Assembly (NCBI GenBank): GCA_903877165.1
Contig: CAIRCU010000012.1
Span: 1 to 64,000, forward strand
DNA: 64,000 bases
Source of the DNA: Methanobacteriota archaeon
Lineage (GTDB): Archaea; Thermoplasmatota; E2; DHVEG-1
Reading direction: 5' to 3'
A program made the translations under genes and the position numbers. Shown here one piece after another: positions 1-64,000 of this stretch (positions are counted from its first letter, which is position 1; each line of letters starts with the position of its first letter). Below the pieces are notes generated by a model. The model saw nothing but the letters and a program-made list of their open reading frames with translations. It was not told the DNA's origin and ran no database searches.

Positions 1-408
1 CCTCACGACATCAACCTCTACCAGGCGATGAAGGCCATGCACCAGGCTTGTCAGGTCGTCAAAGACCACGGCGCCATCATCCTCGTCGCGGAATGCCCGC
101 AGGGCGCGGGCAGCACGTTGTACACGGACTGGCTCACCAAATACCCGACGTCACTAGACGTGCAACGGGCGCTCCATCAGAACTTCGTCATCGGTGCGCA
201 CAAGGCGTACTACCACCGGGTCGCCGTTGAAAACCATCCCATTTACTTTGTCTCCGCGATGCCTCGGCCTGAGGTCGAAGGATTGTTCAAGTTCCATGCG
301 GCAGCCACGCCCAACGACGCGGTGCAACAAGCCTTCCACCAGATGGGTCCCCAGGCCCGCGTCCTCGTCGTTCCCCAGGGCACAACCACCCTTCTAACCC
401 TCTCTTAA
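1..408 (+). CDS. LarA-like nickel-dependent lactate racemase family, C-terminal part (5' truncated)
   Basis: The reading frame is open from the first base of the window, so only the C-terminal 135 residues are seen. The segment DINLYQAMKAMHQACQVVK followed by GAIILVAECPQGAG resembles the C-terminal domain of the LarA / DUF2088 family, in which lactate racemase and other nickel-pincer-dependent 2-hydroxyacid racemases fall. The nucleotide-binding N-terminal domain, and with it the residues that would define the substrate, lie outside the window. Family membership is a motif-level judgement; the exact substrate cannot be given. The gene ends in TAA and is followed by a 90-base gap with the promoter of the next gene. 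Confidence 0.7.
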   Translation, partial: PHDINLYQAMKAMHQACQVVKDHGAIILVAECPQGAGSTLYTDWLTKYPTSLDVQRALHQNFVIGAHKAYYHRVAVENHPIYFVSAMPRPEVEGLFKFHAAATPNDAVQQAFHQMGPQARVLVVPQGTTTLLTLS

Positions 409-448
409 GGTCCCCTGGGCGTATGAGCCCGCCAGGAGGGGGCAAAGG

Positions 449-457
449 TTTATAAAT
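449..457 (+). promoter_or_regulatory. TATA box of the secreted PKD protein gene
   Basis: TTTATAAAT preceded by a purine-rich BRE-like stretch (AAAGG). Its centre is about 45 bases before the ATG at 498, so transcription should start near 480 and leave a leader of roughly 18 bases that carries a GGGGG tract. Confidence 0.6.
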
Positions 458-497
458 TACCACGGAAATAGAGAGACTCGTTAACGGGGGATATCCA

Positions 498-1322
498 ATG
501 AGACGATTTCACAGTGTCCTAGCGGTCATGCTCACCATTTCTCTTTTTGTTCTCACCATGAATGGTGCCATGGGTTCGACCCAATCATCCGCACCGAAGA
601 CTATGCTTCGCGATGGGAATCAACCCCCGTCTGTCCCTCTGCTCCTCGGCCCGCACGCCGGCGCCCCTGCGTTTGAGCTCATGTTCACTGCGAACGCCAC
701 CGACCCGGACGGAGACCAGGTTCTCTTTAAATTCGACTGGGGTGACGGGAACTCTTCCGATTGGCTCGGCCCCGTGAATTCCACTGAGAACATCGTCACG
801 CTTAACTACTGGGATGAAATCGGGAATTATACGATCCATGTACGGGTCAAGGATTCATTAGGACTTGAACAAAACGACAGCCTCTCCTTCAATATCTCCA
901 TCGCCCCACAGATCACAATCACGAATCTCCAATCCGGGTATGTCTACATTGGTCAAACCTTTTTCTACGTCGGCGTCTTCTACCTCATCGGCGCCATCGC
1001 CATTGCCTCCACCGCGACCAACATGACCGTCAACGTGTCTGCATCTCCCAATGTCACCTCGGTTGTGTCCACGCTCACATCAATCAGAAGCGGTAACTCC
1101 ACAAACATCACCGACGACAACGCCACCGATGGATATCAACTTGTGATTCCCATCAAATCCGGGTTGTACCAACTCCTCTTCCTCGCGTACGACGCTGACG
1201 GCAACCTCATTGACGGCTACCTCTTCAACTTCGTCTTATACTGGCAGTTCGGGACCATGAACGCATCCCAGGCTGCCCTCCTGGCGCATCATTCCCAACT
1301 TAAGGCCAGAATCTTTAAATAA
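498..1322 (+). CDS. secreted PKD-domain protein
   Basis: This 274-residue protein begins with a signal peptide (MRRF, then a hydrophobic run to about residue 25, ending near NGAMGS). Residues 45-130 form a PKD-like beta-sandwich with the hallmark acidic loop NATDPDGDQVLF and the WGDG motif, closing with YTIHVRVKDSLG. Many N-glycosylation-type Asn-X-Ser/Thr sites agree with an extracellular location. Residues 135-270 form a second domain that is also present in the next gene (both share an APQI start, NVTxxN segments and a YDxxGNLID motif), so the two genes are paralogues. No membrane anchor is visible at the C-terminus. The function is unknown; surface binding or adhesion is an inference from the domain type. 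Confidence 0.8.
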   Translation: MRRFHSVLAVMLTISLFVLTMNGAMGSTQSSAPKTMLRDGNQPPSVPLLLGPHAGAPAFELMFTANATDPDGDQVLFKFDWGDGNSSDWLGPVNSTENIVTLNYWDEIGNYTIHVRVKDSLGLEQNDSLSFNISIAPQITITNLQSGYVYIGQTFFYVGVFYLIGAIAIASTATNMTVNVSASPNVTSVVSTLTSIRSGNSTNITDDNATDGYQLVIPIKSGLYQLLFLAYDADGNLIDGYLFNFVLYWQFGTMNASQAALLAHHSQLKARIFK

Positions 1323-1333
1323 TATTAGGTCCA

Positions 1334-1343
1334 TTAATAAATA
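1334..1343 (+). promoter_or_regulatory. probable TATA box for the Fn3/PKD secreted protein gene
   Basis: TTAATAAATA lies about 55 bases before the ATG at 1396. It would place the transcript start near 1365 and leave a leader containing the GGGAGGA ribosome-binding site at 1383-1389. Confidence 0.4.
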
Positions 1344-1395
1344 CCAGAGGGGAGCGTCCCTCGCCTCTTGGTACCACCTCTATGGGAGGATCTCT

Positions 1396-2472
1396 ATGAA
1401 AACCAAACATCTTGGCCTTATCGTTAGCCTAAGTCTTTTTCTCACCATTATCCCAAGCGCAGGTGTACTCGCTGGTAACCCTGACGTCCCGAATTCGCCG
1501 ACGCCTGCCGATGCGTCCTCAGCCGTCAGCATCTTTGCTGATCTGCAATGGACGGCCGGCCAGGCTGCCCCCGGTGACAACTACACCTACACGGTCTATT
1601 TCGGCACCACCAGCCCGCCGCCCCTCATCATCGAAAACATCACAGAAGCGACGTACGACCCTGGAACCCTCGAATCCTCAACAACGTACTATTGGCAGAT
1701 TACAGCCTGGAGTCAAAACCAATCCAATACTACCACTACTGGCCCTATTTGGTCTTTCACAACGGTGGTCAATCAGCCTCCGTTCACGCCCCGTCTGGTT
1801 AAATCGCCTCTGAATGCCGGTATTGGATTTACCCTCAATTTCACAGCGGTCTCCGCTGACCCTGAAGGAGACAACTTATACTTCCAATGGCAATGGGGAG
1901 ATGGTCGGTCCACGACCTGGAGGGGGCCTTATGCCTATGGGGATGCCGCGGTCTGCTCCAACGTCTGGATTCACCAAGGGACCTACTCCGTCAGAGCCCG
2001 TGCGCGGGACAGCAGTGGCGCGACCAGCAGCTGGTGCGCCCCTATCATCGTCTCGGTCGCCCCGCAGATTCACCTCGACTGCATGAAACCCGGTTTCATG
2101 TACTTCTATCTCTGGGGGTTTGACCAGGCATTCGGGTACACGCCTGTCCTCGATGAATACGGGATGTCTGTGCTCTTCAGCACCATGGCCGGGGCGTATG
2201 TGAATGCCACGGTCAGCGCTGCGGTCGCCAGAGCCGACTTCACGATAGAAAATGTCATGACGCATGATTCCGCCACGGTGACTGACACCAACATGTCCGA
2301 TGGCTGCGATGCATACTTCGACCTCAACAACGGATTCTACAAAACCACTGCATCCGCATACGACGTGAATGGGAACCTCATCGACAAGCACACCCAGAAC
2401 CTCACGCTCTTCTTGCTCGTGACCTTCAAGCTCAAGGACCGAATCTATAATCTGTTGCACCGCCACGGGTAA
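1396..2472 (+). CDS. secreted Fn3-like plus PKD-domain protein
   Basis: This 358-residue protein has a signal peptide (MKTKHLGLIVSLSLFLTII, cleavage probably near ALAGN). Residues 32-122 form an Fn3-like module (YTVYFGTTSPPP, YDPGTLESSTTYYW, TGPIWSF) that is nearly the same as a module in the giant surface protein at 7720-13899. Residues 125-225 are a PKD-like domain (SADPEGDNLYF, WGDG). The C-terminal 130 residues match the second domain of the preceding gene, including YDVNGNLID. A GGGAGGA ribosome-binding site at 1383-1389 supports the start. The two genes look like a duplication in which this copy gained the Fn3 module. There is no anchor and the function is unknown. Confidence 0.8.
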   Translation: MKTKHLGLIVSLSLFLTIIPSAGVLAGNPDVPNSPTPADASSAVSIFADLQWTAGQAAPGDNYTYTVYFGTTSPPPLIIENITEATYDPGTLESSTTYYWQITAWSQNQSNTTTTGPIWSFTTVVNQPPFTPRLVKSPLNAGIGFTLNFTAVSADPEGDNLYFQWQWGDGRSTTWRGPYAYGDAAVCSNVWIHQGTYSVRARARDSSGATSSWCAPIIVSVAPQIHLDCMKPGFMYFYLWGFDQAFGYTPVLDEYGMSVLFSTMAGAYVNATVSAAVARADFTIENVMTHDSATVTDTNMSDGCDAYFDLNNGFYKTTASAYDVNGNLIDKHTQNLTLFLLVTFKLKDRIYNLLHRHG

Positions 2473-2527
2473 ACAAGACTTAAGAAGCACCAGATGTTCA
2501 TCAAGGACAAGAACTGGAGATGAGCGC

Positions 2528-3031
2528 ATGGAGGACTTCAAGATCACCCTGGTGCAGGTCGAGAACCCTGAGCAACTGAATTTTATTCTTGGGCAGACTC
2601 ATTTCATTAAATCTGTTGAGGATCTCTTCGAGGCGATGGTTCAGGGCGCGCCGGGCGCGAAGTTCGGCGTCGCGTTCTGTGAGGCGAGCGGGCCTTGCAA
2701 GATCCGCAGTGACGGCAACGACGACGGTCTGCGCGCGCTCGCGGTGAAGAACGCCTTCGCTATCGGAGCGGGCCATACTTTTCTGATCTTCATGAACGGC
2801 TGCTTCCCAGTGACCGTGCTAAATGCAGTAAAAGCGGTCCCTGAGGTCTGTTCGGTTATCTGTGCGACAGCGAATCCGACGAAGGTCGTGATCGCCGAGT
2901 CCTCCTTTGGAAAGGAGTCAGGTCGCGGAATCCTCGGCGTTATTGACGGGTTCTCCCCGAAGGGCGTCGAGACCACTCAAGAAGCCACACAGCGGTATAA
3001 GTTCCTCCGGGATATCGGCTATAAACGCTGA
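2528..3031 (+). CDS. adenosine-specific kinase family protein (PF04008 type)
   Basis: The 167-residue product matches the small, widespread archaeal family annotated as adenosine-specific kinase. Recognisable segments are the VQVENPEQLNFILGQTHFIK start, GAKFGVAFCEASGPC, HTFLIFMNGCFPVTVLNAVK and the C-terminal GRGILGVIDGFSPKG. The length is the family norm (about 160-165). The start at 2528 follows a GGAGATG stretch that can act as ribosome-binding site. Family structures show adenosine or AMP binding; the reaction in the cell is not firmly established. The gene is convergent with pcm and stands alone. Confidence 0.85.
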   Translation: MEDFKITLVQVENPEQLNFILGQTHFIKSVEDLFEAMVQGAPGAKFGVAFCEASGPCKIRSDGNDDGLRALAVKNAFAIGAGHTFLIFMNGCFPVTVLNAVKAVPEVCSVICATANPTKVVIAESSFGKESGRGILGVIDGFSPKGVETTQEATQRYKFLRDIGYKR

Positions 3032-3044
3032 TTGTTGCGTGTAG

Positions 3045-3686
3045 TTAGAATCCGAATTCTCCGACGAGGGGAACAAACATGCATCCGCCCAGTGATGTCG
3101 ATTGTGTTTTCCCCTGGTGTTTGTCGATGCGGATGAGGTCGCAGTAGACGTTGCCGACTGGGACTAGGAGTATACCGTCTTCTTTGAGTTCTTCGATGAG
3201 CGGAGGGGGGATGGCTGGTGCTGCTGCGGTGACATAGATACGGTCATAGGGTTGAAAGGAAGGGAGGCCTTTGGATCCGTCCCCGATGTGAACCGTGACG
3301 TTCGTGATGCTCGCCTTCTGTAAGTTGGTCTCAGCTACGTTCGCGAGGTGGGCAAACCGCTCGATGGTGTGCACATGGCTGGTGTCTCCGATGGCGACGG
3401 CGATGATGGCCGCATGGTACCCGGAGCCGGTGCCGATTTCAAGAACATTCTGACCTTCGTGGAGGACTAAGGCTTCGCACATAATGGCGACCATGTGCGG
3501 CGCGGAGATGGTTTGGCCATGGCCGATTTGCAGTGGCGTGTCCGCATAGGCGTACGGACGTTGTTGAAGGGGGAGGAAGTCTTCGCGTGGGATACGGAGG
3601 AATGCGTCTTTGACGCGCTCGCTGCGGATGTATCCCTCACGCTTGAGGTTGTCGACGAGGTTTTTCCGCTGTTGCTCGTAGGACAT
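3045..3686 (-). CDS. pcm: protein-L-isoaspartate O-methyltransferase
   Basis: This 213-residue enzyme uses S-adenosylmethionine to methylate L-isoaspartyl residues in aged proteins, starting their repair. SAM-binding motif I is plain (VLEIGTGSGYHAA, about residues 80-92). Upstream are the family markers VKDAFLRIPREDFLP and the substrate-loop segment GHGQTISAPHMVAIM. The C-terminal YVTAAAPAIPPPLIEELKEDG is also typical. The length equals that of bacterial and archaeal Pcm. It is convergent with the preceding gene (13-base gap). Its 5' end is divergent from carbamate kinase, with about 140 bases between the two starts. Confidence 0.93.
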   Translation of the reverse strand: MSYEQQRKNLVDNLKREGYIRSERVKDAFLRIPREDFLPLQQRPYAYADTPLQIGHGQTISAPHMVAIMCEALVLHEGQNVLEIGTGSGYHAAIIAVAIGDTSHVHTIERFAHLANVAETNLQKASITNVTVHIGDGSKGLPSFQPYDRIYVTAAAPAIPPPLIEELKEDGILLVPVGNVYCDLIRIDKHQGKTQSTSLGGCMFVPLVGEFGF

Positions 3687-3788
3687 CGATTGACGGGAAA
3701 GGCCTTGCGTCTATTTAGCCGCTTGCATCCATATAGGGTCGTTATCGGAGGGGTTATTTCTGTCACATCAGGTCGCCTATCCACTTGA

Positions 3789-3797
3789 TTTTTATAC
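3789..3797 (+). promoter_or_regulatory. TATA box of the carbamate kinase gene
   Basis: TTTTTATAC is centred about 32 bases before the ATG at 3825. Transcription would start near 3819, giving an almost leaderless mRNA. This argues against the in-frame TTG at 3798, which would lie upstream of the transcript start. Confidence 0.7.
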
Positions 3798-3824
3798 TTG
3801 TACGGGTATTCTTGGGGCCCTACC

Positions 3825-4760
3825 ATGTCAAAACGAGCGGTGCTTGCACTTGGTGGTAACGCCCTGATTAAGCGAGGGCAGAAAGGCACGATTTACGAGC
3901 AGTTTGCGAACACGCGGGAGAGCTGCAAGTCGATTGTGGCGATGATTCGGGACGGCTGGGATGTCGCCGTCACCCATGGGAACGGCCCGCAGGTCGGCGC
4001 TATCGTGTTGCAGAACCAGGCAGCACGGGATTTGACGCCGGAGATGCCTCTGGGGATTTGTGTCGCGGAGAGCGAGGGCCTTATCGGGTACATGATTCAG
4101 CAGTGTCTGGCGAACGCCTTGCATCGGGAGCGGTTGAAGAAATCCGTGATTACGATCGTGACGCAGGTGATCGTGGATTCGAAGGACCCCTCATTGCAGA
4201 ATCCGACGAAGCCGATTGGTCCGTATTATTCTGAGCAGCAGGCTGGTGAGAAGCGGCAGGCTGGTGTTCCGATGGTCAAGCTGCCTCGGGGTTGGCGCAT
4301 GGTGGTGCCGTCGCCTGATCCGCTGCGGATCGTGGAAGGCCCGATCATCCGTCGCCTCCTCGATGAGGGCATCATCGTTGTCGCCTCGGGTGGGGGTGGG
4401 ATGCCGGTGGTCGAGAGGGAGGACTGGGGGCTGGATGGGCTTGAGGCTGTCGTGGACAAGGATTTGGCTGCGGAGCGTCTCGCTGAGGCGGTCAGCGCGA
4501 AGCTGCTTGTGATTCTGACGGATATCGATCGGGTGTATCTGAATTATGGCTCTGCGGATCAGCAGCCGCTGGATCGTCTGAGTCTTGCGGAGGTCAAGGC
4601 GTTGTATGCCAAGGGGCAGTTCCCGGCTGGGAGTATGGGCCCAAAAGTCCTCAGCGCGATCCGGTTCCTTGAGTTCGGGGGCAAGAAGGTCGTCATCTCC
4701 AATATCGAGTCTGGGGGGCTTTCCCTTCAGGGGAAGACGGGTACGACGATTGTTCCGTAA
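3825..4760 (+). CDS. arcC: carbamate kinase
   Basis: This 311-residue amino-acid-kinase-family enzyme interconverts carbamoyl phosphate plus ADP and carbamate plus ATP. Seen are the N-terminal ALGGNALIKRGQKG, the carbamate-site stretch VTHGNGPQVGAI, ICVAESEGLIGYMIQQ, the VVASGGGGMPVV segment, and KDLAAERLAEAVSA with LTDIDRVYLNYG near the nucleotide pocket. The start is put at the ATG at 3825 rather than an upstream TTG because the TATA box at 3789-3797 fits only this start. No arginine deiminase or ornithine carbamoyltransferase is adjacent, so its role (ATP from carbamoyl phosphate, or carbamoyl phosphate supply) is open. Confidence 0.93.
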   Translation: MSKRAVLALGGNALIKRGQKGTIYEQFANTRESCKSIVAMIRDGWDVAVTHGNGPQVGAIVLQNQAARDLTPEMPLGICVAESEGLIGYMIQQCLANALHRERLKKSVITIVTQVIVDSKDPSLQNPTKPIGPYYSEQQAGEKRQAGVPMVKLPRGWRMVVPSPDPLRIVEGPIIRRLLDEGIIVVASGGGGMPVVEREDWGLDGLEAVVDKDLAAERLAEAVSAKLLVILTDIDRVYLNYGSADQQPLDRLSLAEVKALYAKGQFPAGSMGPKVLSAIRFLEFGGKKVVISNIESGGLSLQGKTGTTIVP

Positions 4761-4778
4761 AAAGTGGTGATGGTTTTT

Positions 4779-4786
4779 TTTATAAG
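4779..4786 (+). promoter_or_regulatory. TATA box of the DRG GTPase gene
   Basis: TTTATAAG follows a run of eight T, about 38 bases before the ATG at 4821. The T-run may also end the carbamate kinase transcript. Confidence 0.6.
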
Positions 4787-4820
4787 GGGTTGTTCTATTT
4801 GTGGATGTTGACGTCAGGGT

Positions 4821-5933
4821 ATGGACCAAACCATTGAGCAGCAGATCAAGGCCATTGAGGATGAGATTTTCAAGACTCAGAAGAACAAGGCGACTGAGCA
4901 TCATATCGGCAGGCTGAAGGCGAAGATCGCGCGGCTGCGTGTGGAGGCTGACAAGCGGAAGGCCGCGAGTGGCGGGCGGGGGAAGGGCTTCTCGGTCAAG
5001 AAGCATGGGGATGCGTCCGTTGGCATCGTGGGGTTTCCCAGTATCGGGAAGAGCACGCTGCTCAACCAGCTGACGGCTGCTTCTAGTAAGGTCGGGGATT
5101 ACGATTTCACGACGCTTGAGACGATCCCGGGGATGATGAAGTACAAGGGCGCGGAGATCCAGCTGCTGGATCTGCCGGGGTTGATCAGTGGTGCTTCTCA
5201 AGGTCGGGGTCGGGGCCGGGAGGTCCTGTCCGCGGTACGGTCCGTGGATCTGCTGTTGTTCATGGTGGACGCGGAGAGCCTTGAGCAGCTGACCGTCATC
5301 GAACAGGAGTTGAATAAAGCGGGCCTGCGGCTGAACCAACGACCGCCTGATGTGATCACGCGGAAGCGTGGTTTCGGCGGCATCATGGTGAATACGACGA
5401 CGCCGCTGACGCATCTCAGCGAGCTGACTGTGAAGTCGATAGCGTCGGAGTTCGTGATCAACGCGGAGATCACGGTACGGCAGGATATCAACGAAGACCA
5501 GTTGATCGATTCGTTCGCGCAGAACCGGGTATATCTCCCTGCGCTCGTAGTGATCAATAAGAGTGATATGGCGCCGCCGGAGGCCGTTCGCAGTGCGATG
5601 CAGCGAATCCGGGTGAAGGGCTACGATGTCGTCTCGATCTCCGCACGGACGCGAGCGGGGCTTGAGGAGCTGCAGGAGAAGGTCTTCCTGCATCTTCGCT
5701 TAATTCGTGTGTTCATGAAGCCGGTTGGTAAGAAAGCGGATTTCGAGAGGCCCTTGATCCTGCGGGAGGGTCAGACGGTCGCGGACGCCTGCCGCAAGAT
5801 TCACCGGGATTTCCAGCGGAGCTTCCGGTATGCGACGGTCTGGGGTCATTCGGCGCGGCATGCGGGGCAGAAGGTCGGCCTTGAGCATGTCCTGCAAGAC
5901 GGTGATGTCCTTACCCTTGTCATCGCGAAGTAA
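4821..5933 (+). CDS. DRG/Rbg-family Obg-type GTPase with TGS domain
   Basis: This 370-residue protein is a developmentally-regulated-GTP-binding-protein (DRG) homologue, a translation-associated GTPase conserved in archaea and eukaryotes. The N-terminal 60 residues are a charged helical region. G1 is GFPSIGKST (residues 71-79), the G3 segment is LLDLPGLISGASQGRGRG, and G4 is NKSD. The typical DRG insertion (helix-turn-helix/S5D2L-like) lies between G3 and G4. The C-terminal 75 residues form a TGS domain (ILREGQTVADACRKIHRDF, VWGHSARHAGQKVGLEHVL). The length is normal. The gene stands alone between carbamate kinase and triosephosphate isomerase. Confidence 0.93.
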   Translation: MDQTIEQQIKAIEDEIFKTQKNKATEHHIGRLKAKIARLRVEADKRKAASGGRGKGFSVKKHGDASVGIVGFPSIGKSTLLNQLTAASSKVGDYDFTTLETIPGMMKYKGAEIQLLDLPGLISGASQGRGRGREVLSAVRSVDLLLFMVDAESLEQLTVIEQELNKAGLRLNQRPPDVITRKRGFGGIMVNTTTPLTHLSELTVKSIASEFVINAEITVRQDINEDQLIDSFAQNRVYLPALVVINKSDMAPPEAVRSAMQRIRVKGYDVVSISARTRAGLEELQEKVFLHLRLIRVFMKPVGKKADFERPLILREGQTVADACRKIHRDFQRSFRYATVWGHSARHAGQKVGLEHVLQDGDVLTLVIAK

Positions 5934-6004
5934 ACCGTGGCTTTTTTTTCGATGAAAGTTATTTATGAACCGCCGTGATTCTAGGTGGTGTAGAGAGGAG
6001 ATCT

Positions 6005-6679
6005 ATGGAACAGACGCCGATTATCATTGTGAATGTCAAGACCTATCTGGAATCTACGGGGCCCCGTGCGGTGGCTATGGCGAGGCTCATGGGGACGTTA
6101 GCTAGCGAGACCAAGGCCTCATTGGTCATCGCGGTTCAGCCTTCGGACATCTCAGCCTGCGTCGCCTTAGGGAGACTGCCGGTGTATGCGCAGCATATCG
6201 ACCCGATGCCGCCCGGCAGCTGCACAGGGTGGGTCCTGCCAGAGGCGGTGAAGGCCGCGGGCGCCGTCGGCACGCTAATCAACCATAGCGAGCATCGGTT
6301 GCGCCTCGCGGATATCGACGCCTGCATCACCCGGGCGAACGCGGTCGGGTTGACCAGTGTCGTCTGTACCAATAATGTGGCGACGTCGAAGGCTGCTGCC
6401 GGGCTTCTGCCGTCGATGATTGCGATCGAACCCCCGGAGCTCATCGGCGGGGATATCTCGGTGACCACGGCGGACCCGCGGATCGTCAGCGACTCCGTCA
6501 AGGCTGTGAAATCCGTTGCTCCCGGTGTCAAGGTCCTCTGCGGAGCGGGTGTGAAAACAGGTGAGGATGTCACGGCAGCCGGAAGGCTGGGTGCGGACGG
6601 CGTCCTGCTTGCGAGCGGCGTGGTGAAGGCGAAGGATCAGGAGAAGGTGCTGCGGGATCTCATCGCGGGATTACGCTGA
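6005..6679 (+). CDS. tpiA: triosephosphate isomerase (archaeal type)
   Basis: This 224-residue enzyme interconverts dihydroxyacetone phosphate and glyceraldehyde 3-phosphate. Archaeal-type short TIM features are visible: IIIVNVKTYLE with the substrate lysine, the catalytic-histidine segment LINHSEHRL, the catalytic-glutamate segment IAIEPPELIGG, and the phosphate loops VLCGAGVKTGEDV and GADGVLLASGVVKAKD. The start is placed at the ATG at 6005, preceded by AGAGGAGA at 5994-6001; the longer frame from 5975 would add ten residues absent from the family. Its 3' end overlaps the convergent rpe gene by 9 bases. Confidence 0.94.
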   Translation: MEQTPIIIVNVKTYLESTGPRAVAMARLMGTLASETKASLVIAVQPSDISACVALGRLPVYAQHIDPMPPGSCTGWVLPEAVKAAGAVGTLINHSEHRLRLADIDACITRANAVGLTSVVCTNNVATSKAAAGLLPSMIAIEPPELIGGDISVTTADPRIVSDSVKAVKSVAPGVKVLCGAGVKTGEDVTAAGRLGADGVLLASGVVKAKDQEKVLRDLIAGLR

Positions 6680-7318
6680 TCGGAGAGACCGGATGGCTTG
6701 GATGTAGTCCTGGCTGTGGAAGATGTAGCTTGCGGCGACGAGGACGGTTGCGCCGTGGGCGGTGACGAGGCTGGCGTTCTCCGCGTTGATGCCGCCGTCG
6801 ACTTGCAGGTCGACGTGATGAGGGATTGAGGAGAGGCGTCGGTGGATTGATTCGATTTTTGGTATGACGTCTGGGATGAATTTTTGTCCTGAGAACCCGG
6901 GGTGGACCGACATGATGAGGACGAGGTCGACGTGAGGGATGATTGTGTCGATCGCGCTGATCGGTGTCTCAGGGTTGATGGAGACGCCTGCCTTGCAGCC
7001 CAGGTCATGGATCTTGTTGATCGTCTGTTGCATGTCTGAGGTGCTTTCCGCGTGAATCGTAATGAGGTCCGCGCCTGCTTCCGCGAAGGATTCGACGTAG
7101 GCGAGTGGGTCGGTGATCATCAGGTGGCAGTCGAGGATGAGGGAGGTGCGTTTGCGGATGCTTGCGACGACGACGGGGCCGATGGTGATGTTGGGGACGA
7201 AGTGGCCGTCCATGACGTCGATGTGGAGCCATTCTGCGCCGGCTGCTTCGACCGCGCGGATTTCCTCGCCGAGACGGGTGAAATCTGCGGAGAGGATCGA
7301 TGGGGCGATGATGACCAT
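6671..7318 (-). CDS. rpe: ribulose-phosphate 3-epimerase
   Basis: The enzyme interconverts ribulose 5-phosphate and xylulose 5-phosphate. Motifs: IIAPSILSADF at the N-terminus, the metal-site segments WLHIDVMDGHFVPNITIG and LDCHLMITDP, ITIHAES, MSVHPGFSGQKF and the C-terminal DGGINAENA. The ATG at 7318 (215 residues) is preferred over the in-frame ATG at 7339. The TATA box at 7351-7359 predicts a transcript start near 7328, inside the longer form, and family members begin with MxxIAPSILSADF. It is convergent with tpiA; the two ends share 9 bases. Confidence 0.93.
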   Translation of the reverse strand: MVIIAPSILSADFTRLGEEIRAVEAAGAEWLHIDVMDGHFVPNITIGPVVVASIRKRTSLILDCHLMITDPLAYVESFAEAGADLITIHAESTSDMQQTINKIHDLGCKAGVSINPETPISAIDTIIPHVDLVLIMSVHPGFSGQKFIPDVIPKIESIHRRLSSIPHHVDLQVDGGINAENASLVTAHGATVLVAASYIFHSQDYIQAIRSLRSA

Positions 7319-7350
7319 AGGACCTTCGGGTCTAGGCATCGGGCGGGCGC

Positions 7351-7359
7351 TTTATATAT
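7351..7359 (-). promoter_or_regulatory. TATA box of rpe
   Basis: Read on the minus strand this is AATATATAAA-like, about 37 bases before the ATG at 7318 and only about 15 before the alternative ATG at 7339. Confidence 0.6.
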
Positions 7360-7463
7360 TTGAGGCCTGAGACGCGAGAGGCGGGGCAGTTTGTCGTTTT
7401 GGTATTTTGCCAGCGTATCTTCTTATAGCATGACCGACCAATCAGGGAATCCTCCATCGAATA

Positions 7464-7510
7464 TGGCAGGCCGCCATACCATCCCACCGTTTTCATCCCT
7501 CGGCCTGCCA
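7464..7510. other. strong inverted repeat in the gap before the giant surface-protein gene
   Basis: The arms TGGCAGGCCG (7464-7473) and CGGCCTGCCA (7501-7510) are a perfect 10-base-pair GC-rich inverted repeat around a 27-base loop. It lies in an otherwise AT-rich 400-base gap (7319-7719). A TTATAG element at 7430-7435 on the plus strand would start a transcript near 7458, just before the stem, and a TTTTATTATGG tract follows the stem at about 7522. This fits a small structured RNA, but it could equally be a protein-binding palindrome or a transcript end. I see no box C/D motif. Confidence 0.35.
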
Positions 7511-7659
7511 CATCCCATCCGTTTTATTATGGTGTATTCTCTATAGCGGCCTTTTTGTTGCGATTAACAATCATTATACTGAAAAGGTTTTTTGTAAAGA
7601 TATTTATTTTAATAACAATATTTTAGTTCAATGCCGTTTTCTGTAGATTTTTTCGTAAT

Positions 7660-7668
7660 GTTTATAAG
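7660..7668 (+). promoter_or_regulatory. TATA box of the giant surface-protein gene
   Basis: GTTTATAAG-like element, about 56 bases before the ATG at 7720, after some 90 bases of very AT-rich DNA. The predicted transcript start near 7690 leaves a 30-base leader with the GGAGGAGG ribosome-binding site at 7704-7711. Confidence 0.6.
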
Positions 7669-7719
7669 TACCTTACCTTTTCGACCTAGCTATACTCTTA
7701 ATTGGAGGAGGCCAGGATT

Positions 7720-10700
7720 ATGCGGAATACCGTCAGTAGAAAATATGTAGCAATAGCAATCATGTTTGTATTCATTGGAGCAAGTGTTTTACCTGTTATC
7801 AGTGGAGCGAATCAAAACTTAAACATTTTAAATCATTCAGTGGCCCAGGGCAGAAGTCATCCACAAAAAGCACCTCAACCGTTTGTGAATACTCACGTAG
7901 CACACAATGTTACAATCATCCATGCAGAGAAAACAGCGACTCATCAGAACCGGAGAGCAGAAAAAACTCATGTTACAAAGGTGAAGCCAGAAGCGAAAAT
8001 GCTCTCATTCTTTGATACAATCAAAAAAAGTAATGACGTCATGGGAACAACAGCGTCTGGAAGCTCAATTTCTTCAGGGAAAGACACAAGGACAAGTCCT
8101 AGTACTACCATAGAAGGAAACAGTGCACAATTAAACAAGGCCAATAATGGGGCTGCGCCACTTGATGGTGAAGATTCAGTCCATGATATAACATCCGGTT
8201 ATGACTTTAACGCTATTCAGGATGCGATAGATTATGAGACTACCATGGATGGAGATATCATTACCGTTGATCCTGGGACATATGACGAAAGTGTTCTTAT
8301 CTACAAAGAAATCACCTTAATGCCGAGTGATTCCACGCCTATCATCGACGCGATGGGAGAGGACTATGGAATACAAATTACTGCAAATAATGTGACGGTA
8401 GATGGGTTCAATATCACAGATACCTACATCGCAGGTATTATTTGTGATAATTCATCTGGATTAACCCTGGTGAATAATATTTTCTGGTACGACGATTATA
8501 GCATAATATATTTCGATGAAGGAATAGCCCTTTCTAGCGATTATACGATTTATGATAATGTGGTGATGAATAATGTATTTTACATGGAATCCTCTGATGT
8601 TTCAGTGACAGTGGGTATTGATTTAAACTATGCATCAACTAGCTCTCATACCGTCACCATTGGTGATATCAGCATCACCAATAACACCTTCTACATGAAT
8701 GAAACTGCGGCTACTGCCATCAGTTTCAGTTCAATGGGCGAAGCTGGAATCTACGTGTACAATCTCCAAGGGGGGACCCTCTCAGTAGGTACGATCAATA
8801 TCTCTAGAAACAACATCTACGGTGGAAACCTTGGTTTTGATTTCTACGGAGATTTATCTAATTTACAAAACGTACACGTGACTGTTGGCGATCTCATTGT
8901 TACCCATAACCTTATGGTGAATCAGGCCGGTGGTGAGGGAGATGGTTACGGAATAAATATAGATTACTTCGATGGGACAGACTGGTCTGGCACCACCCAT
9001 GGAGTGTTTGGGGAATTACTGATAACCAATAATACCATTCAATCATCTCAGGACTATGTGTATGGTATCGAAGTAGACGATTACGGGTACTGGTACAATT
9101 ACTCAAGCACAGCCAGCCTTCATGTAGGGGATATGATCATCCAAGACAATCTCGTGAATGTCTCGGATTGTGGCGTGGACTTCGAAATGTACGACATTGG
9201 AGAAAATGGTGATCCTCTTCAAGATCAGGCCTCAGTCGTCGTAGGGAATTTCTATATTTCTCATAACACCATCAATACCTTAAGCGGCTATGAGGATGGA
9301 ATCTACATCGACGTTGAAGACTGTGGATACTACATGAATGATTATGCATCATTGACTATGGGATCGTTCATGGTTACTAACAATACAATCACCGGTTATT
9401 GCTCCGACGGCATCGATGTGAATAATTTCTATGATATCGGTTACGAGATGTATGACCATTCGTCCGTGACGATGGGTTCTGTTGAGTTCACTGGAAATAT
9501 TATCAACGTGACGAACAGCGATGGTGCTGGAATTGCGCTTAACTACATCGGAGACTTCGGAGAAGAACTGAACAATTATGCATCATGCACCGTTGGATCC
9601 ATCATAACCAATAACAACACTATCACCACAACGGGGAGTAGTGATCACGATGGCATGTACGCTGAAATTGAAGACCTTGGGTATGATATGTATGACCACT
9701 CAGTGTTCACCATGGGGGATATCCAATTTAATCAGAATGAGATCAACGTAGATGGCAGCAGTGGGTACGGCGCCGGCATGTATTTCGAATATTGGTATGA
9801 CTTCGGATACGATATGTACGGTAACTCACACTGTACGCTTGGTAGTACCGAAATCCTCGGCAACACCATCGTCGCTGGGAATGGCTATGGAGTCTACCTT
9901 GACTATTATGATATCGGATCCTCCATGGGAGAAAGCACAGATGATCACTGCGTGTTCACCATGGGTGATATCGCCGTCTGTAACAACAATATTACAAGTA
10001 GCGGTGGGGAGGGGGTGTACATCGACGATCTGGATGAATTCGGCTATGATGTGTATGGCTCCTCAACGTTCACAATGGGTAACATCCAATTCAATCATAA
10101 TACCATCAACACGAGCGACTCTGATGGATTATACCTCAACTGGATTGGGGAAATCGGATATGACATGTACGATAACTCACAGTGTACGATGGGTTATCTT
10201 GAATCAAACAATAACACGATCTATGCTGGCGATGGCTATGGCCTCTATATGGATTACGGAGAATTCGGCTACGAGATGGGAGAAACAGCGAACGATCACT
10301 GTGTCTTTTCCATGGGTGACATCACCTGCAATAATAACAACGTCACCAACAGCGGTAACAACGGCATCGAGGCGGCTTATATCTACGATATCGGGTACGA
10401 GATGTATGGTTCCTCGACCTGCACCCTGGGCAACATCCAGTTCGATCACAACATGATCAACACGAGTGACTATCCTAACCAAGGATTACGCTTTAACTGG
10501 ATTGGGAACATTGGAGAAGACATGTTCAACAGCTCCCGGTGCACGATGGGTAATCTTGAAGCAAATGATAACACGATTACTGTAAGCGATGGCGAGGGCG
10601 TCTACATCGACTACGGATACTTCGGCTGCAACCTGGGGAGCTATTGGTATAATACTGGGGAAGGCTGGATTTTTATATTCGACGCTCATGCCCACTGTGT

Positions 10701-13700
10701 CTTTTCCATGGGTGACATCACCTTCAACAATAACAGCGTCACCACCAGTGGTAACCTCGGAATCTACGTCAATGAAATCTATTGGATCGGGGCGGAGATA
10801 TTTGGTGCCTCGACCTGCGCCCTGGGCAGCATCCAGTTCAATGACAACATGATTAATACGAGCGACCATACCGGCATATACATTGATTACATCGGGGAAA
10901 TCGGGTATGAGATGGACAACAACTCACGATGCACCATGGGTAATCTCGAGACAAACAACAACACGATCTATGCTGGTGATGGCCACGGCATCTACATTGA
11001 CTATAATGAGTTCGGCTACGCCATGGGTGGTTATTGGGGTTATGAAGAGTATTTTATGCCTGATTTTAATGCCCACTGTATCTTCACGATGGGTGACATC
11101 ACCTGCAACGACAACAACATCACCAATAGCGGAGGCGAAGGTATCTACACCGAGGATCTCGATGATTTAGGCATAGGCATGTACGGTACCTCAACATACA
11201 CTATGGGTACCATCCAGTTCAATCATAACCTGATCAATACCGACGATGATTCCGGTCTCTACCTCTATGACCCTGAACGTTTCGGGAATCACATGTTCAA
11301 CGACACCCAGTTCACGATGGGTAATCTCGAAGCGGACTACAACACAATCAGCGCTGGCGACGGTAATGGCATCTATATGTATTACGATGAATTCGGCTAC
11401 GAGATGGGGACTGCATATGAGATCCAGAGCAGCGAGTCCAGTGGCGGAGATGCGCACTGTGGCTTCGTCATGGGTGACATCACCTGCGATTACAACAACA
11501 TCACCAACAGCGGAGGCGATGGTATCTATGTCGAAGAACTCGATTATATCGGGTCATACATGGGTGGTTATTCAACTGCTGCTATTGGCAACATCACCAT
11601 TAACCACAATACGGTGTGCACAGATGGGTACAATGGCATCGGCATTTCAAGCTCCGACGATTATGAGGGGATGTATTATTTCGGCTATGAGCTCTATGAT
11701 CACGCGACATTCACCATGGGAAACATCCAAATCAATGACAACATGATTAACAGCACTTCGGGGTACGGCCTTTATGTTTGGTGGTTAGGGGACATCGGAG
11801 TAAGCTTGTACGATGATTCACAGGCTACCATCGGCAGCATCGAGATCAACAACAACTATCTGAATAACGGTTGGGGCGATGGAATCGATTATGACATTGG
11901 AGATATCGGCTATAACTTGTACAATAATGCAACAGTCACTATACGACATATCACCATGAACCACAATACTATTATCAGTGGTGATAATGGGATAACTGAC
12001 GAGTGGAGCGGTAACTTCGGAACCGATGTGTACGATAATGCCCGGTATTATGGCAGAGGGATGATTCTCGCGCTCAACACGATTGATACTGCGAATGATG
12101 GTATTCGGATACTCGATGGGACATATGGTCTGATTGTCGGTGCGAACACGATTCTTAACGCTGGAAAAGGCATCGATGTCAAACAAGTTTCGTACGACAT
12201 CATCGTTGCCTATAATACGATGAGTGGTACGGTAAATGATGGGATCGTGTTCGATAGTGTGAATAATAGCAAGATCGTCGGGAACTCCATTAACGCAAGC
12301 CAAAATAAGAATGGCATTGAGCTTACTGATGATTCATACAACAACACCGTTCTTCGTAATACTGTCAGTAATAACAGCGACACCGGTATCAATGTGACGA
12401 CATCCTGGAACAACATGATTTACCACAACAATATCCTGAACAACATACTGCAGGGATATGATAATTCAAACGCAGGTAACACCTGGGATAACGGGTATCC
12501 CTCTGGTGGTAACTACTGGTCTGATTATACAGGGAATGACGTTTTCAGTGGACTAGAGCAAACCATCCCTGGGAGTGACGGCATCGGGGACACCCCCTAC
12601 AACATCACAGGACATACCCCAAACGATAAGGACCTGTACCCCTTGAAGGGCCGAGTCGTCATCAACCACCCATCGCTCTACACGCCAAGTGACCCATCAC
12701 CGGTGGATGGAGCAACCGGGGTATCGATTACCACCGATCTGAGTTGGACGGGTGGCGACCCTGATCATGATTATGACAACTATGATGTCTACTTTGGGAC
12801 AACAAACCCACCAACATCTAAGGTCGATACTATCTATCTCACCAACCAGTCTCGGATAAGCTATCATCCTGGAACGTTGGTCGCGGACACGACATACTAC
12901 TGGAAGATCGTCGCCTGGGATGCCTTCAACGACACCGCGACCGGGCCGGTATGGTCATTCTACACAGGGACAATAACTCCTCCCTCAGGTCCAGCATCAC
13001 CACCATACGACCACCTCCCACCAACAGCTTTGGCAGGTGGACCATACGGCGGTATTGTCAGCTCACCAATATCCTTTGATGGAAGTGCAAGCCATGCCAA
13101 TTTCCAGAACGGCTCCATTGTAAAATACGAGTGGAAGTTCTCTAGCGATGATGCATGGCAAGACCTTGGACCAAGACCAACGCACACCTACAGCAGCTTA
13201 GGAACATACTACGTATCGTTACGTGTCTACGATAACAGCTTCTACGCAGGAGTAGACACGACAACCGCGACGATCACCAGCAGCAACCACCCGCCGAATA
13301 CTCCAGTAATAAGCGGACCGACAACGGGACATATCGGCATTGAATATGGTTACAACATCACGTCAACCGACCCTGATAATAACTATATTCGATACTACGT
13401 TGCTTGGGGTGACGGGACGACCGCGTCCTCCTCGCAGACCGCCAGCGGCGTCGCGTTCGTGACGTCGCACAGCTGGGCGTCCCCCGGGGTCTACACCATT
13501 AGTGCCTACGCCAAAGACCCGTATAACACATCCTCGGGGACAGCGAAACTGGTGGTGACTGTCGACGCTGCATCGGTCCCGGGACTGGGATACCTCATCG
13601 ATGCCAACGGCGATGGAATCTACGATAGCTTCCACAGCAACGCGACAGGACAGACGACCCATGTGCTGAGGCAGGCGGACGGGACGTACCTCATCGACGT

Positions 13701-13899
13701 CAATGGTGACGGGGTCTGGGACTATGTCTACAACCCATTATCAGGGACATATACCGCCTACAGTGCAACTCCGGGGGTCGGGCCCGGTTGGCCACTCTGG
13801 CAAGGTGGGCTGCTGCTCATCATTATCATCATCATAATCTTCATCTTGTTCCTGCTCTGGAGACGCAGAAAGAAGGACGAGGAGAAGAAGAAGAAGTAG
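7720..13899 (+). CDS. giant cell-surface protein with beta-helix repeats, Fn3-like and PKD domains, C-terminal anchor
   Basis: About 2059 residues. The start is the ATG at 7720 behind GGAGGAGG; the longer frame begins at a TTG inside that site. Order: signal peptide (1-32); Lys/Ser/Thr-rich linker (33-150); a long parallel-beta-helix region (about 165-1640) of 45-residue rungs such as CTMGNLExNNNTIYAGDGxG and GYDMYDNS; NosD-like rungs near its end; an Fn3-like module (about 1650-1750, DVYFGTTNPP); two PKD-like domains (about 1765-1945, WGDG in the second); two EF-hand-like loops DANGDGIYD and DVNGDGVWD; a transmembrane helix (about 2024-2045, poly-Ile) and a basic tail RRRKKDEEKKKK. It is an anchored, probably glycosylated outer-surface protein; adhesion or polysaccharide binding is an inference. 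Base composition changes within the gene: the first 1.2 kb is clearly more AT-rich. Confidence 0.9.
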   Translation: MRNTVSRKYVAIAIMFVFIGASVLPVISGANQNLNILNHSVAQGRSHPQKAPQPFVNTHVAHNVTIIHAEKTATHQNRRAEKTHVTKVKPEAKMLSFFDTIKKSNDVMGTTASGSSISSGKDTRTSPSTTIEGNSAQLNKANNGAAPLDGEDSVHDITSGYDFNAIQDAIDYETTMDGDIITVDPGTYDESVLIYKEITLMPSDSTPIIDAMGEDYGIQITANNVTVDGFNITDTYIAGIICDNSSGLTLVNNIFWYDDYSIIYFDEGIALSSDYTIYDNVVMNNVFYMESSDVSVTVGIDLNYASTSSHTVTIGDISITNNTFYMNETAATAISFSSMGEAGIYVYNLQGGTLSVGTINISRNNIYGGNLGFDFYGDLSNLQNVHVTVGDLIVTHNLMVNQAGGEGDGYGINIDYFDGTDWSGTTHGVFGELLITNNTIQSSQDYVYGIEVDDYGYWYNYSSTASLHVGDMIIQDNLVNVSDCGVDFEMYDIGENGDPLQDQASVVVGNFYISHNTINTLSGYEDGIYIDVEDCGYYMNDYASLTMGSFMVTNNTITGYCSDGIDVNNFYDIGYEMYDHSSVTMGSVEFTGNIINVTNSDGAGIALNYIGDFGEELNNYASCTVGSIITNNNTITTTGSSDHDGMYAEIEDLGYDMYDHSVFTMGDIQFNQNEINVDGSSGYGAGMYFEYWYDFGYDMYGNSHCTLGSTEILGNTIVAGNGYGVYLDYYDIGSSMGESTDDHCVFTMGDIAVCNNNITSSGGEGVYIDDLDEFGYDVYGSSTFTMGNIQFNHNTINTSDSDGLYLNWIGEIGYDMYDNSQCTMGYLESNNNTIYAGDGYGLYMDYGEFGYEMGETANDHCVFSMGDITCNNNNVTNSGNNGIEAAYIYDIGYEMYGSSTCTLGNIQFDHNMINTSDYPNQGLRFNWIGNIGEDMFNSSRCTMGNLEANDNTITVSDGEGVYIDYGYFGCNLGSYWYNTGEGWIFIFDAHAHCVFSMGDITFNNNSVTTSGNLGIYVNEIYWIGAEIFGASTCALGSIQFNDNMINTSDHTGIYIDYIGEIGYEMDNNSRCTMGNLETNNNTIYAGDGHGIYIDYNEFGYAMGGYWGYEEYFMPDFNAHCIFTMGDITCNDNNITNSGGEGIYTEDLDDLGIGMYGTSTYTMGTIQFNHNLINTDDDSGLYLYDPERFGNHMFNDTQFTMGNLEADYNTISAGDGNGIYMYYDEFGYEMGTAYEIQSSESSGGDAHCGFVMGDITCDYNNITNSGGDGIYVEELDYIGSYMGGYSTAAIGNITINHNTVCTDGYNGIGISSSDDYEGMYYFGYELYDHATFTMGNIQINDNMINSTSGYGLYVWWLGDIGVSLYDDSQATIGSIEINNNYLNNGWGDGIDYDIGDIGYNLYNNATVTIRHITMNHNTIISGDNGITDEWSGNFGTDVYDNARYYGRGMILALNTIDTANDGIRILDGTYGLIVGANTILNAGKGIDVKQVSYDIIVAYNTMSGTVNDGIVFDSVNNSKIVGNSINASQNKNGIELTDDSYNNTVLRNTVSNNSDTGINVTTSWNNMIYHNNILNNILQGYDNSNAGNTWDNGYPSGGNYWSDYTGNDVFSGLEQTIPGSDGIGDTPYNITGHTPNDKDLYPLKGRVVINHPSLYTPSDPSPVDGATGVSITTDLSWTGGDPDHDYDNYDVYFGTTNPPTSKVDTIYLTNQSRISYHPGTLVADTTYYWKIVAWDAFNDTATGPVWSFYTGTITPPSGPASPPYDHLPPTALAGGPYGGIVSSPISFDGSASHANFQNGSIVKYEWKFSSDDAWQDLGPRPTHTYSSLGTYYVSLRVYDNSFYAGVDTTTATITSSNHPPNTPVISGPTTGHIGIEYGYNITSTDPDNNYIRYYVAWGDGTTASSSQTASGVAFVTSHSWASPGVYTISAYAKDPYNTSSGTAKLVVTVDAASVPGLGYLIDANGDGIYDSFHSNATGQTTHVLRQADGTYLIDVNGDGVWDYVYNPLSGTYTAYSATPGVGPGWPLWQGGLLLIIIIIIIFILFLLWRRRKKDEEKKKK
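9930..11800 (+). repeat. tandem higher-order repeats of about 350-400 bases inside the giant surface-protein gene
   Basis: Copies of the segment reading ATGGGTGACATCACCTGCAA (or close variants) recur near 9961, 10311, 10709, 11089 and 11470, so the period is about 350-400 bases (roughly 117-133 residues, three beta-helix rungs). Each unit carries the rung order TMGDI-CNNN, then TMGNIQFNHN, then CTMGNLExNNN. Unit length differs because a variable loop before DAHC or DHC is expanded in some copies (for example near 10640 and 11030). This is typical of growth by unequal recombination. Confidence 0.75.
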
Positions 13900-13928
13900 A
13901 CACGTACCAGCACAGAACAACACCACTT

Positions 13929-13970
13929 GGAGAGGTTCACCGCAATCTCTCCTCTCTTTTCTCTTTTATC
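13929..13970 (+). terminator. possible transcription terminator after the giant gene
   Basis: GGAGAG (13929-13934) can pair with CTCTCC (13947-13952), followed by a pyrimidine- and T-rich tract to about 13970. It lies 30 bases after the stop codon of the surface-protein gene. Confidence 0.4.
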
Positions 13971-14079
13971 ACCACGTTTACCTAGAATACTGAAGGGCAC
14001 CAGCAGACGGATGCCATTTTCGGGTCGCATGTCTCCCCAAGAGTCCAGCATCAGAGAAGGACACCCCTGAGGAAACAAG

Positions 14080-14088
14080 GATATATAA
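14080..14088 (+). promoter_or_regulatory. TATA box of the Tes-like radical SAM gene
   Basis: GATATATAA, about 45 bases before the start codon. The transcript start is predicted near 14110, immediately before an AAGGAGGA ribosome-binding site at 14118-14124. Confidence 0.65.
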
Positions 14089-14129
14089 GGAAAAAAACAT
14101 TAACCCTTGAATACCCAAGGAGGATGTCA

Positions 14130-15659
14130 ATGAGTATGAGAGAGCTTGAGAAGACCGCCTCAGTCTGCCCCGCCTGTTTCCAAGAAGGAAAGATCACTAA
14201 GATCGAGGCGACCATCGCAGAGGAGGACGGCCGCGTCTGGATCACCAAGACCTGCAAGAACCACGGGTCCTTCAAGGACATCTACTTCGGCGACATCCAC
14301 CTCTACGAACGCTGGATGAAGTACTCTAAGGTCGGAGAGCCCTCCCCGGATGTCAAGACGACGCTGTTCGGCGACCCCGCGCTCTACCCGGAGCACCGCT
14401 CCCAAAGCGTCCTGACCAACCTTCTCATCACCAACCGCTGCAACCTGCGCTGCGGCTACTGCTTCATGAACGCCGGGGCTGCCGGCTACGTCCACGAGCC
14501 GACCCTCGCTGAGATCAAGACGCTCCTCAAACAAGCCAGGGACGAGAAGCCGATCGGCTCCAAGGCCATCCAGATCACTGGAGGAGAGCCCACCATCCGC
14601 GACGACCTCCTCGACATCATCAAGGCCGCCCGCGACATGGGATTCTCCCACATCCAGCTCAACACGAACGGCATCAAGCTTGCGGACAGCAAAGAGTTCT
14701 GCCAGCAGCTCAAGGACGCAAAAGTCAACACCGTGTACCTCAGCTTCGACGGCGTCACCAAGGAGACCAACCCCTGGATCGACCAGCTCCACATCGCGAT
14801 TGCGAACCTGCGGGCCGTCAACCTCAAAGCCGTCCTCGTCCCCGTCCTCATCGGCGGCAAGAACCTCCACGAGACCGGCAAGATCATCCGCTATGCCCTC
14901 GACAACATCGACATCGTCCGCGGCGTCAACTTCCAGCCCATCTCGTTCTGCGGCCGCGTCACCAAACTCAAAGACGAGACCAGGGAGAAACAGCGCGTCG
15001 ACTACGTCAAGATGATGGAGGTCATCGAAAAAGAGTTCGACGGCAAAATCACCCGCGACGACTTCTACCCCGTCCCCTTCGTCTACCCCGTCTCCGAGCT
15101 CATCGAGACCCTCAAAGGAGAGAAACAAGTCGAGTTCACCGCACATCCCGGCTGCGGCGGCGCCACCTACCTCTTCTTGGAGAACGGCGAGCCCCTCCCC
15201 ATCACCCGGTTCATCGACGTCGAAAAGTTCATCGCCTTCATCCACGAACAAAGCAAGGTCACCGGCCCCCTGAAAAAAGTCCGCGTCGGCGCGTCGTTCC
15301 TACGCAACATCGACCGCTTCGTCGATAAAACCAAGGCACCCAAGGACTTCGACCTTAAGAAGATCCTCATGGATGCGGCAGTCGGTGGCAGCTACGACTC
15401 CCTCCGAGGCTTCCATTACAAGAGCCTCTTCGTCGGCTCCATGTGGTTCATGGACTCCTTCAACCTCAACATCGACCGCCTGCAGCGCTGCTGCATCCAC
15501 TACACCACCCAGGAGGGCATCATCCCGTTCTGTTCCTACAACGGCCTCGGCTACGGCGACCGGATTAGAGAGAAATACTCCCTCCCCATCAAGGAATGGG
15601 AGAAGAAAGTCGGCAGGCCGATCAAAGAAGACCTCTGGAAAGGCGGGTCGGTCTCCTAA
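14130..15659 (+). CDS. radical SAM protein resembling tetraether lipid synthase (Tes)
   Basis: About 509 residues. The radical SAM cluster motif CNLRCGYC lies near residue 112, in LLITNRCNLRCGYCFMNAG, followed by ITGGEPTIRDDLLDI. The N-terminus has the paired-cysteine segment SVCPACFQEGKITKIEA and a later TCKNHGSF, as in the MJ0619/MA_1486 group, whose members join two archaeol units into membrane-spanning tetraether lipids. Further cysteines (HPGCGGATYLF, RCCIHYT) may bind extra iron-sulfur clusters. Assignment to Tes is by overall motif pattern; related radical SAM proteins of this superfamily do other jobs. ATGs at 14124, 14130 and 14136 are in frame; the middle one has the best spacing from AAGGAGGA. 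Confidence 0.8.
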   Translation: MSMRELEKTASVCPACFQEGKITKIEATIAEEDGRVWITKTCKNHGSFKDIYFGDIHLYERWMKYSKVGEPSPDVKTTLFGDPALYPEHRSQSVLTNLLITNRCNLRCGYCFMNAGAAGYVHEPTLAEIKTLLKQARDEKPIGSKAIQITGGEPTIRDDLLDIIKAARDMGFSHIQLNTNGIKLADSKEFCQQLKDAKVNTVYLSFDGVTKETNPWIDQLHIAIANLRAVNLKAVLVPVLIGGKNLHETGKIIRYALDNIDIVRGVNFQPISFCGRVTKLKDETREKQRVDYVKMMEVIEKEFDGKITRDDFYPVPFVYPVSELIETLKGEKQVEFTAHPGCGGATYLFLENGEPLPITRFIDVEKFIAFIHEQSKVTGPLKKVRVGASFLRNIDRFVDKTKAPKDFDLKKILMDAAVGGSYDSLRGFHYKSLFVGSMWFMDSFNLNIDRLQRCCIHYTTQEGIIPFCSYNGLGYGDRIREKYSLPIKEWEKKVGRPIKEDLWKGGSVS

Positions 15660-15720
15660 CCCATCCCGTCTTGGCCTCAAGCGGACATGATCCCTCTCGA
15701 GTATTTTCTACTAAGAATAC

Positions 15721-15728
15721 TTTAAAAA
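15721..15728 (+). promoter_or_regulatory. probable TATA box of hutH
   Basis: TTTAAAAA, about 63 bases before the ATG at 15788. It supports the shorter start, since the longer reading frame begins inside the preceding gene. Confidence 0.45.
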
Positions 15729-15787
15729 CACAAGGTACGTACAGGATGCTGCCTGCGACCCAGAGGAGGTCGCGACGGGGATTTATC

Positions 15788-17326
15788 ATGACGCTTCCCA
15801 TCATCGGCTCAGGATTAACCGTAGACACGCTTGTCCAAGTCGCTCGCCATCACGAGCCAATCAGCCTTCCTAAAGACGTCGTACAGCGGATTATAGCCTG
15901 CCGCGAGATGTTGCTGAAAAAGATCACCGCCCATGAGATTATGTACGGGGTCAACACCGGGATCGGTGAGTTCTCCGAAGTCGTACTCAACGACGAACAG
16001 ACCAAGGATTTCCAACGGTACCTCATCTACAACCATGCCGCGGGCATCGGCGACCCAGCCCCACTGGAGTACGTCCGAGGGGCGATGCTCGCCAGAGTCA
16101 ACGTCCATGCCCATGGGAACTCCGGATGCCGCCCGGAAATCACTCAGACGCTTGTCGACATGATCAACAAAGGCGTCACCCCGTTCGTGTGCCAGAAAGG
16201 CTCGGTGGGCGCCTGCGGCGACCTCGCTCCGATGTCCCAGATCGCGCTCCTCATGCTTGGAGAAGGCAAGGCGTACTACAAAGGTGAATTGCTCGAAGGA
16301 AAAGTAGCATTGGAGGAAGCAGGGATCACGCCGCCGGGGCTGGAGGCACGGGACGGCCTCGCGATCATCAACGGGTCGAACATGCTCACCGCGATGAGCG
16401 CGATTTTCTGCCATGACGCCAACCTGTTCCTGAAGCACGCGGAGATCGCAGCCGCGATGTCTCTAGAGGCGCTTAAGGCGAACATGAAGCCGTATACCAT
16501 CAAGATCCACGAAGTCCGAGGATTCCCTGGTGCCGTCCGCAGCGCCAAAGCCATCCAGCAGTGCATCAAAGGCGGGGACCTCATCGAAGGCAAGATCAAA
16601 TGCAAGATCCAAGACGCGTACTCCATGCGGTCGACCCCACAGGTCATCGGCGCGGCGCACGACGCCATAGCCTACGCCCGCTCCCAGGTGGAAACCGAGC
16701 TCAACGGCGTGGGAGACAACCCGATCTTCTTCCCGAAAGAGAACCTGCAGCTCTCCGGGGCGAACTTTCAGGGCTCCCCGGTGTCGCTCCCCATGGACAT
16801 GGCCGGGATTGCGGTCACCATGGTCTGCGTGCTGTCGGAACGGCGCATGAACCGGTTGAACAACCCGGCGTTAAGCACAGGGCTGCCCGCGTTCCTCACC
16901 AAAGGCGCAGGGATGTACTCCGGGATGATGCTCAGCCAGTACACCGCGGATCACCTCATCGTCGAGCAGCGGATCCTCTCCGCGCCCGCCTCGATCCAGT
17001 CCATCCCCGCGGCCGCGGACCAAGAGGACTTCGTCTCCATGGGGATGAACACGGCGATCAAGAACATGCAGATTCTGGACAACGCTTACGGGATTTTAGG
17101 GATTGAGTTCATGGCGGCGGCGCAGGCCTTGGATTTCCGCGAGTACCACGTCGGCACCGGTGTCGCCAAAGCCAAAGAAGTGATCCGCCGTCACGTCAAG
17201 TTCCTGGATGAGGACCGCCCCCTCTACCCTGACCATACCGCGATGAAGGAGCTTGTGAAATCCGGCGAAATCCTTCGTGATGTAGAAAAGAGTATCGGGA
17301 GTCTCGGTCAAGGACTAGAACGGTAA
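15788..17326 (+). CDS. hutH: histidine ammonia-lyase (histidase) with Ala-Cys-Gly at the MIO site
   Basis: The 513-residue enzyme deaminates L-histidine to urocanate, the first step of histidine degradation; urocanate hydratase is encoded convergently next door. Family segments: YGVNTGIGEFSEV, LIYNHAAGIGDPAP, GSVGACGDLAPMSQIALL, DGLAIINGSNMLT, QDAYSMRSTPQVIGA, and NPIFF near the catalytic C-terminal half. The cofactor-forming triad, usually Ala-Ser-Gly, reads Ala142-Cys143-Gly144, with numbering identical to the Pseudomonas enzyme. The start at 15788 gives normal HutH length; the longer frame from 15596 overlaps the previous gene. Specificity for histidine is supported mainly by the adjacent hutU. 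Confidence 0.92.
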   Translation: MTLPIIGSGLTVDTLVQVARHHEPISLPKDVVQRIIACREMLLKKITAHEIMYGVNTGIGEFSEVVLNDEQTKDFQRYLIYNHAAGIGDPAPLEYVRGAMLARVNVHAHGNSGCRPEITQTLVDMINKGVTPFVCQKGSVGACGDLAPMSQIALLMLGEGKAYYKGELLEGKVALEEAGITPPGLEARDGLAIINGSNMLTAMSAIFCHDANLFLKHAEIAAAMSLEALKANMKPYTIKIHEVRGFPGAVRSAKAIQQCIKGGDLIEGKIKCKIQDAYSMRSTPQVIGAAHDAIAYARSQVETELNGVGDNPIFFPKENLQLSGANFQGSPVSLPMDMAGIAVTMVCVLSERRMNRLNNPALSTGLPAFLTKGAGMYSGMMLSQYTADHLIVEQRILSAPASIQSIPAAADQEDFVSMGMNTAIKNMQILDNAYGILGIEFMAAAQALDFREYHVGTGVAKAKEVIRRHVKFLDEDRPLYPDHTAMKELVKSGEILRDVEKSIGSLGQGLER

Positions 17327-17488
17327 AAACGTATAGACGTAAATGGCCATCAGCCAAAGATTCAAAAGCCTTCCCGAGAGACAGCCTGCTAGTATTCTCT
17401 TTGAAATCATTCCTACTCCATGTTAACATTTGTCACTGCCTCTATTTATGCTTTTCGACACAGAATAAAAAAAGTGTTAAAATTTCAC

Positions 17489-19156
17489 CTATTTCTCTTT
17501 CTTGCCGCACCCAAGCATAGGGAGATGCAAATCGGAATGCTTGACCAGATCGAGAGCTTCAGGGTACCCAGCATCCGCATGGCGGACGACACCTAAGCCC
17601 GGATCCGTGGTGAACACCCTGGCGATCCGTTCATCGGTCTCCTGCGTGCCGTCGCAGACGACGACCATCCCGGCATGGGTAGAGAACCCAATGCCGACGC
17701 CGCCGCCGTTGTGGATATGCACGCTGTCGGCACCCGCAGCGCAGTTCAGCAGCGCGTTGAGCAGCGGCCAGTCCGCAATCGCATCGCTGCCGTCCCGCAT
17801 CCCTTCCGTCTCCCGGTAGGGCGAGGCGACGCTGCCGGTATCCAAATGATCCCGCGTAATCGCGATCGGCCCGATGTCTCCGCTGCGGACGAGGGCGTTG
17901 ATGGCCAGCGCGAACTTCTTGCGCTCGCCGTACCCCAGCCAGCAGACGCGCGCGGGCAGACCCTGCCAGGGGATGTGTTTCTGCGCAAGGCGAATCCAGT
18001 TCATCAGCACCGTATCTTCCGGGAAGAGCTTTAGGACGAGGGCATCGGTCTTCTTGATGTCGTCAGGGTTCCCGGTGACTGCGATCCAGCGGAACGGGCC
18101 TCGACCGACGCAGAACAACGGCCGGATGTACGCCGCGACGAACCCGGGGTATTGAAACGCGTTCTGAAGACCGGCACGCAAGGCTTGTCCTCGGAGGTTG
18201 TTGCCGTAATCAAACACCACGGACCCCTGGGCTTGAAAATCAAGAAGGGCCTGACAGTGCCGCTTCATGCTTTCCAGCGAGAGAGCGATGTACTCCTCGG
18301 GGTTGGTGTTCCGCAGCTTCACCGCCGCTGGAAGGGACACGCCTGCGTAACCGCAGGGGACGTACCCGTTTAGCTCGTCATGCGCCGATGTCTGATCGGT
18401 GACGATATCCGGGGAGAATCCATCTTTGACCAGTTTCGGAAGCACGTCCGCGCAGTTCCCCAGCAGTCCGAGGGAAAGCGCACGGCGTTTAGAGGCGGCT
18501 TGTGTCACCATCTCGACCGCCTCATCGAGGTCTGTGACCTTGCGGTCGCAGAAGCCGTCTTTGATACGGCGGTCGATACGCTGCTCGTCGCATTCGACGG
18601 CAAGGCAGACGCCGTGGTTCATGGTCACGGCGAGAGGCTGGGCGCCACCCATACCGCCGAGGCCGCCGGTCAGCACGATCTTGCCTGCGAGGTCGCTGTG
18701 GAAGTGTTTCTGGCCGCAGGCCGCGAACGTCTCATAGGTGCCTTGGATAATGCCTTGGGTGCCGATGTAACACCAGGAGCCCGCGGTCATCTGGCCGTAC
18801 ATGGTGAGGCCTTGGGCTTCAAGTTTGCGGAAGTGTTCCCAGGTGCTCCAGTGGGGGACGAGGTTGGCGTTCGCGATGAGGACGCGGGGTGCAGTAGTCC
18901 AGGTTCTGAACACGGCGACGGGTTTGCCGGACTGCACGACCATGGTCTCGTCGTCGTGGAGTTCTTTGAGGGTGCGGACGAGTGCGTCGTAGCACTCCCA
19001 GTCGCGTGCCGCTTTCCCGGTGCCGCCGTACACGATGAGGTCGTTAGGCAGCTCTGCGTTCTCAAGGTTGTTTTCCAGCATGCGCAAAATGGCTTCTTGC
19101 TTCCAACCGCGGCACCGTAGCTTGTTCCCGCGGTGAGCTGTAATCGTCCGTGACAT
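17489..19156 (-). CDS. hutU: urocanate hydratase
   Basis: The 555-residue NAD-dependent enzyme converts urocanate to imidazolone propionate. Recognised segments are the N-terminal [37 protein letters not shown], the [19 protein letters not shown] region, the dinucleotide-binding [19 protein letters not shown], and the C-terminal [18 protein letters not shown]. The length equals bacterial HutU. The TATA box at about 19186-19195 (minus strand) predicts a leader of only a few bases. The gene faces hutH tail to tail across a 162-base AT-rich gap, so the two are separate transcripts. The next pathway genes, hutI and a formiminoglutamate-handling enzyme, are not in the window. Confidence 0.95.
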
Positions 19157-19185
19157 AAACGTCGTCGCACTACATCATCGTGTAT

Positions 19186-19195
19186 GATAAAAAGA
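19186..19195 (-). promoter_or_regulatory. TATA box of hutU
   Basis: On the minus strand this reads CTTTTTATCAT, about 34 bases before the ATG at 19156. Confidence 0.5.
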
Positions 19196-19343
19196 TTACA
19201 GAACGTTATGTAAGAAAAGGGAAGGACGGCTGGCCTCACTAGGAGGGGATGGGATGCACTCTAACAAAACAACAACTACCAGCCCAATTCCTTCCAAGCA
19301 ACAATAAGCATAACCCCTTTATAATAATTTCGGCACCCGGTGA

Positions 19344-19559
19344 CTATATAAAGGAAATACTGACGACGTTACTGCCGCGCAGGATGATGCGGCCGAGGCG
19401 TTTCTTTGCCTCCTCCTTGCTTTCCTCCACATCATCTAGCACGAGATTCATGTACTCGTCGAAGCCAAGCAGCTTGCCTTCGATATGCCGGCCATCCTTG
19501 AGCAGCAGGCTGACCTTCTGGTCCACCGACTTCTCCAGGACATCAAGTGGAAGCGTCAT
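19344..19559 (-). CDS. archaeal Sm-like RNA-binding protein (SmAP/Lsm)
   Basis: The 71-residue protein is a complete Sm fold: Sm1 motif in VSLLLKDGRHIEGKLLGFDEYMNLVLDD, an acidic linker EESKEEAKK, and Sm2 motif IILRGSNVVSISF. Sm-like proteins form hexameric or heptameric rings that bind U-rich RNA. The transcript should be almost leaderless, with a TATA box at about 19583-19591. The partner gene often found downstream in archaea (ribosomal protein L37e) is absent; the 187 bases between this gene and hutU hold no reading frame that I can support. Confidence 0.93.
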   Translation of the reverse strand: MTLPLDVLEKSVDQKVSLLLKDGRHIEGKLLGFDEYMNLVLDDVEESKEEAKKRLGRIILRGSNVVSISFI

Positions 19560-19582
19560 GCCACACAGTAAGATAGTACCCT

Positions 19583-19591
19583 TTTTTAAAC
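19583..19591 (-). promoter_or_regulatory. TATA box of the Sm-like protein gene
   Basis: On the minus strand it reads TTTAAAAAA, about 28 bases before the ATG at 19559, predicting a leaderless mRNA. Confidence 0.6.
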
Positions 19592-19628
19592 CTATCCGTT
19601 GACCAGGAGGAGAACCGTACAGGGCTCT

Positions 19629-21050
19629 CTAGGAGTATCCCCCAAGCTGCAGGCTGGGGTCTCCGAGCAGCACCCAGGAGCTGATGACCTTGGAGTCGAT
19701 CCAGGTGTCTGAGCCGCCCAGGCCGCCCGAATCAACAGGGTAGGTCGCGCCGTACCATTTCAGGGCTGCAGCCCATACATCGCCCAGCCGCAGGCTGTGG
19801 TTGTGGCCGTACGCGTTGAAGAACGCGACCTCGAGCTCGTTGATACCGCCATGGAACGAATGCTTATCCTCCTTGGTGAACCCCAGGGCGGTGACGCCGA
19901 TCGTGCCGACGGTGCCACCGTTACGGACGGACAGTGACCGCTCACCCCAGCACTCTGGGACGTACTCCTGCCGCCAGCGCAATGTATAATTTAAGAGACG
20001 CCGCAGGCAGACATCGAACTGGCAGTTATGGCAGCCGCTCACAATGCAGACCGGCAGCCGATCGTGGTTGCGGAGTTTACGCATGTCGTTGGTGTTCGGT
20101 CCCTGGATGAACGCGGTACTGTTGAACGGGTGGTTCCCCCACTGTTTAGGGCTCCCATGCCCGACGAGGTAGACGAACCCAAAGCCCTGATGGAAGACCT
20201 TGATGACGTCATCCTTCGACTGGAACGTCAGGTTCGAGGCATAGAGTCGAGTCGGGGTGAACCCGGTCATGTTCTCGATGGCGCGGTCCCCGTAGTATTC
20301 CCCTTCGCAGCCCGTCCAGTTCGGGTTCTCACTCTGAGGGTAGGTGTCGCCCGCGACCACGAGCATCGTGGGGAACCAGGTTGAGGTCGCCGCGGTCGTC
20401 TCATACGCGATAATCTTATTGACTTCCGTTTTTACTTCACGGACCGAGCGGCAGGGGAGACGCCCGACCGCGATATCCGGTGTGTAATCGATGCCGGTGT
20501 CAAGCGCAGGTTGATTCGGATGCCACTCGCCGTACAATCCGTTCTCATTGGAATCCCAGGTGGAGAACCCGCCTGTGGAGTTGTAGATGTCGGCGAAATA
20601 CAGGTCGCTGAGGAACGTGGTGTCCCAGTCATCACTTGAGCTCTCGTACCGGACAGGGCAGTACCAGGTGTTCGCGATCTGGCTGCTGCGCCCGCCGACA
20701 AGCAGCACGTAATGGATGCCCCATTCCTTGACCGCCTCGGCGATGAAATACTTGACTTTCTCGGCATTATCCCGGCCCTGCCAGAAGGTATGTTGGTAGA
20801 CGTCATTGAGGGTCTCAAGGCGGGTCGTCATGCCCATGGTCTGCTTGTGTTTCACGAGCGGCTGCAAGGCATGGACGAATTGTTGAGGCGCGATGATCAG
20901 AAGTTGATAGACTCCTGGCCCCAGGCTGATAGTACGGACGATGGAGGATGGGGACGTCGTCGGCTGCGCGAACATAGCGGTCTGCGTCGTACTCACCAGC
21001 AGGATAGTCGTGAGGAGAAGAATGGTTTTCTTTGGGATGTGATACGTCAT
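19629..21050 (-). CDS. secreted C25 (gingipain-like) cysteine peptidase, copy 1
   Basis: This 473-residue protein has a signal peptide (hydrophobic residues 9-26). The catalytic domain begins near residue 47 (YQLLIIAPQQFVHALQPL). The His/Cys pair typical of clan CD peptidases is visible as H298 in VYLVGHGSPKQWG and C340 in PVCIVSGCHNCQFD. Between them and before are family segments DIAVGRLPCRSVREV and VVAGDTYPQSENPNWTG. The C-terminus ends in WVLLGDPSLQLGGYS. No membrane anchor or long prodomain is present. It lies just downstream of a paralogue on the same strand (70-base gap with its own TATA-like AT-rich stretch). The likely role is extracellular protein breakdown; the cleavage specificity is unknown. 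Confidence 0.85.
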   Translation of the reverse strand: MTYHIPKKTILLLTTILLVSTTQTAMFAQPTTSPSSIVRTISLGPGVYQLLIIAPQQFVHALQPLVKHKQTMGMTTRLETLNDVYQHTFWQGRDNAEKVKYFIAEAVKEWGIHYVLLVGGRSSQIANTWYCPVRYESSSDDWDTTFLSDLYFADIYNSTGGFSTWDSNENGLYGEWHPNQPALDTGIDYTPDIAVGRLPCRSVREVKTEVNKIIAYETTAATSTWFPTMLVVAGDTYPQSENPNWTGCEGEYYGDRAIENMTGFTPTRLYASNLTFQSKDDVIKVFHQGFGFVYLVGHGSPKQWGNHPFNSTAFIQGPNTNDMRKLRNHDRLPVCIVSGCHNCQFDVCLRRLLNYTLRWRQEYVPECWGERSLSVRNGGTVGTIGVTALGFTKEDKHSFHGGINELEVAFFNAYGHNHSLRLGDVWAAALKWYGATYPVDSGGLGGSDTWIDSKVISSWVLLGDPSLQLGGYS

Positions 21051-21080
21051 TGGTTATTCCCCTATTCTCATCGTCCTCTA

Positions 21081-21090
21081 CCTTAATAAA
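21081..21090 (-). promoter_or_regulatory. probable TATA box of C25 peptidase copy 1
   Basis: TTTATTAAGG on the minus strand, about 35 bases before the ATG at 21050, within a run of A/T. Confidence 0.4.
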
Positions 21091-21120
21091 TTTTTATGAA
21101 GAAATTAATAAAAAAAAAGG

Positions 21121-22572
21121 TTACGAGGTGGGTGGGTAGCCACCAATCTTGAGGCTCGGGTCGCCGAATAACGCCCACTGTTGGACGGTCTTCGCGTCAA
21201 TCGCGAAGTCCCAGGCTGCCTTCGTCTGCCAGTTGACGGGGTAGTGGTTGAGGTAGTCTCGGATTGTGTTGCCCCAGGCCTTCCCCAGGATGTCGGTGTG
21301 GTTCGTGCCGACTTCGTAGAAGAACGTTGGCTCCATGTAGTCCCCGGCTCCGCTGAACGACTGTTTGTCCTCTTTGGACATGCCCAGACCGGTGCAGCCG
21401 ATGGTGGCGATCGCACCGCCACGGCTGAGGCGGGTCATCTTCCATCCCCAGCACTCAGGGACCCAGGTGTATTTCCAGAATTCGCCGGAGTTCGTCTTGT
21501 TCCCCGTGAAGTAGCGGATCCCATAGGTCAGTAGGCCGCGAAGGATGTTGCGGGATGTCACGTCGAACTCGTTGTTGTGGCAGCCGCCGACCACGCAGAT
21601 CGGCAACATGTCGCCGTTGCGAAGACGATCCATTCTCCGTGTATTGAGTCCTTCGAGCCAGGCGGTCGAGTTCTCCGGATGGGTCGTCCATGCGTAGGCA
21701 TTCCCATGGCCTTCGAAGAAAAGGAACCCGCAGCCGTTATTGACCGCTCGTACGATGTCTTTGAATCCTGTGAGCGTCTGGTCGGACGTCCAGAGCTTCA
21801 CCGGGGTGAAACCGGTCATGTTGTCGAGAGCCTGCTGGGTGTTGACTTCTCCTTCGCAGCCGGTCCAGTTCGGGTTCTCGGACTGCGGATAGGTGTCCCC
21901 GGCGCAGACGACCATGCGGTGATACCAGGTCGTGTTATATGCGGTAGTCTCGTAGGTGATGATCTTGTGCACCATGGTGCGGACTTCGCCGGTGTTGCGA
22001 CAGGCGAGCCGGCCGACGTACACATCGGGGTACAGGTCGATGTTGGGGTCCGCTGCGGTCGCACCGAACCATTCGCCGAACCGCCCGTTGTTGTTCGTAT
22101 CCCAACTGGAGAAGCTCCCGTTGCTATCGTAGATGTCCGCGTAGTACAGCTCGGAGATAAAGCGCGGCTCCGTCCAGAATGTGTTGTTGTCCGCGTTGTA
22201 GACATACCGGATTGGCATCTGGGTGTAGTCCCCGACCAGCATGACGTAGGTGATTCCCCATGCTTCGATCGCGTCTTTGATGAAGTACTTGATTTTCTCC
22301 GGGTTATCCCGGCCCTGCCAAAAGGTCTGCTGATAGACCTGCTGGAGCGTCACCAGTTTGGTTTTCACACCGACGCTGTCCTTATGGACGACCAGCGGCC
22401 GTAGCTCCCGGACATACTGTTTCGGCGTGATGATGAGCAAATCATAGGTGGAGATGGTCTTTGGCTGGCTCGTGGAAGGTTTTAGGTCCGCATTTTGGGC
22501 AAGTGTGATTTGCCCCAGGAAAAACAGGCTGCAGAGAAGAGCAAAAAGGATGCGTGTGCCCATATGGTTCAT
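21121..22572 (-). CDS. secreted C25 (gingipain-like) cysteine peptidase, copy 2
   Basis: This 483-residue paralogue of the next gene on the strand shares its layout. It has a signal peptide to about residue 25, a catalytic domain starting at YDLLIITPKQYVRELRPL, the catalytic His at H289 (FFEGHGNAYAWTTHPENS) and the catalytic Cys at C331 (MLPICVVGGCHNNEFD). The shared segment VVCAGDTYPQSENPNWTGCEGE and the C-terminal WALLGDPSLKIGGYPP show a recent duplication relative to the two more distant C25 genes in the window. A GGGGGT tract just before the ATG at 22572 may be the ribosome-binding site; a second ATG three codons later is possible. Confidence 0.85.
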   Translation of the reverse strand: MNHMGTRILFALLCSLFFLGQITLAQNADLKPSTSQPKTISTYDLLIITPKQYVRELRPLVVHKDSVGVKTKLVTLQQVYQQTFWQGRDNPEKIKYFIKDAIEAWGITYVMLVGDYTQMPIRYVYNADNNTFWTEPRFISELYYADIYDSNGSFSSWDTNNNGRFGEWFGATAADPNIDLYPDVYVGRLACRNTGEVRTMVHKIITYETTAYNTTWYHRMVVCAGDTYPQSENPNWTGCEGEVNTQQALDNMTGFTPVKLWTSDQTLTGFKDIVRAVNNGCGFLFFEGHGNAYAWTTHPENSTAWLEGLNTRRMDRLRNGDMLPICVVGGCHNNEFDVTSRNILRGLLTYGIRYFTGNKTNSGEFWKYTWVPECWGWKMTRLSRGGAIATIGCTGLGMSKEDKQSFSGAGDYMEPTFFYEVGTNHTDILGKAWGNTIRDYLNHYPVNWQTKAAWDFAIDAKTVQQWALFGDPSLKIGGYPPTS

Positions 22573-22644
22573 GGTTTACCCCCAGTATCAATATCCCTGC
22601 ATATTAATAAATATTTGTACAATATGGTGTGAGGCTCGAGGAAT

Positions 22645-22653
22645 GTTTTTATA
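22645..22653 (+). promoter_or_regulatory. TATA box of the HAD phosphatase gene
   Basis: TTTTTATAG, about 31 bases before the ATG at 22680; leaderless mRNA predicted. Confidence 0.6.
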
Positions 22654-22679
22654 GAGGTTGGGAATAGCCCCTCGTTGAC

Positions 22680-23417
22680 ATGAAACAGCAGTGTTCCTAT
22701 CCATGTTATCGAATCGGCCATCTGCCGGTTCAGAAACCGCCCAGGGTTCCGGCGTTAATTCGCCTGGTCGTCTTCGACATGGACGGCGTGCTGCTGGATA
22801 CGCCGAGTTCCTGGCGGCACATCCATACTTATTTTCATACCACGAACGACGAGTCGGTGACGACGTACCTCCGGGGAGAGATCGATGACGCGGAGTTCAT
22901 CCGCCGTGACGTCTCCTTATGGCGGGATCATGGTCGCTTGGTGAAAAAGGAGACGGTCGTCCGCATTCTTGAAGATATTCCGTTCATGCCGGGTGCGGAG
23001 GAGTGCATCAAGACGCTGTCGTCGTGTGGCATCCAGACGGCGATTGTGAGTGCCGGACTCGATTTTCTTGCGGTTCGGGTCGCTGAGACCCTCGGCATCG
23101 GTTATGTGCAGGCAAACGGTATCCGGACGGATCGGCGAGGGCGGCTGACTGGTGAAGGCATCGTGGTCGTCCGTTTGACACGCAAGGAGGAGAACGTCCG
23201 ATGGCTGTCTCAGGAGACCAAGATTCCTCTTTCGGAGTGCGTGGCGGTCGGGAATTCGTGTTTTGATATCCCGATGTTTGAGGTCGCTGGGTTCGGGGTG
23301 GCGTTTAGTCCCGATGATGTCTGTGTGAGGGCTGCCGCGGACGCGGTGGTTGAGCGTAAGGATCTTCGCGACGTGCTGATGGTGCTGAATCCCTACATGA
23401 AGATCACTTCGCCATGA
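22680..23417 (+). CDS. HAD-superfamily phosphatase, phosphoserine-phosphatase-like
   Basis: This 245-residue protein has HAD motif I as VVFDMDGVLLDTPSSW (nucleophile Asp near residue 33). Motif II is AIVSAGLDFLA, and the motif III/IV region is KIPLSECVAVGNSCFDIPMFEVAG. The helical cap sits between motifs I and II (TYLRGEIDDAEFIRRDVSLWRD), as in SerB-like enzymes, and a DRRGRLTGEG segment is also shared with SerB. The substrate could be phosphoserine, but many HAD relatives with this cap act on other phosphates, so only the class is given. The predicted transcript start almost coincides with the ATG at 22680. The gene is divergent from C25 peptidase copy 2. Confidence 0.8.
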   Translation: MKQQCSYPCYRIGHLPVQKPPRVPALIRLVVFDMDGVLLDTPSSWRHIHTYFHTTNDESVTTYLRGEIDDAEFIRRDVSLWRDHGRLVKKETVVRILEDIPFMPGAEECIKTLSSCGIQTAIVSAGLDFLAVRVAETLGIGYVQANGIRTDRRGRLTGEGIVVVRLTRKEENVRWLSQETKIPLSECVAVGNSCFDIPMFEVAGFGVAFSPDDVCVRAAADAVVERKDLRDVLMVLNPYMKITSP

Positions 23418-23524
23418 GCACCCCTGACTCTATTAGAAGGGGTCTGCGGTTCGCTTGAATGGAAGGCAGTACGGCTCGTTTCGCAATCTATGAAATACCA
23501 CGGTGCAACCGGGTAGGGATAAGG

Positions 23525-23534
23525 TTTTTAATAG
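23525..23534 (+). promoter_or_regulatory. TATA box of the SRP54 gene
   Basis: TTTTTAATAG, about 32 bases before the ATG at 23562. Confidence 0.55.
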
Positions 23535-23561
23535 GGAGTCGTCATTGAAGGCGGAGAACCT

Positions 23562-24893
23562 ATGGTGCTCGATAACCTCGGCGATTCACTGAAACGGACG
23601 ATCAAGAAGATAGCGAACGCGGCCCACGTGGACGCAGCGCTTGTCAAGGAAGTCGTCCGTGATATCCAGCGGGCGTTGCTGCAAGCGGATGTGAACGTGA
23701 AGCTCGTGCTGGCTCTCTCGAAGAAGATCGAGCAGCGGGCGCTGGAGGAGAAGCCGCCGGCGGGGATGAGCAACCGCGAGCACGTCATCCATATCGTGTA
23801 CGAAGAGCTCGTCAACATCCTTGGTGCCTCCCGTGAACTTCCTATGAAGAAGCAGATCATCATGATGGTCGGCTTATACGGGCAGGGGAAGACCACGACC
23901 TGCGGCAAGCTTGCGATTTATTTCAAACGCAAAGGACTGCGGCCGGCGCTGATCGCCGGGGACATCCATCGTCCCGCGGCCTACGAGCAGCTCCAGCAGA
24001 TCGCCGCCCAGGTCGAAGTCCCGTTCTACGGCGAGAAAGGGGCGAAGAACGCGGTCAAGGTCATTGAGAACGGCATGGACAAGTTCAAGCGGACCGCGGA
24101 TGTGATTATTGTTGATACCTCGGGTCGGCATAAGCTCGAGGACGACCTTATCGGTGAGATGAAAGCGATTTTCAAGGCGATCAAGCCTGACGAGAAGCTC
24201 CTGGTCATAGATGCGGCGATGGGTCAGCAGTCCGGGCCGCAGGCGAAGGCGTTCAACGACGCCATCGGCATCACCGGGATCGTGCTGACGAAGCTGGATG
24301 GGACCGCGAAGGGCGGTGGTGCGCTCAGCGCATCCTCTGAGGTCGGCGCCCCGATCGTCTTCGTCGGGACCGGGGAGCATTCCGCGGATTTCGAACGGTT
24401 CGACCCCTCCGGGTTCATCTCACGGTTATTGGGCATGGGGGATCTGAAATCCCTGCTGGAGCGGGCCGAGGAGTCCATGAAGGGCCAGGATGCCGAGGCT
24501 ACCGCGCGCAAACTCATGTCCGGGAAGTTCAATCTCAACGACATGTGCTCGCAGATGGACATGATCGCTAACATGGGTCCCCTGTCCAAGGTCGCGGAGA
24601 TGCTGCCGCTTGGTCTGTCCGGGAAAGTCAAGGATGCGGACATGCAGGAGACGCAGCGCCGACTCGCGCGCTTCAAGATTATCCTCAGTTCCATGACGAA
24701 CGAGGAGCGGGAGAAACCGGAGCTCATCCAGGCCGCACGGATCCGGCGTATCGCGAAAGGCGCTGGCGTCGAGAACAAGGACGTCAAGGAAGTCCTGCGG
24801 TACTACAACCAGATGAAGCGGATGATGAAGGGGTTCTCCAGCGACCGTAAGATGCGCCGCAGCCTCATGCGTCAGCTCGATGTCGGCAAATAA
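23562..24893 (+). CDS. srp54: signal recognition particle GTPase SRP54
   Basis: This 443-residue protein is the SRP subunit that binds signal peptides and SRP RNA and docks to FtsY. The N-domain covers residues 1-95, with ALLQADVNVKLV. The G-domain P-loop is GLYGQGKTTT (104-113), with GDIHRPAAYEQL, IIVDTSGRHKLE and TKLDGTAKGGGAL. The M-domain (about 325-443) is methionine-rich, with ending RMMKGFSSDRKMRRSLMRQL that includes the RNA-binding helix. The length is typical for archaea. The downstream glycerate kinase frame overlaps its end if the upstream start is used, so the two may share a transcript. Confidence 0.96.
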   Translation: MVLDNLGDSLKRTIKKIANAAHVDAALVKEVVRDIQRALLQADVNVKLVLALSKKIEQRALEEKPPAGMSNREHVIHIVYEELVNILGASRELPMKKQIIMMVGLYGQGKTTTCGKLAIYFKRKGLRPALIAGDIHRPAAYEQLQQIAAQVEVPFYGEKGAKNAVKVIENGMDKFKRTADVIIVDTSGRHKLEDDLIGEMKAIFKAIKPDEKLLVIDAAMGQQSGPQAKAFNDAIGITGIVLTKLDGTAKGGGALSASSEVGAPIVFVGTGEHSADFERFDPSGFISRLLGMGDLKSLLERAEESMKGQDAEATARKLMSGKFNLNDMCSQMDMIANMGPLSKVAEMLPLGLSGKVKDADMQETQRRLARFKIILSSMTNEEREKPELIQAARIRRIAKGAGVENKDVKEVLRYYNQMKRMMKGFSSDRKMRRSLMRQLDVGK

Positions 24894-24915
24894 AAAAAAA
24901 TGTTCTGGGATCTGG

Positions 24916-26244
24916 ATGCTGTTCACCAACGCAGAGGCCCTGATTGCGAACGGATGCACGCCACAGCTGCGTCAGAAACGGGCGGACGCGCTCACGATAT
25001 GTGCGGCCGCAATAGACGCGGTTGACCCCTATCGGGTCTGCAAATCCATATTGTCGTCAGGTAGATTGACGCACGAGACAGCCTCGCTTGATTTCTCCTC
25101 ATTTTCAAATATTTATCTCGTGGCCTTTGGGAAAGCAAGCCTGGGGATGGCGAAGGCGGCGACGGAGGCGCTTCCTGTGCGTCGTGGCGTCGTCATCAGT
25201 CCCACACCCGCCCTGTCATCGATGAAAACGGTCGAGGTGTTCGTCGGCGGACATCCGCTCCCCACACAAGACAGTCTTCAGGGCACGGAGAACGCGTTGG
25301 CCCTGCTGCGGCAAGTGGGTGCCAAAGACTGCGTCCTGGTCCTTATCTCCGGTGGCGGATCTTCCCTGCTGGAAAAACCCTGCATCCCGCTGGATGATTT
25401 GAGGAAATTAACCGAGGTGCTGCTGGCTTCAGGTGCGACCATTGACGAGCTCAACATCGTCCGCAAACACCTCAGTTACGTGAAAGGCGGGCAGCTCATC
25501 CCGTTGACGAAGGCGACCGTGGTTGCCTTGATCATTTCCGATGTCGTCAATGATCCTTTCGAATCGATTGCATCAGGTCCGACTGCTCCCGACCCATCGA
25601 CGTTCCACGATGCCGTCGCGGTTCTTAAGAAGTACAATATATCGGGCCGGATACCTGCGAGCGTCGTCGAGTACCTCTCGCGGGGATTGTCTGGGGCTGT
25701 TCCCGAGACCCCTAAGCCGTCCGACCCCTGCTTTGCCCGTGTCCATAACGTGCTCGTCGCCAACAACACGTTAGCCTGCCATGCTGCGGCAACAGCTGCC
25801 ACGAACCTTGGGTATTCCTCGGTGGTGGCCTCCACGTCGGTCACAGGCGAGGCGCGGCAGGTCGGTCAGATGCTCGTGCAGAAGGCGAAGGAAAACCCAG
25901 GATGTGGCATCGCAGTCATCACCGGCGGCGAGACGACGGTCCGCGTCATGGGAAAGGGTCAGGGTGGGCGAAACCAGGAGCTCGTCCTGGGCGCCATCCG
26001 GGAGCTTGCAGGAACCGAGATGGTACTCGCGTCCTGCGCGACGGACGGTGTTGACGGGAGGTCTCCTGCTGCGGGTGCCGTGGCAGACGGCTGTTCGCTC
26101 TCTCGTGCCTCGAACGCCCGGCTGAATCCCGAGGAGTACCTCCATCGGAATGATTCCTATGCGTTTTTCTCCCCTCTTGGCGACTGTCTTCTGAGCGGAC
26201 CGACGGGAACGAACGTGATGGACCTTCATATCCTGCTGCAGTAA
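24916..26244 (+). CDS. glycerate 2-kinase, MOFRL family
   Basis: About 442 residues. This family phosphorylates D-glycerate to 2-phosphoglycerate, feeding the lower glycolytic pathway. Features are FGKASLGMAKAATEAL, VFVGGHPLPTQDSLQGTENAL, LVLISGGGSSLLEKP, LNIVRKHLSYVKGGQL, and the C-terminal MOFRL domain with ITGGETTVRVMGKGQGGRNQEL and CATDGVDGRSPAAGAVADG. The frame is open from 24880, but the ATG at 24916 gives the usual family start and avoids overlap with srp54. A GCCTC-GGGG-GAGGC hairpin at 26246-26259 follows the stop. Confidence 0.88.
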   Translation: MLFTNAEALIANGCTPQLRQKRADALTICAAAIDAVDPYRVCKSILSSGRLTHETASLDFSSFSNIYLVAFGKASLGMAKAATEALPVRRGVVISPTPALSSMKTVEVFVGGHPLPTQDSLQGTENALALLRQVGAKDCVLVLISGGGSSLLEKPCIPLDDLRKLTEVLLASGATIDELNIVRKHLSYVKGGQLIPLTKATVVALIISDVVNDPFESIASGPTAPDPSTFHDAVAVLKKYNISGRIPASVVEYLSRGLSGAVPETPKPSDPCFARVHNVLVANNTLACHAAATAATNLGYSSVVASTSVTGEARQVGQMLVQKAKENPGCGIAVITGGETTVRVMGKGQGGRNQELVLGAIRELAGTEMVLASCATDGVDGRSPAAGAVADGCSLSRASNARLNPEEYLHRNDSYAFFSPLGDCLLSGPTGTNVMDLHILLQ

Positions 26245-26378
26245 GGCCTCGGGGGAGGCATCCCGTAACTTTATAAAGGTCGTTTTTGATATCTGCTCAT
26301 CAAAAAACTGTTCCATAACTAATATATAAAGACAGTGAATAAAAGAGTTGGGATGACACTCTCAGATGCAAACCGAAA

Positions 26379-26387
26379 GTTTATAAG
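26379..26387 (+). promoter_or_regulatory. TATA box of the beta-propeller surface-protein gene
   Basis: GTTTATAAG is preceded by the BRE-like CCGAAA. It is about 50 bases before the ATG at 26434; the CCGGAG at 26423-26428 can act as ribosome-binding site. Two further TATA-like elements occur in the same 190-base gap, TTTATAAAG near 26270 and ATATATAAAG near 26321. Confidence 0.55.
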
Positions 26388-26433
26388 GAGTTAACGAAAT
26401 ATAAAGAAAAAAAAATTTATATCCGGAGCGCCT

Positions 26434-29400
26434 ATGCAAGTCAACCATAGAATACTCCAAGTCATCAGCGTTTTCGTGGTTAGCCTTTTTATCTTCAGTG
26501 TTCTCCACGTTCCCACTGCGACAGCGGCCACGAACAGTGATGATGGGATATGGACCGATGATTTCAACAATAAGGACTCGACGACGCTTCACGGTTGTAC
26601 CTGGGAAAGCAGCGGGTACATCCATCTCAACACGAGCTCGGGCCATACATATGACTATGGTGATGGAAACTCCCATACGGCTTCCTATTATCGTTCATTT
26701 TTTTCTCCCATGATGTTCCCCTTCCTGTTCTCACCGACCCTGCATCGCGGCATTGACTTCCTCTCTTTGGGGTATGCTGCGTTAGAGGGCCAAGGCGAGG
26801 ATCAGAACCGATACGTGAACACCTCAACTGCGTCGACCTTCTGGGCGCGTTACGCTGTCCAACTCTTCCGTTTCAAACTGGACGTGGACGCTGATAACGC
26901 CGGGGACATCACGGTCACCTGGAAAGGTAAAGCCCAGAATCCCAGTTCTCTCACGTTATGTTACTGGAAAAAACCCTCTGATCTCCTGCCGGGGAGATGG
27001 GTGCCCATTAACAGTACCTCGAAAGACGACACGTATCTCACGCTTCAAGGCACCATCGACAAGAATGATACGCAGTACGCGGTTGACACAGACCGGTACT
27101 TCTCCGTCTGTGTCATTCTCAAAACACCCTCAGGGGTGCTTTCGACAGATTACATTAAAATCAAATCCCTAAATGAGCAAGAATACAATCCAGGCCCGGG
27201 GTATATCACGAGCAAATACAACATCTCCCTCTCTGGCGATAATCCCTACTGGGAGCTCCTGACCTGGGAAAGCTATCGGACCGATCAGACCCCAATCTCG
27301 GTTCAGGTACTGGTAGAAAACTCTACCTATAACTGGAATCCAGTCAGCGACGATATCCTCCCCGGGAACGTAGAAGGCTTCAAAACCTCCCCAGTCTACC
27401 TCAACACCCTACCGTACTCCTCCATCCGACTCCGAGCGAATCTCTCCACGAATGATACGACCCAGTCCCCTGAGTTATACAGCTGGTCCTTGGTCTGGCA
27501 ACAAGACAAAACACAATGGCAAGATCTATTCTCCTCAGAATTCCGCATCGATACCAAGCACTACCTCAGCGTCAATGGCAAAGTCAACATCAGCACCGTC
27601 ATAGGCGAATGGCCCATGGCGGGGCAGAACCCGGCGAACACCCGGGCTGCGGAGGGACGAGGCCCCCAGACCGATGCCCTCTATTGGTACAGCACCATCC
27701 ATGAGTCAACCTCAGTACAGATGCCTGCGCCTGTCCTCGACGGCGACACCCTTTACCTCAGTTACACAAATGCCGCAGAAGGGAAAGGTTACGTCTATAA
27801 GTATTCCCCCATCACCGTCGATACAGGCAACGTCGGCCTTCCTTTCGCACGAGCCAATACAAAGAACTTCACTCATTACAGCATGCAGCCCTGCGTCGTC
27901 TCTCCCGCGGTCACCGATAATTACCTGATCGTTCCCGAGGGACAGACCGGGTCTGGAGGCGTCCAAAATTACATCTACTTCTTCACCAAAAATGCGCCTA
28001 CCGCCACCCCTATAACATACAAGAACGATCGTGATCTATGCTACTGGGCTTCACCCATCGTTGTCGGTCATACGCTGTATATCACTACCTGGAGTGGGGA
28101 TATCAAGACACCGACATCGAACGCAAATAATATGATTCTCGCAGTGGATTTCATCAGCAACCTGGTAAACCCGAAATGGAACCAGACGCTTCCCGCCTGG
28201 AGTTACTCCACCCCTGCTTATAGTGATGGCATCGTGGTCGCCGGCTGTCATAATGAGAGCGGCCCAAGCCTGTTTGCTTACAATGCCTCTACTGGGCATC
28301 CAATCTGGTCTGCGGACGTCGGCGCTATCGACCGGGCCTCCCCGGTGATTGTAGATGGCGTCGTCTACATCGTCAGCGAAGTTGGTACGAAGGCACTGTT
28401 TTCCGAACAAACCCAGGTGACCGCCCTCCATCTGAACAACGGAACCCGGCTGTGGAATACCACGCTGGGCAAAACGAAGGTCCATCAGGACCTCCTGACC
28501 TGGGATGCCAATAATACCTTAGCGGACTGCACCCCTGCCTACGCTGATGGCGTTCTATACATCACCACACCTGACGGGCAGCTCGATGCAGTGAACGTGA
28601 AGAGCGGCACCGTGACATGGACAAAATCGGTGTACACGTACTCCCGGAATGGTCCAACCCTGAAATCCTCGCCGGCGTTTGCCGACGACACCGTCTTCAT
28701 CGGAACACCAAACGGCACCATGGCCGCGTACCAAGCCGGGAACGGAACCCGACTCTGGGCAAATCCAACGTATTCCACCGACCAGTCAGTCCCCTCTGTC
28801 GTCTCCAACCCTGTTGTCTCCAACGGGCTTGTGTTTTACTGTGCGGCGAACGGATGGGTCTTCTGCTTCGGCGGCTACATCGCCCCGAACGAGAAGCTCG
28901 CCGGATCTCTCATCACCATCCCGATTCAGCTCCCGACGAACTACTGGTGGAACCGGTTCTTCGTCAACGATAACACCACTTCAGGAAAAAGCAACATTAC
29001 GTACTCGCTTCTCACCAGCAACAAAACCCTCCTTCGCACCTTAAAGGACGGTGACTCCCTTCTCATGACGAATACAACTCTGCCGCGGACCATCCGACTC
29101 CAGGCTGAGTTCCAGGCGAAAAACTACACCGTCAACCCCTCGTTATTCAACTGGTCGCTTACGTTTACCACGGATGTCAAAAAACCGTTCATCAACAAAA
29201 GCTCTCTGCAGCCATTGATTCCCAAAGGCGGCTGGATCCATTCCCTCATCCCCAAATTCTATATGATGGTCAAGGACAACGACACCGGGCTGCTTGTCTC
29301 CTCCGCCTCGTTCACCCTGGATTACTACCGTAACTCCACGCTGCTCACCGTCACTCACCCTGCTTCGTGTGCGGGAACGAATGGGACGAAGGCGTGGCAG

Positions 29401-30555
29401 AATTTCACTGCCAACCTCTCGCAATGGCCCGAATACCGAAATATCACCCGCCTGGACTATATCATCTTCAGCATCTCAGATCTCGCAGGAAACACGGCGT
29501 CCTACAGCATCGAGTTTAACCAAGACCCGTACAAACCCCGGTCATGGGTCTACAAAGGGAACATCCATACGACCTACACCTCGAAATACCTCAGTGTGAA
29601 CGCGACTGCGACCGATAACATCAGCGGTGTAGCGTCGGTCACCCTCGCCTACCGGGCCTCGCCCAGTGATCCATGGCAGAACTATTCGACCTTAGGTGGG
29701 GCGAAACCCGTGTGGAACATCACCTTCCCTTCCGGCGGCCATTATGAGCTTATGAGCCGCGCGACCGACAAAGCAGGAAACGTCGAAGACGTACACGCTA
29801 CAGCGGACGCGAACCTCACCTACGACGCGACGCCCCCGGATTTCCCGGAACTCGAGTCGATCTACTGGTTCCGCGACATCCCCACGTTCTCCATCACCTT
29901 CCAAGATGATTACCTGCTGAATACCATTCAGTACCGTCCGAATTTCGTGACCGACGACTGGACCGACATCGCAAGTCACATTAACCAATCGACGTACACC
30001 GCGGAATGGACGCTCCCTGAACCGTATTGGAACATCATGACAGGCAACCAATCGTACTACCTGTTTTTTAGGATTAACGACACGCTCGGCAACACGCGAA
30101 CCATCACGAACACAAGTGACGCGTTGCAGATGAGGCGGGACACGGAAAAACCCACGGTCACCATCAGCCTTCCCTCCCAAGCGACGTTCCACAACGCCGA
30201 TGAGCATTTCAATATCACCGCGGTCGCTAGTGACGTCGGCGGCAGCGGGATTCAAGCCCTGCAGCTCCTGTACCGGTACTCCACCGATGGGAACAACTGG
30301 ACCGGGGACTGGACGCAGTACGGGGCAAACCTCTCGATCCATCCCTACATCTGGGATTTCGCGCCACCTAACGGGGAAGGCTACTACCAGTTCCAGATTG
30401 TCGCGACAGACCGGGCGGGGAACGTCGCTGAATCCACGGTCATGTCAACCGGCGTGCAGGTCTTCCCGACCACCTGGCTGATCGTCCTCGGTGCCCTCGT
30501 CGTCCTCTTCGTCATCATGTCCATCGCGCTGCTCGTGAAATGGAGGAAACGATAA
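26434..30555 (+). CDS. large membrane-anchored surface protein with PQQ-type beta-propeller and Ig-like domains
   Basis: 1373 residues. It has a signal peptide (about 1-30), then a jelly-roll-like N-terminal region (30-250) with the DDGIWTDDFNNKD start common in archaeal secreted proteins. A PQQ-repeat beta-propeller (about 390-820) begins WPMAGQNPANTRAAEG and repeats blades such as GDTLYLSYT, DGVVYIVSE, DGVLYITTPDGQLDAVNV and DDTVFIGTPNGTMAAYQAGNG. Several Ig-like/bacterial-type sandwich repeats (900-1335) follow, with DKAGNVEDV and DRAGNVAES, and a C-terminal transmembrane helix (1344-1368) with KWRKR tail. The many Asn-X-Ser/Thr sites suggest heavy glycosylation. Cofactor residues of PQQ dehydrogenases are not evident, so the propeller is more likely a binding scaffold. 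Confidence 0.85.
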   Translation: MQVNHRILQVISVFVVSLFIFSVLHVPTATAATNSDDGIWTDDFNNKDSTTLHGCTWESSGYIHLNTSSGHTYDYGDGNSHTASYYRSFFSPMMFPFLFSPTLHRGIDFLSLGYAALEGQGEDQNRYVNTSTASTFWARYAVQLFRFKLDVDADNAGDITVTWKGKAQNPSSLTLCYWKKPSDLLPGRWVPINSTSKDDTYLTLQGTIDKNDTQYAVDTDRYFSVCVILKTPSGVLSTDYIKIKSLNEQEYNPGPGYITSKYNISLSGDNPYWELLTWESYRTDQTPISVQVLVENSTYNWNPVSDDILPGNVEGFKTSPVYLNTLPYSSIRLRANLSTNDTTQSPELYSWSLVWQQDKTQWQDLFSSEFRIDTKHYLSVNGKVNISTVIGEWPMAGQNPANTRAAEGRGPQTDALYWYSTIHESTSVQMPAPVLDGDTLYLSYTNAAEGKGYVYKYSPITVDTGNVGLPFARANTKNFTHYSMQPCVVSPAVTDNYLIVPEGQTGSGGVQNYIYFFTKNAPTATPITYKNDRDLCYWASPIVVGHTLYITTWSGDIKTPTSNANNMILAVDFISNLVNPKWNQTLPAWSYSTPAYSDGIVVAGCHNESGPSLFAYNASTGHPIWSADVGAIDRASPVIVDGVVYIVSEVGTKALFSEQTQVTALHLNNGTRLWNTTLGKTKVHQDLLTWDANNTLADCTPAYADGVLYITTPDGQLDAVNVKSGTVTWTKSVYTYSRNGPTLKSSPAFADDTVFIGTPNGTMAAYQAGNGTRLWANPTYSTDQSVPSVVSNPVVSNGLVFYCAANGWVFCFGGYIAPNEKLAGSLITIPIQLPTNYWWNRFFVNDNTTSGKSNITYSLLTSNKTLLRTLKDGDSLLMTNTTLPRTIRLQAEFQAKNYTVNPSLFNWSLTFTTDVKKPFINKSSLQPLIPKGGWIHSLIPKFYMMVKDNDTGLLVSSASFTLDYYRNSTLLTVTHPASCAGTNGTKAWQNFTANLSQWPEYRNITRLDYIIFSISDLAGNTASYSIEFNQDPYKPRSWVYKGNIHTTYTSKYLSVNATATDNISGVASVTLAYRASPSDPWQNYSTLGGAKPVWNITFPSGGHYELMSRATDKAGNVEDVHATADANLTYDATPPDFPELESIYWFRDIPTFSITFQDDYLLNTIQYRPNFVTDDWTDIASHINQSTYTAEWTLPEPYWNIMTGNQSYYLFFRINDTLGNTRTITNTSDALQMRRDTEKPTVTISLPSQATFHNADEHFNITAVASDVGGSGIQALQLLYRYSTDGNNWTGDWTQYGANLSIHPYIWDFAPPNGEGYYQFQIVATDRAGNVAESTVMSTGVQVFPTTWLIVLGALVVLFVIMSIALLVKWRKR

Positions 30556-30616
30556 CTTCACAAGAGCACCCTCCACCCTTCTTTCTCTGGTCTCTATTTC
30601 TCAACAAGGAATACTG

Positions 30617-33442
30617 TTATTCGATGTAGAGAGCTGGTCGTCGGGGCACCGCGTTCTTCGCTTTCTGCACGGGGTCCACAATCGCCGCGTCATCCGCACT
30701 CCAGACCTCGACAGGACAGGAGAAAGCGGCCTCGAGAAACGCCTTCACCTGTCTAAGGTACCCCGCCTCGTCAAGCTTGACGTGGTAGCGCTGTCGGTCC
30801 GTCTCCGTCATCTTCTTGATGTCGCCTGCGACCTTCCCGGCATACTGCGAGACGAGCTTCGCCTGGGCTTTCAGCTGCGGGTCCGCCATGACCTCTTTCA
30901 TTAGTGCGTTCATGGACAGCAGCTGGCGGTCCTCAAGGTCTAACGCAAGTCGAAGGACCTGCTGTTTCCAGGCCGGGGCCGTATAGATCGATATTTTCTT
31001 GGGGGTAATGTTCGTGACCTTCAGGATTTCGGAGAGGTCATCGATCACGTGAATCAGCAGCGACTCGCCGACCTCATGGTACTCGGAAACATCCTTAGTC
31101 GCCTCACGTGGGAAAGGCTGCGTGGAGACGAACGGCTCATGGCCCAGGAACGCCCACAGCTCTTCCGAGAGATGCGGAGTGATTGGTGTCGCTAGGCACA
31201 CCCAGGTCTCCAGATACTTCGTCACGAGGGCTGCGTTCTTCCCTCCACGTTTCACATACCACTGCAGGTCCCGCGGCATCTCAAAGAACGTCTCGTTGGA
31301 CGCCACCCGTAAATCAAAGGTCTCGTACGCCTCATGGATCTTATGCAGCCTACGCGTTAGGGTGCTTTGCAGCCAGGCGTCGAGGTTCTCATCTGGCTTA
31401 TCAGTAGTCCGATTGAGGTGCGTGAACAGCCGCCAGAGCATTTGAATCCGGATTTTATATTTCGTCACCGTCTCGGCATCCCATTCGATGTCGACGAACG
31501 GGGAGCCGATATGCGCGTAGTACAAACGCATGGCGTCGACGCCGTAGGTTAGTGCAGCCTCATGGATGGGTTCAGCTCCGCCCTTGGATTTGCTAATCTT
31601 CTCTTTGCCTTTTTGGGTGACCCACCAGTGGACGAAGAGGCCGCGGGGTCGTTTCGGCTCCGGGAAGATCGCGACGTGGTTCATGATGTAGACCGGGAAA
31701 TGCACGGTCTTGTGTTCCTTGCCGCCCAGGTTGATGTTCACGGGGTACCAGTAGTCGAAGTCGTCTTTGATCTCCCGCCAAAGAGCGTTTTTCGCTGTTC
31801 CACGCCCGAGGAAGACGTAGTCGAAGAACGCATCGGTCATCTCCTCGGGGGGGAGCCGCTTGGTGTTCACGTATTTTGAGAGGACATAGTAGGCAGGGTA
31901 GAGCGTCGAATCAGAGATTGGCTCGATGATCCAGTCTTTTTTGTATGGGAACTCGGTACCCAGCCAAGAACCTTTGCGGATGACCGCGCGATCTCCGAAC
32001 CAGTCGAGTATCTTGGGGAGCTCCTCCCAATATTCCACGGGATAGATCGCCATGGTCCGGGCGTACTCCTTCGACTCGCGGGTGAGGTCCGGGTCGCTGT
32101 ATTTGATGAACCATTGGTCCGGGATCTTCTTGATGACGACGCGTCTGCCGCAGCGGCAGATGACCGGCTGGGAGAATTCACGCAGGATCGCAGCCTCGTC
32201 CTTTCCCAGGAGGTCGTTCTTCACGGTGTCTTTGATCTCCGAGACGCGGATCCCTGCGTAGGGGCCGCACAGCTTGTTCAGCACACCGGTGTGGAACTCC
32301 TTCTTGTAGACCAGCTCGGTCGCTTGGTCTAGTTTATCGGTCTGCGTCTGGCTCGTCACATGAAGCTCATCGCAGGCTTCCTTCGCGGGATTCTCTCCGA
32401 ACCCGGGGACGTCGATGATCTTGATCGGGGCGATCGGCTTCTTGGTCTCCACGAGCGCGATCCAGTCATACGGCGCGTGCGCGGGCACGGACATCACGAT
32501 ACCGGTAGCGACGTTCGGATCCGCGAACACGCCAGGCAATATAGGGACATCCCGGTTCACCATAGGGACGCGGCAGGTTTTTCCGACCAGCGACGACCCT
32601 GGGATTTTCTCCAGAGTCGGTTGGACCTTATCGAACTGGTACGAGAGTTTCTCGATGCATTCGCTTGAGCAGATCCATTGCTCGTCGTCGACGTCGACGA
32701 CGGAGTACTCCACGGTCGGGTTCACCCACATATTGGTGACGCCAAAGATCGTCTCCGGACGTAGCGTCGCCGCCGGTAGGATCTTCCCGTCAGGGAGCAT
32801 AAACTTGATGACCGTGAATTCGAGGACCTCGGCTTCGCCGCCCTGAGAAACGTCAGTCTCCGAGCGGTCGACGGCCACAGGCCCGCAGTTCGGGCAGTAC
32901 GGCGCAAAGTGCGGCTTCTGAATCAGCAGATGCTTCGCATGCAGTTGATGGAACTGCCACTGGATGAACCGCTTGTACCCCGGGGAAATCGTCGTCATGA
33001 TCCGGGAGTAATCGATGAGATACCCGAACTTCTTCCAATAATTGTCCACATATACGGCGCTGAAATATTTCACGACCTCGGTAGGATCAGTGAGCCGTTG
33101 GATAAACTCATCAGAACATCGGTTCTGCTTCAGCAGACGGATCGTGTCAGCATCGCCGCGCTGCACCTTCTTCGCAAACCCCACGGAGGGGATACCGGAG
33201 GCATGGAACCCTGCAGGGAACAGGACGTCGAAGCCGGACATTCGCTTGTAGCGAGCGATTATGTCACAGTAGCTGAACCCTCGCATGTGACCGACGTGAA
33301 GGTACCCGGAGACGCCGGGGTACGCGAAATGGATGAAGAACTTCTGGCCTTTCCTCTTGGTTGCTTCTTCGATGTGGGCGTCGAACCAGGCGTCCTGCCA
33401 TTTCCGTTCGACCTTCACATACTCGTACACGGATTCATCCAT
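30617..33442 (-). CDS. leuS: leucyl-tRNA synthetase (archaeal/eukaryal type)
   Basis: This 941-residue class Ia enzyme charges tRNA-Leu. The HIGH-type motif is HVGHMRG (residues 49-55). The KMSKS motif is KISKS, in GKEKISKSKGGAEP near residue 630. The CP1 editing domain lies between them (TLRPETIFGVTNMWVNP, and GIVMSVPAHAPYDW with the Asp-containing editing segment). The C-terminal tRNA-binding region is of archaeal layout and length. A TATA box at about 33471-33480 on the minus strand sets the start at 33442 with a leader of about six bases. Confidence 0.96.
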   Translation of the reverse strand: MDESVYEYVKVERKWQDAWFDAHIEEATKRKGQKFFIHFAYPGVSGYLHVGHMRGFSYCDIIARYKRMSGFDVLFPAGFHASGIPSVGFAKKVQRGDADTIRLLKQNRCSDEFIQRLTDPTEVVKYFSAVYVDNYWKKFGYLIDYSRIMTTISPGYKRFIQWQFHQLHAKHLLIQKPHFAPYCPNCGPVAVDRSETDVSQGGEAEVLEFTVIKFMLPDGKILPAATLRPETIFGVTNMWVNPTVEYSVVDVDDEQWICSSECIEKLSYQFDKVQPTLEKIPGSSLVGKTCRVPMVNRDVPILPGVFADPNVATGIVMSVPAHAPYDWIALVETKKPIAPIKIIDVPGFGENPAKEACDELHVTSQTQTDKLDQATELVYKKEFHTGVLNKLCGPYAGIRVSEIKDTVKNDLLGKDEAAILREFSQPVICRCGRRVVIKKIPDQWFIKYSDPDLTRESKEYARTMAIYPVEYWEELPKILDWFGDRAVIRKGSWLGTEFPYKKDWIIEPISDSTLYPAYYVLSKYVNTKRLPPEEMTDAFFDYVFLGRGTAKNALWREIKDDFDYWYPVNINLGGKEHKTVHFPVYIMNHVAIFPEPKRPRGLFVHWWVTQKGKEKISKSKGGAEPIHEAALTYGVDAMRLYYAHIGSPFVDIEWDAETVTKYKIRIQMLWRLFTHLNRTTDKPDENLDAWLQSTLTRRLHKIHEAYETFDLRVASNETFFEMPRDLQWYVKRGGKNAALVTKYLETWVCLATPITPHLSEELWAFLGHEPFVSTQPFPREATKDVSEYHEVGESLLIHVIDDLSEILKVTNITPKKISIYTAPAWKQQVLRLALDLEDRQLLSMNALMKEVMADPQLKAQAKLVSQYAGKVAGDIKKMTETDRQRYHVKLDEAGYLRQVKAFLEAAFSCPVEVWSADDAAIVDPVQKAKNAVPRRPALYIE

Positions 33443-33470
33443 TTGAGATTCCGCTCGGACATAAGGATAG

Positions 33471-33480
33471 TTTTATATAA
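33471..33480 (-). promoter_or_regulatory. TATA box of leuS
   Basis: TTATATAAAA on the minus strand, about 33 bases before the ATG at 33442. Confidence 0.65.
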
Positions 33481-33514
33481 GACTTTCAGCCAGCTTAAGT
33501 TATTCTGATTTCTC

Positions 33515-33585
33515 CCGTTATCCCCTTGTCTTAGTATCCTCTCTGGCTTAATCTATCTTCCGAAAAAAGGGGTGGAGGATAACGG
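33515..33585. other. long inverted repeat in the leuS / small secreted protein gap
   Basis: CCGTTATCC (33515-33523) and GGATAACGG (33577-33585) are perfect 9-base inverted arms. Alternatively, an inner arm CCCCTT (33522-33527) pairs with AAGGGG (33567-33572) and continues the outer stem with a six-base bulge. The element lies in the 277-base divergent gap between leuS (minus) and the gene at 33720 (plus), outside both predicted promoters. It could be a small structured RNA, a regulator site or a remnant of a small mobile repeat. Confidence 0.35.
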
Positions 33586-33652
33586 ACAGAGATGAAAGCA
33601 GGCTCATAGAAAAGGGACGTTTTCATACAATTGGAGCAGATAAACCTCAATC

Positions 33653-33662
33653 TGGCTTATAT
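33653..33662 (+). promoter_or_regulatory. TATA box of the small secreted protein gene
   Basis: CTTATATATT, about 62 bases before the TTG start at 33720; predicted transcript start near 33686. Confidence 0.55.
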
Positions 33663-33719
33663 ATTGCTTCGATAGTTTGATATTGTTCTTCTGTCATTCC
33701 TTTGTTAGGGAGGCGTCCC

Positions 33720-34100
33720 TTGAAGAAGTTGATCACATTTGGGGTTATCCTGCTGTTTTTCGGCTCGAGCATTCCAGTTTTAGCCTATGCTAATGAGAAG
33801 AGTATCTTATCTCCGTTCAATGATGTTACGATACAAATCAGAGGCGGATGGAAACTTAAGGTTGAGATAAAAAACAGCGGAACTTCAGAAATTAGTGCAT
33901 ACACTGAATTATTTTCAGCGCGACTCATAATTCCAGGAACTTTCAATGATACTGAATATGGTACTGTCACGTCTGGTGAGACCGATGTATTATCCTATAC
34001 ATTAGCCGGAATTAGCAGATTCAATATAACTGCAAGTGCTGCCAACGAAACAGTATCAAAGAAAGGGTTGTCTTTCTTTGGGTTTGTTGTTTTAACTTAA
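33720..34100 (+). CDS. small secreted protein of unknown function
   Basis: About 126 residues. The start is taken as the TTG at 33720, placed six bases after GGGAGG (33708-33713); the longer frame from 33702 runs through that site. The N-terminus KKLITFGVILLFFGSSIPVLAYAN is a clear signal peptide. The mature part (about 100 residues) is predicted all-beta, with KLKVEIKNSGTSEISAYTELFS and YGTVTSGETDVLSYTLAG. This resembles small CARDB-like or surface beta-sandwich domains, and I do not recognise the family. The gene is more AT-rich than its neighbours, which is compatible with transfer. No anchor is visible. Confidence 0.65.
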   Translation: MKKLITFGVILLFFGSSIPVLAYANEKSILSPFNDVTIQIRGGWKLKVEIKNSGTSEISAYTELFSARLIIPGTFNDTEYGTVTSGETDVLSYTLAGISRFNITASAANETVSKKGLSFFGFVVLT

Positions 34101-34164
34101 CTCATAGAAAATAAACCTCTCTCCTGAATGGTTTTCTACTCCGTCTCGTTCTCCTCTTCGTGAT

Positions 34165-34278
34165 TTACCTTGGAAGGCCCCGAGTCGTATACTCTTCCTT
34201 CAGCCGTCGAAGTTCCTCATCGGTGATTGTATCCTCTTTCAGGATTGAATCAATCAGAGCAGCGTCATATTTATCCAT
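34165..34278 (-). CDS. tiny ORF D of the micro-operon (37 residues)
   Basis: This is the fourth and last frame of a minus-strand chain of overlapping small genes. It encodes 37 residues beginning MDKYDAALIDSILKEDTIT, charged and predicted helical (DEELRRLKEEY). The ATG at 34278 sits six bases after GAGGAGG and overlaps the stop of the preceding frame by 8 bases, so it is probably translationally coupled. It contains no cysteines. Function unknown; the length alone would make it doubtful, but the ribosome-binding site and chain context support it. Confidence 0.5.
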   Translation of the reverse strand: MDKYDAALIDSILKEDTITDEELRRLKEEYTTRGLPR

Positions 34279-34363
34279 TGATTTCCTCCTCATCATCGTC
34301 ATCATCATCCGGCCACGGACGCGGTATATCGGGAATATCGTCAGGCCACTCTGGACTGTTCAT
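34271..34363 (-). CDS. tiny acidic ORF C of the micro-operon (30 residues)
   Basis: This frame encodes 30 residues beginning MNSPEWPDDIPDIPRPWP, followed by six Asp and three Glu; it is extremely acidic and rich in proline and tryptophan. Its ATG at 34363 shares ATGA with the stop of ORF B and is preceded by GGGGAGG five bases away. The acidic run in the DNA is also the ribosome-binding site of the next frame (GAGGAGG), so part of the acidity could be forced by that overlap. Function unknown. Confidence 0.4.
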   Translation of the reverse strand: MNSPEWPDDIPDIPRPWPDDDDDDEEEING

Positions 34364-34497
34364 CGAATCCTCCCCACTCGACGACTCTCACACCGAGGAC
34401 ACACGACATTACCATCTATGACGATATGGCTGGGGTAGTACTTGAGGAATCGCTCCCCGCATTTCAAACAACGAAAGACACCCTTCGTAGGAATCAT
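34360..34497 (-). CDS. small zinc-ribbon protein B of the micro-operon (45 residues)
   Basis: The 45-residue product has four cysteines in two knuckles, FRCLKCGERF (C10, C13) and VVCPRCESRR (C33, C36), a zinc ribbon with a 19-residue spacer. The spacer reads LKYYPSHIVIDGNVV, and the tail is arginine-rich (RRVGRIR). It starts at the ATG at 34497, sharing ATGA with the stop of ORF A; AAGGAG ten bases upstream can serve as ribosome-binding site. Small two-knuckle zinc proteins of this size are common but poorly characterised in archaea. RNA, DNA or protein binding is possible. Confidence 0.65.
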   Translation of the reverse strand: MIPTKGVFRCLKCGERFLKYYPSHIVIDGNVVCPRCESRRVGRIR

Positions 34498-34616
34498 ACC
34501 ACTTCAGTCTCCTTGGGAAAAACCACCAGGACATCTGCGCTCCCGCAATCCGGACAACGGAGAATATCCTGAGCGATGTACTCATACGGGCAATGACGGC
34601 AGGCAGAGAAACCCAT
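34494..34616 (-). CDS. small CPxCG zinc-ribbon protein A of the micro-operon (40 residues)
   Basis: The 40-residue product has CRHC (C6-C9) and CPDCGS (C21-C24), the rubredoxin-like or CPxCG zinc-ribbon pattern, and a hydrophobic end ADVLVVF. In-frame DNA upstream of the ATG at 34616 is a TAA stop, so the start is fixed. No ribosome-binding site precedes it, consistent with a leaderless first gene of a transcript; a TATA box at the right distance is weak. The gene is divergent from the C25 peptidase gene at 34660, and their regulatory regions share about 45 bases. Confidence 0.65.
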   Translation of the reverse strand: MGFSACRHCPYEYIAQDILRCPDCGSADVLVVFPKETEVV

Positions 34617-34622
34617 TTATAG
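34614..34622 (+). promoter_or_regulatory. TATA box of C25 peptidase copy 3
   Basis: CATTTATAG, about 42 bases before the ATG at 34660. It overlaps the start codon of the divergent small zinc-ribbon gene, so the two units could compete. Confidence 0.5.
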
Positions 34623-34659
34623 GAGTGTCGTATCTACATCATGTAAGGGGGATTACCTC

Positions 34660-36414
34660 ATGAAAAACCTAAACGTATTCTTCATTGCTGTCACGCTTCT
34701 TGTCTCCTGCGTCGGGGCTTCGCAGGCGCTCGCCGGATCATCAGTGCAGATGCGCTCCGAACAGCTCAGCGCCTCCGCACCGTTAATTTCTCTAACGACA
34801 GACGGAACCCAGGTGACCGTCACAGAGGCGACCTCGTACGCATCAACCCCGGGATCTCCGGTCCTGCCTCGCATCACCAAAGTCTTCACGTTTCCCCTCG
34901 GCACCCGTGTACAGTCCGTGCAGTTTGTGACATCCTCATCAACGACGATGACCATTCCGGCTCCCGTGGTGCTCGCATCGCAGCCGACAACGCTGGACAC
35001 CACCCTTTCCTCACCAGCCCAGGTTGCTTCGAACCGCAATGCACCTGTCCAGTGCTCGTATCGACTCGGCGCAGGACTCCAAGGAAATGACCATGTGCTC
35101 TTCGTCCTCGTCGACTTCTACCCCTGCATCACCAAACCAGGAGAGTATACGATGACCGTGACGCCATCCGTACAGGTCACGATCTCCTATGAACTGCCCC
35201 CGCAGACACTGAAGACTACGGGTGAGTACGACGGCCTCATCATCGCCCCACAGGCATACAGCACGGCCTTGCAGCCGCTCATCGTCCACAAACAGAGCAT
35301 GGGCCTCAAGATGATGCTTCTCACCGTCGAGAACATCACCGCATCCTACCCTGGACGCGACCAGACAGAACAGATCAAGTACGCCATCAAAGACATCGTG
35401 GAGACGAAGGGCGTCACCTCCGTGCTCCTCGTCGGCGGGGTGGACGTACTCCCCATCCGCCAGTGTCAGGGGATGCAATGGATGGGCGACGTCATCACTG
35501 ATCTCTACTACGCGGACATCTATAATGCGAACGGGAGTTTCTGCAGCTGGGATGCCAACAACAACAACGTCTTCGGTGAGGACGCCGATCACATGGACCT
35601 CTTCCCGGACGTCAGACTCGGCAGGCTCGCCTGCGCCTCAGTAGATGACGTGACCACGGTCGTCGACAAGATCATCCATTACGAGACCGGGACGTACGGC
35701 AGCGACTGGTTCAAGACCATGATTTTCATCGGCGGCGACACCTTCCGCTGGAGCCCAGGAAACGACGGCGAAGACCTCAACCTCATCATCCATGGCATCA
35801 TGTCGGACTTCAACCCAATCTATATTTGGACATCGAAAGGGAACTTCAACCGGGCGACCATCTCCGGGACCATCACCCAAGGGGCCGGGTTCGTCGACTA
35901 CTCAGGACATGGGTTCGAGAACGGCATGGGTACCTACAAGCCCCTCGGCACCCATCTGGAGACCTACCTCATCCAATACGTCAAAGACCTCAAGAACGGC
36001 TACAAACTCCCGATCATCTTCTTTGACGCCTGCCTCACTGCGAGAATCGACTACGTCCTGCAAGATCTCCTCGACTATCGCGTCTATTTCGCCTTCAACC
36101 TCGCAGCAAAAATCTTAAAGATCAACACCTCGGTGCGAAGACCCTGTTTCGCCTGGGCGTTCCTCACCCAACAAGATGGCGGCGCGATCGCCACAATCGG
36201 TGCGACCCGGACCGCGTTCGGCGGAGTGGATGAAGGCGCCGGGAAGATCGCCATCGAGTTCTTCCAGACCTACAACACCAGCACCTACCTTGGGGAGATG
36301 ATCACCGGCATGCAAGAAGGCTACATCAGGGATGTGCCAAGCGATGCCTTCACCGTCCAAGAGTTCATGCTCCTTGGTGATCCGACGTTGCGGATCGGCG
36401 GCTACCCATCCTGA
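34660..36414 (+). CDS. secreted C25 (gingipain-like) cysteine peptidase with N-terminal prodomain, copy 3
   Basis: 584 residues. A signal peptide (to about A25) is followed by a prodomain-like region (30-180, with PGSPVLPRITKVFTFPLGT, as in gingipain-type propeptides). The catalytic domain starts at YDGLIIAPQAYSTALQPL. The catalytic His is H417 (FVDYSGHGFENGMG), and the Cys is C458 (PIIFFDACLTARID). DVRLGRLACASVDDV and the C-terminal FMLLGDPTLRIGGYPS tie it to the two tandem copies at 19.6-22.6 kb, which lack the prodomain. An AAGGGGGAT stretch precedes the ATG. The role is presumably secreted protease for external protein. Confidence 0.87.
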   Translation: MKNLNVFFIAVTLLVSCVGASQALAGSSVQMRSEQLSASAPLISLTTDGTQVTVTEATSYASTPGSPVLPRITKVFTFPLGTRVQSVQFVTSSSTTMTIPAPVVLASQPTTLDTTLSSPAQVASNRNAPVQCSYRLGAGLQGNDHVLFVLVDFYPCITKPGEYTMTVTPSVQVTISYELPPQTLKTTGEYDGLIIAPQAYSTALQPLIVHKQSMGLKMMLLTVENITASYPGRDQTEQIKYAIKDIVETKGVTSVLLVGGVDVLPIRQCQGMQWMGDVITDLYYADIYNANGSFCSWDANNNNVFGEDADHMDLFPDVRLGRLACASVDDVTTVVDKIIHYETGTYGSDWFKTMIFIGGDTFRWSPGNDGEDLNLIIHGIMSDFNPIYIWTSKGNFNRATISGTITQGAGFVDYSGHGFENGMGTYKPLGTHLETYLIQYVKDLKNGYKLPIIFFDACLTARIDYVLQDLLDYRVYFAFNLAAKILKINTSVRRPCFAWAFLTQQDGGAIATIGATRTAFGGVDEGAGKIAIEFFQTYNTSTYLGEMITGMQEGYIRDVPSDAFTVQEFMLLGDPTLRIGGYPS

Positions 36415-36453
36415 TACCCCTCTCTTGCTCTAGGAAGTTCTCCCGGCAGAATC

Positions 36454-36460
36454 CTTAAAT
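36454..36460 (+). promoter_or_regulatory. TATA-like element of the enoyl-CoA hydratase gene
   Basis: CTTAAAT, about 30 bases before the ATG at 36486. It overlaps the in-frame ATG at 36459, which would therefore not be on the mRNA. Confidence 0.4.
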
Positions 36461-36485
36461 GCTTTCGCGTGATTCAACAGGTCGA

Positions 36486-37268
36486 ATGCCGTACCAGACC
36501 CTTCAGGTGACTACACGGGATGCCGTGACGTACATCACCTTGAACCGACCGGAGCGCTTGAACTCCTTCGACCTTATCCTCGGGGAGGAACTCTACACCG
36601 TCCTCAGAGACGTTCATGGTGATCCTCTGATTCGCGCCGTGGTCCTCAAGGGGACCGGGAAGGGTTTCTGCGGCGGCGGGGACGTAAAAGAGATGCATGC
36701 CGCAGCTGATAAACCCCGGTTCCTCCGCGACCTCACCCGCGCGATCCATCGGTGCGTCATCGAGATCCGCTCCATGGAGAAACCCGTGATAGCAGCGGTG
36801 AATGGCGCTGCGTTCGGCGCCGGGCTCTCCCTTGCGCTCGCCTGCGACCTCGTCGTCGCCGTCAAGGATGCGAAGATGAGCACGGCCTTCATCGGCATCG
36901 GCTTGGCACCAGGATGCGGCACCCAGCTTTTCACAAATACTGTCGGGTACCACAAGGCATGCGAATACATCCTCACCTCCAAGACATTCACCGCGGAGGA
37001 AGGCTGCCGTCTCGGCATCGTCAACAAGGCGGTTGACGCCCCTAACCTCGATGCGGCGGTCGAAGAGTATGCGGACGCGTTCCGTCAGCTGCCGCCACTT
37101 GCGGTCGGCAAAGCGAAGATGCTCATCAACAAGAGCATGAGTAACTCGCCTATCGATCATTTGGAGCTTGAGAGTCAGACCGCGGCATGGTCCGCGGGAT
37201 CCCAGGATTTTGCTGAAGGAGTCAGCGCCTTCGTGGAAAAACGCAAACCAACATTTAAAGGAAAATAA
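36486..37268 (+). CDS. enoyl-CoA hydratase/isomerase (crotonase) family protein
   Basis: About 260 residues of crotonase fold. Visible are TLNRPERLNSFDLILGEEL, the first oxyanion-hole segment VLKGTGKGFCGGGDVKEM, and the second oxyanion-hole segment KPVIAAVNGAAFGAGLSLALACDLVVA. The late active-site segment STAFIGIGLAPGCGTQLFTNTVG lacks the usual second glutamate (a Gly-Cys pair follows the LAP), so hydratase activity is not certain; isomerase or another crotonase reaction is possible. The ATG at 36486 suits the TATA-like element. It is the first gene of the acyl-CoA island. Confidence 0.85.
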   Translation: MPYQTLQVTTRDAVTYITLNRPERLNSFDLILGEELYTVLRDVHGDPLIRAVVLKGTGKGFCGGGDVKEMHAAADKPRFLRDLTRAIHRCVIEIRSMEKPVIAAVNGAAFGAGLSLALACDLVVAVKDAKMSTAFIGIGLAPGCGTQLFTNTVGYHKACEYILTSKTFTAEEGCRLGIVNKAVDAPNLDAAVEEYADAFRQLPPLAVGKAKMLINKSMSNSPIDHLELESQTAAWSAGSQDFAEGVSAFVEKRKPTFKGK

Positions 37269-37286
37269 AGAGAGCGTCACGAGAGG

Positions 37287-37295
37287 TTTATAAAG
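37287..37295 (+). promoter_or_regulatory. TATA box of the carboxylase gene cluster
   Basis: TTTATAAAG with a purine-rich upstream flank; predicted transcript start near 37317, two bases before a 10-codon upstream reading frame. Confidence 0.65.
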
Positions 37296-37318
37296 AACGT
37301 ACTCATAGGAAGGTTGAT

Positions 37319-37351
37319 ATGGCTATGATAAATGCCTTCGGGGAGACGTGA
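37319..37351 (+). CDS. possible leader peptide (10 codons) before the carboxylase cluster
   Basis: ATG GCT ATG ATA and on to TGA encodes MAMINAFGET. It starts almost exactly at the predicted transcript start, so it could be translated leaderless. It ends two bases before the ATG of the next gene at 37354. Reinitiation or coupling is conceivable; it may also be chance. Confidence 0.2.
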   Translation: MAMINAFGET

Positions 37352-37353
37352 CC

Positions 37354-38139
37354 ATGACCCAGGGGACTATCCTGACGACACAGAAGGAGGGGACGCTCAC
37401 CGTCACCCTGAACCGCCCTGAGGTGCATAACGCATTTTCCGATCAACTCATCACAGACCTCGTCACCTGTTTTCACACCATCCGCACGGATGAGGACGTC
37501 CACGTCGTAGTCCTCACCGGAGCTGGGAAATCCTTCTGCGCAGGCGCGGACCTGAACTGGATGAAACAGATGATGCACTACTCCAAGGAGCAGAACATCG
37601 AGGACAGCCGGACGATCCTGCGCCTCTATGAGACGATTGCTGCATGCCCCAAACCGGTGATTGGTCGGGTCAACGGACCCGCGTTCGGCGGCGGCGTAGG
37701 GCTCGTCGCCATCTGCGACCTCGTCGTCTGCGTCCCCGAAACGAAATTCGGGTTCACCGAAGTCAAACTCGGGTTGATCCCCGCCGTGATTTCCTCGTTC
37801 GTGGCGCAGCGTCTCAGCCCGGCGGCGATGCGACGGTTCTTCATGACCGGGGAGCGGTTCGATGCCACAACCGCCCAGGCCATAGGACTGGTCGACGCTA
37901 TTACCCCTATGGAATCACTAGATGATACGATTCACACGTGGAGTACCCAGCTGCGCTCATCAGGCCCACAGGCCGTCGGCGAAGTGAAAGCCCTCATCGC
38001 AACCATGCTGACGATGGACTCCGAGGAATACAAGGAGTACACCGTCGAGAAGATCGCCGCCTTGCGGACCTCATCGGAAGGCCAGGAGGGCATGGGTGCG
38101 TTTCTTGAGAAACGCAAGCCCAGATGGAGTGACCAGTAG
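37354..38139 (+). CDS. enoyl-CoA hydratase family protein, probable methylglutaconyl-CoA hydratase
   Basis: About 261 residues. The oxyanion-hole segments are VVVLTGAGKSFCAGADLNWMK and KPVIGRVNGPAFGGGVGLVAICDLVV; the glutamate segment is FGFTEVKLGLIPAVIS, with one of the two catalytic glutamates of hydratases. The pattern ADLNWMKxMMxYSxExNxxDS is typical of methylglutaconyl-CoA hydratases (LiuC/AUH). It is followed at once by three carboxylase subunits of methylcrotonyl-CoA type, whose product is 3-methylglutaconyl-CoA, so context and sequence agree. The ATG at 37354 is nine bases after GGGGA; an upstream in-frame GTG at 37348 is less likely. Confidence 0.85.
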   Translation: MTQGTILTTQKEGTLTVTLNRPEVHNAFSDQLITDLVTCFHTIRTDEDVHVVVLTGAGKSFCAGADLNWMKQMMHYSKEQNIEDSRTILRLYETIAACPKPVIGRVNGPAFGGGVGLVAICDLVVCVPETKFGFTEVKLGLIPAVISSFVAQRLSPAAMRRFFMTGERFDATTAQAIGLVDAITPMESLDDTIHTWSTQLRSSGPQAVGEVKALIATMLTMDSEEYKEYTVEKIAALRTSSEGQEGMGAFLEKRKPRWSDQ

Positions 38140-39635
38140 TGTTCAAGAAAGTCCTTGTCGCGAACCGCGGGGAGATCGCGGTGCGGGTCATGAAGGCATG
38201 CCAGGAGATGGGCATCCGGACCGTCGCCGTGTACTCCGAGGTGGATAAACGATCCCCGCATGTGGGCCTCGCGGACGAGTCCATCAACCTGGGGGACCCT
38301 ACACCCTCGGAAAGCTACCTGAACATCAAGAAGATCATCGAAGCCGCCCAGTCCGTGGGCGCGGAGGCGATTCACCCGGGGTACGGATTCCTGGCGGAGA
38401 ACCCTGATTTCGCCCAGGCATGTGCGGACTCCGGCATCGTCTTCATCGGGCCGAGCGCCCGGGTCATCAAGCTCATGGGGGACAAGATCGCAGCGAAGAC
38501 GATGATGCAGAAGGCCGGCGTTCCTGTCATCCCGGGGTACCATGGGGCTTGCCAGGACGTCGATTCCTTGGTCAAAGAAGGTGTGCGCATCGGGTTTCCC
38601 CTGCTCGTCAAGGCGTCAGCCGGTGGCGGAGGCAAGGGGATGCGCGTCGTCACCCATGAAAATGAGCTGCCGCAGGCGATTGAGAGTGCGAAGCGGGAGT
38701 CACAGTCCGCGTTCGGCAACGACTCCGTGTTCCTCGAGCAGTACCTCGACAAGCCCCGGCACATCGAATTCCAGATTCTTGGAGACGACCAGGGCCATGT
38801 CATCCATCTGTTTGAGCGAGAGTGCTCCATTCAGCGACGCCACCAGAAGATCATCGAAGAGACGCCCTCCCCGCTGCTGACGCCGGCCCTGCGGGAGACG
38901 ATGGGGAAGGCAGCGGTCGCCGCAGCCCAGGCCGCAAAGTACACCAACGCCGGGACCGTCGAGTTCATGGTGGACGGCAACCTTCGTTACTATTTCATGG
39001 AGATGAACACCCGCCTGCAGGTGGAGCATCCCATCACTGAGGCTACCACCGGCATCGATCTGGTGAAATGGCAGCTGCGGATCGCCAGCGGCATGGAGCT
39101 TGGGTTGAAGCAGAATGCACTGTCGCAGCGTGGGCATGCACTTGAGTGTAGGATTTACGCGGAGGATCCGGCGAACGGGTTCCTCCCCAGCATCGGTACG
39201 TTAAAGAAAGTCCAGCTTCCCCACGGGCCGAACATCCGCAACGACACGGGTGTGGAAAGCGATTTTCATGTCAGCCCTTACTATGACCCGATGCTCGCGA
39301 AGCTCATCGTGTCGAGTGAGAACCGCCCGGAGAGCATCGATAAGATGATCTGGGCGCTGTCGCACTACGTGGTCCTGGGTGTCACGACGAACATCCCGTT
39401 CTTAAAACAGGTGCTGGACCATGAGCAGTTCCGACGCGGCAACATCACGACGCATTTCATCAATGATTACTTCAAGGACTGGTTGGCGACGAAACGCAGC
39501 CTTCCGCTGGATGCGATCCTTGCGTTAGCGGTGTACGATGCGTTGCATCCGCAGCGTGAGGAGGTCGTCCGCTACAAGGAAATCGACCCTCACTCGCCCT
39601 GGCGGTACACCGGGCGGTGGAGGATGGGGGTGTAA
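38139..39635 (+). CDS. biotin carboxylase subunit of an acyl-CoA (methylcrotonyl-CoA-type) carboxylase
   Basis: 498 residues with the three biotin-carboxylase parts: N-terminal FKKVLVANRGEIAVRVMKA, ATP-grasp core with the glycine-rich loop SAGGGGKGMRVV, and MEMNTRLQVEHPITE with catalytic Glu/Asn/Arg residues. The C-terminal domain includes ALECRIYAEDP. It carboxylates biotin with bicarbonate and ATP. It starts at a GTG whose first base is the last base of the preceding stop codon, so translation is tightly coupled. It carries no biotin domain of its own; this is supplied by the next gene. Confidence 0.95.
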   Translation: MFKKVLVANRGEIAVRVMKACQEMGIRTVAVYSEVDKRSPHVGLADESINLGDPTPSESYLNIKKIIEAAQSVGAEAIHPGYGFLAENPDFAQACADSGIVFIGPSARVIKLMGDKIAAKTMMQKAGVPVIPGYHGACQDVDSLVKEGVRIGFPLLVKASAGGGGKGMRVVTHENELPQAIESAKRESQSAFGNDSVFLEQYLDKPRHIEFQILGDDQGHVIHLFERECSIQRRHQKIIEETPSPLLTPALRETMGKAAVAAAQAAKYTNAGTVEFMVDGNLRYYFMEMNTRLQVEHPITEATTGIDLVKWQLRIASGMELGLKQNALSQRGHALECRIYAEDPANGFLPSIGTLKKVQLPHGPNIRNDTGVESDFHVSPYYDPMLAKLIVSSENRPESIDKMIWALSHYVVLGVTTNIPFLKQVLDHEQFRRGNITTHFINDYFKDWLATKRSLPLDAILALAVYDALHPQREEVVRYKEIDPHSPWRYTGRWRMGV

Positions 39636-39640
39636 GCAGC

Positions 39641-40132
39641 GTGTTCATCAACTATGAGCATGATTCCCATATCTATCCGGTCACCGTCGAGTACCGCGAC
39701 GACCGGTTTTATATCACCTATGATAATAACGAGTATACGATCCTGGCGACGGAGCTAAGTCCTGGTCAGCTGAAGCTGCAGCTCGGCGACCGCATTATCA
39801 AATGTGTGATATCGGAGCGGCAGGACAGCAAGTTCGTGTTCATCGATGGAGAGGTCTTCCAGGTCTCCCGCATCGAACTGACCGGGAAGAAGAAAGCGGA
39901 GAAGAAGGCAGGGGACCTCAACTCCCCGATCTCCGGGACCGTCGTCAACGTCAAAGTCAAACCCGGCGACGCCGTCACCAAAGGCGACGTCCTCATGGTC
40001 ATCGAAGCGATGAAGATGGAGTATCTCATCCGCGCACCCATCACCGGAACCGTGGCAAAGGTGCACTTCAAGGAAAAAGATCAGATTGAGATCGGCCAGC
40101 TCACCGCCGAACTTCGTGAAAAGGAGGCCTAA
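39641..40132 (+). CDS. biotin carboxyl carrier subunit
   Basis: About 163 residues. Residues 1-75 form a beta-rich linker domain (HIYPVTVEYRDDRFYITYD). A Lys-rich hinge GKKKAEKKAG is followed by a biotinyl domain with the attachment motif EAMKMEY. The start is placed at the GTG at 39641, after GGGGGTG and six bases beyond the previous stop; the longer frame begins at a GTG at 39617 inside the previous gene. It carries carboxybiotin between the biotin carboxylase and carboxyltransferase encoded on either side. Confidence 0.9.
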   Translation: MFINYEHDSHIYPVTVEYRDDRFYITYDNNEYTILATELSPGQLKLQLGDRIIKCVISERQDSKFVFIDGEVFQVSRIELTGKKKAEKKAGDLNSPISGTVVNVKVKPGDAVTKGDVLMVIEAMKMEYLIRAPITGTVAKVHFKEKDQIEIGQLTAELREKEA

Positions 40133-40138
40133 CGAAGC

Positions 40139-41746
<1,608 letters not shown>

Positions 41747-41764
41747 CGGGTGAAGGAACGCATC

Positions 41765-42976
41765 ATGTACGACGTGGTTATTGTAGGGGCGGGGCCGGCG
41801 GGGTCGACGGCTGCGAAGACCTTGCGTGAGAAAGGTGTGAGCGTCCTGCTCCTCGACAAGGCGTCGTTTCCCCGGGACAAGACCTGCGGTGGTGGGATGC
41901 CGACGCGGGTGTGGAAGCGGTTCCCGTACATCGAGCCGTACATCAATTCCCTGTCATACGGCAGCGACACCTATTCGATGTCACTGCGGTATAAGCTTCA
42001 TGTCCTGCGTGATGCCCCGATGCTTGGTATGGTGCTACGCCTGGATTTTGATGCCGTCTTGCTGCGTCTTGCGGTTGAGGCTGGCGTTGAGTTCCGGCCG
42101 CAGACCGGGGTCGTCGACATGCAGGTGCAGCCGGATCGTGTGCTGCTCATCCTGTCGTCCGGGGAGACGCTGGAGGCCAAGGTCGTAATCGGCTGCGATG
42201 GCGCCAACAGCCTTGTCGCCAAGAAGGCCGGACTGTCGTCTTCTGATGATATGAAATGTGTTTGTCTCGTGGCGGAGCATCCCATGACGGAGGCTGCGGT
42301 CGAGGCGATGTATTCCAAGCAGCGGGTCGCCCATCTCTTCATCAAGGCGCAGGGTATCGCGGGGTACGGATGGGTGTTTCCCAAGAAGCAATGCGTGAAC
42401 ATCGGCATCGGCGAGTTCACCTCCGCGATTACGACGAATTCTTCTCGGCGGAGTCTGAAGGAGACGTTCACATTGTTCCTGGGGAGTCTGAAGGCGCAGG
42501 GACTGCTGCCGGAGGATTTCTTGGAGAGTGAGGCGAAGGGTGCGGTCCTGCCGATTTTCCCATTGAAGAAGACGTATGCGAACCGGATTGTGGTCTGCGG
42601 TGATGCTGCCGGGTTCATCAACCCGATCACTGGGGAGGGCATCTACTATGCGATGGCCTCCGGGCAGCTTGCCGCTGGCGTGGTCCATGAGGCGCTACGT
42701 GCGGATGATTTCCATGCAGGATTCCTGAAACGGTACCAGCAGCGGTGGTGGAAGGACTTCGGCCGAGACCTCAAAGTCCTCGGTGGGTTCAACAAGCAGT
42801 GGGGGAAGAACTCGGAGCGGATCGTGCGGCTGTTAGTACGGGATAGAAAATTGGCGAAGATGGCGATTGGGGTGACGGGTGGACAGATCAGCATCGCACG
42901 CTACCGCGGCTTATTGTACCTCCGGGTCGTGTATGTGATGCTGAGGGAAGCTGTGTCTCCTCGGAAAGCAGCCTAG
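41765..42976 (+). CDS. geranylgeranyl-reductase-family FAD-dependent oxidoreductase
   Basis: About 403 residues. The N-terminal dinucleotide-binding motif is VVIVGAGPAGSTAAKTL. Next comes CGGGMPTRVWKRFP, the cysteine-containing segment of the geranylgeranyl reductase family, then RLDFDAVLLRLAVEAGVEF, VIGCDGANSLVAKKAG, and the FAD-site segment VVCGDAAGFINPITGEGIYYAMASG. Archaeal members saturate the isoprenoid chains of membrane lipids, but others act as generic flavoprotein reductases. The start at the ATG at 41765 has GAAGGA eight bases before it; the GTG at 41750 is an alternative. It directly follows the carboxylase genes (18 bases) and may be cotranscribed. It overlaps the convergent acyl-CoA synthetase by 4 bases. 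Confidence 0.85.
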   Translation: MYDVVIVGAGPAGSTAAKTLREKGVSVLLLDKASFPRDKTCGGGMPTRVWKRFPYIEPYINSLSYGSDTYSMSLRYKLHVLRDAPMLGMVLRLDFDAVLLRLAVEAGVEFRPQTGVVDMQVQPDRVLLILSSGETLEAKVVIGCDGANSLVAKKAGLSSSDDMKCVCLVAEHPMTEAAVEAMYSKQRVAHLFIKAQGIAGYGWVFPKKQCVNIGIGEFTSAITTNSSRRSLKETFTLFLGSLKAQGLLPEDFLESEAKGAVLPIFPLKKTYANRIVVCGDAAGFINPITGEGIYYAMASGQLAAGVVHEALRADDFHAGFLKRYQQRWWKDFGRDLKVLGGFNKQWGKNSERIVRLLVRDRKLAKMAIGVTGGQISIARYRGLLYLRVVYVMLREAVSPRKAA

Positions 42977-44625
42977 GCTTTAGTCCGCAGTTCTCGGCGT
43001 AGGATTTTACCTGAGATGGTTTTCGGCAGCTCGTCCATGTATTCGATGATACGGGGGTACTTGTAGGGCGCCGTGGTCTTCTTGACGTACTCTTGGAGTT
43101 CTTTGGTGAGGGTCTCTGAGGGCCGGTAGCCTTTGACGAGGACGACGAAGGCTTTGACGACGATGCCGCGCACGCCCTCGGGGTCAGGGGCGCCGACGAC
43201 CGCGCATTCCGCGACCGCGGGATGCTCGATGAGCGCGGATTCGACTTCGAAGGGCCCGATGCGGTACCCAGAGGATTTGATGACGTCATCGTCCCTGCCG
43301 ACGAACCAGAAGTAGCCGTCATCATCCTTGTAACCTTGGTCCCCCGTGTAGTAGTACTTTCCTCGGAAGACGCGTTTCATGAGGTCCTCGTCCTTCCAGT
43401 ACTCCTTGAACAGGCCGGGGGGTCGGACGTCGCCGATGTACAGGCAGATGTTGCCGACCTCGTTGGGTTTGAGCTCATGGCCTTCGTCGTCGACGATGCG
43501 GACGTCATGGCCGGGTGTGGGTTTGCCGACGGAGCCGTACTTGATCGGCATGAAGGGGTAGTTTGAGAGGACGCAGACGGTCTCGGTCTGGCCGTAGAAA
43601 TCGTAGATCTCCAGGCCGAAGGCTTTTTTCCAGACGCGGATAACTTCAGGGTTCATGGGTTCGCCTGCGCTCATGCAGTGCCGTAGTTTGAGTGCGTATT
43701 TGGAGAGATCCATTTGGATGAGCATGCGGTAGACGGTGGGTGGGGCGCAGAAGGTGGTGACGCCGTATTTCTCCATCATGCGCAGGAGTCCGTCAGGGTC
43801 GAAGCGACCCGGTGTCTCCCATTGGATGATGGCGGCGCCGACGATCATCTGGCCGAAGAGTTTGCCCCAGGCTGCCTTCGCCCAGCCGGTCTCTGAGACG
43901 GTCCAGTGCAGGTCGCATTTGGTGAGGCCTTGGGCGAACCGTGCGGTGACCTCATGGCCGAGGGGGTAGCTGTGGGTGTGCAACACCATCTTGGGATGCC
44001 CGGTGGTACCGGAGGTGAAGTAGATGAGGAGTGGGTCTGTGGCAAGCGTCTTGCCGATGTCTTTTTGTGAGAGGCTTCGTGAGGCGTTGCTCAGTTCTTC
44101 TGTGAAGTTCAGCCAGCCGTCGCGTTTGCCGTCGATGAGCATGATGTGGCGTAGCGTCGGGCATTTACCTTTGATTGCTTCAACGCGGTCCGCGTGGTCC
44201 AGGTCCGTGACGATCATGCAGGCGCCGGAGCGGTTCACGCGGTACTCGATGTCCTTGGTGGTGAGCAGGACAGTACCGGGGATTGCGATGACGCCGAGTT
44301 TGAACATACCGATGAGGGAGATGTACCACTCCGGGATGCTCTGCAGGATAACAAGGACGGGCTCGCCTTTGTTTATCTTGAGTTTTCGTAGGACGTTGGC
44401 GAACTGGTTGGACTGCACGCTGAGGTCGTAGAAGGTATGGTATCGGGGCCGCTCTCCGGTCTTATCGATGGAGATGAGGGCGAGTTTGGTGCGGTCTTCT
44501 GCCCATTGGTCGACGACGTCGAAGCCGAAGTTGTAGTGCTTGGGGACTTTCCAGGAGAAATTCTTGTAGAGTTCCTCGTAGCGGTCTTTTTTACTAAGGC
44601 TTGGTTCGCACTGGGGCTGTTCCAT
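42973..44625 (-). CDS. AMP-forming acyl-CoA synthetase (medium-chain/ACSM-like)
   Basis: 550 residues of the adenylate-forming superfamily: P-loop-like IYFTSGTTGHPKMVLHTH, VSETGWAKAAWGKLFG, the substrate-pocket region CMSAGEPMNPEV, YGQTETV, the hinge GRDDDVIKSSGYRIGPFEVE, and the catalytic lysine in PKTISGKILRREL. The pattern HWTVSETGWAKAAWG and IYDFYGQTE resembles acetyl/medium-chain acyl-CoA synthetases. It activates a carboxylic acid to its CoA ester for the dehydrogenase encoded just upstream (22-base gap, same strand). The chain length of the substrate is unknown; isovalerate or other short branched acids would fit the neighbourhood. Confidence 0.9.
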   Translation of the reverse strand: MEQPQCEPSLSKKDRYEELYKNFSWKVPKHYNFGFDVVDQWAEDRTKLALISIDKTGERPRYHTFYDLSVQSNQFANVLRKLKINKGEPVLVILQSIPEWYISLIGMFKLGVIAIPGTVLLTTKDIEYRVNRSGACMIVTDLDHADRVEAIKGKCPTLRHIMLIDGKRDGWLNFTEELSNASRSLSQKDIGKTLATDPLLIYFTSGTTGHPKMVLHTHSYPLGHEVTARFAQGLTKCDLHWTVSETGWAKAAWGKLFGQMIVGAAIIQWETPGRFDPDGLLRMMEKYGVTTFCAPPTVYRMLIQMDLSKYALKLRHCMSAGEPMNPEVIRVWKKAFGLEIYDFYGQTETVCVLSNYPFMPIKYGSVGKPTPGHDVRIVDDEGHELKPNEVGNICLYIGDVRPPGLFKEYWKDEDLMKRVFRGKYYYTGDQGYKDDDGYFWFVGRDDDVIKSSGYRIGPFEVESALIEHPAVAECAVVGAPDPEGVRGIVVKAFVVLVKGYRPSETLTKELQEYVKKTTAPYKYPRIIEYMDELPKTISGKILRRELRTKA

Positions 44626-44647
44626 ACAACGTCACCTATTTGTAATG

Positions 44648-45787
44648 TTAGAGTCCGAGGCGCCTGGCGATGACCATGCGTTGGACTTCGCTAGTGCCTT
44701 CGCCAATCTGGCAGAGTTTGACGTCCCGGTAGAAGCGCTCTAGGGGCAGATCGCGCATGTAGCCGTTGCCGCCGTAGATCTGGATGGCGGTTCTAGTGGC
44801 TTTCATGGCGATGCCGGAGGCGAAGAGCTTGGCCATGGAGGCCTCCATGCTGAACGGCTGGTTCTGGTCCTCTAGGAACGCAGCGCGGTAGACGAGGAGT
44901 CGGGCGGCATCGATGTCGGTTGCCATGTCGGCCAGCATCCATTGGATCGCCTGGTTCTTGCCGATGGGTTTGCCGAACTGCTCCCGGGTCTTGGCATACT
45001 GCAGGCTTTCGTCGAACGCGCCCTGGGCGATGCCGACGGACATAGCGCCGACAGCGGTGCGTCCACGGTCCAGGATGCCCATGGCGCCGACGAACCCGAG
45101 GTCTTTTTCGCCGAGGAGATTTTCTTTGGGGACTTTGCAGTTCTCCAGGATGAGTTCGACGGTGTGGCTGCCGCGCAGACCGAGCTTGTCTTCGACGACT
45201 CCTACCTTGAAGCCGGGGGTGTCTTTTTCGACGATGAAGGCGCTGATGCCTTTTGCTCCCTTGGTCTTGTCGGTCTTGGCCATGACTGTGGTGACGGTGG
45301 CGATGTCGCCGCTGGTGATGAACTGTTTGCTGCCGTTGAGGACCCAGTGGTCGCCTTCCAGGAATGCTGTGGTCTTCATGCCTGCGGCGTCGGAGCCGGA
45401 GCTCGGCTCGGTGAGCGCCCAGGCCGCCAGGTTCTCACCCGTCAGCAGTTTGGGGAGGTACTTGTGGCGCTGCTGCTCCGTGCCTTTCTCGAAAATATGG
45501 CCGACGCCCAGTGAGTTGTGTGCCTCAATGGTGATTCCGGTTGAGCCGCAGACACGGGAGATTTCTTCGAGTGCGATCATGTAGCTGAGGCGGTCGATGC
45601 CAGCGCCGCCGTATTTTTTGGGGACGGTCATCGACAGGAGGCCGAGTTTACCCATTTTCTTGTAGAGGTCCCATGGGAAGTATTCTTCCTTGTCGATTTT
45701 GGCGGCGAGGGGTTTGATCTCCTTGTTGGCGAACTCGCGGACCATGGTTTGGAACTGCTTCTGCTGTAAGGTAAGTGTGAAATCCAT
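44648..45787 (-). CDS. short-chain acyl-CoA dehydrogenase
   Basis: This 379-residue FAD enzyme oxidises acyl-CoA to the trans-2-enoyl-CoA. Markers: [56 protein letters not shown], the flavin-site [18 protein letters not shown], and [18 protein letters not shown]. The glutamate of EGTSE lies where medium- and short-chain dehydrogenases keep the catalytic base; isovaleryl-CoA dehydrogenases usually lack it there, so butyryl-, isobutyryl- or methylbutyryl-CoA is more likely than isovaleryl-CoA despite the leucine-pathway neighbours. First gene of a two-gene minus-strand unit with the acyl-CoA synthetase. Confidence 0.92.
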
Positions 45788-45818
45788 AGGCTTTTCCCAT
45801 CCCCTGCAATACCTTCAT

Positions 45819-45829
45819 TGATTTTAAGG
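45819..45829 (-). promoter_or_regulatory. TATA-like element before the acyl-CoA dehydrogenase
   Basis: CCTTAAAATC on the minus strand, about 37 bases before the ATG at 45787; the 130-base gap also serves the divergent CoA-transferase gene. Confidence 0.4.
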
Positions 45830-45918
45830 TTGCGCTACAGGAATAGAAGCGACAGTTTTTAGTAGGATACTGCGGTTTCTATCTCGTGGGTTGTTTTTCA
45901 ACTACTGGTGAGTCGAGA

Positions 45919-47724
45919 ATGACTGGTGACGAGTCCTTTGTTCTGCAGGCTGGGTCTGGGAAGCTAGTAGGCTGGCATGATCCTGATGAGAACCGGGCGT
46001 GGGTTGCTTCTAACAAGAGCCGCAGCCTCGTCGATAAACGGATGACGGCGGAGGAGGCGGTCCGGTCGTTCGTCGCTGATAGGTCGTTTCTGGCGATGGG
46101 CGGATTTGGACACGTACGCGTCTCCATGGCCATGGTCTACGAAATGATCCGTCAGCACAAACGGCATCTGACGATGGCGGGGAAGACCGCGGTGCATGAC
46201 CTGGATGTGCTCGTGGGTGCCGGCTGCGTGGATGCGGTGGAGGTGGCGTATGCGTTTGGCCATGAGCTACGGGGGCTGTCGCCGGCCTCACGTCGTGCGG
46301 TTGAGACCGGTCGGTGTAAGGTTCTCGGTGAAATTAGCAACGCGGGATACCAGTGGCGGTTCCTGGCGGGAATGATGGGATTGCCGTTCATCCCAAGCCG
46401 AGTGATGCTCGGGACGGATACGCTTGCGCATAGCTCTGCCAAGGTTGTTTCAGATCCGTTCAGCGGCAAACCCGTGTGCCTGCTGCCCGCCTGTTATCCT
46501 GATGTGGCCGTGATCCATGTGCCTCGGTGTGATCAGTTTGGGAACGCACAGATCGATGGGATCATGGTGGAGGATTTCGAACTAGCGCGTGCGTCACGGC
46601 GGGTGATCCTCACGACGGAGAAGATCGTCGCGTCATCGAAGATCCGGTCGGAGCCATGGAAGACGGTGATCCCGTTCTATCTCGTGGACGCGGTCGTCCA
46701 CGTGCCGTACGGGTCCCATCCCTGCCAAATGCCGTACTCGTATTTCTTCGATGAGCAGCATATCGGCGAGTGGCTGGCTGTGTCAAAGACTGACGAGGGC
46801 GTGAAAAAGTATCTTGAGACGTATGTGTACGGATGTGACGACCATAAAGAGTACTTGAAGAGGATTGGAGGGTCGCGCACGTTACAACGGCTGCGGCAGA
46901 TTGAACATTTCGAACGGGAGATGACGGCGCCGTGGATTAAGAGAAGTGAGGGGAAAGCCAAGGCAGGGTATTCGTCCACTGAACTGCTGGCTTCTGCGGC
47001 TGCACATGCGCTGGAGGACGGCAAATCGGTTTTTGTGGGTACGGGTCTTCCGATGATTGCGGCGATGCTGGCGCAGCGGACGCACGCGCCGAACCTGCTG
47101 CTGGTGTTCGAAGCTGGTGGTATCGGCCCGCAGATGCCGGTCTTGCCTATTTCTGTGGGGGATTCGCGGACGTTCTATCACGCGGTCGCTGCATCAAGCA
47201 TGCATGACACCATGTCGATGAGCCAAGCAGGGTTTCTGGACTTTGGGTTCCTTGGGGCGGCGCAGATTGACCGCTATGGGAACATCAACACGACGGTGAT
47301 CGGACCGTACGAGCATCCCGTGGTGCGGCTGCCGGGTAGTGGCGGGGCCAATGATGTCGGGACGACGTGTCATCGGACGATTATCCTGATGCGGCAGGAC
47401 AAGGAGCGGTTCCTTCCCAAGGTGGATTTCTTGACGACGCCGGGATATCTGGATGGCGCTGGGTCGCGAGAGCGGCATGGGTTACCCAAGGATAGTGGTC
47501 CGTATCGGGTGATCACGCAGCTGGGGGTGTACGGATTCATGCCAGAGACGAAGCAGATGATGCTCGTGTCGCTTCATCCTGGAGTTACCGTCGAGATGGT
47601 GCAAGAGAACAGTGGTTTTCCGATCTTGATCCCAAAACAGGTGGGTCAGACGCCTGCTCCGACGGCGAAGGAACGTACAATCCTTCGGAAGATCGACCCT
47701 GCGGGCATCGTCATCCAAAAATAA
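45919..47724 (+). CDS. fused alpha-beta family I CoA-transferase
   Basis: About 601 residues that join both halves of a family I (glutaconate/oxoacid type) CoA-transferase. The alpha-like half (about 30-330) has VRSFVADRSFLAMGGFG, DVAVIHVPRCDQFGNAQIDG and PYGSHPCQMPYSYFFD. The beta-like half (about 355-600) has AAHALEDGKSVFVGTGLP, the putative catalytic glutamate E398 in LLVFEAGGIGP, DFGFLGAAQIDRYGNINTT and LPGSGGANDVGTTCHRT. In most organisms these are separate subunits. The ATG at 45919 is used, with GGTGAG upstream, rather than the GTG at 45886. It probably activates a 2-hydroxy or 3-oxo acid with CoA from an acyl-CoA; the substrate is unknown. Confidence 0.85.
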   Translation: MTGDESFVLQAGSGKLVGWHDPDENRAWVASNKSRSLVDKRMTAEEAVRSFVADRSFLAMGGFGHVRVSMAMVYEMIRQHKRHLTMAGKTAVHDLDVLVGAGCVDAVEVAYAFGHELRGLSPASRRAVETGRCKVLGEISNAGYQWRFLAGMMGLPFIPSRVMLGTDTLAHSSAKVVSDPFSGKPVCLLPACYPDVAVIHVPRCDQFGNAQIDGIMVEDFELARASRRVILTTEKIVASSKIRSEPWKTVIPFYLVDAVVHVPYGSHPCQMPYSYFFDEQHIGEWLAVSKTDEGVKKYLETYVYGCDDHKEYLKRIGGSRTLQRLRQIEHFEREMTAPWIKRSEGKAKAGYSSTELLASAAAHALEDGKSVFVGTGLPMIAAMLAQRTHAPNLLLVFEAGGIGPQMPVLPISVGDSRTFYHAVAASSMHDTMSMSQAGFLDFGFLGAAQIDRYGNINTTVIGPYEHPVVRLPGSGGANDVGTTCHRTIILMRQDKERFLPKVDFLTTPGYLDGAGSRERHGLPKDSGPYRVITQLGVYGFMPETKQMMLVSLHPGVTVEMVQENSGFPILIPKQVGQTPAPTAKERTILRKIDPAGIVIQK

Positions 47725-47771
47725 GACATGTTTCGCAAGGTCGTCATATTGGCGTTTGAAAAAAAGAAATT

Positions 47772-47780
47772 CTTATAATT
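47772..47780 (+). promoter_or_regulatory. TATA box of the thiolase-DUF35 pair
   Basis: CTTATAATT, about 74 bases before the ATG at 47850, leaving a leader of about 45 bases with a GAGGAG ribosome-binding site at about 47839-47844. Confidence 0.45.
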
Positions 47781-47849
47781 CCACAGGTGTTTACCATGTC
47801 GGGGCGCTCATCCCTGTGATGAGTCTGAGGTTATCAGAGGAGAAAAGGC

Positions 47850-49100
47850 ATGGGAGAACGAGTCTGTATTGTTGGTGGAGCGACGACGCCGTTTGACTAT
47901 GGTGCGACCGGATTTGAGAGCATCGAGGGTGGTGCTGCGGATTGCGTGCGGGAGGCGATGCAGGACCTCCCTGAGTTTCGTTTACGTGATCTGGATCTGA
48001 TGCTGTATTCGCATTTCTCGGTGCACTTCGGACATCAGCTCGCACCGGAGTGGATCATCCATGACCATCTGGGATTGGCTGGGCTGCCGCACTACCGCGT
48101 GGAGAACGGCGGCAACACCGGTGGCTCAGCATTGTACGCGGCGGCGCTCGCCGTGATGTCCGGGCACCACAAGGCAGTAGGGATCGTGGGCTGGGAGACC
48201 ATGGACTCCGTGTCGCAGTCCCAGGGTAGCGAGTTCATCGCCCTCGCCTCCGATATCCGCTACGAGCTCCTGGTCGGTGGCATCTATCCGATTTACTATG
48301 CAGCGATGGCGAACAAGTGGATGAAAGAAAACCATGTGACCGAGGAGGACGTCGCTAGCATCGCTGCGAAGAATAAGAATAACGCCATGGACAATCCCAA
48401 GGCGCAGTGGTACCGCAACGAGCACCGGTACATCACCGTGGATGATGTCATGAAATCCAGGCTCATCGCGTATCCTATAAAGAAATATGATTGTAGTTTA
48501 ATGTCGCGGGGCGTCGCGTTCCTCATCGTCTGCAACGAGGCCTACGCCAAGAAGGTCAACCCGGATGGGTACGTCACCGTCGACGGCATGGGGCTGTCGA
48601 GCTGCACGATACGGGCCGGGGACCGTATCAACTACCCTTCATGGAAGGAGCGGTACGGACCTGGGTATCCGGATATGACGGAGTTCGCGGCATGCCGCTG
48701 CTCCGCGGAACAGGCCTATAAGATGGCGGGGATTAAGGATCCGCTGCATCAGATTGATTTCGGGGAGATCCATGATGCGTTCTCGACGTCTGAGGCGCAG
48801 ATTTACAAGGCGCTGGGACTCGCCGACGGCGAGCACATCACCCAGTTCCTCCGCGACCACAGCACGCATATGGACGGGCAGATTCCCATGAACCCGGGTG
48901 GAGGCTTGCTTGGGTACGGTCATCCGGTGGGCGCCACGGGACTCATGAGCACGATTGAATGTTACTATCAGCTCGCCGGGATGATTCCGCGGAAGCATTT
49001 GAGCACCAAGACGCAGGTCTCTAACCCGGAGTGCGGCATTGTGAACAGCCATGCGGGGACGGGGACGAGTATCTCTAATTTCATCCTTCGGAGGCCGTGA
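47850..49100 (+). CDS. SCP-x-type thiolase (acetyl-CoA acetyltransferase family)
   Basis: 416 residues of the archaeal thiolase group that works together with DUF35 proteins. Seen are the N-terminal RVCIVGGATTPFDYG, RVENGGNTGGSALYAAALAV (in this group the usual nucleophilic-cysteine segment reads NGGNTGG here, without an obvious Cys), HDAFSTSEAQIYKALG, and the C-terminal MNPGGGLLGYGHPVGATG plus PECGIVNSHAGTGTS. Because the usual cysteine after the GG turn is missing, condensation by the classical ping-pong route is uncertain. The next gene starts at its stop codon and encodes the zinc/OB-fold partner, as in archaeal acetoacetyl-CoA thiolase complexes. Confidence 0.85.
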   Translation: MGERVCIVGGATTPFDYGATGFESIEGGAADCVREAMQDLPEFRLRDLDLMLYSHFSVHFGHQLAPEWIIHDHLGLAGLPHYRVENGGNTGGSALYAAALAVMSGHHKAVGIVGWETMDSVSQSQGSEFIALASDIRYELLVGGIYPIYYAAMANKWMKENHVTEEDVASIAAKNKNNAMDNPKAQWYRNEHRYITVDDVMKSRLIAYPIKKYDCSLMSRGVAFLIVCNEAYAKKVNPDGYVTVDGMGLSSCTIRAGDRINYPSWKERYGPGYPDMTEFAACRCSAEQAYKMAGIKDPLHQIDFGEIHDAFSTSEAQIYKALGLADGEHITQFLRDHSTHMDGQIPMNPGGGLLGYGHPVGATGLMSTIECYYQLAGMIPRKHLSTKTQVSNPECGIVNSHAGTGTSISNFILRRP

Positions 49101-49102
49101 CG

Positions 49103-49777
49103 ATGGCGGAGAGTGTGGTGATGGAGCAGAAAAGGAGGAAAACAAAATATGCTGTTGAGCCGAACTTCACGGAGAAGAAACAGTTCCGGCCTGCGGGCGT
49201 GCAGGAGACGGGTTTGGCCTTCGTCGGCTACGAGGTCTCCGATGACCGGCAGACGATGAACCAGTTCCTCCATTATGACCAGTTGTACACGATTCGTCAT
49301 GGGAAGAACAGCCCGTTCTTCATCGGACTGCTCGAGGGGAAGATCATGGGGACGCGGTGTCCGCGGTGCGGGACGACCTGGGTGCCGATACGTACTCATT
49401 GTTGGAGTCTTGATTGCGACCTGGTGGAGACGGACTGGGTGGAGATGCCGCTAACTGCGACCGTGCATACGTGGACGGTGGCGGGATGGAGCGGCCGGTC
49501 GTCGTTGAAACGCCTGCCCATCATCCTGGTGTACGCGGTGATCGGGGACAGCAGTGTCGCTATTGCGAACGAGCTGCACGGGGTGAAGCCCTGGGATGTG
49601 GAGTTCGGCATGCCGCTCAAAGTTGTGTTCAAACCAAAGGACCAGCGGCAGGGTGTCATCACGGATTTCCATTTTGAGCCGGCGGACGGCTGGCGGCCGG
49701 GGCCGATGACTGCGGAGAAGCTGCGGATCAAGGAGCTCGTCGAGCCGGTCTACGAGTGGGTCAAGACCCTGAAATAA
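49103..49777 (+). CDS. DUF35 (zinc ribbon plus OB-fold) acyl-CoA-binding partner protein
   Basis: About 224 residues. A zinc-ribbon rubredoxin-like segment GTRCPRCGTTWVPIRTHCW with SLDC gives four cysteines, followed by an OB-fold domain (PLTATVHTWTVAGW to about FGMPLKVVF). Such proteins tether thiolases and HMG-CoA synthase in archaea by binding the CoA moiety. The ATG at 49103 lies eight bases after GGAGG; a GTG at 49097 overlapping the thiolase stop is also possible. The N-terminal 80 residues (basic, then FIGLLEGKIMG) are longer than in minimal DUF35 proteins. Confidence 0.85.
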   Translation: MAESVVMEQKRRKTKYAVEPNFTEKKQFRPAGVQETGLAFVGYEVSDDRQTMNQFLHYDQLYTIRHGKNSPFFIGLLEGKIMGTRCPRCGTTWVPIRTHCWSLDCDLVETDWVEMPLTATVHTWTVAGWSGRSSLKRLPIILVYAVIGDSSVAIANELHGVKPWDVEFGMPLKVVFKPKDQRQGVITDFHFEPADGWRPGPMTAEKLRIKELVEPVYEWVKTLK

Positions 49778-49806
49778 AGCACAGCAAAATAAGTGTGTTC
49801 AACCTC

Positions 49807-50118
49807 CTAGAGTTGTGCTTTGATAAAGTCCATGAGCTGCTGCTTCGTGAATGGTTTACTGAGGAACGCGTCTTGTGGCTCCTGTGTTTTCGCCCGAGGT
49901 TTCACCGGGTAGAGAGCAGTCATGGTGCTGCCCGGGATACGACGGTTGACCAAAATGAGGTCGACGAGGTCCTCTTTTCTGTTGTCGAGCTGTGCGACAG
50001 CCTCGCGGTTGGTTGACGCAGACAAGACTGCGATGTGCTCTTCGGCGAGGAACGTGGCGATGGTGGTTTGAAGCTTTGGCTCATCGTCAACAACCATGAT
50101 CGTCGGCACGCGTCCCAT
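49807..50118 (-). CDS. degenerate response-regulator receiver domain
   Basis: This 103-residue stand-alone receiver starts PTIMVVDDEPKLQTT (acidic pair D11-D12), and the conserved lysine is K88 in FLSKPF. The residue expected to be the phosphorylated aspartate is Asn58 (LILVNRRIPG), read directly from the codon AAC. It also lacks about 15-20 residues relative to a full CheY fold between beta3 and the lysine. It is therefore likely a phosphorylation-independent pseudo-receiver. No histidine kinase is nearby. It is divergent from the HD-domain gene, with the two TATA boxes within 30 bases of each other. Confidence 0.8.
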   Translation of the reverse strand: MGRVPTIMVVDDEPKLQTTIATFLAEEHIAVLSASTNREAVAQLDNRKEDLVDLILVNRRIPGSTMTALYPVKPRAKTQEPQDAFLSKPFTKQQLMDFIKAQL

Positions 50119-50156
50119 TCTCCATCCTTCGGCGTAGTCCGAATCCCCTGTGGAGT

Positions 50157-50165
50157 CTTATATGC
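50157..50165 (-). promoter_or_regulatory. TATA box of the receiver-domain gene
   Basis: CATATAAGA on the minus strand, about 43 bases before the ATG at 50118. Confidence 0.55.
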
Positions 50166-50180
50166 TTTTGCACGACAAGG

Positions 50181-50187
50181 TTTAAAT
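50181..50187 (+). promoter_or_regulatory. TATA box of the HD-aIF1A-RIO1-KH cluster
   Basis: TTTAAAT, about 29 bases before the ATG at 50213; leaderless mRNA predicted. Confidence 0.55.
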
Positions 50188-50212
50188 CACAGCCGCCTGC
50201 TACGTCCATCCA

Positions 50213-50767
50213 ATGATTACACGGGAACAAGCACTCGTCCTCCTGAAGAAATACCTGCGGACGAAGAACCTCCAGAAGCATTCCTATGCGGTCGAGGCGA
50301 TCATGCGGGCGACCGCGGAACGTCTTAAAGAGGATCCTGACCTCTGGGCGATCACCGGGCTGGTGCATGACCTCGATTTCGATTTCACCAAGGAGGAGCC
50401 CGAGAAGCACGCACTCATGACCGTCGATCTCGTCGGCGAGCTGCTCCCGGAGGAATCCGTCAACGCCATCAAGGCGCATAACTTCGAGTACACCATGCAG
50501 ATCCCGCAGACCTACCTTGACAAAGGGTTGATCGCGGCGGATGCGGTCTCCGGACTCATCATCGCCGCAGCATTGGTGATGCCGTCGAAGAAACTCGCGG
50601 ACGTCACCACCAGTACCCTGAGCGCTAAATTCAAGGATAAGTCGTTTGCAGCAGGCTGTAACCGAAAAAGAATTGAACTCTGTCAGGATACAGGATTAAC
50701 ACTGGAGCAATTCCTCAGCCTGAGTCTGAAGGCGTGTCAAGGGATTTCAGAGTCATTGGAGCTATAA
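50213..50767 (+). CDS. HD-domain protein
   Basis: 184 residues of the HD-superfamily metal-dependent phosphohydrolase type. The metal ligands are probably in KHSYAVEAIM (His near 24), ITGLVHDLDFDF (the HD pair), and KHALMTVDLVGE with NAIKAHN. The substrate is unknown; relatives act on nucleotides or nucleotide second messengers. It is the first gene of a tight plus-strand cluster whose other members serve translation and ribosome assembly; only 4 bases separate it from aIF1A. Confidence 0.8.
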   Translation: MITREQALVLLKKYLRTKNLQKHSYAVEAIMRATAERLKEDPDLWAITGLVHDLDFDFTKEEPEKHALMTVDLVGELLPEESVNAIKAHNFEYTMQIPQTYLDKGLIAADAVSGLIIAAALVMPSKKLADVTTSTLSAKFKDKSFAAGCNRKRIELCQDTGLTLEQFLSLSLKACQGISESLEL

Positions 50768-50771
50768 CCTC

Positions 50772-51143
50772 ATGTTAGTACAACAAGTCGGCTATCAAGG
50801 CACCCACGGGGGTGGCGGCCACGGGCATAGAAACAGCGGGGAAGGCGAGGAGTACTTCCGCCTGCCGCTGCCACGGCGCAACCAAAACGAGCTGTTCGCG
50901 GTCGCAGAACAGCTTATGGGCGGCTCCCGTATCCAAGTCGTCTGCGAGGATGGCAAAGGCCGTCTCGCCCGGATCCCCGGGAAGATGAAACGCAAAGCCC
51001 GCGTGCGTGCCGGCGACTTGTTGATCATCAAGCCCTGGGATATCCAGAACGAGAAGGCGGACATCGTGTTCCGCTACAGCCGCACGCAGGCGATCAGCCT
51101 GAGCAAGCGGCATCTCCTCCCTGAGGCCATTAATGTCTTCTGA
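50772..51143 (+). CDS. translation initiation factor aIF1A
   Basis: This 123-residue OB-fold protein binds the small ribosomal subunit and promotes initiation with aIF1 and initiator tRNA. The core RLPLPRRNQNELFAVAEQLMG with GSRIQVVCEDGKGRLARIPG and KARVRAGDLLIIKPWD is clear. The N-terminal 25 residues are unusual: glycine- and histidine-rich (GTHGGGGHGHRNSGEGE), a flexible tail. The start of RIO1 lies 11 bases inside this gene, a conserved archaeal arrangement. Confidence 0.95.
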   Translation: MLVQQVGYQGTHGGGGHGHRNSGEGEEYFRLPLPRRNQNELFAVAEQLMGGSRIQVVCEDGKGRLARIPGKMKRKARVRAGDLLIIKPWDIQNEKADIVFRYSRTQAISLSKRHLLPEAINVF

Positions 51144-51918
51144 TGAACTCCTCAGTGACCGATGGTTAAAGAAGCTGGACCGCACCTCCCAGGAGCTCGC
51201 CCAGCGAATCGGCATGGACCGCAAGACGTTCGGTGAGGTGTTCGATAAGACCACGTTGCTGCGGCTCAGCAAGCTGTTTTCCGATGGGACCCTTCAGCAG
51301 ATGGACTTCCCTATCTCAACGGGGAAGGAGGCGAACATCTTCCGGGCGACGACCCCAAAAGGAAAACTGGTGGCCGTCAAGATCTACCGCACGTCGAACC
51401 TGACGTTCAAGCACATCCTCACCTACATCGAAGGGGACCCCCGGTTCAAGCACAACATCAAAAGCCACCGCGACATCTTGGATGAGTGGGCGAAGAAGGA
51501 GTTCAAGAACCTCTCCAGGCTCCATGAGCTCGGCATACGGGTGCCTGCGCCCCTGAAGCGCCTGCACAACATCGTGGTTATGGAGTACATCGGCACGAAA
51601 GACAAGGCTGCGCCGATGCTCAAGGATGTCGACCCCCCGGACCCAAAGGCGGTGTACACCGAGGTCATGGCGTTTGTCACGAAGATGTACAAGGACAGAC
51701 TGGTCCACGCGGACCTCAGCCCGTTCAACATCTTGTTCTACAGGAGGAAACCCTACATCATCGACGTAGGCCAGGCGGTGCTGCTGGACCATCCGCAAGC
51801 CCTGGAGTTCCTGAAGCGAGACCTTAAAAACATCGTGCGGTATTTCCAGAAATACGGCATCAACGGAGACGACGAAAAGATCTACGCAAGGCTTACGAAA
51901 AAGGTGAAATCCTCATGA
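51133..51918 (+). CDS. RIO1-type serine protein kinase
   Basis: 261 residues. RIO kinases act in late maturation of the small ribosomal subunit. Seen: nucleotide loop ISTGKEANIFRA, catalytic Lys in LVAVKIYRTSNL, the RIO1-type stretch HILTYIEGDPRFK, the gatekeeper region VVMEYIGTKD, catalytic loop LVHADLSPFNIL, and metal-binding YIIDVGQAVLLDHP. It overlaps aIF1A by 11 bases and the KH gene by 4, so the three are one translational unit. Confidence 0.95.
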   Translation: MSSDELLSDRWLKKLDRTSQELAQRIGMDRKTFGEVFDKTTLLRLSKLFSDGTLQQMDFPISTGKEANIFRATTPKGKLVAVKIYRTSNLTFKHILTYIEGDPRFKHNIKSHRDILDEWAKKEFKNLSRLHELGIRVPAPLKRLHNIVVMEYIGTKDKAAPMLKDVDPPDPKAVYTEVMAFVTKMYKDRLVHADLSPFNILFYRRKPYIIDVGQAVLLDHPQALEFLKRDLKNIVRYFQKYGINGDDEKIYARLTKKVKSS

Positions 51919-52445
51919 GGTACGTCCGCATCCCCAAAGAGCGCGTCGGCGTCATCATCGGCCACAACGGCGAGACCAAACAGGCGATCGAGGAGACCGC
52001 CAGGGTCCGCATCGAGATCGACTCCGAGGAAGGCGAGGTGACGATCGCGGACCAAAATGCCCAGGATCCACTTATCGGCCTGAAAGTCGAGGACGTCGTA
52101 CGGGCCATCGGCCGCGGATTTTCGCCTGAGGCCGCCTTTCGTCTCTTTCGAGAAGACACCGAGTTATACATCTTCGACATCTACGACTACGCCGCCAAGA
52201 CAGAGTCACACCTGGAACGGGTCAAGGCACGCGTCATCGGCCGCGACGGGAAAACCAAGCGCGTCATCGAGTCCATCACTGGCGCCAGCGTCGTCATCTA
52301 CGGCCACACCGTAGGACTCATCGCGGATTTCGAAGGCATGGACATCGCGAAACGTGCGCTCGACATGCTGCTGGCCGGCAGTCAGCATCCCACCGTTTAC
52401 CGATTCCTAGAACGAGAAATGAAAAAAGTTCGACTTGGAATTTAA
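51915..52445 (+). CDS. KH-domain protein of the Dim2/Pno1 type
   Basis: This 176-residue protein has two KH domains: VRIPKERVGVIIGHNGETKQAIEE (GxxG loop HNGE) and VKARVIGRDGKTKRVIES (GxxG loop RDGK). A linker VEDVVRAIGRGFSPEAAFRLF is diagnostic of the archaeal homologue of eukaryotic Dim2/Pno1, which binds the 3' end region of small-subunit rRNA. It starts at an ATG sharing ATGA with the RIO1 stop, in line with joint work in ribosome assembly. Confidence 0.93.
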   Translation: MRYVRIPKERVGVIIGHNGETKQAIEETARVRIEIDSEEGEVTIADQNAQDPLIGLKVEDVVRAIGRGFSPEAAFRLFREDTELYIFDIYDYAAKTESHLERVKARVIGRDGKTKRVIESITGASVVIYGHTVGLIADFEGMDIAKRALDMLLAGSQHPTVYRFLEREMKKVRLGI

Positions 52446-52483
52446 TAATACAGATATTGTCTATTATTTACCGGCTTTTTCTG

Positions 52484-53335
52484 TTAATATATCCAAGGAG
52501 GATGATTAGGACCTATGCTGCACCAAAGGGCTTTACCGATAAAAAACGATTCTCCATCAAGGAGCTGTAATTTTATACCCAGAAATCCACCTATTCCGGG
52601 GAAGCACTGGACTCCAAACATGAAATAGCGAGGATACGGATATTGTCCCCATAACGTGTTTCCCTCATAGGTTATATTTCCTTTCGGGCCGATGGAATGG
52701 ACCCATCCTATTGAAGGTTCAGCATCTCCAAAGGATATATCGTAGTCGCCAAAAGTCAATGATGAAAAGACGCCTATTGGGCTCCAAAAAGAAACCATGC
52801 TTCCTGCCGTCATGAATGGAAGAAGGAATATTCCGAAATTTGGAAATCCGAATAATCGAATCAAAACAGTAAAGCAAAACGAAGGAATCGCGGAGAATTG
52901 TGAAAAAGAAAGAACGCCCTGGCATTCCCCACTCACCATACATAGATAATTCGATACATTCGTCTTTTTTGCTAAATTATTTCCAGCACGAATAACTGTG
53001 GTTCTTCCTAAACCTGAGGAATCAAATCCCAAAGTTAGAAGATGCAACTGTTCAAGTTTAAAGTAACACTCTGTATACGCTTGAACAAACTCCCTCTGAG
53101 TCGTCGACGATTTGAGATGTGCATGGAAATCCGCGATAAATTCATTCAATGCACAGTACTGTTGCAACGTCAGATGAGCCGTAGTATTCCGACATCCGTT
53201 AATACCATATGTCTCGATACTGATTTCAACGACTGTCTTATCAGAACCTGTTACAACGGATTCGACAATTGTACTGGGAGCGATAACAATACTACATATG
53301 AATAGGGCGATCCCCCAGACAGTAAGTCTATTCAT
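52484..53335 (-). CDS. secreted or membrane-associated protein of unknown function
   Basis: 283 residues. Residues 1-30 (MNRLTVWGIALFICSIVIAPS) form a signal peptide or N-terminal anchor. A helical region (55-100, LTLQQYCALNEFIADFHAHL) is followed by a hydrophobic stretch around 140-185 (FSAIPSFCFTVLIRLFGFP, NFGIFLLPFMTAGSM). A glycine- and aromatic-rich C-terminal domain ends GESFFIGKALWCSIGPNHPPW. I do not recognise the family. The gene is clearly more AT-rich than both neighbours, suggesting acquisition. A TTTATAAG-like element near 53360 (minus strand) supports expression. The plus-strand frame at 53042-53305 is its shadow. Confidence 0.6.
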   Translation of the reverse strand: MNRLTVWGIALFICSIVIAPSTIVESVVTGSDKTVVEISIETYGINGCRNTTAHLTLQQYCALNEFIADFHAHLKSSTTQREFVQAYTECYFKLEQLHLLTLGFDSSGLGRTTVIRAGNNLAKKTNVSNYLCMVSGECQGVLSFSQFSAIPSFCFTVLIRLFGFPNFGIFLLPFMTAGSMVSFWSPIGVFSSLTFGDYDISFGDAEPSIGWVHSIGPKGNITYEGNTLWGQYPYPRYFMFGVQCFPGIGGFLGIKLQLLDGESFFIGKALWCSIGPNHPPWIY

Positions 53336-53554
53336 ACAGCTTCTCCACTATTACTTATAAAAAAGTAATATATCAACCTATTGTATTATTATTTAAATAA
53401 TTCGCGAATAAACCATCGGAAGCCCTAACACTTACCGTTCCATTTCGACGAAATCTCCGGACATCATCATCTTTGTTTATCTTTCTCTTTACAGATAACC
53501 AAAAAGTTTTAACTCAGAAGGCCGTTCCATTCCGGTTCCACCAAAAGGTAGTCT

Positions 53555-54889
53555 ATGGAAGATGCCCTCACAGTCCTAGGAGTCATCACTTCCGACCGGA
53601 AGAAACTGGAGAGCATGGGCATTACCACGCTGGAGCAGATCGCGCTCAGTTCCGTACAGTCCCTGGGCATGGGACCAGGGAAAGGCACGATGCTCATCCA
53701 ACGGGCACGCAACATCCTCGCCAACCAAAACATCCTGGAAATCAGCGTGACCAGCGACGACCTCGTCGAAGTCACGGTCAAGAAACGCGACCGCGCCGTG
53801 GTCAAATCCGTACTGAACGCCTTAGACATCTACGCGGTCGGCTGGGGCAACGCCGCCCTCAGCATTGAAGGCAACATCCTGCGACTCACCCGCAAATCCC
53901 CCGCGTTCTCCCAGGTCATCACCAAAGCCGAAGGACTCCGAGAAATCCTCGAGGCCAAACAAATCCAGGACCAGGAGCGCCATGGCATCACGCTGCCGGA
54001 AGACGCGCTGCACAAATTCGCAAAAGAACGCGGCTTCGCCGGCTTCTGGCACAACGTCTTCCACGAAATCCAAGGCAACGAAACCATGAAAAAAGTCGTC
54101 GCCACCAGCCTCTTCTCAACCTTCGACGAACCCGTACATTCCCTCATCATCGGCGAGCCGGGCAGCAGCAAAACCATGGCCAAGGAGATCATCAGCAGCG
54201 AGTTCACCGACGTCATCACCATCGGCGCCAACACCACACGCTCAGGCTTGGTCTGTCATCTGGGCACCGGCGAACTCGGCGCGCTGCCGCACGCGGACCA
54301 CAAAGTCATCCTCGTCGACGAATTCGACAAGATCCCCGAAGACGACATCGAATACTGCTACGAACTCCTCAGCAACGGCAAATGCAGCGTGCATTCCGCC
54401 AGGCTGCACCAAACCATCGAAAGCCAGTTCATCATGGTCGCCTTCGCCAACCCACGCACCAAAGTCTTTGGTAAACAAGCACTCGACGACATCGGCCTCT
54501 CGCCACTGCTCCTGAGCCGCTGCGCCCTAGTAGTACGCGTGGAAAACATCAGCAAACACGACCGCCTCGAACTCTTCAGAAAAAAATTCTACGGCCACGG
54601 CGAAGCCTACGAAAAACACGACTACTACGACCAATGGGTCAAACTCGCACGCCGCTACCACCCCACCATCACCGCAACAGAGACCGCAGTCGAACGCTAC
54701 CTTCAAGACATGAACGACATCGTCGACACCCACATCAACACCACACTGCGCCGCGACCTGCGCATGTCCGACTACCTCAGACGCATCCCCTTCGCCATCG
54801 CTAGAGCCAACTTCTCGGCCGTCACCAACACCATCCTTAAAGAAGCCATGAGCATCACCCAAGAATCCCTGGAGACATGGGAACCATGA
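53555..54889 (+). CDS. MCM-like AAA+ ATPase with N-terminal helix-hairpin-helix domain
   Basis: 444 residues. The N-terminus (1-58) is a HhH-type helical domain (LESMGITTLEQIALSSVQSL, then GPGKGTMLIQRARNIL), as at the N-terminus of RadA-like proteins. Residues 60-150 are a small beta/alpha region. Then an AAA+ module begins with VFHEIQGNETMKKVVATSLF, similar to the entry of MCM helicases. Walker A is GEPGSSKT (200-207), Walker B VILVDEFDK (251-259), sensor-1 region AFANPRTKVFG, and arginine-finger region LSPLLLSRCALVV (R322). The MCM N-terminal zinc and OB domains are absent, so it is not a replicative MCM. It overlaps nadE by 4 bases. Role unknown; DNA-linked ATPase is the inference. Confidence 0.8.
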   Translation: MEDALTVLGVITSDRKKLESMGITTLEQIALSSVQSLGMGPGKGTMLIQRARNILANQNILEISVTSDDLVEVTVKKRDRAVVKSVLNALDIYAVGWGNAALSIEGNILRLTRKSPAFSQVITKAEGLREILEAKQIQDQERHGITLPEDALHKFAKERGFAGFWHNVFHEIQGNETMKKVVATSLFSTFDEPVHSLIIGEPGSSKTMAKEIISSEFTDVITIGANTTRSGLVCHLGTGELGALPHADHKVILVDEFDKIPEDDIEYCYELLSNGKCSVHSARLHQTIESQFIMVAFANPRTKVFGKQALDDIGLSPLLLSRCALVVRVENISKHDRLELFRKKFYGHGEAYEKHDYYDQWVKLARRYHPTITATETAVERYLQDMNDIVDTHINTTLRRDLRMSDYLRRIPFAIARANFSAVTNTILKEAMSITQESLETWEP

Positions 54890-55707
54890 TCCCGATCCCA
54901 ACTAACCCGGAAGAAGCAGCCACCGTCATCAAAGACTTCATCAAAACCTACATCCGCCAGGCACACGCAGACGGCGTCGTCCTGGGACTCTCAGGCGGCG
55001 TCGACAGCGCCGTCGTCGCCCTCCTCTGCAAACAGGCGTTAGGCAAAAACAGGGTCCTCTGCCTTTTCATGCCCGAAGCAGCCACCCCAGACGACGACCG
55101 CAGACACCAGCAGCTCTTCACCAAGAAATTCGGCATCCCCTGCACCACCATCGACATCAACCCCCTCATCGACACCTACATCGGAGCCCTCGGCGCACGT
55201 CCACCGAAAAAAACCCTGGCGAACATCAAAGCCCGCGCACGCATGATCCTGCTCTTCGCCCACGCCAACCACATGAACCGCCTCGTCTGCGGAACCTCCA
55301 ACAAATCCGAGATGCTCGTCGGCTACTACACCAAGTACGGCGATGGCGGCGTCGACATCCAGCCCATCGGCGACGTCTACAAAACCCAGATCTACGAGAT
55401 CGCACGCTACCTCGGCATCCCAAAACCCATCATCACCAAACCACCCACCGCGGGCCTCTGGGTCGGACAGACCGACGAAGGCGAACTCAAGATGAAATAC
55501 GACACTCTGGACCAGATCCTCATGGGCCTGGAATGCAAACTCCCAACCGAGACCATCCAGCGAGAGGCGCACGTGACCAAGACGCAGGTCCAACGCATCC
55601 GGACCATGCGGGTGAGAAGCCAGCATAAACGCCGCTCGCCCCTCATCCCCAAGCTTGGCATCCGCACGCCTGGCCTCGACTGGCGGTCCCCCGTCCAAGA
55701 AGGATAA
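54886..55707 (+). CDS. nadE: NAD(+) synthetase (ammonia-dependent type)
   Basis: About 273 residues. The enzyme makes NAD+ from deamido-NAD+, ATP and ammonia. The ATP pyrophosphatase P-loop is GLSGGVDSAVVALLC. Further markers are NIKARARMILLFAHAN, LVCGTSNKSEMLVGYYTKYGD, and DVYKTQIYEIARYLGIP. No glutaminase domain is attached. The ATG at 54886 shares ATGA with the stop of the AAA+ gene; an in-frame ATG at 54877 is possible. The C-terminal 30 residues (RSQHKRRSPLIPKLGIRT) are basic and match archaeal NadE. Confidence 0.94.
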   Translation: MIPIPTNPEEAATVIKDFIKTYIRQAHADGVVLGLSGGVDSAVVALLCKQALGKNRVLCLFMPEAATPDDDRRHQQLFTKKFGIPCTTIDINPLIDTYIGALGARPPKKTLANIKARARMILLFAHANHMNRLVCGTSNKSEMLVGYYTKYGDGGVDIQPIGDVYKTQIYEIARYLGIPKPIITKPPTAGLWVGQTDEGELKMKYDTLDQILMGLECKLPTETIQREAHVTKTQVQRIRTMRVRSQHKRRSPLIPKLGIRTPGLDWRSPVQEG

Positions 55708-55719
55708 CCACTTCTTGTT

Positions 55720-58275
55720 CTAATGGAACTTCCAGACGGTGAGGTTGCACGCCGTCGACATGTTCTCATCGTTGTACGCAATCACGCTGAGCTGATGACG
55801 GAACCACGCAGGAGATGACCACGTCCATTGGAACGGCTCAGTCGTCACCGTCGTCTGTAGCACCCCATCGACATAGAACTCGACTTTTTCGATATTCGCA
55901 TGCAGGGAGACCGCAGACGCCTCGACCGTGATGCGACCTATGCAGACCGGGGCGGGAAGCGAAAAGAGCAGATGATCCCGTAGGTACAGCGCGTTCTGCG
56001 GCTTGGTCACCTGCAGATGCACCGCGCTCGGGATGGTCAGCGTCGGATCCCCGTTCAAGATCAACCCGTAGTACCATTCCTGCTCCCACGTCACGTAGGG
56101 CGCTTGACGGTCCCACCACTCATGGTACGCCTCACCAAGGCATTTCCCTTGTCCAAGTGGTGTGGTGAAATCATTGAAATTCAGCATACTGCCGCTCTTC
56201 GAGGATGCGACGTCGCTGAGTGGCACTTTGGTGTTGAAGATATAGGCCCCAGCGAGGTAGTTCTCATCCGTGAACCGCCCAGGGCCACATGAGAAGAGGT
56301 TGAAGAACAGCACCGGGGGATCGCGCTCCTGGATCGTGCTGGAGAAAACCCAGTCGCCATGGTTGTAGAACTCACCGATGTTGAACGGGCAGCCTTCCCC
56401 GATTCCTTTCAGCCAGGTACCGAACGGCGCAGCGTCACCTTCACTCGGCGCAACCGCAGCCTCGCCACCCAAATAATCGGTCGCAAGACGCGTGCCTGCA
56501 TCCGGGTTGACGTACGGGCCGTCGAACAGCCAGGTCCCGATATGCGCTATCGGGGCAGCCTGCGGGTCATAGCTCAAGCCAGGGATCGCCTCGCCGTCAT
56601 GGGTGCAGAACCGGGCGCTGAACCCATAGTCGCCCATCCACTGCGAGATCTTTAGGAGCAGATGGTTCTCGCCGCTCTGAAGCGTAATATTCACACGCGT
56701 CATATCCGGAGTGTAGCCGCCGTAGCGGTTGTCATACAGGACCTCCTGGCCGTTGAGCCAGACTCGCGCACCATCATCGTACCCGAGGCGAAGTTCGCAG
56801 GAGACTGTCGACGAGGAGTACACGCGACAGTAGGCGTAGCAGGCTCCATAGTTCGACTGGTTGCAGTAGGTCGCGAGATTGATGTACGGAGTCGCTGAGG
56901 AAAACGCTGTCCAGATGTCTCCTCCGTTGACGTCACCAGCGTGCGGGTTGAGGCTTGCTTCGTCCACGCTGAGGTAATCCGTGGTGAGGTAATTCCAGAA
57001 ATTATCCGAGATGTCCTGGTGGAATCCGTTGAGTAAGAACCCGCGGATGTATTGACCTTCAGCACCATGTGTGCTGGGATTGTCGAGCTGATAGATAAGG
57101 TCCGGGAAGGCGTTGCCGTCAGGATCCGTGATGCGCACGGAGCTGAGGAAATCGCCGCCGCCTTGGCTGACCTTGATGAGCAGCCGGTTCCATCCCGCCG
57201 TGAGGGTGACGGGGACGTGGAACTGGTCCTGGGTCCAGCCGCCGTACCGGTCGTTACGGTAGACCTCGATGCCGTTGAGCCAGACCGCGATGCCGTCATC
57301 GCATCCCAAGAGAACCTGGGCTTGCCTCTCACTTGGGCTGTAGACGTAGACATGGCCGTACACCACGGACTCAGTGGGCCGGGTGCCGAAGTAGTGCCCG
57401 CCGGAGTAGCTGTGCGCGCAGACCTGGACGTAGTGCTGCCCGAGGTCCATCTGGTTGAGGTAATCCGAGGCGGTAGTGAAGTACCCGTAGTCGTAGCGGG
57501 TGACGTTCTCATGGTAGATGCTGTTCAGGTTCACGTCCATGTCATACCAGTCTTCCTCGACGTACTCCAGGCCGCGCCATGGCTCGATGAGCGTCCCAAC
57601 ACGATAGGCATGATCCTTGGTGAAGTATCCGTTGACCATCGCAGCCTCGGTGTCGTAGGTGAGGCTTGAGGCATCCAGTCTAGCGACATAGACCTCGGGG
57701 GCCATGTCACCGGAGCCTGCGCTGTGTTCCTCGTAGACGCCGTCATGGTCCGGGTCGCTCCATGTGCCGTTGAGGTCCATGTAGAAAAGGTCGCAGGGGA
57801 AGACGTCGCCGCTGACCTCGGCCCAGGCGGCGGTGATGTTGCCGATGAAGAGGACACCATGGGTGCCATTCTGGTAGCGGTCGGTGACCCAGGCTTTGAT
57901 CGCCTCAGGGGTTCCCCCTGAGACGGTGGCAAGATAGGTCTGATAGCCTTCATGGTTGATGTCCGTGAGGTACTGTGTGAGCGCAGATTGGATAGTTGGG
58001 TAGAGGCTTTCGGAGACAAGGATCGCGTAGTTATAGGACGTGGGGTTGGGTAGAGGGGTCTGGAAGCGCGCGGTGGTGAGGGGATGAGTGACAAGGTACT
58101 CTTTGTAGGTTCCGGGGAGGATGCCATTTGGTGCGGTCCATTGGAGTCTGGCGAGTGTGCTGCCGTCCTGCTGATATGAATTTGATGGGTATGCGGTGGT
58201 TGTCGATGGTGCCGCAGCGGTCAGTGGCGAGAGCATGACGGCTGCAAGAAATATGCTGTAAACGAGTCTCTTCAT
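55720..58275 (-). CDS. secreted C25-like peptidase with catalytic domain split by two inserted beta modules
   Basis: 851 residues. A signal peptide (to about A22) leads into an N-terminal C25-like half (80-295, YNYAILVSESLYPTIQSAL, GVLFIGNITAAWAEVSG, YVARLDASSL) ending with the candidate catalytic histidine H288 or H294 in VCAHSYSGGHYFG. Two similar PA14-like modules follow: 305-390 (VLLGCDDGIAVWLNGIEVYR) and 475-560 (LRLGYDDGARVWLNGQEVLY). The C-terminal half supplies the candidate catalytic cysteine C663 (VLFFNLFSCGPGRF) and LILNGDPTLTI, matching the LGDPSL end of the other C25 proteins here. A last Ig-like domain covers about 760-851. In its relatives His and Cys are 42 residues apart; here about 370. 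Confidence 0.7.
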   Translation of the reverse strand: MKRLVYSIFLAAVMLSPLTAAAPSTTTAYPSNSYQQDGSTLARLQWTAPNGILPGTYKEYLVTHPLTTARFQTPLPNPTSYNYAILVSESLYPTIQSALTQYLTDINHEGYQTYLATVSGGTPEAIKAWVTDRYQNGTHGVLFIGNITAAWAEVSGDVFPCDLFYMDLNGTWSDPDHDGVYEEHSAGSGDMAPEVYVARLDASSLTYDTEAAMVNGYFTKDHAYRVGTLIEPWRGLEYVEEDWYDMDVNLNSIYHENVTRYDYGYFTTASDYLNQMDLGQHYVQVCAHSYSGGHYFGTRPTESVVYGHVYVYSPSERQAQVLLGCDDGIAVWLNGIEVYRNDRYGGWTQDQFHVPVTLTAGWNRLLIKVSQGGGDFLSSVRITDPDGNAFPDLIYQLDNPSTHGAEGQYIRGFLLNGFHQDISDNFWNYLTTDYLSVDEASLNPHAGDVNGGDIWTAFSSATPYINLATYCNQSNYGACYAYCRVYSSSTVSCELRLGYDDGARVWLNGQEVLYDNRYGGYTPDMTRVNITLQSGENHLLLKISQWMGDYGFSARFCTHDGEAIPGLSYDPQAAPIAHIGTWLFDGPYVNPDAGTRLATDYLGGEAAVAPSEGDAAPFGTWLKGIGEGCPFNIGEFYNHGDWVFSSTIQERDPPVLFFNLFSCGPGRFTDENYLAGAYIFNTKVPLSDVASSKSGSMLNFNDFTTPLGQGKCLGEAYHEWWDRQAPYVTWEQEWYYGLILNGDPTLTIPSAVHLQVTKPQNALYLRDHLLFSLPAPVCIGRITVEASAVSLHANIEKVEFYVDGVLQTTVTTEPFQWTWSSPAWFRHQLSVIAYNDENMSTACNLTVWKFH

Positions 58276-58362
58276 GAGTTGTGTTCCCCCTGTGTTGGTA
58301 AGGATAGGGTCGTTTGTTCATTTAAGACTTTCTCTAGAATGTAGAGGGGAAAAAGGGGTTTT

Positions 58363-59280
58363 TTAGGTGAACGTAAATTTTTTCCCCGTGATTTTTTCGT
58401 ATGCCTCTTGGTATCTCTTGGTGGTGCCGGCGATGATGTCTGCTGGGAGGTGCGGTGGGGGCGAGTTGCGGTCCCAGCCGGTGGAGAGCAGGTAGTCGCG
58501 GACGGGCTGTTTATCGAAGCTGGGCTGCGGCCGACCCGGCGTGTATTTATCAGCGGGCCAGAAGCGCGAGGAGTCCGGGGTGAGCGCCTCGTCGATCCAG
58601 ATGAGTTGGTCGCCAAAAAGGCCGAACTCGAACTTCGTGTCCGCGATGATGATGCCGCGTGTCTTCGCGTATTTCACTGCGGTCGTGTAGATTTTCAGGG
58701 AATAGTCTTCGATTTGTGTGCTGATCGCTGAGCCGACGAGCTTCTTCATCTCCTCCATCGAGATGTTGAGGTCGTGGCCAGTGGCTGCCTTCGTCGACGG
58801 TGTGAAGAGCGGCTCGTCAAAGGCATCGGACTCCTGCATGCCTTTCGGCAAAGCGATGCCGCAGACGGTCCCGTCCTGTTGGTACGAGCTCCACGCGGAA
58901 CCGGACAGGTATCCTCGGACGATGCATTCGATGGGAACGACCTTGGTCTTCTTCACCAGCATGCTACGGTACTGCAGCTCCTTGGCATAAGGTTGCAGGC
59001 TTGCGGGATAACTGGAGACTTCGGTGGAGATGACCTGGTTGGGGACGATGTCTTTGGTGTAGTCGAACCAGAACTTCGATAGCTGCGTGAGACACGCACC
59101 CTTTGAAGGGATCGGGTCGGGCAGCACGTAGTCGAAGGCGGAAATCCGGTCCGTGGCGATGAGCAGCAGTCGGCCGTCGACTTCGTAGATATCCCGGACT
59201 TTGCCTTTGCTGACGCGTTTCAATGGAAGTGAGGTTTCAGAAATCACGGATGTGGTCGTCTTCACAGGACTCTCCCCCAT
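58363..59280 (-). CDS. purC: phosphoribosylaminoimidazole-succinocarboxamide synthase (SAICAR synthetase)
   Basis: 305 residues, like the longer eukaryote/bacterial-type PurC. The enzyme joins aspartate to CAIR in purine synthesis. Segments: KRVSKGKVRDIYEVDGRLLLIATDRISAF (split here as KGKVRDIYEVDGRLLLI and ATDRISAFDY), VVPIECIVRGYLSGSAW, TPSTKAATGHDLNIS, GIIIADTKFEFGLFGD, IDEALTPDSSRFWPADKY and the C-terminal KITGKKF. It starts 11 bases after the end of metG on the same strand, so the two probably form an operon. No other purine genes are in the window. Confidence 0.95.
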   Translation of the reverse strand: MGESPVKTTTSVISETSLPLKRVSKGKVRDIYEVDGRLLLIATDRISAFDYVLPDPIPSKGACLTQLSKFWFDYTKDIVPNQVISTEVSSYPASLQPYAKELQYRSMLVKKTKVVPIECIVRGYLSGSAWSSYQQDGTVCGIALPKGMQESDAFDEPLFTPSTKAATGHDLNISMEEMKKLVGSAISTQIEDYSLKIYTTAVKYAKTRGIIIADTKFEFGLFGDQLIWIDEALTPDSSRFWPADKYTPGRPQPSFDKQPVRDYLLSTGWDRNSPPPHLPADIIAGTTKRYQEAYEKITGKKFTFT

Positions 59281-59291
59281 TTCGTGGTGGT

Positions 59292-61460
59292 TTATGAGAC
59301 GGTCGCCCCAGGGGCAACCGGCTGGTCTGGGACCACGATATAGCCTTTGGTTTTAAGAGGTTTCCCGTCGTAGACGACCTCGCCTTTCGCATCCACGATC
59401 ATCGGCGCCTGTTTGAACGCGTCGAACTCAAGGACTGGTACGGGTTCGTGCGGGATGCCGTCGACGCCCACCTCGGCGCCAGGCGTACTGTCCTTGGGGT
59501 TGAGGAGAGTGACGATGCCTGCGGCCTTGTCGGTGGCGGCCAGCAGCATACCCTTGGATTCGATGCCGCGGATGACTGCGGGTTTGAGGTTCGTGACCAC
59601 GACGATGAGCTTGCCAGTCATCTGCTCCTTGGTGTAGTAGGGTTTCATGCCTGCGACGATCGTACGCTTCCCAAGAGGCCCGAGGTCGATACCTAGGATG
59701 TAGAGTTTGTCGGCCGAAGGATGGTCTTGGACGTCAAGGACCTTGGCGACGCGCAAGTCAAGCTTGGCGAAAGGATCAGAGGGTGTCACAATCTCGGTTA
59801 ATTCCAGTTTCTTGAATAGAGGTGCCGGCGTCTGCAGCACAGCCTGTGCGGGCAGGTCGCGAAGGCCCGCCTCCCAATGGTGGAGCGGCTGGGTGTGGCC
59901 CAGCATCCGCCAGACGCGCTCCGAGGAGAACGGCAGGTACGGCGCGGTGCAGACCGCGAGGGCTTGGACGATGCGCAGGCAGACGTGCAGGACGGTGGCG
60001 CAGCGGTCCTTGTCCGTTTTCAGCAGCGCCCAGGGCTGGTTCTTGTCGAAGTACTGGTTGCCGAACTGCGCGAGGTTCATCGCCGCACGCAATCCTTTCT
60101 TAAAGGAGCAGTCATGGATGCTGCCGCCGACCTCATGCAGGGTGTCTTTGATCTTCCCGAGAGCCTCCTCGTCCGCTGGTGTGAGGGTGCCGGCGGGAGG
60201 AATCGTGCCGAAGTTCTTGGCGGCGAAGGTGAGGACGCGGTGGACGAAGTTGCCGTAGGTACCGACGAGCTCGTCGTTGTTCTTGGCGACGAAGTCGCTC
60301 CACAGCCAGTCTGTGTCCTTGTTCTCCGGCATGTTGATGGCCAGGTAGTAGCGGATGACGTCCGCGTCGAAGCGCTTGAGGATGTCCGGGACGAAGATGC
60401 CGATGCCGCGGCTCTTGGAGAACTGCTCGCCGCTCAAGGTGAGGTACTCGTTTGCCGGGATGTCGTACGGTAAATTGAGGTCGTGGCCGTACCCAAGGAG
60501 GATTGAGGGCCAGATGATGGAATGGAACGGGATGTTGTCCTTGGCGAGGAAGTAGTAGGTTTTTGCGGCTGGGTCGGTCCACCATTCTTGCCATCTCGTG
60601 GGGGTATGCTGCATTTTCGCCCATTCTTTGCTTGCGGAGAGGTACCCGATGACCGCATCGAACCAGACGTAGATGCATTTGGTTTCGAAGCCGAAGACCG
60701 GGACCTTGATGCCCCAGCTGATGTCGCGGGTGATCGCGCGGTCCTTCAGACCGCCGGCCAGCCAGTTGTTGGTGAACTTCAGGACGTTGGGCTTCCAGAA
60801 TGTCTTGTCCTTGAGCCAGCCCTGCAGTTGGCCTTCGAAGCCGCTGAGGGCGAAGAAGAGGTGCTCGGTCTTCTGTTTGACGGGGGTGCTGCCGCAGAGT
60901 TTGCAGCGGATGGAGATGAGGTCACTAGGGTCTAGGAGTTTGCCGCAGTTGTCGCATTGATCCCCGCGTGCCTCCGGGTAGTTGCAGTGGGGGCAGGTGC
61001 CTTCGACGTAGCGGTCTGGTAGGCTGCGGGCGCAGGTCGGGCAGGTGTACGCATCGATGCTTTTCTTGTAGATGAGTTTCTTCTGGTAGAGGTCCAGGAA
61101 GATCTCTTGGACGGCGGCCTCGTGGTTCACGGTCGTTGTCCGGGTGAAGAGATCGAAGGAGATGCCGAGCTGCAGCATGTTCTCCGTTTGTTCCTTGTGG
61201 TAGCGGTCGACGATGGCCTGCGGCGTTGTCTTCTCCTTGTCCGCCGTGATGGTGATCGGGGTGCCGTGTTCGTCGCTGCCGCTGACCATGAGGACCTGGT
61301 TGCCGATGAGGCGGTGGTACCGGGCGAAGATGTCAGCTGGTAGGTAGCAGCCGGCGACGTGGCCGAGGTGTAGGGAGCCGTTGGCGTACGGCCAGGCGAC
61401 GCCGATGAAGATCTTCTCAGGATTCATAGGGACCCAGCTGGGAGATACCGTGCCCGTCAT
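59292..61460 (-). CDS. metG: methionyl-tRNA synthetase with C-terminal tRNA-binding domain
   Basis: 722 residues. HIGH motif in PYANGSLHLGHVAG; KMSKS-type motif FSKSRG in LTLSGEQFSKSRGIGI. There are two zinc knuckles between them (CPTCARSLPDRYVEGTCPHC and CDNCGKLLDPSDLISIRCKLC). The C-terminal 110 residues are a MetRS-beta/EMAP-II OB-fold domain (DPFAKLDLRVAKVLDVQDHP, GKLIVVVTNLKPAVIRGIESKGM). In many archaea this domain is a separate protein. Two starts are possible: the ATG at 61460 or the in-frame ATG at 61427, which gives the more typical N-terminus MNPEKIFIGVAWPYANG. Confidence 0.95.
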   Translation of the reverse strand: MTGTVSPSWVPMNPEKIFIGVAWPYANGSLHLGHVAGCYLPADIFARYHRLIGNQVLMVSGSDEHGTPITITADKEKTTPQAIVDRYHKEQTENMLQLGISFDLFTRTTTVNHEAAVQEIFLDLYQKKLIYKKSIDAYTCPTCARSLPDRYVEGTCPHCNYPEARGDQCDNCGKLLDPSDLISIRCKLCGSTPVKQKTEHLFFALSGFEGQLQGWLKDKTFWKPNVLKFTNNWLAGGLKDRAITRDISWGIKVPVFGFETKCIYVWFDAVIGYLSASKEWAKMQHTPTRWQEWWTDPAAKTYYFLAKDNIPFHSIIWPSILLGYGHDLNLPYDIPANEYLTLSGEQFSKSRGIGIFVPDILKRFDADVIRYYLAINMPENKDTDWLWSDFVAKNNDELVGTYGNFVHRVLTFAAKNFGTIPPAGTLTPADEEALGKIKDTLHEVGGSIHDCSFKKGLRAAMNLAQFGNQYFDKNQPWALLKTDKDRCATVLHVCLRIVQALAVCTAPYLPFSSERVWRMLGHTQPLHHWEAGLRDLPAQAVLQTPAPLFKKLELTEIVTPSDPFAKLDLRVAKVLDVQDHPSADKLYILGIDLGPLGKRTIVAGMKPYYTKEQMTGKLIVVVTNLKPAVIRGIESKGMLLAATDKAAGIVTLLNPKDSTPGAEVGVDGIPHEPVPVLEFDAFKQAPMIVDAKGEVVYDGKPLKTKGYIVVPDQPVAPGATVS

Positions 61461-61902
61461 TTAATGATATTGCCGTATATCCCCGCGGGAAAAGATACTG
61501 AACTCCGTCTGAAGACCGCATCGAGTTCTCAGCAGAAATCAAGGGATATCGAGGGTCGTGCGTCCACGCAGATTCCTTGACCCAAGCCGGCAGAGAGCAC
61601 GATGGTGTTCATCTACAACCCTACTTTAAAAAAAAACTCTCTTACTGAAATAATAGCCCATAAGATTTATATATTGCTAGAAACTACATAGGTCTCATAC
61701 GGATTAAATCACCTTTGGAAAACGGTGCCTTCCTGTGGAAGGACCTATCATCACTTGACATTTACCCCTTTACCCCTATCATTCCAGAAGAAAGGCCGGG
61801 AAGGAGCTAAGGCGTAGTCCCCACAAGACTCTGCACGTCACAGCAGAGTTCAGGTGCTGTTTTTCACAAGGGTCGATTACTCCAGAAACATAGGTGAACA
61901 AC
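61461..61902. other. 442-base non-coding gap between metG and dnaG with possible structured leader
   Basis: No supported reading frame. A TATA box TTTATATAT lies at 61666-61674. Downstream the DNA can fold: ATAGGTC (61688-61694) with GACCTAT (61742-61748), enclosing CACC/GGTG (61710-61713 with 61724-61727) and CCTTCC/GGAAGG (61728-61733 with 61737-61742), a three-way-junction-like element. Further on, ACTCTGC (61828-61834) pairs with GCAGAGT (61843-61849). Start of dnaG lies about 205 bases after the predicted transcript start, far longer than the leaders of most other genes here. Caveat: the outer arm at 61688 begins slightly before the start site predicted by the TATA box. Confidence 0.35.
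61666..61674 (+). promoter_or_regulatory. TATA box upstream of dnaG
   Basis: TTTATATAT, predicted transcript start near 61697, about 205 bases before the dnaG ATG. Confidence 0.5.
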
Positions 61903-63180
61903 ATGGTCATCGATCCATCTACAACCAAATACATGATTAAAGCGAAAATTAAGGCAGACGGCATCATCGAGAAATCAGACGTGGTCGGCGCTATCTTCGG
62001 ACAGACCGAAGGGCTCCTCGGGGACGAATTGGACCTCCGGGAGCTGCAGCGCTCCGCCCGCGTCGGCAGAATCGAAGTCGAACTCGAAAGCAAAGGCGGT
62101 AAGAGCGAAGGACTCCTCACCTTACCGACGTCGTTGGATAAAGTCGAGACCGTAATCCTCGCGGCCGCGTTCGAAAGCATCGACCGCGTCGGCCCCTGCA
62201 AGGCCTCAATCTCGGTTTCCGAAGTCGAGGACGTCCGGGTCTCCCGACGCAAGCAGGTCATCGACCGCGCCAAGCAGCTGCTCAACGAGATCATGGAGAA
62301 GAACAAGGTCGAAGGGGAAAGCATCTCAGAGAACATCCGCCAGTCGATTCAGGTCGAGGAGATCGTCAACTACGGCCAGGACCACTGCCCCGCAGGACCT
62401 AACATCGACGACAGCGACGCGATCATCATCGTCGAAGGCCGCCGCGATGTCCTCAACCTCCTCAAGTTCGGTATTAAAAATGTCATTGCCGTGGGCGGCA
62501 CGAACGTCCCCCGCACCGTGGTCGACCTGACCAAGGAGAAGATCACGACCGTGTTCGTGGACGGTGACCGCGGCGGAGAGCTGATCCTGCGTGAACTCCT
62601 GCAAGTCGCAGACATAGATTTCATCGCACGCGCACCGCAGACCCGTGAGGTCGAGGAGATCCCGCAGAAGCTCATCATGAAGTCACTGAAGAACAAGATC
62701 CCCCGCGAGCAGTACATCGACATGTTCAACATCAAGATCGAGGGCCGGGAGCGCAGTGAGGACCGCCATGAGAACGGCGGCGAGAAAGGCCAGAAGATGA
62801 AGAGGGAGTTCTTCCCGAAGAAAAAGGAGCAGCAGCAACCGCCGCAACAGCGCCGGGAAGAGGACGAGGCAGAACCCGTCATCACCTCCGAGAAGCAGAA
62901 GGCCTATGAGACCATCCTCAACGAGATCTCCGGGTCGCTGAAAGCCGTCCTTCTCGATGAGAACGGCAAAGAGCTGCGCACCATCCCCGTACGGGAGCTC
63001 ACCGACGAGATCAAGAAGGCGGACAACATCACCACCGTGGTCTTCGACGGCATCATCACCCAGCGGCTGCTCGACATCGCCAACAACAAAAACGTCAGAG
63101 AAATCATCGGCATCAAACTCGGGAACGTCGTGAAGATGCCCAAGTCGGTCAAAGTGTTGACAAAAAACGATTTCCAATAG
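61903..63180 (+). CDS. dnaG: archaeal DnaG-like primase / exosome-associated Toprim protein
   Basis: About 425 residues. The N-terminus TTKYMIKAKIKADGIIEKSD with GAIFGQTEGLLGDELDLREL is the archaeal DnaG signature. The central Toprim domain is IIIVEGRRDVLNLLKFGIKN with FVDGDRGGELILREL (acidic metal ligands in VEGRRD and VDGDRGG). A Lys/Gln-rich linker (about 285-330) is followed by a C-terminal domain ending AKSV-type PKSVKVLTKNDFQ. Archaeal DnaG is a stable exosome component and has primase activity in vitro. The ATG at 61903 is used, with AGGTG as ribosome-binding site; the GTG inside that site (61894) is less likely. Confidence 0.94.
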   Translation: MVIDPSTTKYMIKAKIKADGIIEKSDVVGAIFGQTEGLLGDELDLRELQRSARVGRIEVELESKGGKSEGLLTLPTSLDKVETVILAAAFESIDRVGPCKASISVSEVEDVRVSRRKQVIDRAKQLLNEIMEKNKVEGESISENIRQSIQVEEIVNYGQDHCPAGPNIDDSDAIIIVEGRRDVLNLLKFGIKNVIAVGGTNVPRTVVDLTKEKITTVFVDGDRGGELILRELLQVADIDFIARAPQTREVEEIPQKLIMKSLKNKIPREQYIDMFNIKIEGRERSEDRHENGGEKGQKMKREFFPKKKEQQQPPQQRREEDEAEPVITSEKQKAYETILNEISGSLKAVLLDENGKELRTIPVRELTDEIKKADNITTVVFDGIITQRLLDIANNKNVREIIGIKLGNVVKMPKSVKVLTKNDFQ

Positions 63181-63227
63181 GCGCTCGTTGTCTGAAATTC
63201 GAACGACTTTCGCCGTAGTCTGGTAAC

Positions 63228-63239
63228 AAAATATAAAAG
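63228..63239 (+). promoter_or_regulatory. TATA box of the UPF0058 gene
   Basis: AAATATAAAAG, about 43 bases before the ATG at 63277; the leader carries GGGAAGGG. Confidence 0.55.
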
Positions 63240-63276
63240 CAGACGAGCTATTGTACCGTCGGGAAGGGCAGCCAAA

Positions 63277-63588
63277 ATGCAGAAAGATGAACTCATCCAA
63301 CTTCATACCTTTTTGTATCAAATTCGCGCCCAACTCGAACAGATGTACGAGAAGAACAACGGCAACAACGGCCATGAAGGCAGCTACGCGAAACTCATGA
63401 TCACGCCCTACCAGATTCACAAGTCCAAACGCGAGCACAAGCTTGCGGTTTTTACTCTGAGCAAGGACATCGCGGGACTCATCTCCGACAACACCAAGGA
63501 CCCAAGTCTGGAGAAGATTGCGACGCGCCTGGACCAGATGTCGCTACGGTTCATGACGGAGAAGGAACGCGAGCAGACAAAGGCGTAA
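63277..63588 (+). CDS. UPF0058 family protein
   Basis: This 103-residue protein of a small, all-helical family is found almost only in euryarchaea. The start QKDELIQLHTFLYQIRAQLEQM and the segment ITPYQIHKSKREHKLAVFTLSKDIAGLI match. Its function is unknown. The central NGNNGH insertion is an asparagine/glycine-rich loop. The last 38 bases overlap the end of the convergent acetyltransferase gene. Confidence 0.85.
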   Translation: MQKDELIQLHTFLYQIRAQLEQMYEKNNGNNGHEGSYAKLMITPYQIHKSKREHKLAVFTLSKDIAGLISDNTKDPSLEKIATRLDQMSLRFMTEKEREQTKA

Positions 63589-64000
63589 GGGTTCTGCGCA
63601 TCAAGAACGCGTCCTCACCTGTCACATAGAAGTTTTTCATCCGCTCTTGGATCTCGAACCCGTTCTTCCGATAGAATGCTATAGCTGCATCGTTCGTCGT
63701 CATCACCTCAAGATAGATCGAGGTTACGTGAAACGCGTCCATGGCGTTCCGAAATGCCGTGAGAAGTCCGGTGCCGACGCCTTTCCTGCGGCATCCTGGC
63801 TGTACCCCAAGCATCAACACTCGGGCAGAGTCCTCGGCAGGGATGATCCCGAGGAGAAACCCGACAATCACAGGGCCTTCCTGCGCGACGAGCATGCCGT
63901 GAGGGAACCGCTCGAAAAGGGAGGAGAAGACCCCTGAAGAGTACCGCTCGGGGAGCAAATCGTAGGCCAACTGAGTGATGACGATGATGTCCTCTGCTTC
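63551..64000 (-). CDS. GNAT-family N-acetyltransferase, RimI-like (5' truncated by the window end)
   Basis: The frame stays open to base 64000, so the N-terminus is missing; the TTG at 63970 is not a convincing start because coding-like sequence (EAEDIIVITQLAYDLLPERYS) continues upstream. The acetyl-CoA-binding motif A is LMLGVQPGCRRKGVGTGLL, followed by SIYLEVMTTNDAAIAFYRKNGFE, typical of RimI-type N-terminal protein acetyltransferases. These acetylate alpha-amino groups of proteins; the archaeal enzyme often has broad specificity. It is convergent with UPF0058 and the stop codons overlap by 38 bases. Confidence 0.82.
   Translation of the reverse strand, partial: EAEDIIVITQLAYDLLPERYSSGVFSSLFERFPHGMLVAQEGPVIVGFLLGIIPAEDSARVLMLGVQPGCRRKGVGTGLLTAFRNAMDAFHVTSIYLEVMTTNDAAIAFYRKNGFEIQERMKNFYVTGEDAFLMRRTLTPLSARVPSPS

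Follow-up and report, generated by a model that had tools for sequence, protein, structure and literature searches.

A chain of four overlapping micro-genes with two predicted zinc ribbons between leuS and a C25 peptidase gene in a Thermoplasmatota genome

During the analysis of a 64-kb stretch of archaeal DNA, referred to here as the window in its full length, a chain of four very small overlapping genes was recognized on the minus strand between leuS and a gene for a C25-family peptidase. The best explanation, to which a probability of about one half is given, is that this is a real micro-operon which was gained at this position, which probably derives from a mobile element, and whose zinc ribbons act as regulatory adaptors. 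The products of ORF1 and ORF2 would be stand-alone zinc ribbons. The four frames would be read from one transcript, and ribosomes would pass from one frame to the next by termination and reinitiation, using the ATGA overlaps and the Shine-Dalgarno sites inside the chain. The putative source is an integrated mobile element of the plasmid or provirus type, namely its region of small genes, and the micro-operon would now stand isolated between leuS and C25. Like Brz, the zinc ribbons probably have a regulatory role as small adaptors, which would bind either nucleic acid or the transcription machinery, and the charged peptides may be their partners, as Brb is for Brz. The connection to mobile elements is the main new information, and it was absent from an earlier sequence-only reading of this DNA. 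The results suggest that chains of unannotated micro-genes from uncultivated archaea can be real. They also link a narrow family of zinc ribbons to integrated elements within one family of the Thermoplasmatota, and provide a concrete set of small proteins for work on metal binding and regulation.

Four coupled frames and their coding potential

Direct reading confirmed the coordinates of four minus-strand frames of 40, 45, 30 and 37 codons, for which overlaps of 4, 4 and 8 bases had been described. The frames, their start sites and the intervals that contain them are as follows.

34494–34616 (minus): ORF1, predicted 40-aa zinc-ribbon protein, CRHC-x11-CPDCG; evidence from nine family homologues and the profile score
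34509–34514 (minus): AAGGAG, possible start site of ORF2, 11 nt before it, a weak and long spacing; direct reading
34360–34497 (minus): ORF2, predicted 45-aa zinc-ribbon protein, CLKCG-x19-CPRCE; evidence from distant zinc-ribbon relatives
34369–34375 (minus): GGGGAGG, Shine-Dalgarno site of ORF3, 5-nt spacing; direct reading
34271–34363 (minus): ORF3, 30-aa acidic peptide rich in Pro, Asp and Glu; evidence from the overlap and the Shine-Dalgarno site only
34285–34290 (minus): AGGAGG, Shine-Dalgarno site of ORF4, 6-nt spacing; direct reading
34165–34278 (minus): ORF4, 37-aa charged, probably helical peptide; evidence from the overlap and a strong Shine-Dalgarno site
33443–34659 (no strand): AT-rich stretch separating leuS from the divergent C25 gene; the micro-operon and a secreted-protein gene lie in it
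34617–34659 (no strand): 43-bp gap between the divergent starts of ORF1 and C25; the TATA-like box of C25, TTTATA, overlaps the start of ORF1

ORF1 and ORF2 share the 4 bases ATGA, as do ORF2 and ORF3, and the overlap between ORF3 and ORF4 is 8 bases. The two CxxC knuckles noticed earlier in each of the first two frames are present (CRHC and CPDCG in ORF1, CLKCG and CPRCE in ORF2). Ribosome-binding sites had been claimed for the last three frames; those of ORF3 and ORF4 are good, but the AAGGAG of ORF2 stands only at the weak 11-nt spacing. The AGGAGG of ORF4 sits within the codons for the Asp/Glu tail of ORF3. ORF1 itself is preceded by no Shine-Dalgarno site, and a TATA box at leaderless distance is missing as well.

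Chains of coupled ATG frames of 28–60 codons were searched on both strands of the window and of 100 sequences of 64 kb each, simulated with a first-order Markov model. One chain of four was found in the window and none in the simulations, in which chains of three or more appeared at 0.06 per 64 kb. The synonymous codon usage of ORF1 to ORF4 is nearer to that of non-coding frames than to that of the genes in the window (log10 likelihood ratio −0.5 to −0.8 for each), and the adjacent secreted-protein gene deviates even more. Codon usage alone does not separate the four frames from non-coding frames, and homology is better coding evidence here. An overlapping 58-aa frame (34409–34585) was considered as a gene and rejected for its poor codon score. 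Scans for Rfam families and tRNAs gave no match.

For ORF1 and ORF2 the micro-operon is probably genuine, and for ORF3 and ORF4 it is plausible. The coupled unit of small zinc proteins proposed from the sequence alone is supported: the chain is improbable by chance, the homology of the ORF1 family is clear, and that of ORF2 is weaker. The earlier interpretation as a whole is supported in part.

Relatives of the four products and their link to mobile elements

Nine homologues of ORF1 were found in four genomes (G033, G002, G024 and G004) of the same taxonomic family. The cysteines are invariant in the family alignment, and the core is R-C-P-x-C-x-S. ORF1 reaches 44.4 bits with a profile from which it was left out, compared with a maximum of 28.0 for 5000 shuffles that preserve the cysteines. 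Synonymous rates are 1.6–2.5 times nonsynonymous rates in three pairs of G033 homologues, a count that leaves out the G024/G002 pair, which is out of register. By direct reading, the G024 copy and the copy on contig C61 of G002 differ in their coding part by two synonymous changes only, and their upstream DNA is unrelated. A scan of IMG/VR with two ORF1-family alignments revealed no relative; phage records contained none either, and plasmids gave one weak match only.

A tyrosine integrase gene lies about 3–4 kb away on the same strand for five of the nine homologues (contigs C78, C168, C43 and C25 of G033, and C46 of G002). These do not count as five independent events: G033 has many integrase genes, with 43 matches in about 2.8 Mb, and its four copies may be carried by related elements. 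No integrase was found within the stretches examined around the other four homologues. The C168 locus of G033 also has a PrimPol/D5 protein, and its C43 locus an MCM helicase. On contigs C78, C168 and C43 of G033, the homologue belongs to a chain of 4–5 overlapping micro-ORFs with start sites, and a second small zinc-ribbon gene is close to it. None of these 4–5-frame chains arose in simulations of the same loci. The ORF1 family is narrow and often rides on integrated mobile elements in related archaea. Therefore, the micro-operon is probably a leftover or an adopted piece of such an element. The contig of the window carries no integrase, near the cluster or elsewhere, and a search for flanking repeats of an insertion at the micro-operon gave none that is convincing, so that the element origin of this copy is proposed on the basis of its relatives.

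Two further observations concern these genomes. In G033, several integrated elements that appear to be related contain densely packed, overlapping micro-genes (loci L048, L049, L050 and L051). The window encodes, at 53555–54889 (plus), a protein of 444 aa whose P-loop domain is of the MCM type (E = 1.5 × 10−15), and a similar protein is found on C61 of G002 (L046), about 1.4 kb away from the ORF1 homologue.

ORF2 scores 36.9 bits against the profile of its relatives, and its shuffles reach 27.0 at most; this evidence is weaker than that for ORF1, because the relatives were picked by similarity to ORF2 and their single-sequence E-values are about 0.004 at best. ORF2 falls below the cut-offs of Pfam Zn_ribbon_8 (26.0 against 34.4 bits, E = 9 × 10−6) and NCBIfam FmdB (21.2 against 31.3 bits, E about 2 × 10−4, more exactly 2.3 × 10−4). 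It is not the Rpo12 of this genome; the best match to that subunit is a 49-aa frame on another contig (C52:24229–24327), and ORF2 is not among the matches. Protein-family searches gave no match for ORF3 or ORF4, and ORF4 has no homologue among 45 genomes of the taxonomic family. ORF3 is of low complexity and is probably a disordered acidic peptide, and ORF4 is probably a short helical peptide. ORF4 was also considered as a defence gene and rejected, its only PADLOC match being weak (E = 0.014). Structure prediction was of moderate confidence for ORF2 (mean pLDDT 74) and poor for ORF1 (pLDDT 59). A fold search with the ORF2 model gave no significant match, and the models are too weak for fold identification of the small proteins.

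The quartet was found nowhere else in the genomes searched, and among the matches listed, no other genome has an ORF1-like gene beside an ORF2-like gene. The sequence-only reading had looked to related genomes for homologues with conserved cysteines and conserved order. The first expectation was borne out by the ORF1 family, but not the second, and ORF3 and ORF4 have no detectable relatives.

The leuS-C25 locus and competing explanations

In the locus L136, from Euryarchaeota archaeon UBA33, a C25 gene 63% identical to that of the window is the divergent neighbour of leuS; the cluster is absent there, and the gap measures 144 bp, compared with 1217 bp in the window. Among named genomes, the closest ones found have a LeuS that is about 69% identical. 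The GC content across the leuS-C25 stretch is 0.38–0.53, against 0.555 for the window. The absence of the cluster in L136 means that it was gained in the lineage of the window or lost in that of L136, and gain is the simpler reading in view of the base composition and of a distribution that is patchy.

The 132-aa secreted protein encoded at 33702–34100 (plus), between leuS and the micro-operon, has a signal peptide, and its gene is of low GC and strongly atypical in codon usage. Other copies in the genome have the leader and the 3′ flank in common with this gene. Just 3′ of it, at 34112–34180 (minus), is a repeat of about 42–65 bp (GGAGTAGAAAACCATTCAGGAGAG), which is also present in G000 at C8:51373–51437 and C24:18709–18750. 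The secreted-protein genes of C12 and C24 have the start region and signal peptide in common, while their bodies differ. The repeat overlaps the end of ORF4, but it is not regarded as part of the operon; it is assigned to the secreted-protein genes because it is found after them, on the strand opposite to the operon. The window contains three C25-family peptidase genes, which lie at 19629–22572 (minus) and 34660–36414 (plus).

The divergent arrangement with the C25 gene was correctly read before, but the link looks accidental, given that leuS and C25 adjoin without the cluster in L136. This bears on the possibility that the micro-operon is a chromosomal regulator of the peptidase gene, a Brz-like local switch on the shared 43-bp promoter region. 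The closeness of the two starts, with the C25 TATA-like box lying over that of ORF1, would fit such a switch, and Brz itself regulates a neighbouring gene (PMC2253796). It is nevertheless unlikely, since the 63%-identical peptidase gene does without the cluster and five of the nine ORF1 homologues are near integrase genes instead. More weight, although it is still doubtful, is given to a decaying remnant, in which ORF1 and ORF2 are former mobile-element genes, expression of the cluster has ceased, and ORF3 and ORF4 are accidental frames. The non-native codon usage, the lack of a clear promoter or start site for ORF1, and the lack of homologues of ORF4 and family matches of ORF3 are in line with decay, as is the low complexity of ORF3 with a Shine-Dalgarno site inside its Asp/Glu tail. 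The four frames are, however, intact and coupled, the start sites of ORF3 and ORF4 are strong, and the predicted metal-binding motifs are unbroken.

Pure chance frames in an intergenic region are highly improbable: codon usage alone does not set the frames apart from non-coding ones, but no chain of four arose in the simulations and the homology of ORF1 is far beyond that of the cysteine-preserving shuffles. A more ambitious idea is that the four products form one undescribed micro-complex, such as two ribbons and an acidic peptide targeting archaeal RNA polymerase or nucleic acid, that is passed between the elements and chromosomes of this archaeal family; this is a long shot. A gained, element-derived set of small proteins, probably regulatory, is the most likely reading.

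Comparison with known small zinc proteins

ORF1 shows weak profile similarity to the model of RNA polymerase subunit E″ (Spt4; E = 1.6 × 10−4), and ORF2 to the FmdB and Rpo12 ribbons. All of these matches are far below the curated cut-offs and do not establish family membership, and they suggest that the role of the small proteins may be nucleic-acid- or polymerase-facing. HF1-like haloviruses encode many small CxxC proteins, mostly of unknown function (PMC7230728); their hosts are different, and no ORF1 relative is found in phage records.

CPxCG-related small zinc-finger proteins have fewer than 100 residues and paired Cys/His patterns 7–40 residues apart, of which one or more is CPxCG-like (PMC2253796), and those of archaea are often missed by annotation (PMC2253796; Haloferax u-proteins, PMC6562870, PMC11241148). 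ORF1 and ORF2 are of this type, each being shorter than 100 residues, with 11 and 19 residues, respectively, between the patterns and with CPxCG-like motifs (CPDCG in ORF1, CLKCG and CPRCE in ORF2). The likeness seen is that of the ribbon. Here, two such proteins are encoded in the same coupled unit of four genes, and the genome is that of a member of the Thermoplasmatota. In Haloferax, the deletion of 12 out of 16 such genes gave a phenotype under some condition (PMC6562870). Zinc was bound by 9 of 14 purified Haloferax proteins (PMC11241148), and metal binding by ORF1 and ORF2 is thus not to be assumed.

In Halobacterium salinarum, Brz regulates the transcription of bop together with its small basic partner Brb, and the pair is co-transcribed (PMC2253796, PMC3184054). 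The micro-operon resembles the brz-brb operon in the combination of a small zinc-finger protein with a small charged protein adjoining the promoter of another gene. Unlike the basic Brb, ORF3 is acidic and ORF4 of mixed charge. The comparison is one of working mode only, with no claim of homology.

The small-gene arrays of the integrase-bearing elements on contigs C78, C168 and C43 of G033 likewise combine an ORF1-family ribbon within a micro-ORF chain and a second ribbon nearby. In the window copy, integrase and replication genes are absent, and the three genes beside ORF1 are not those of the arrays. The kind of gene cluster is already known in general, while its four-gene assembly is unique so far.
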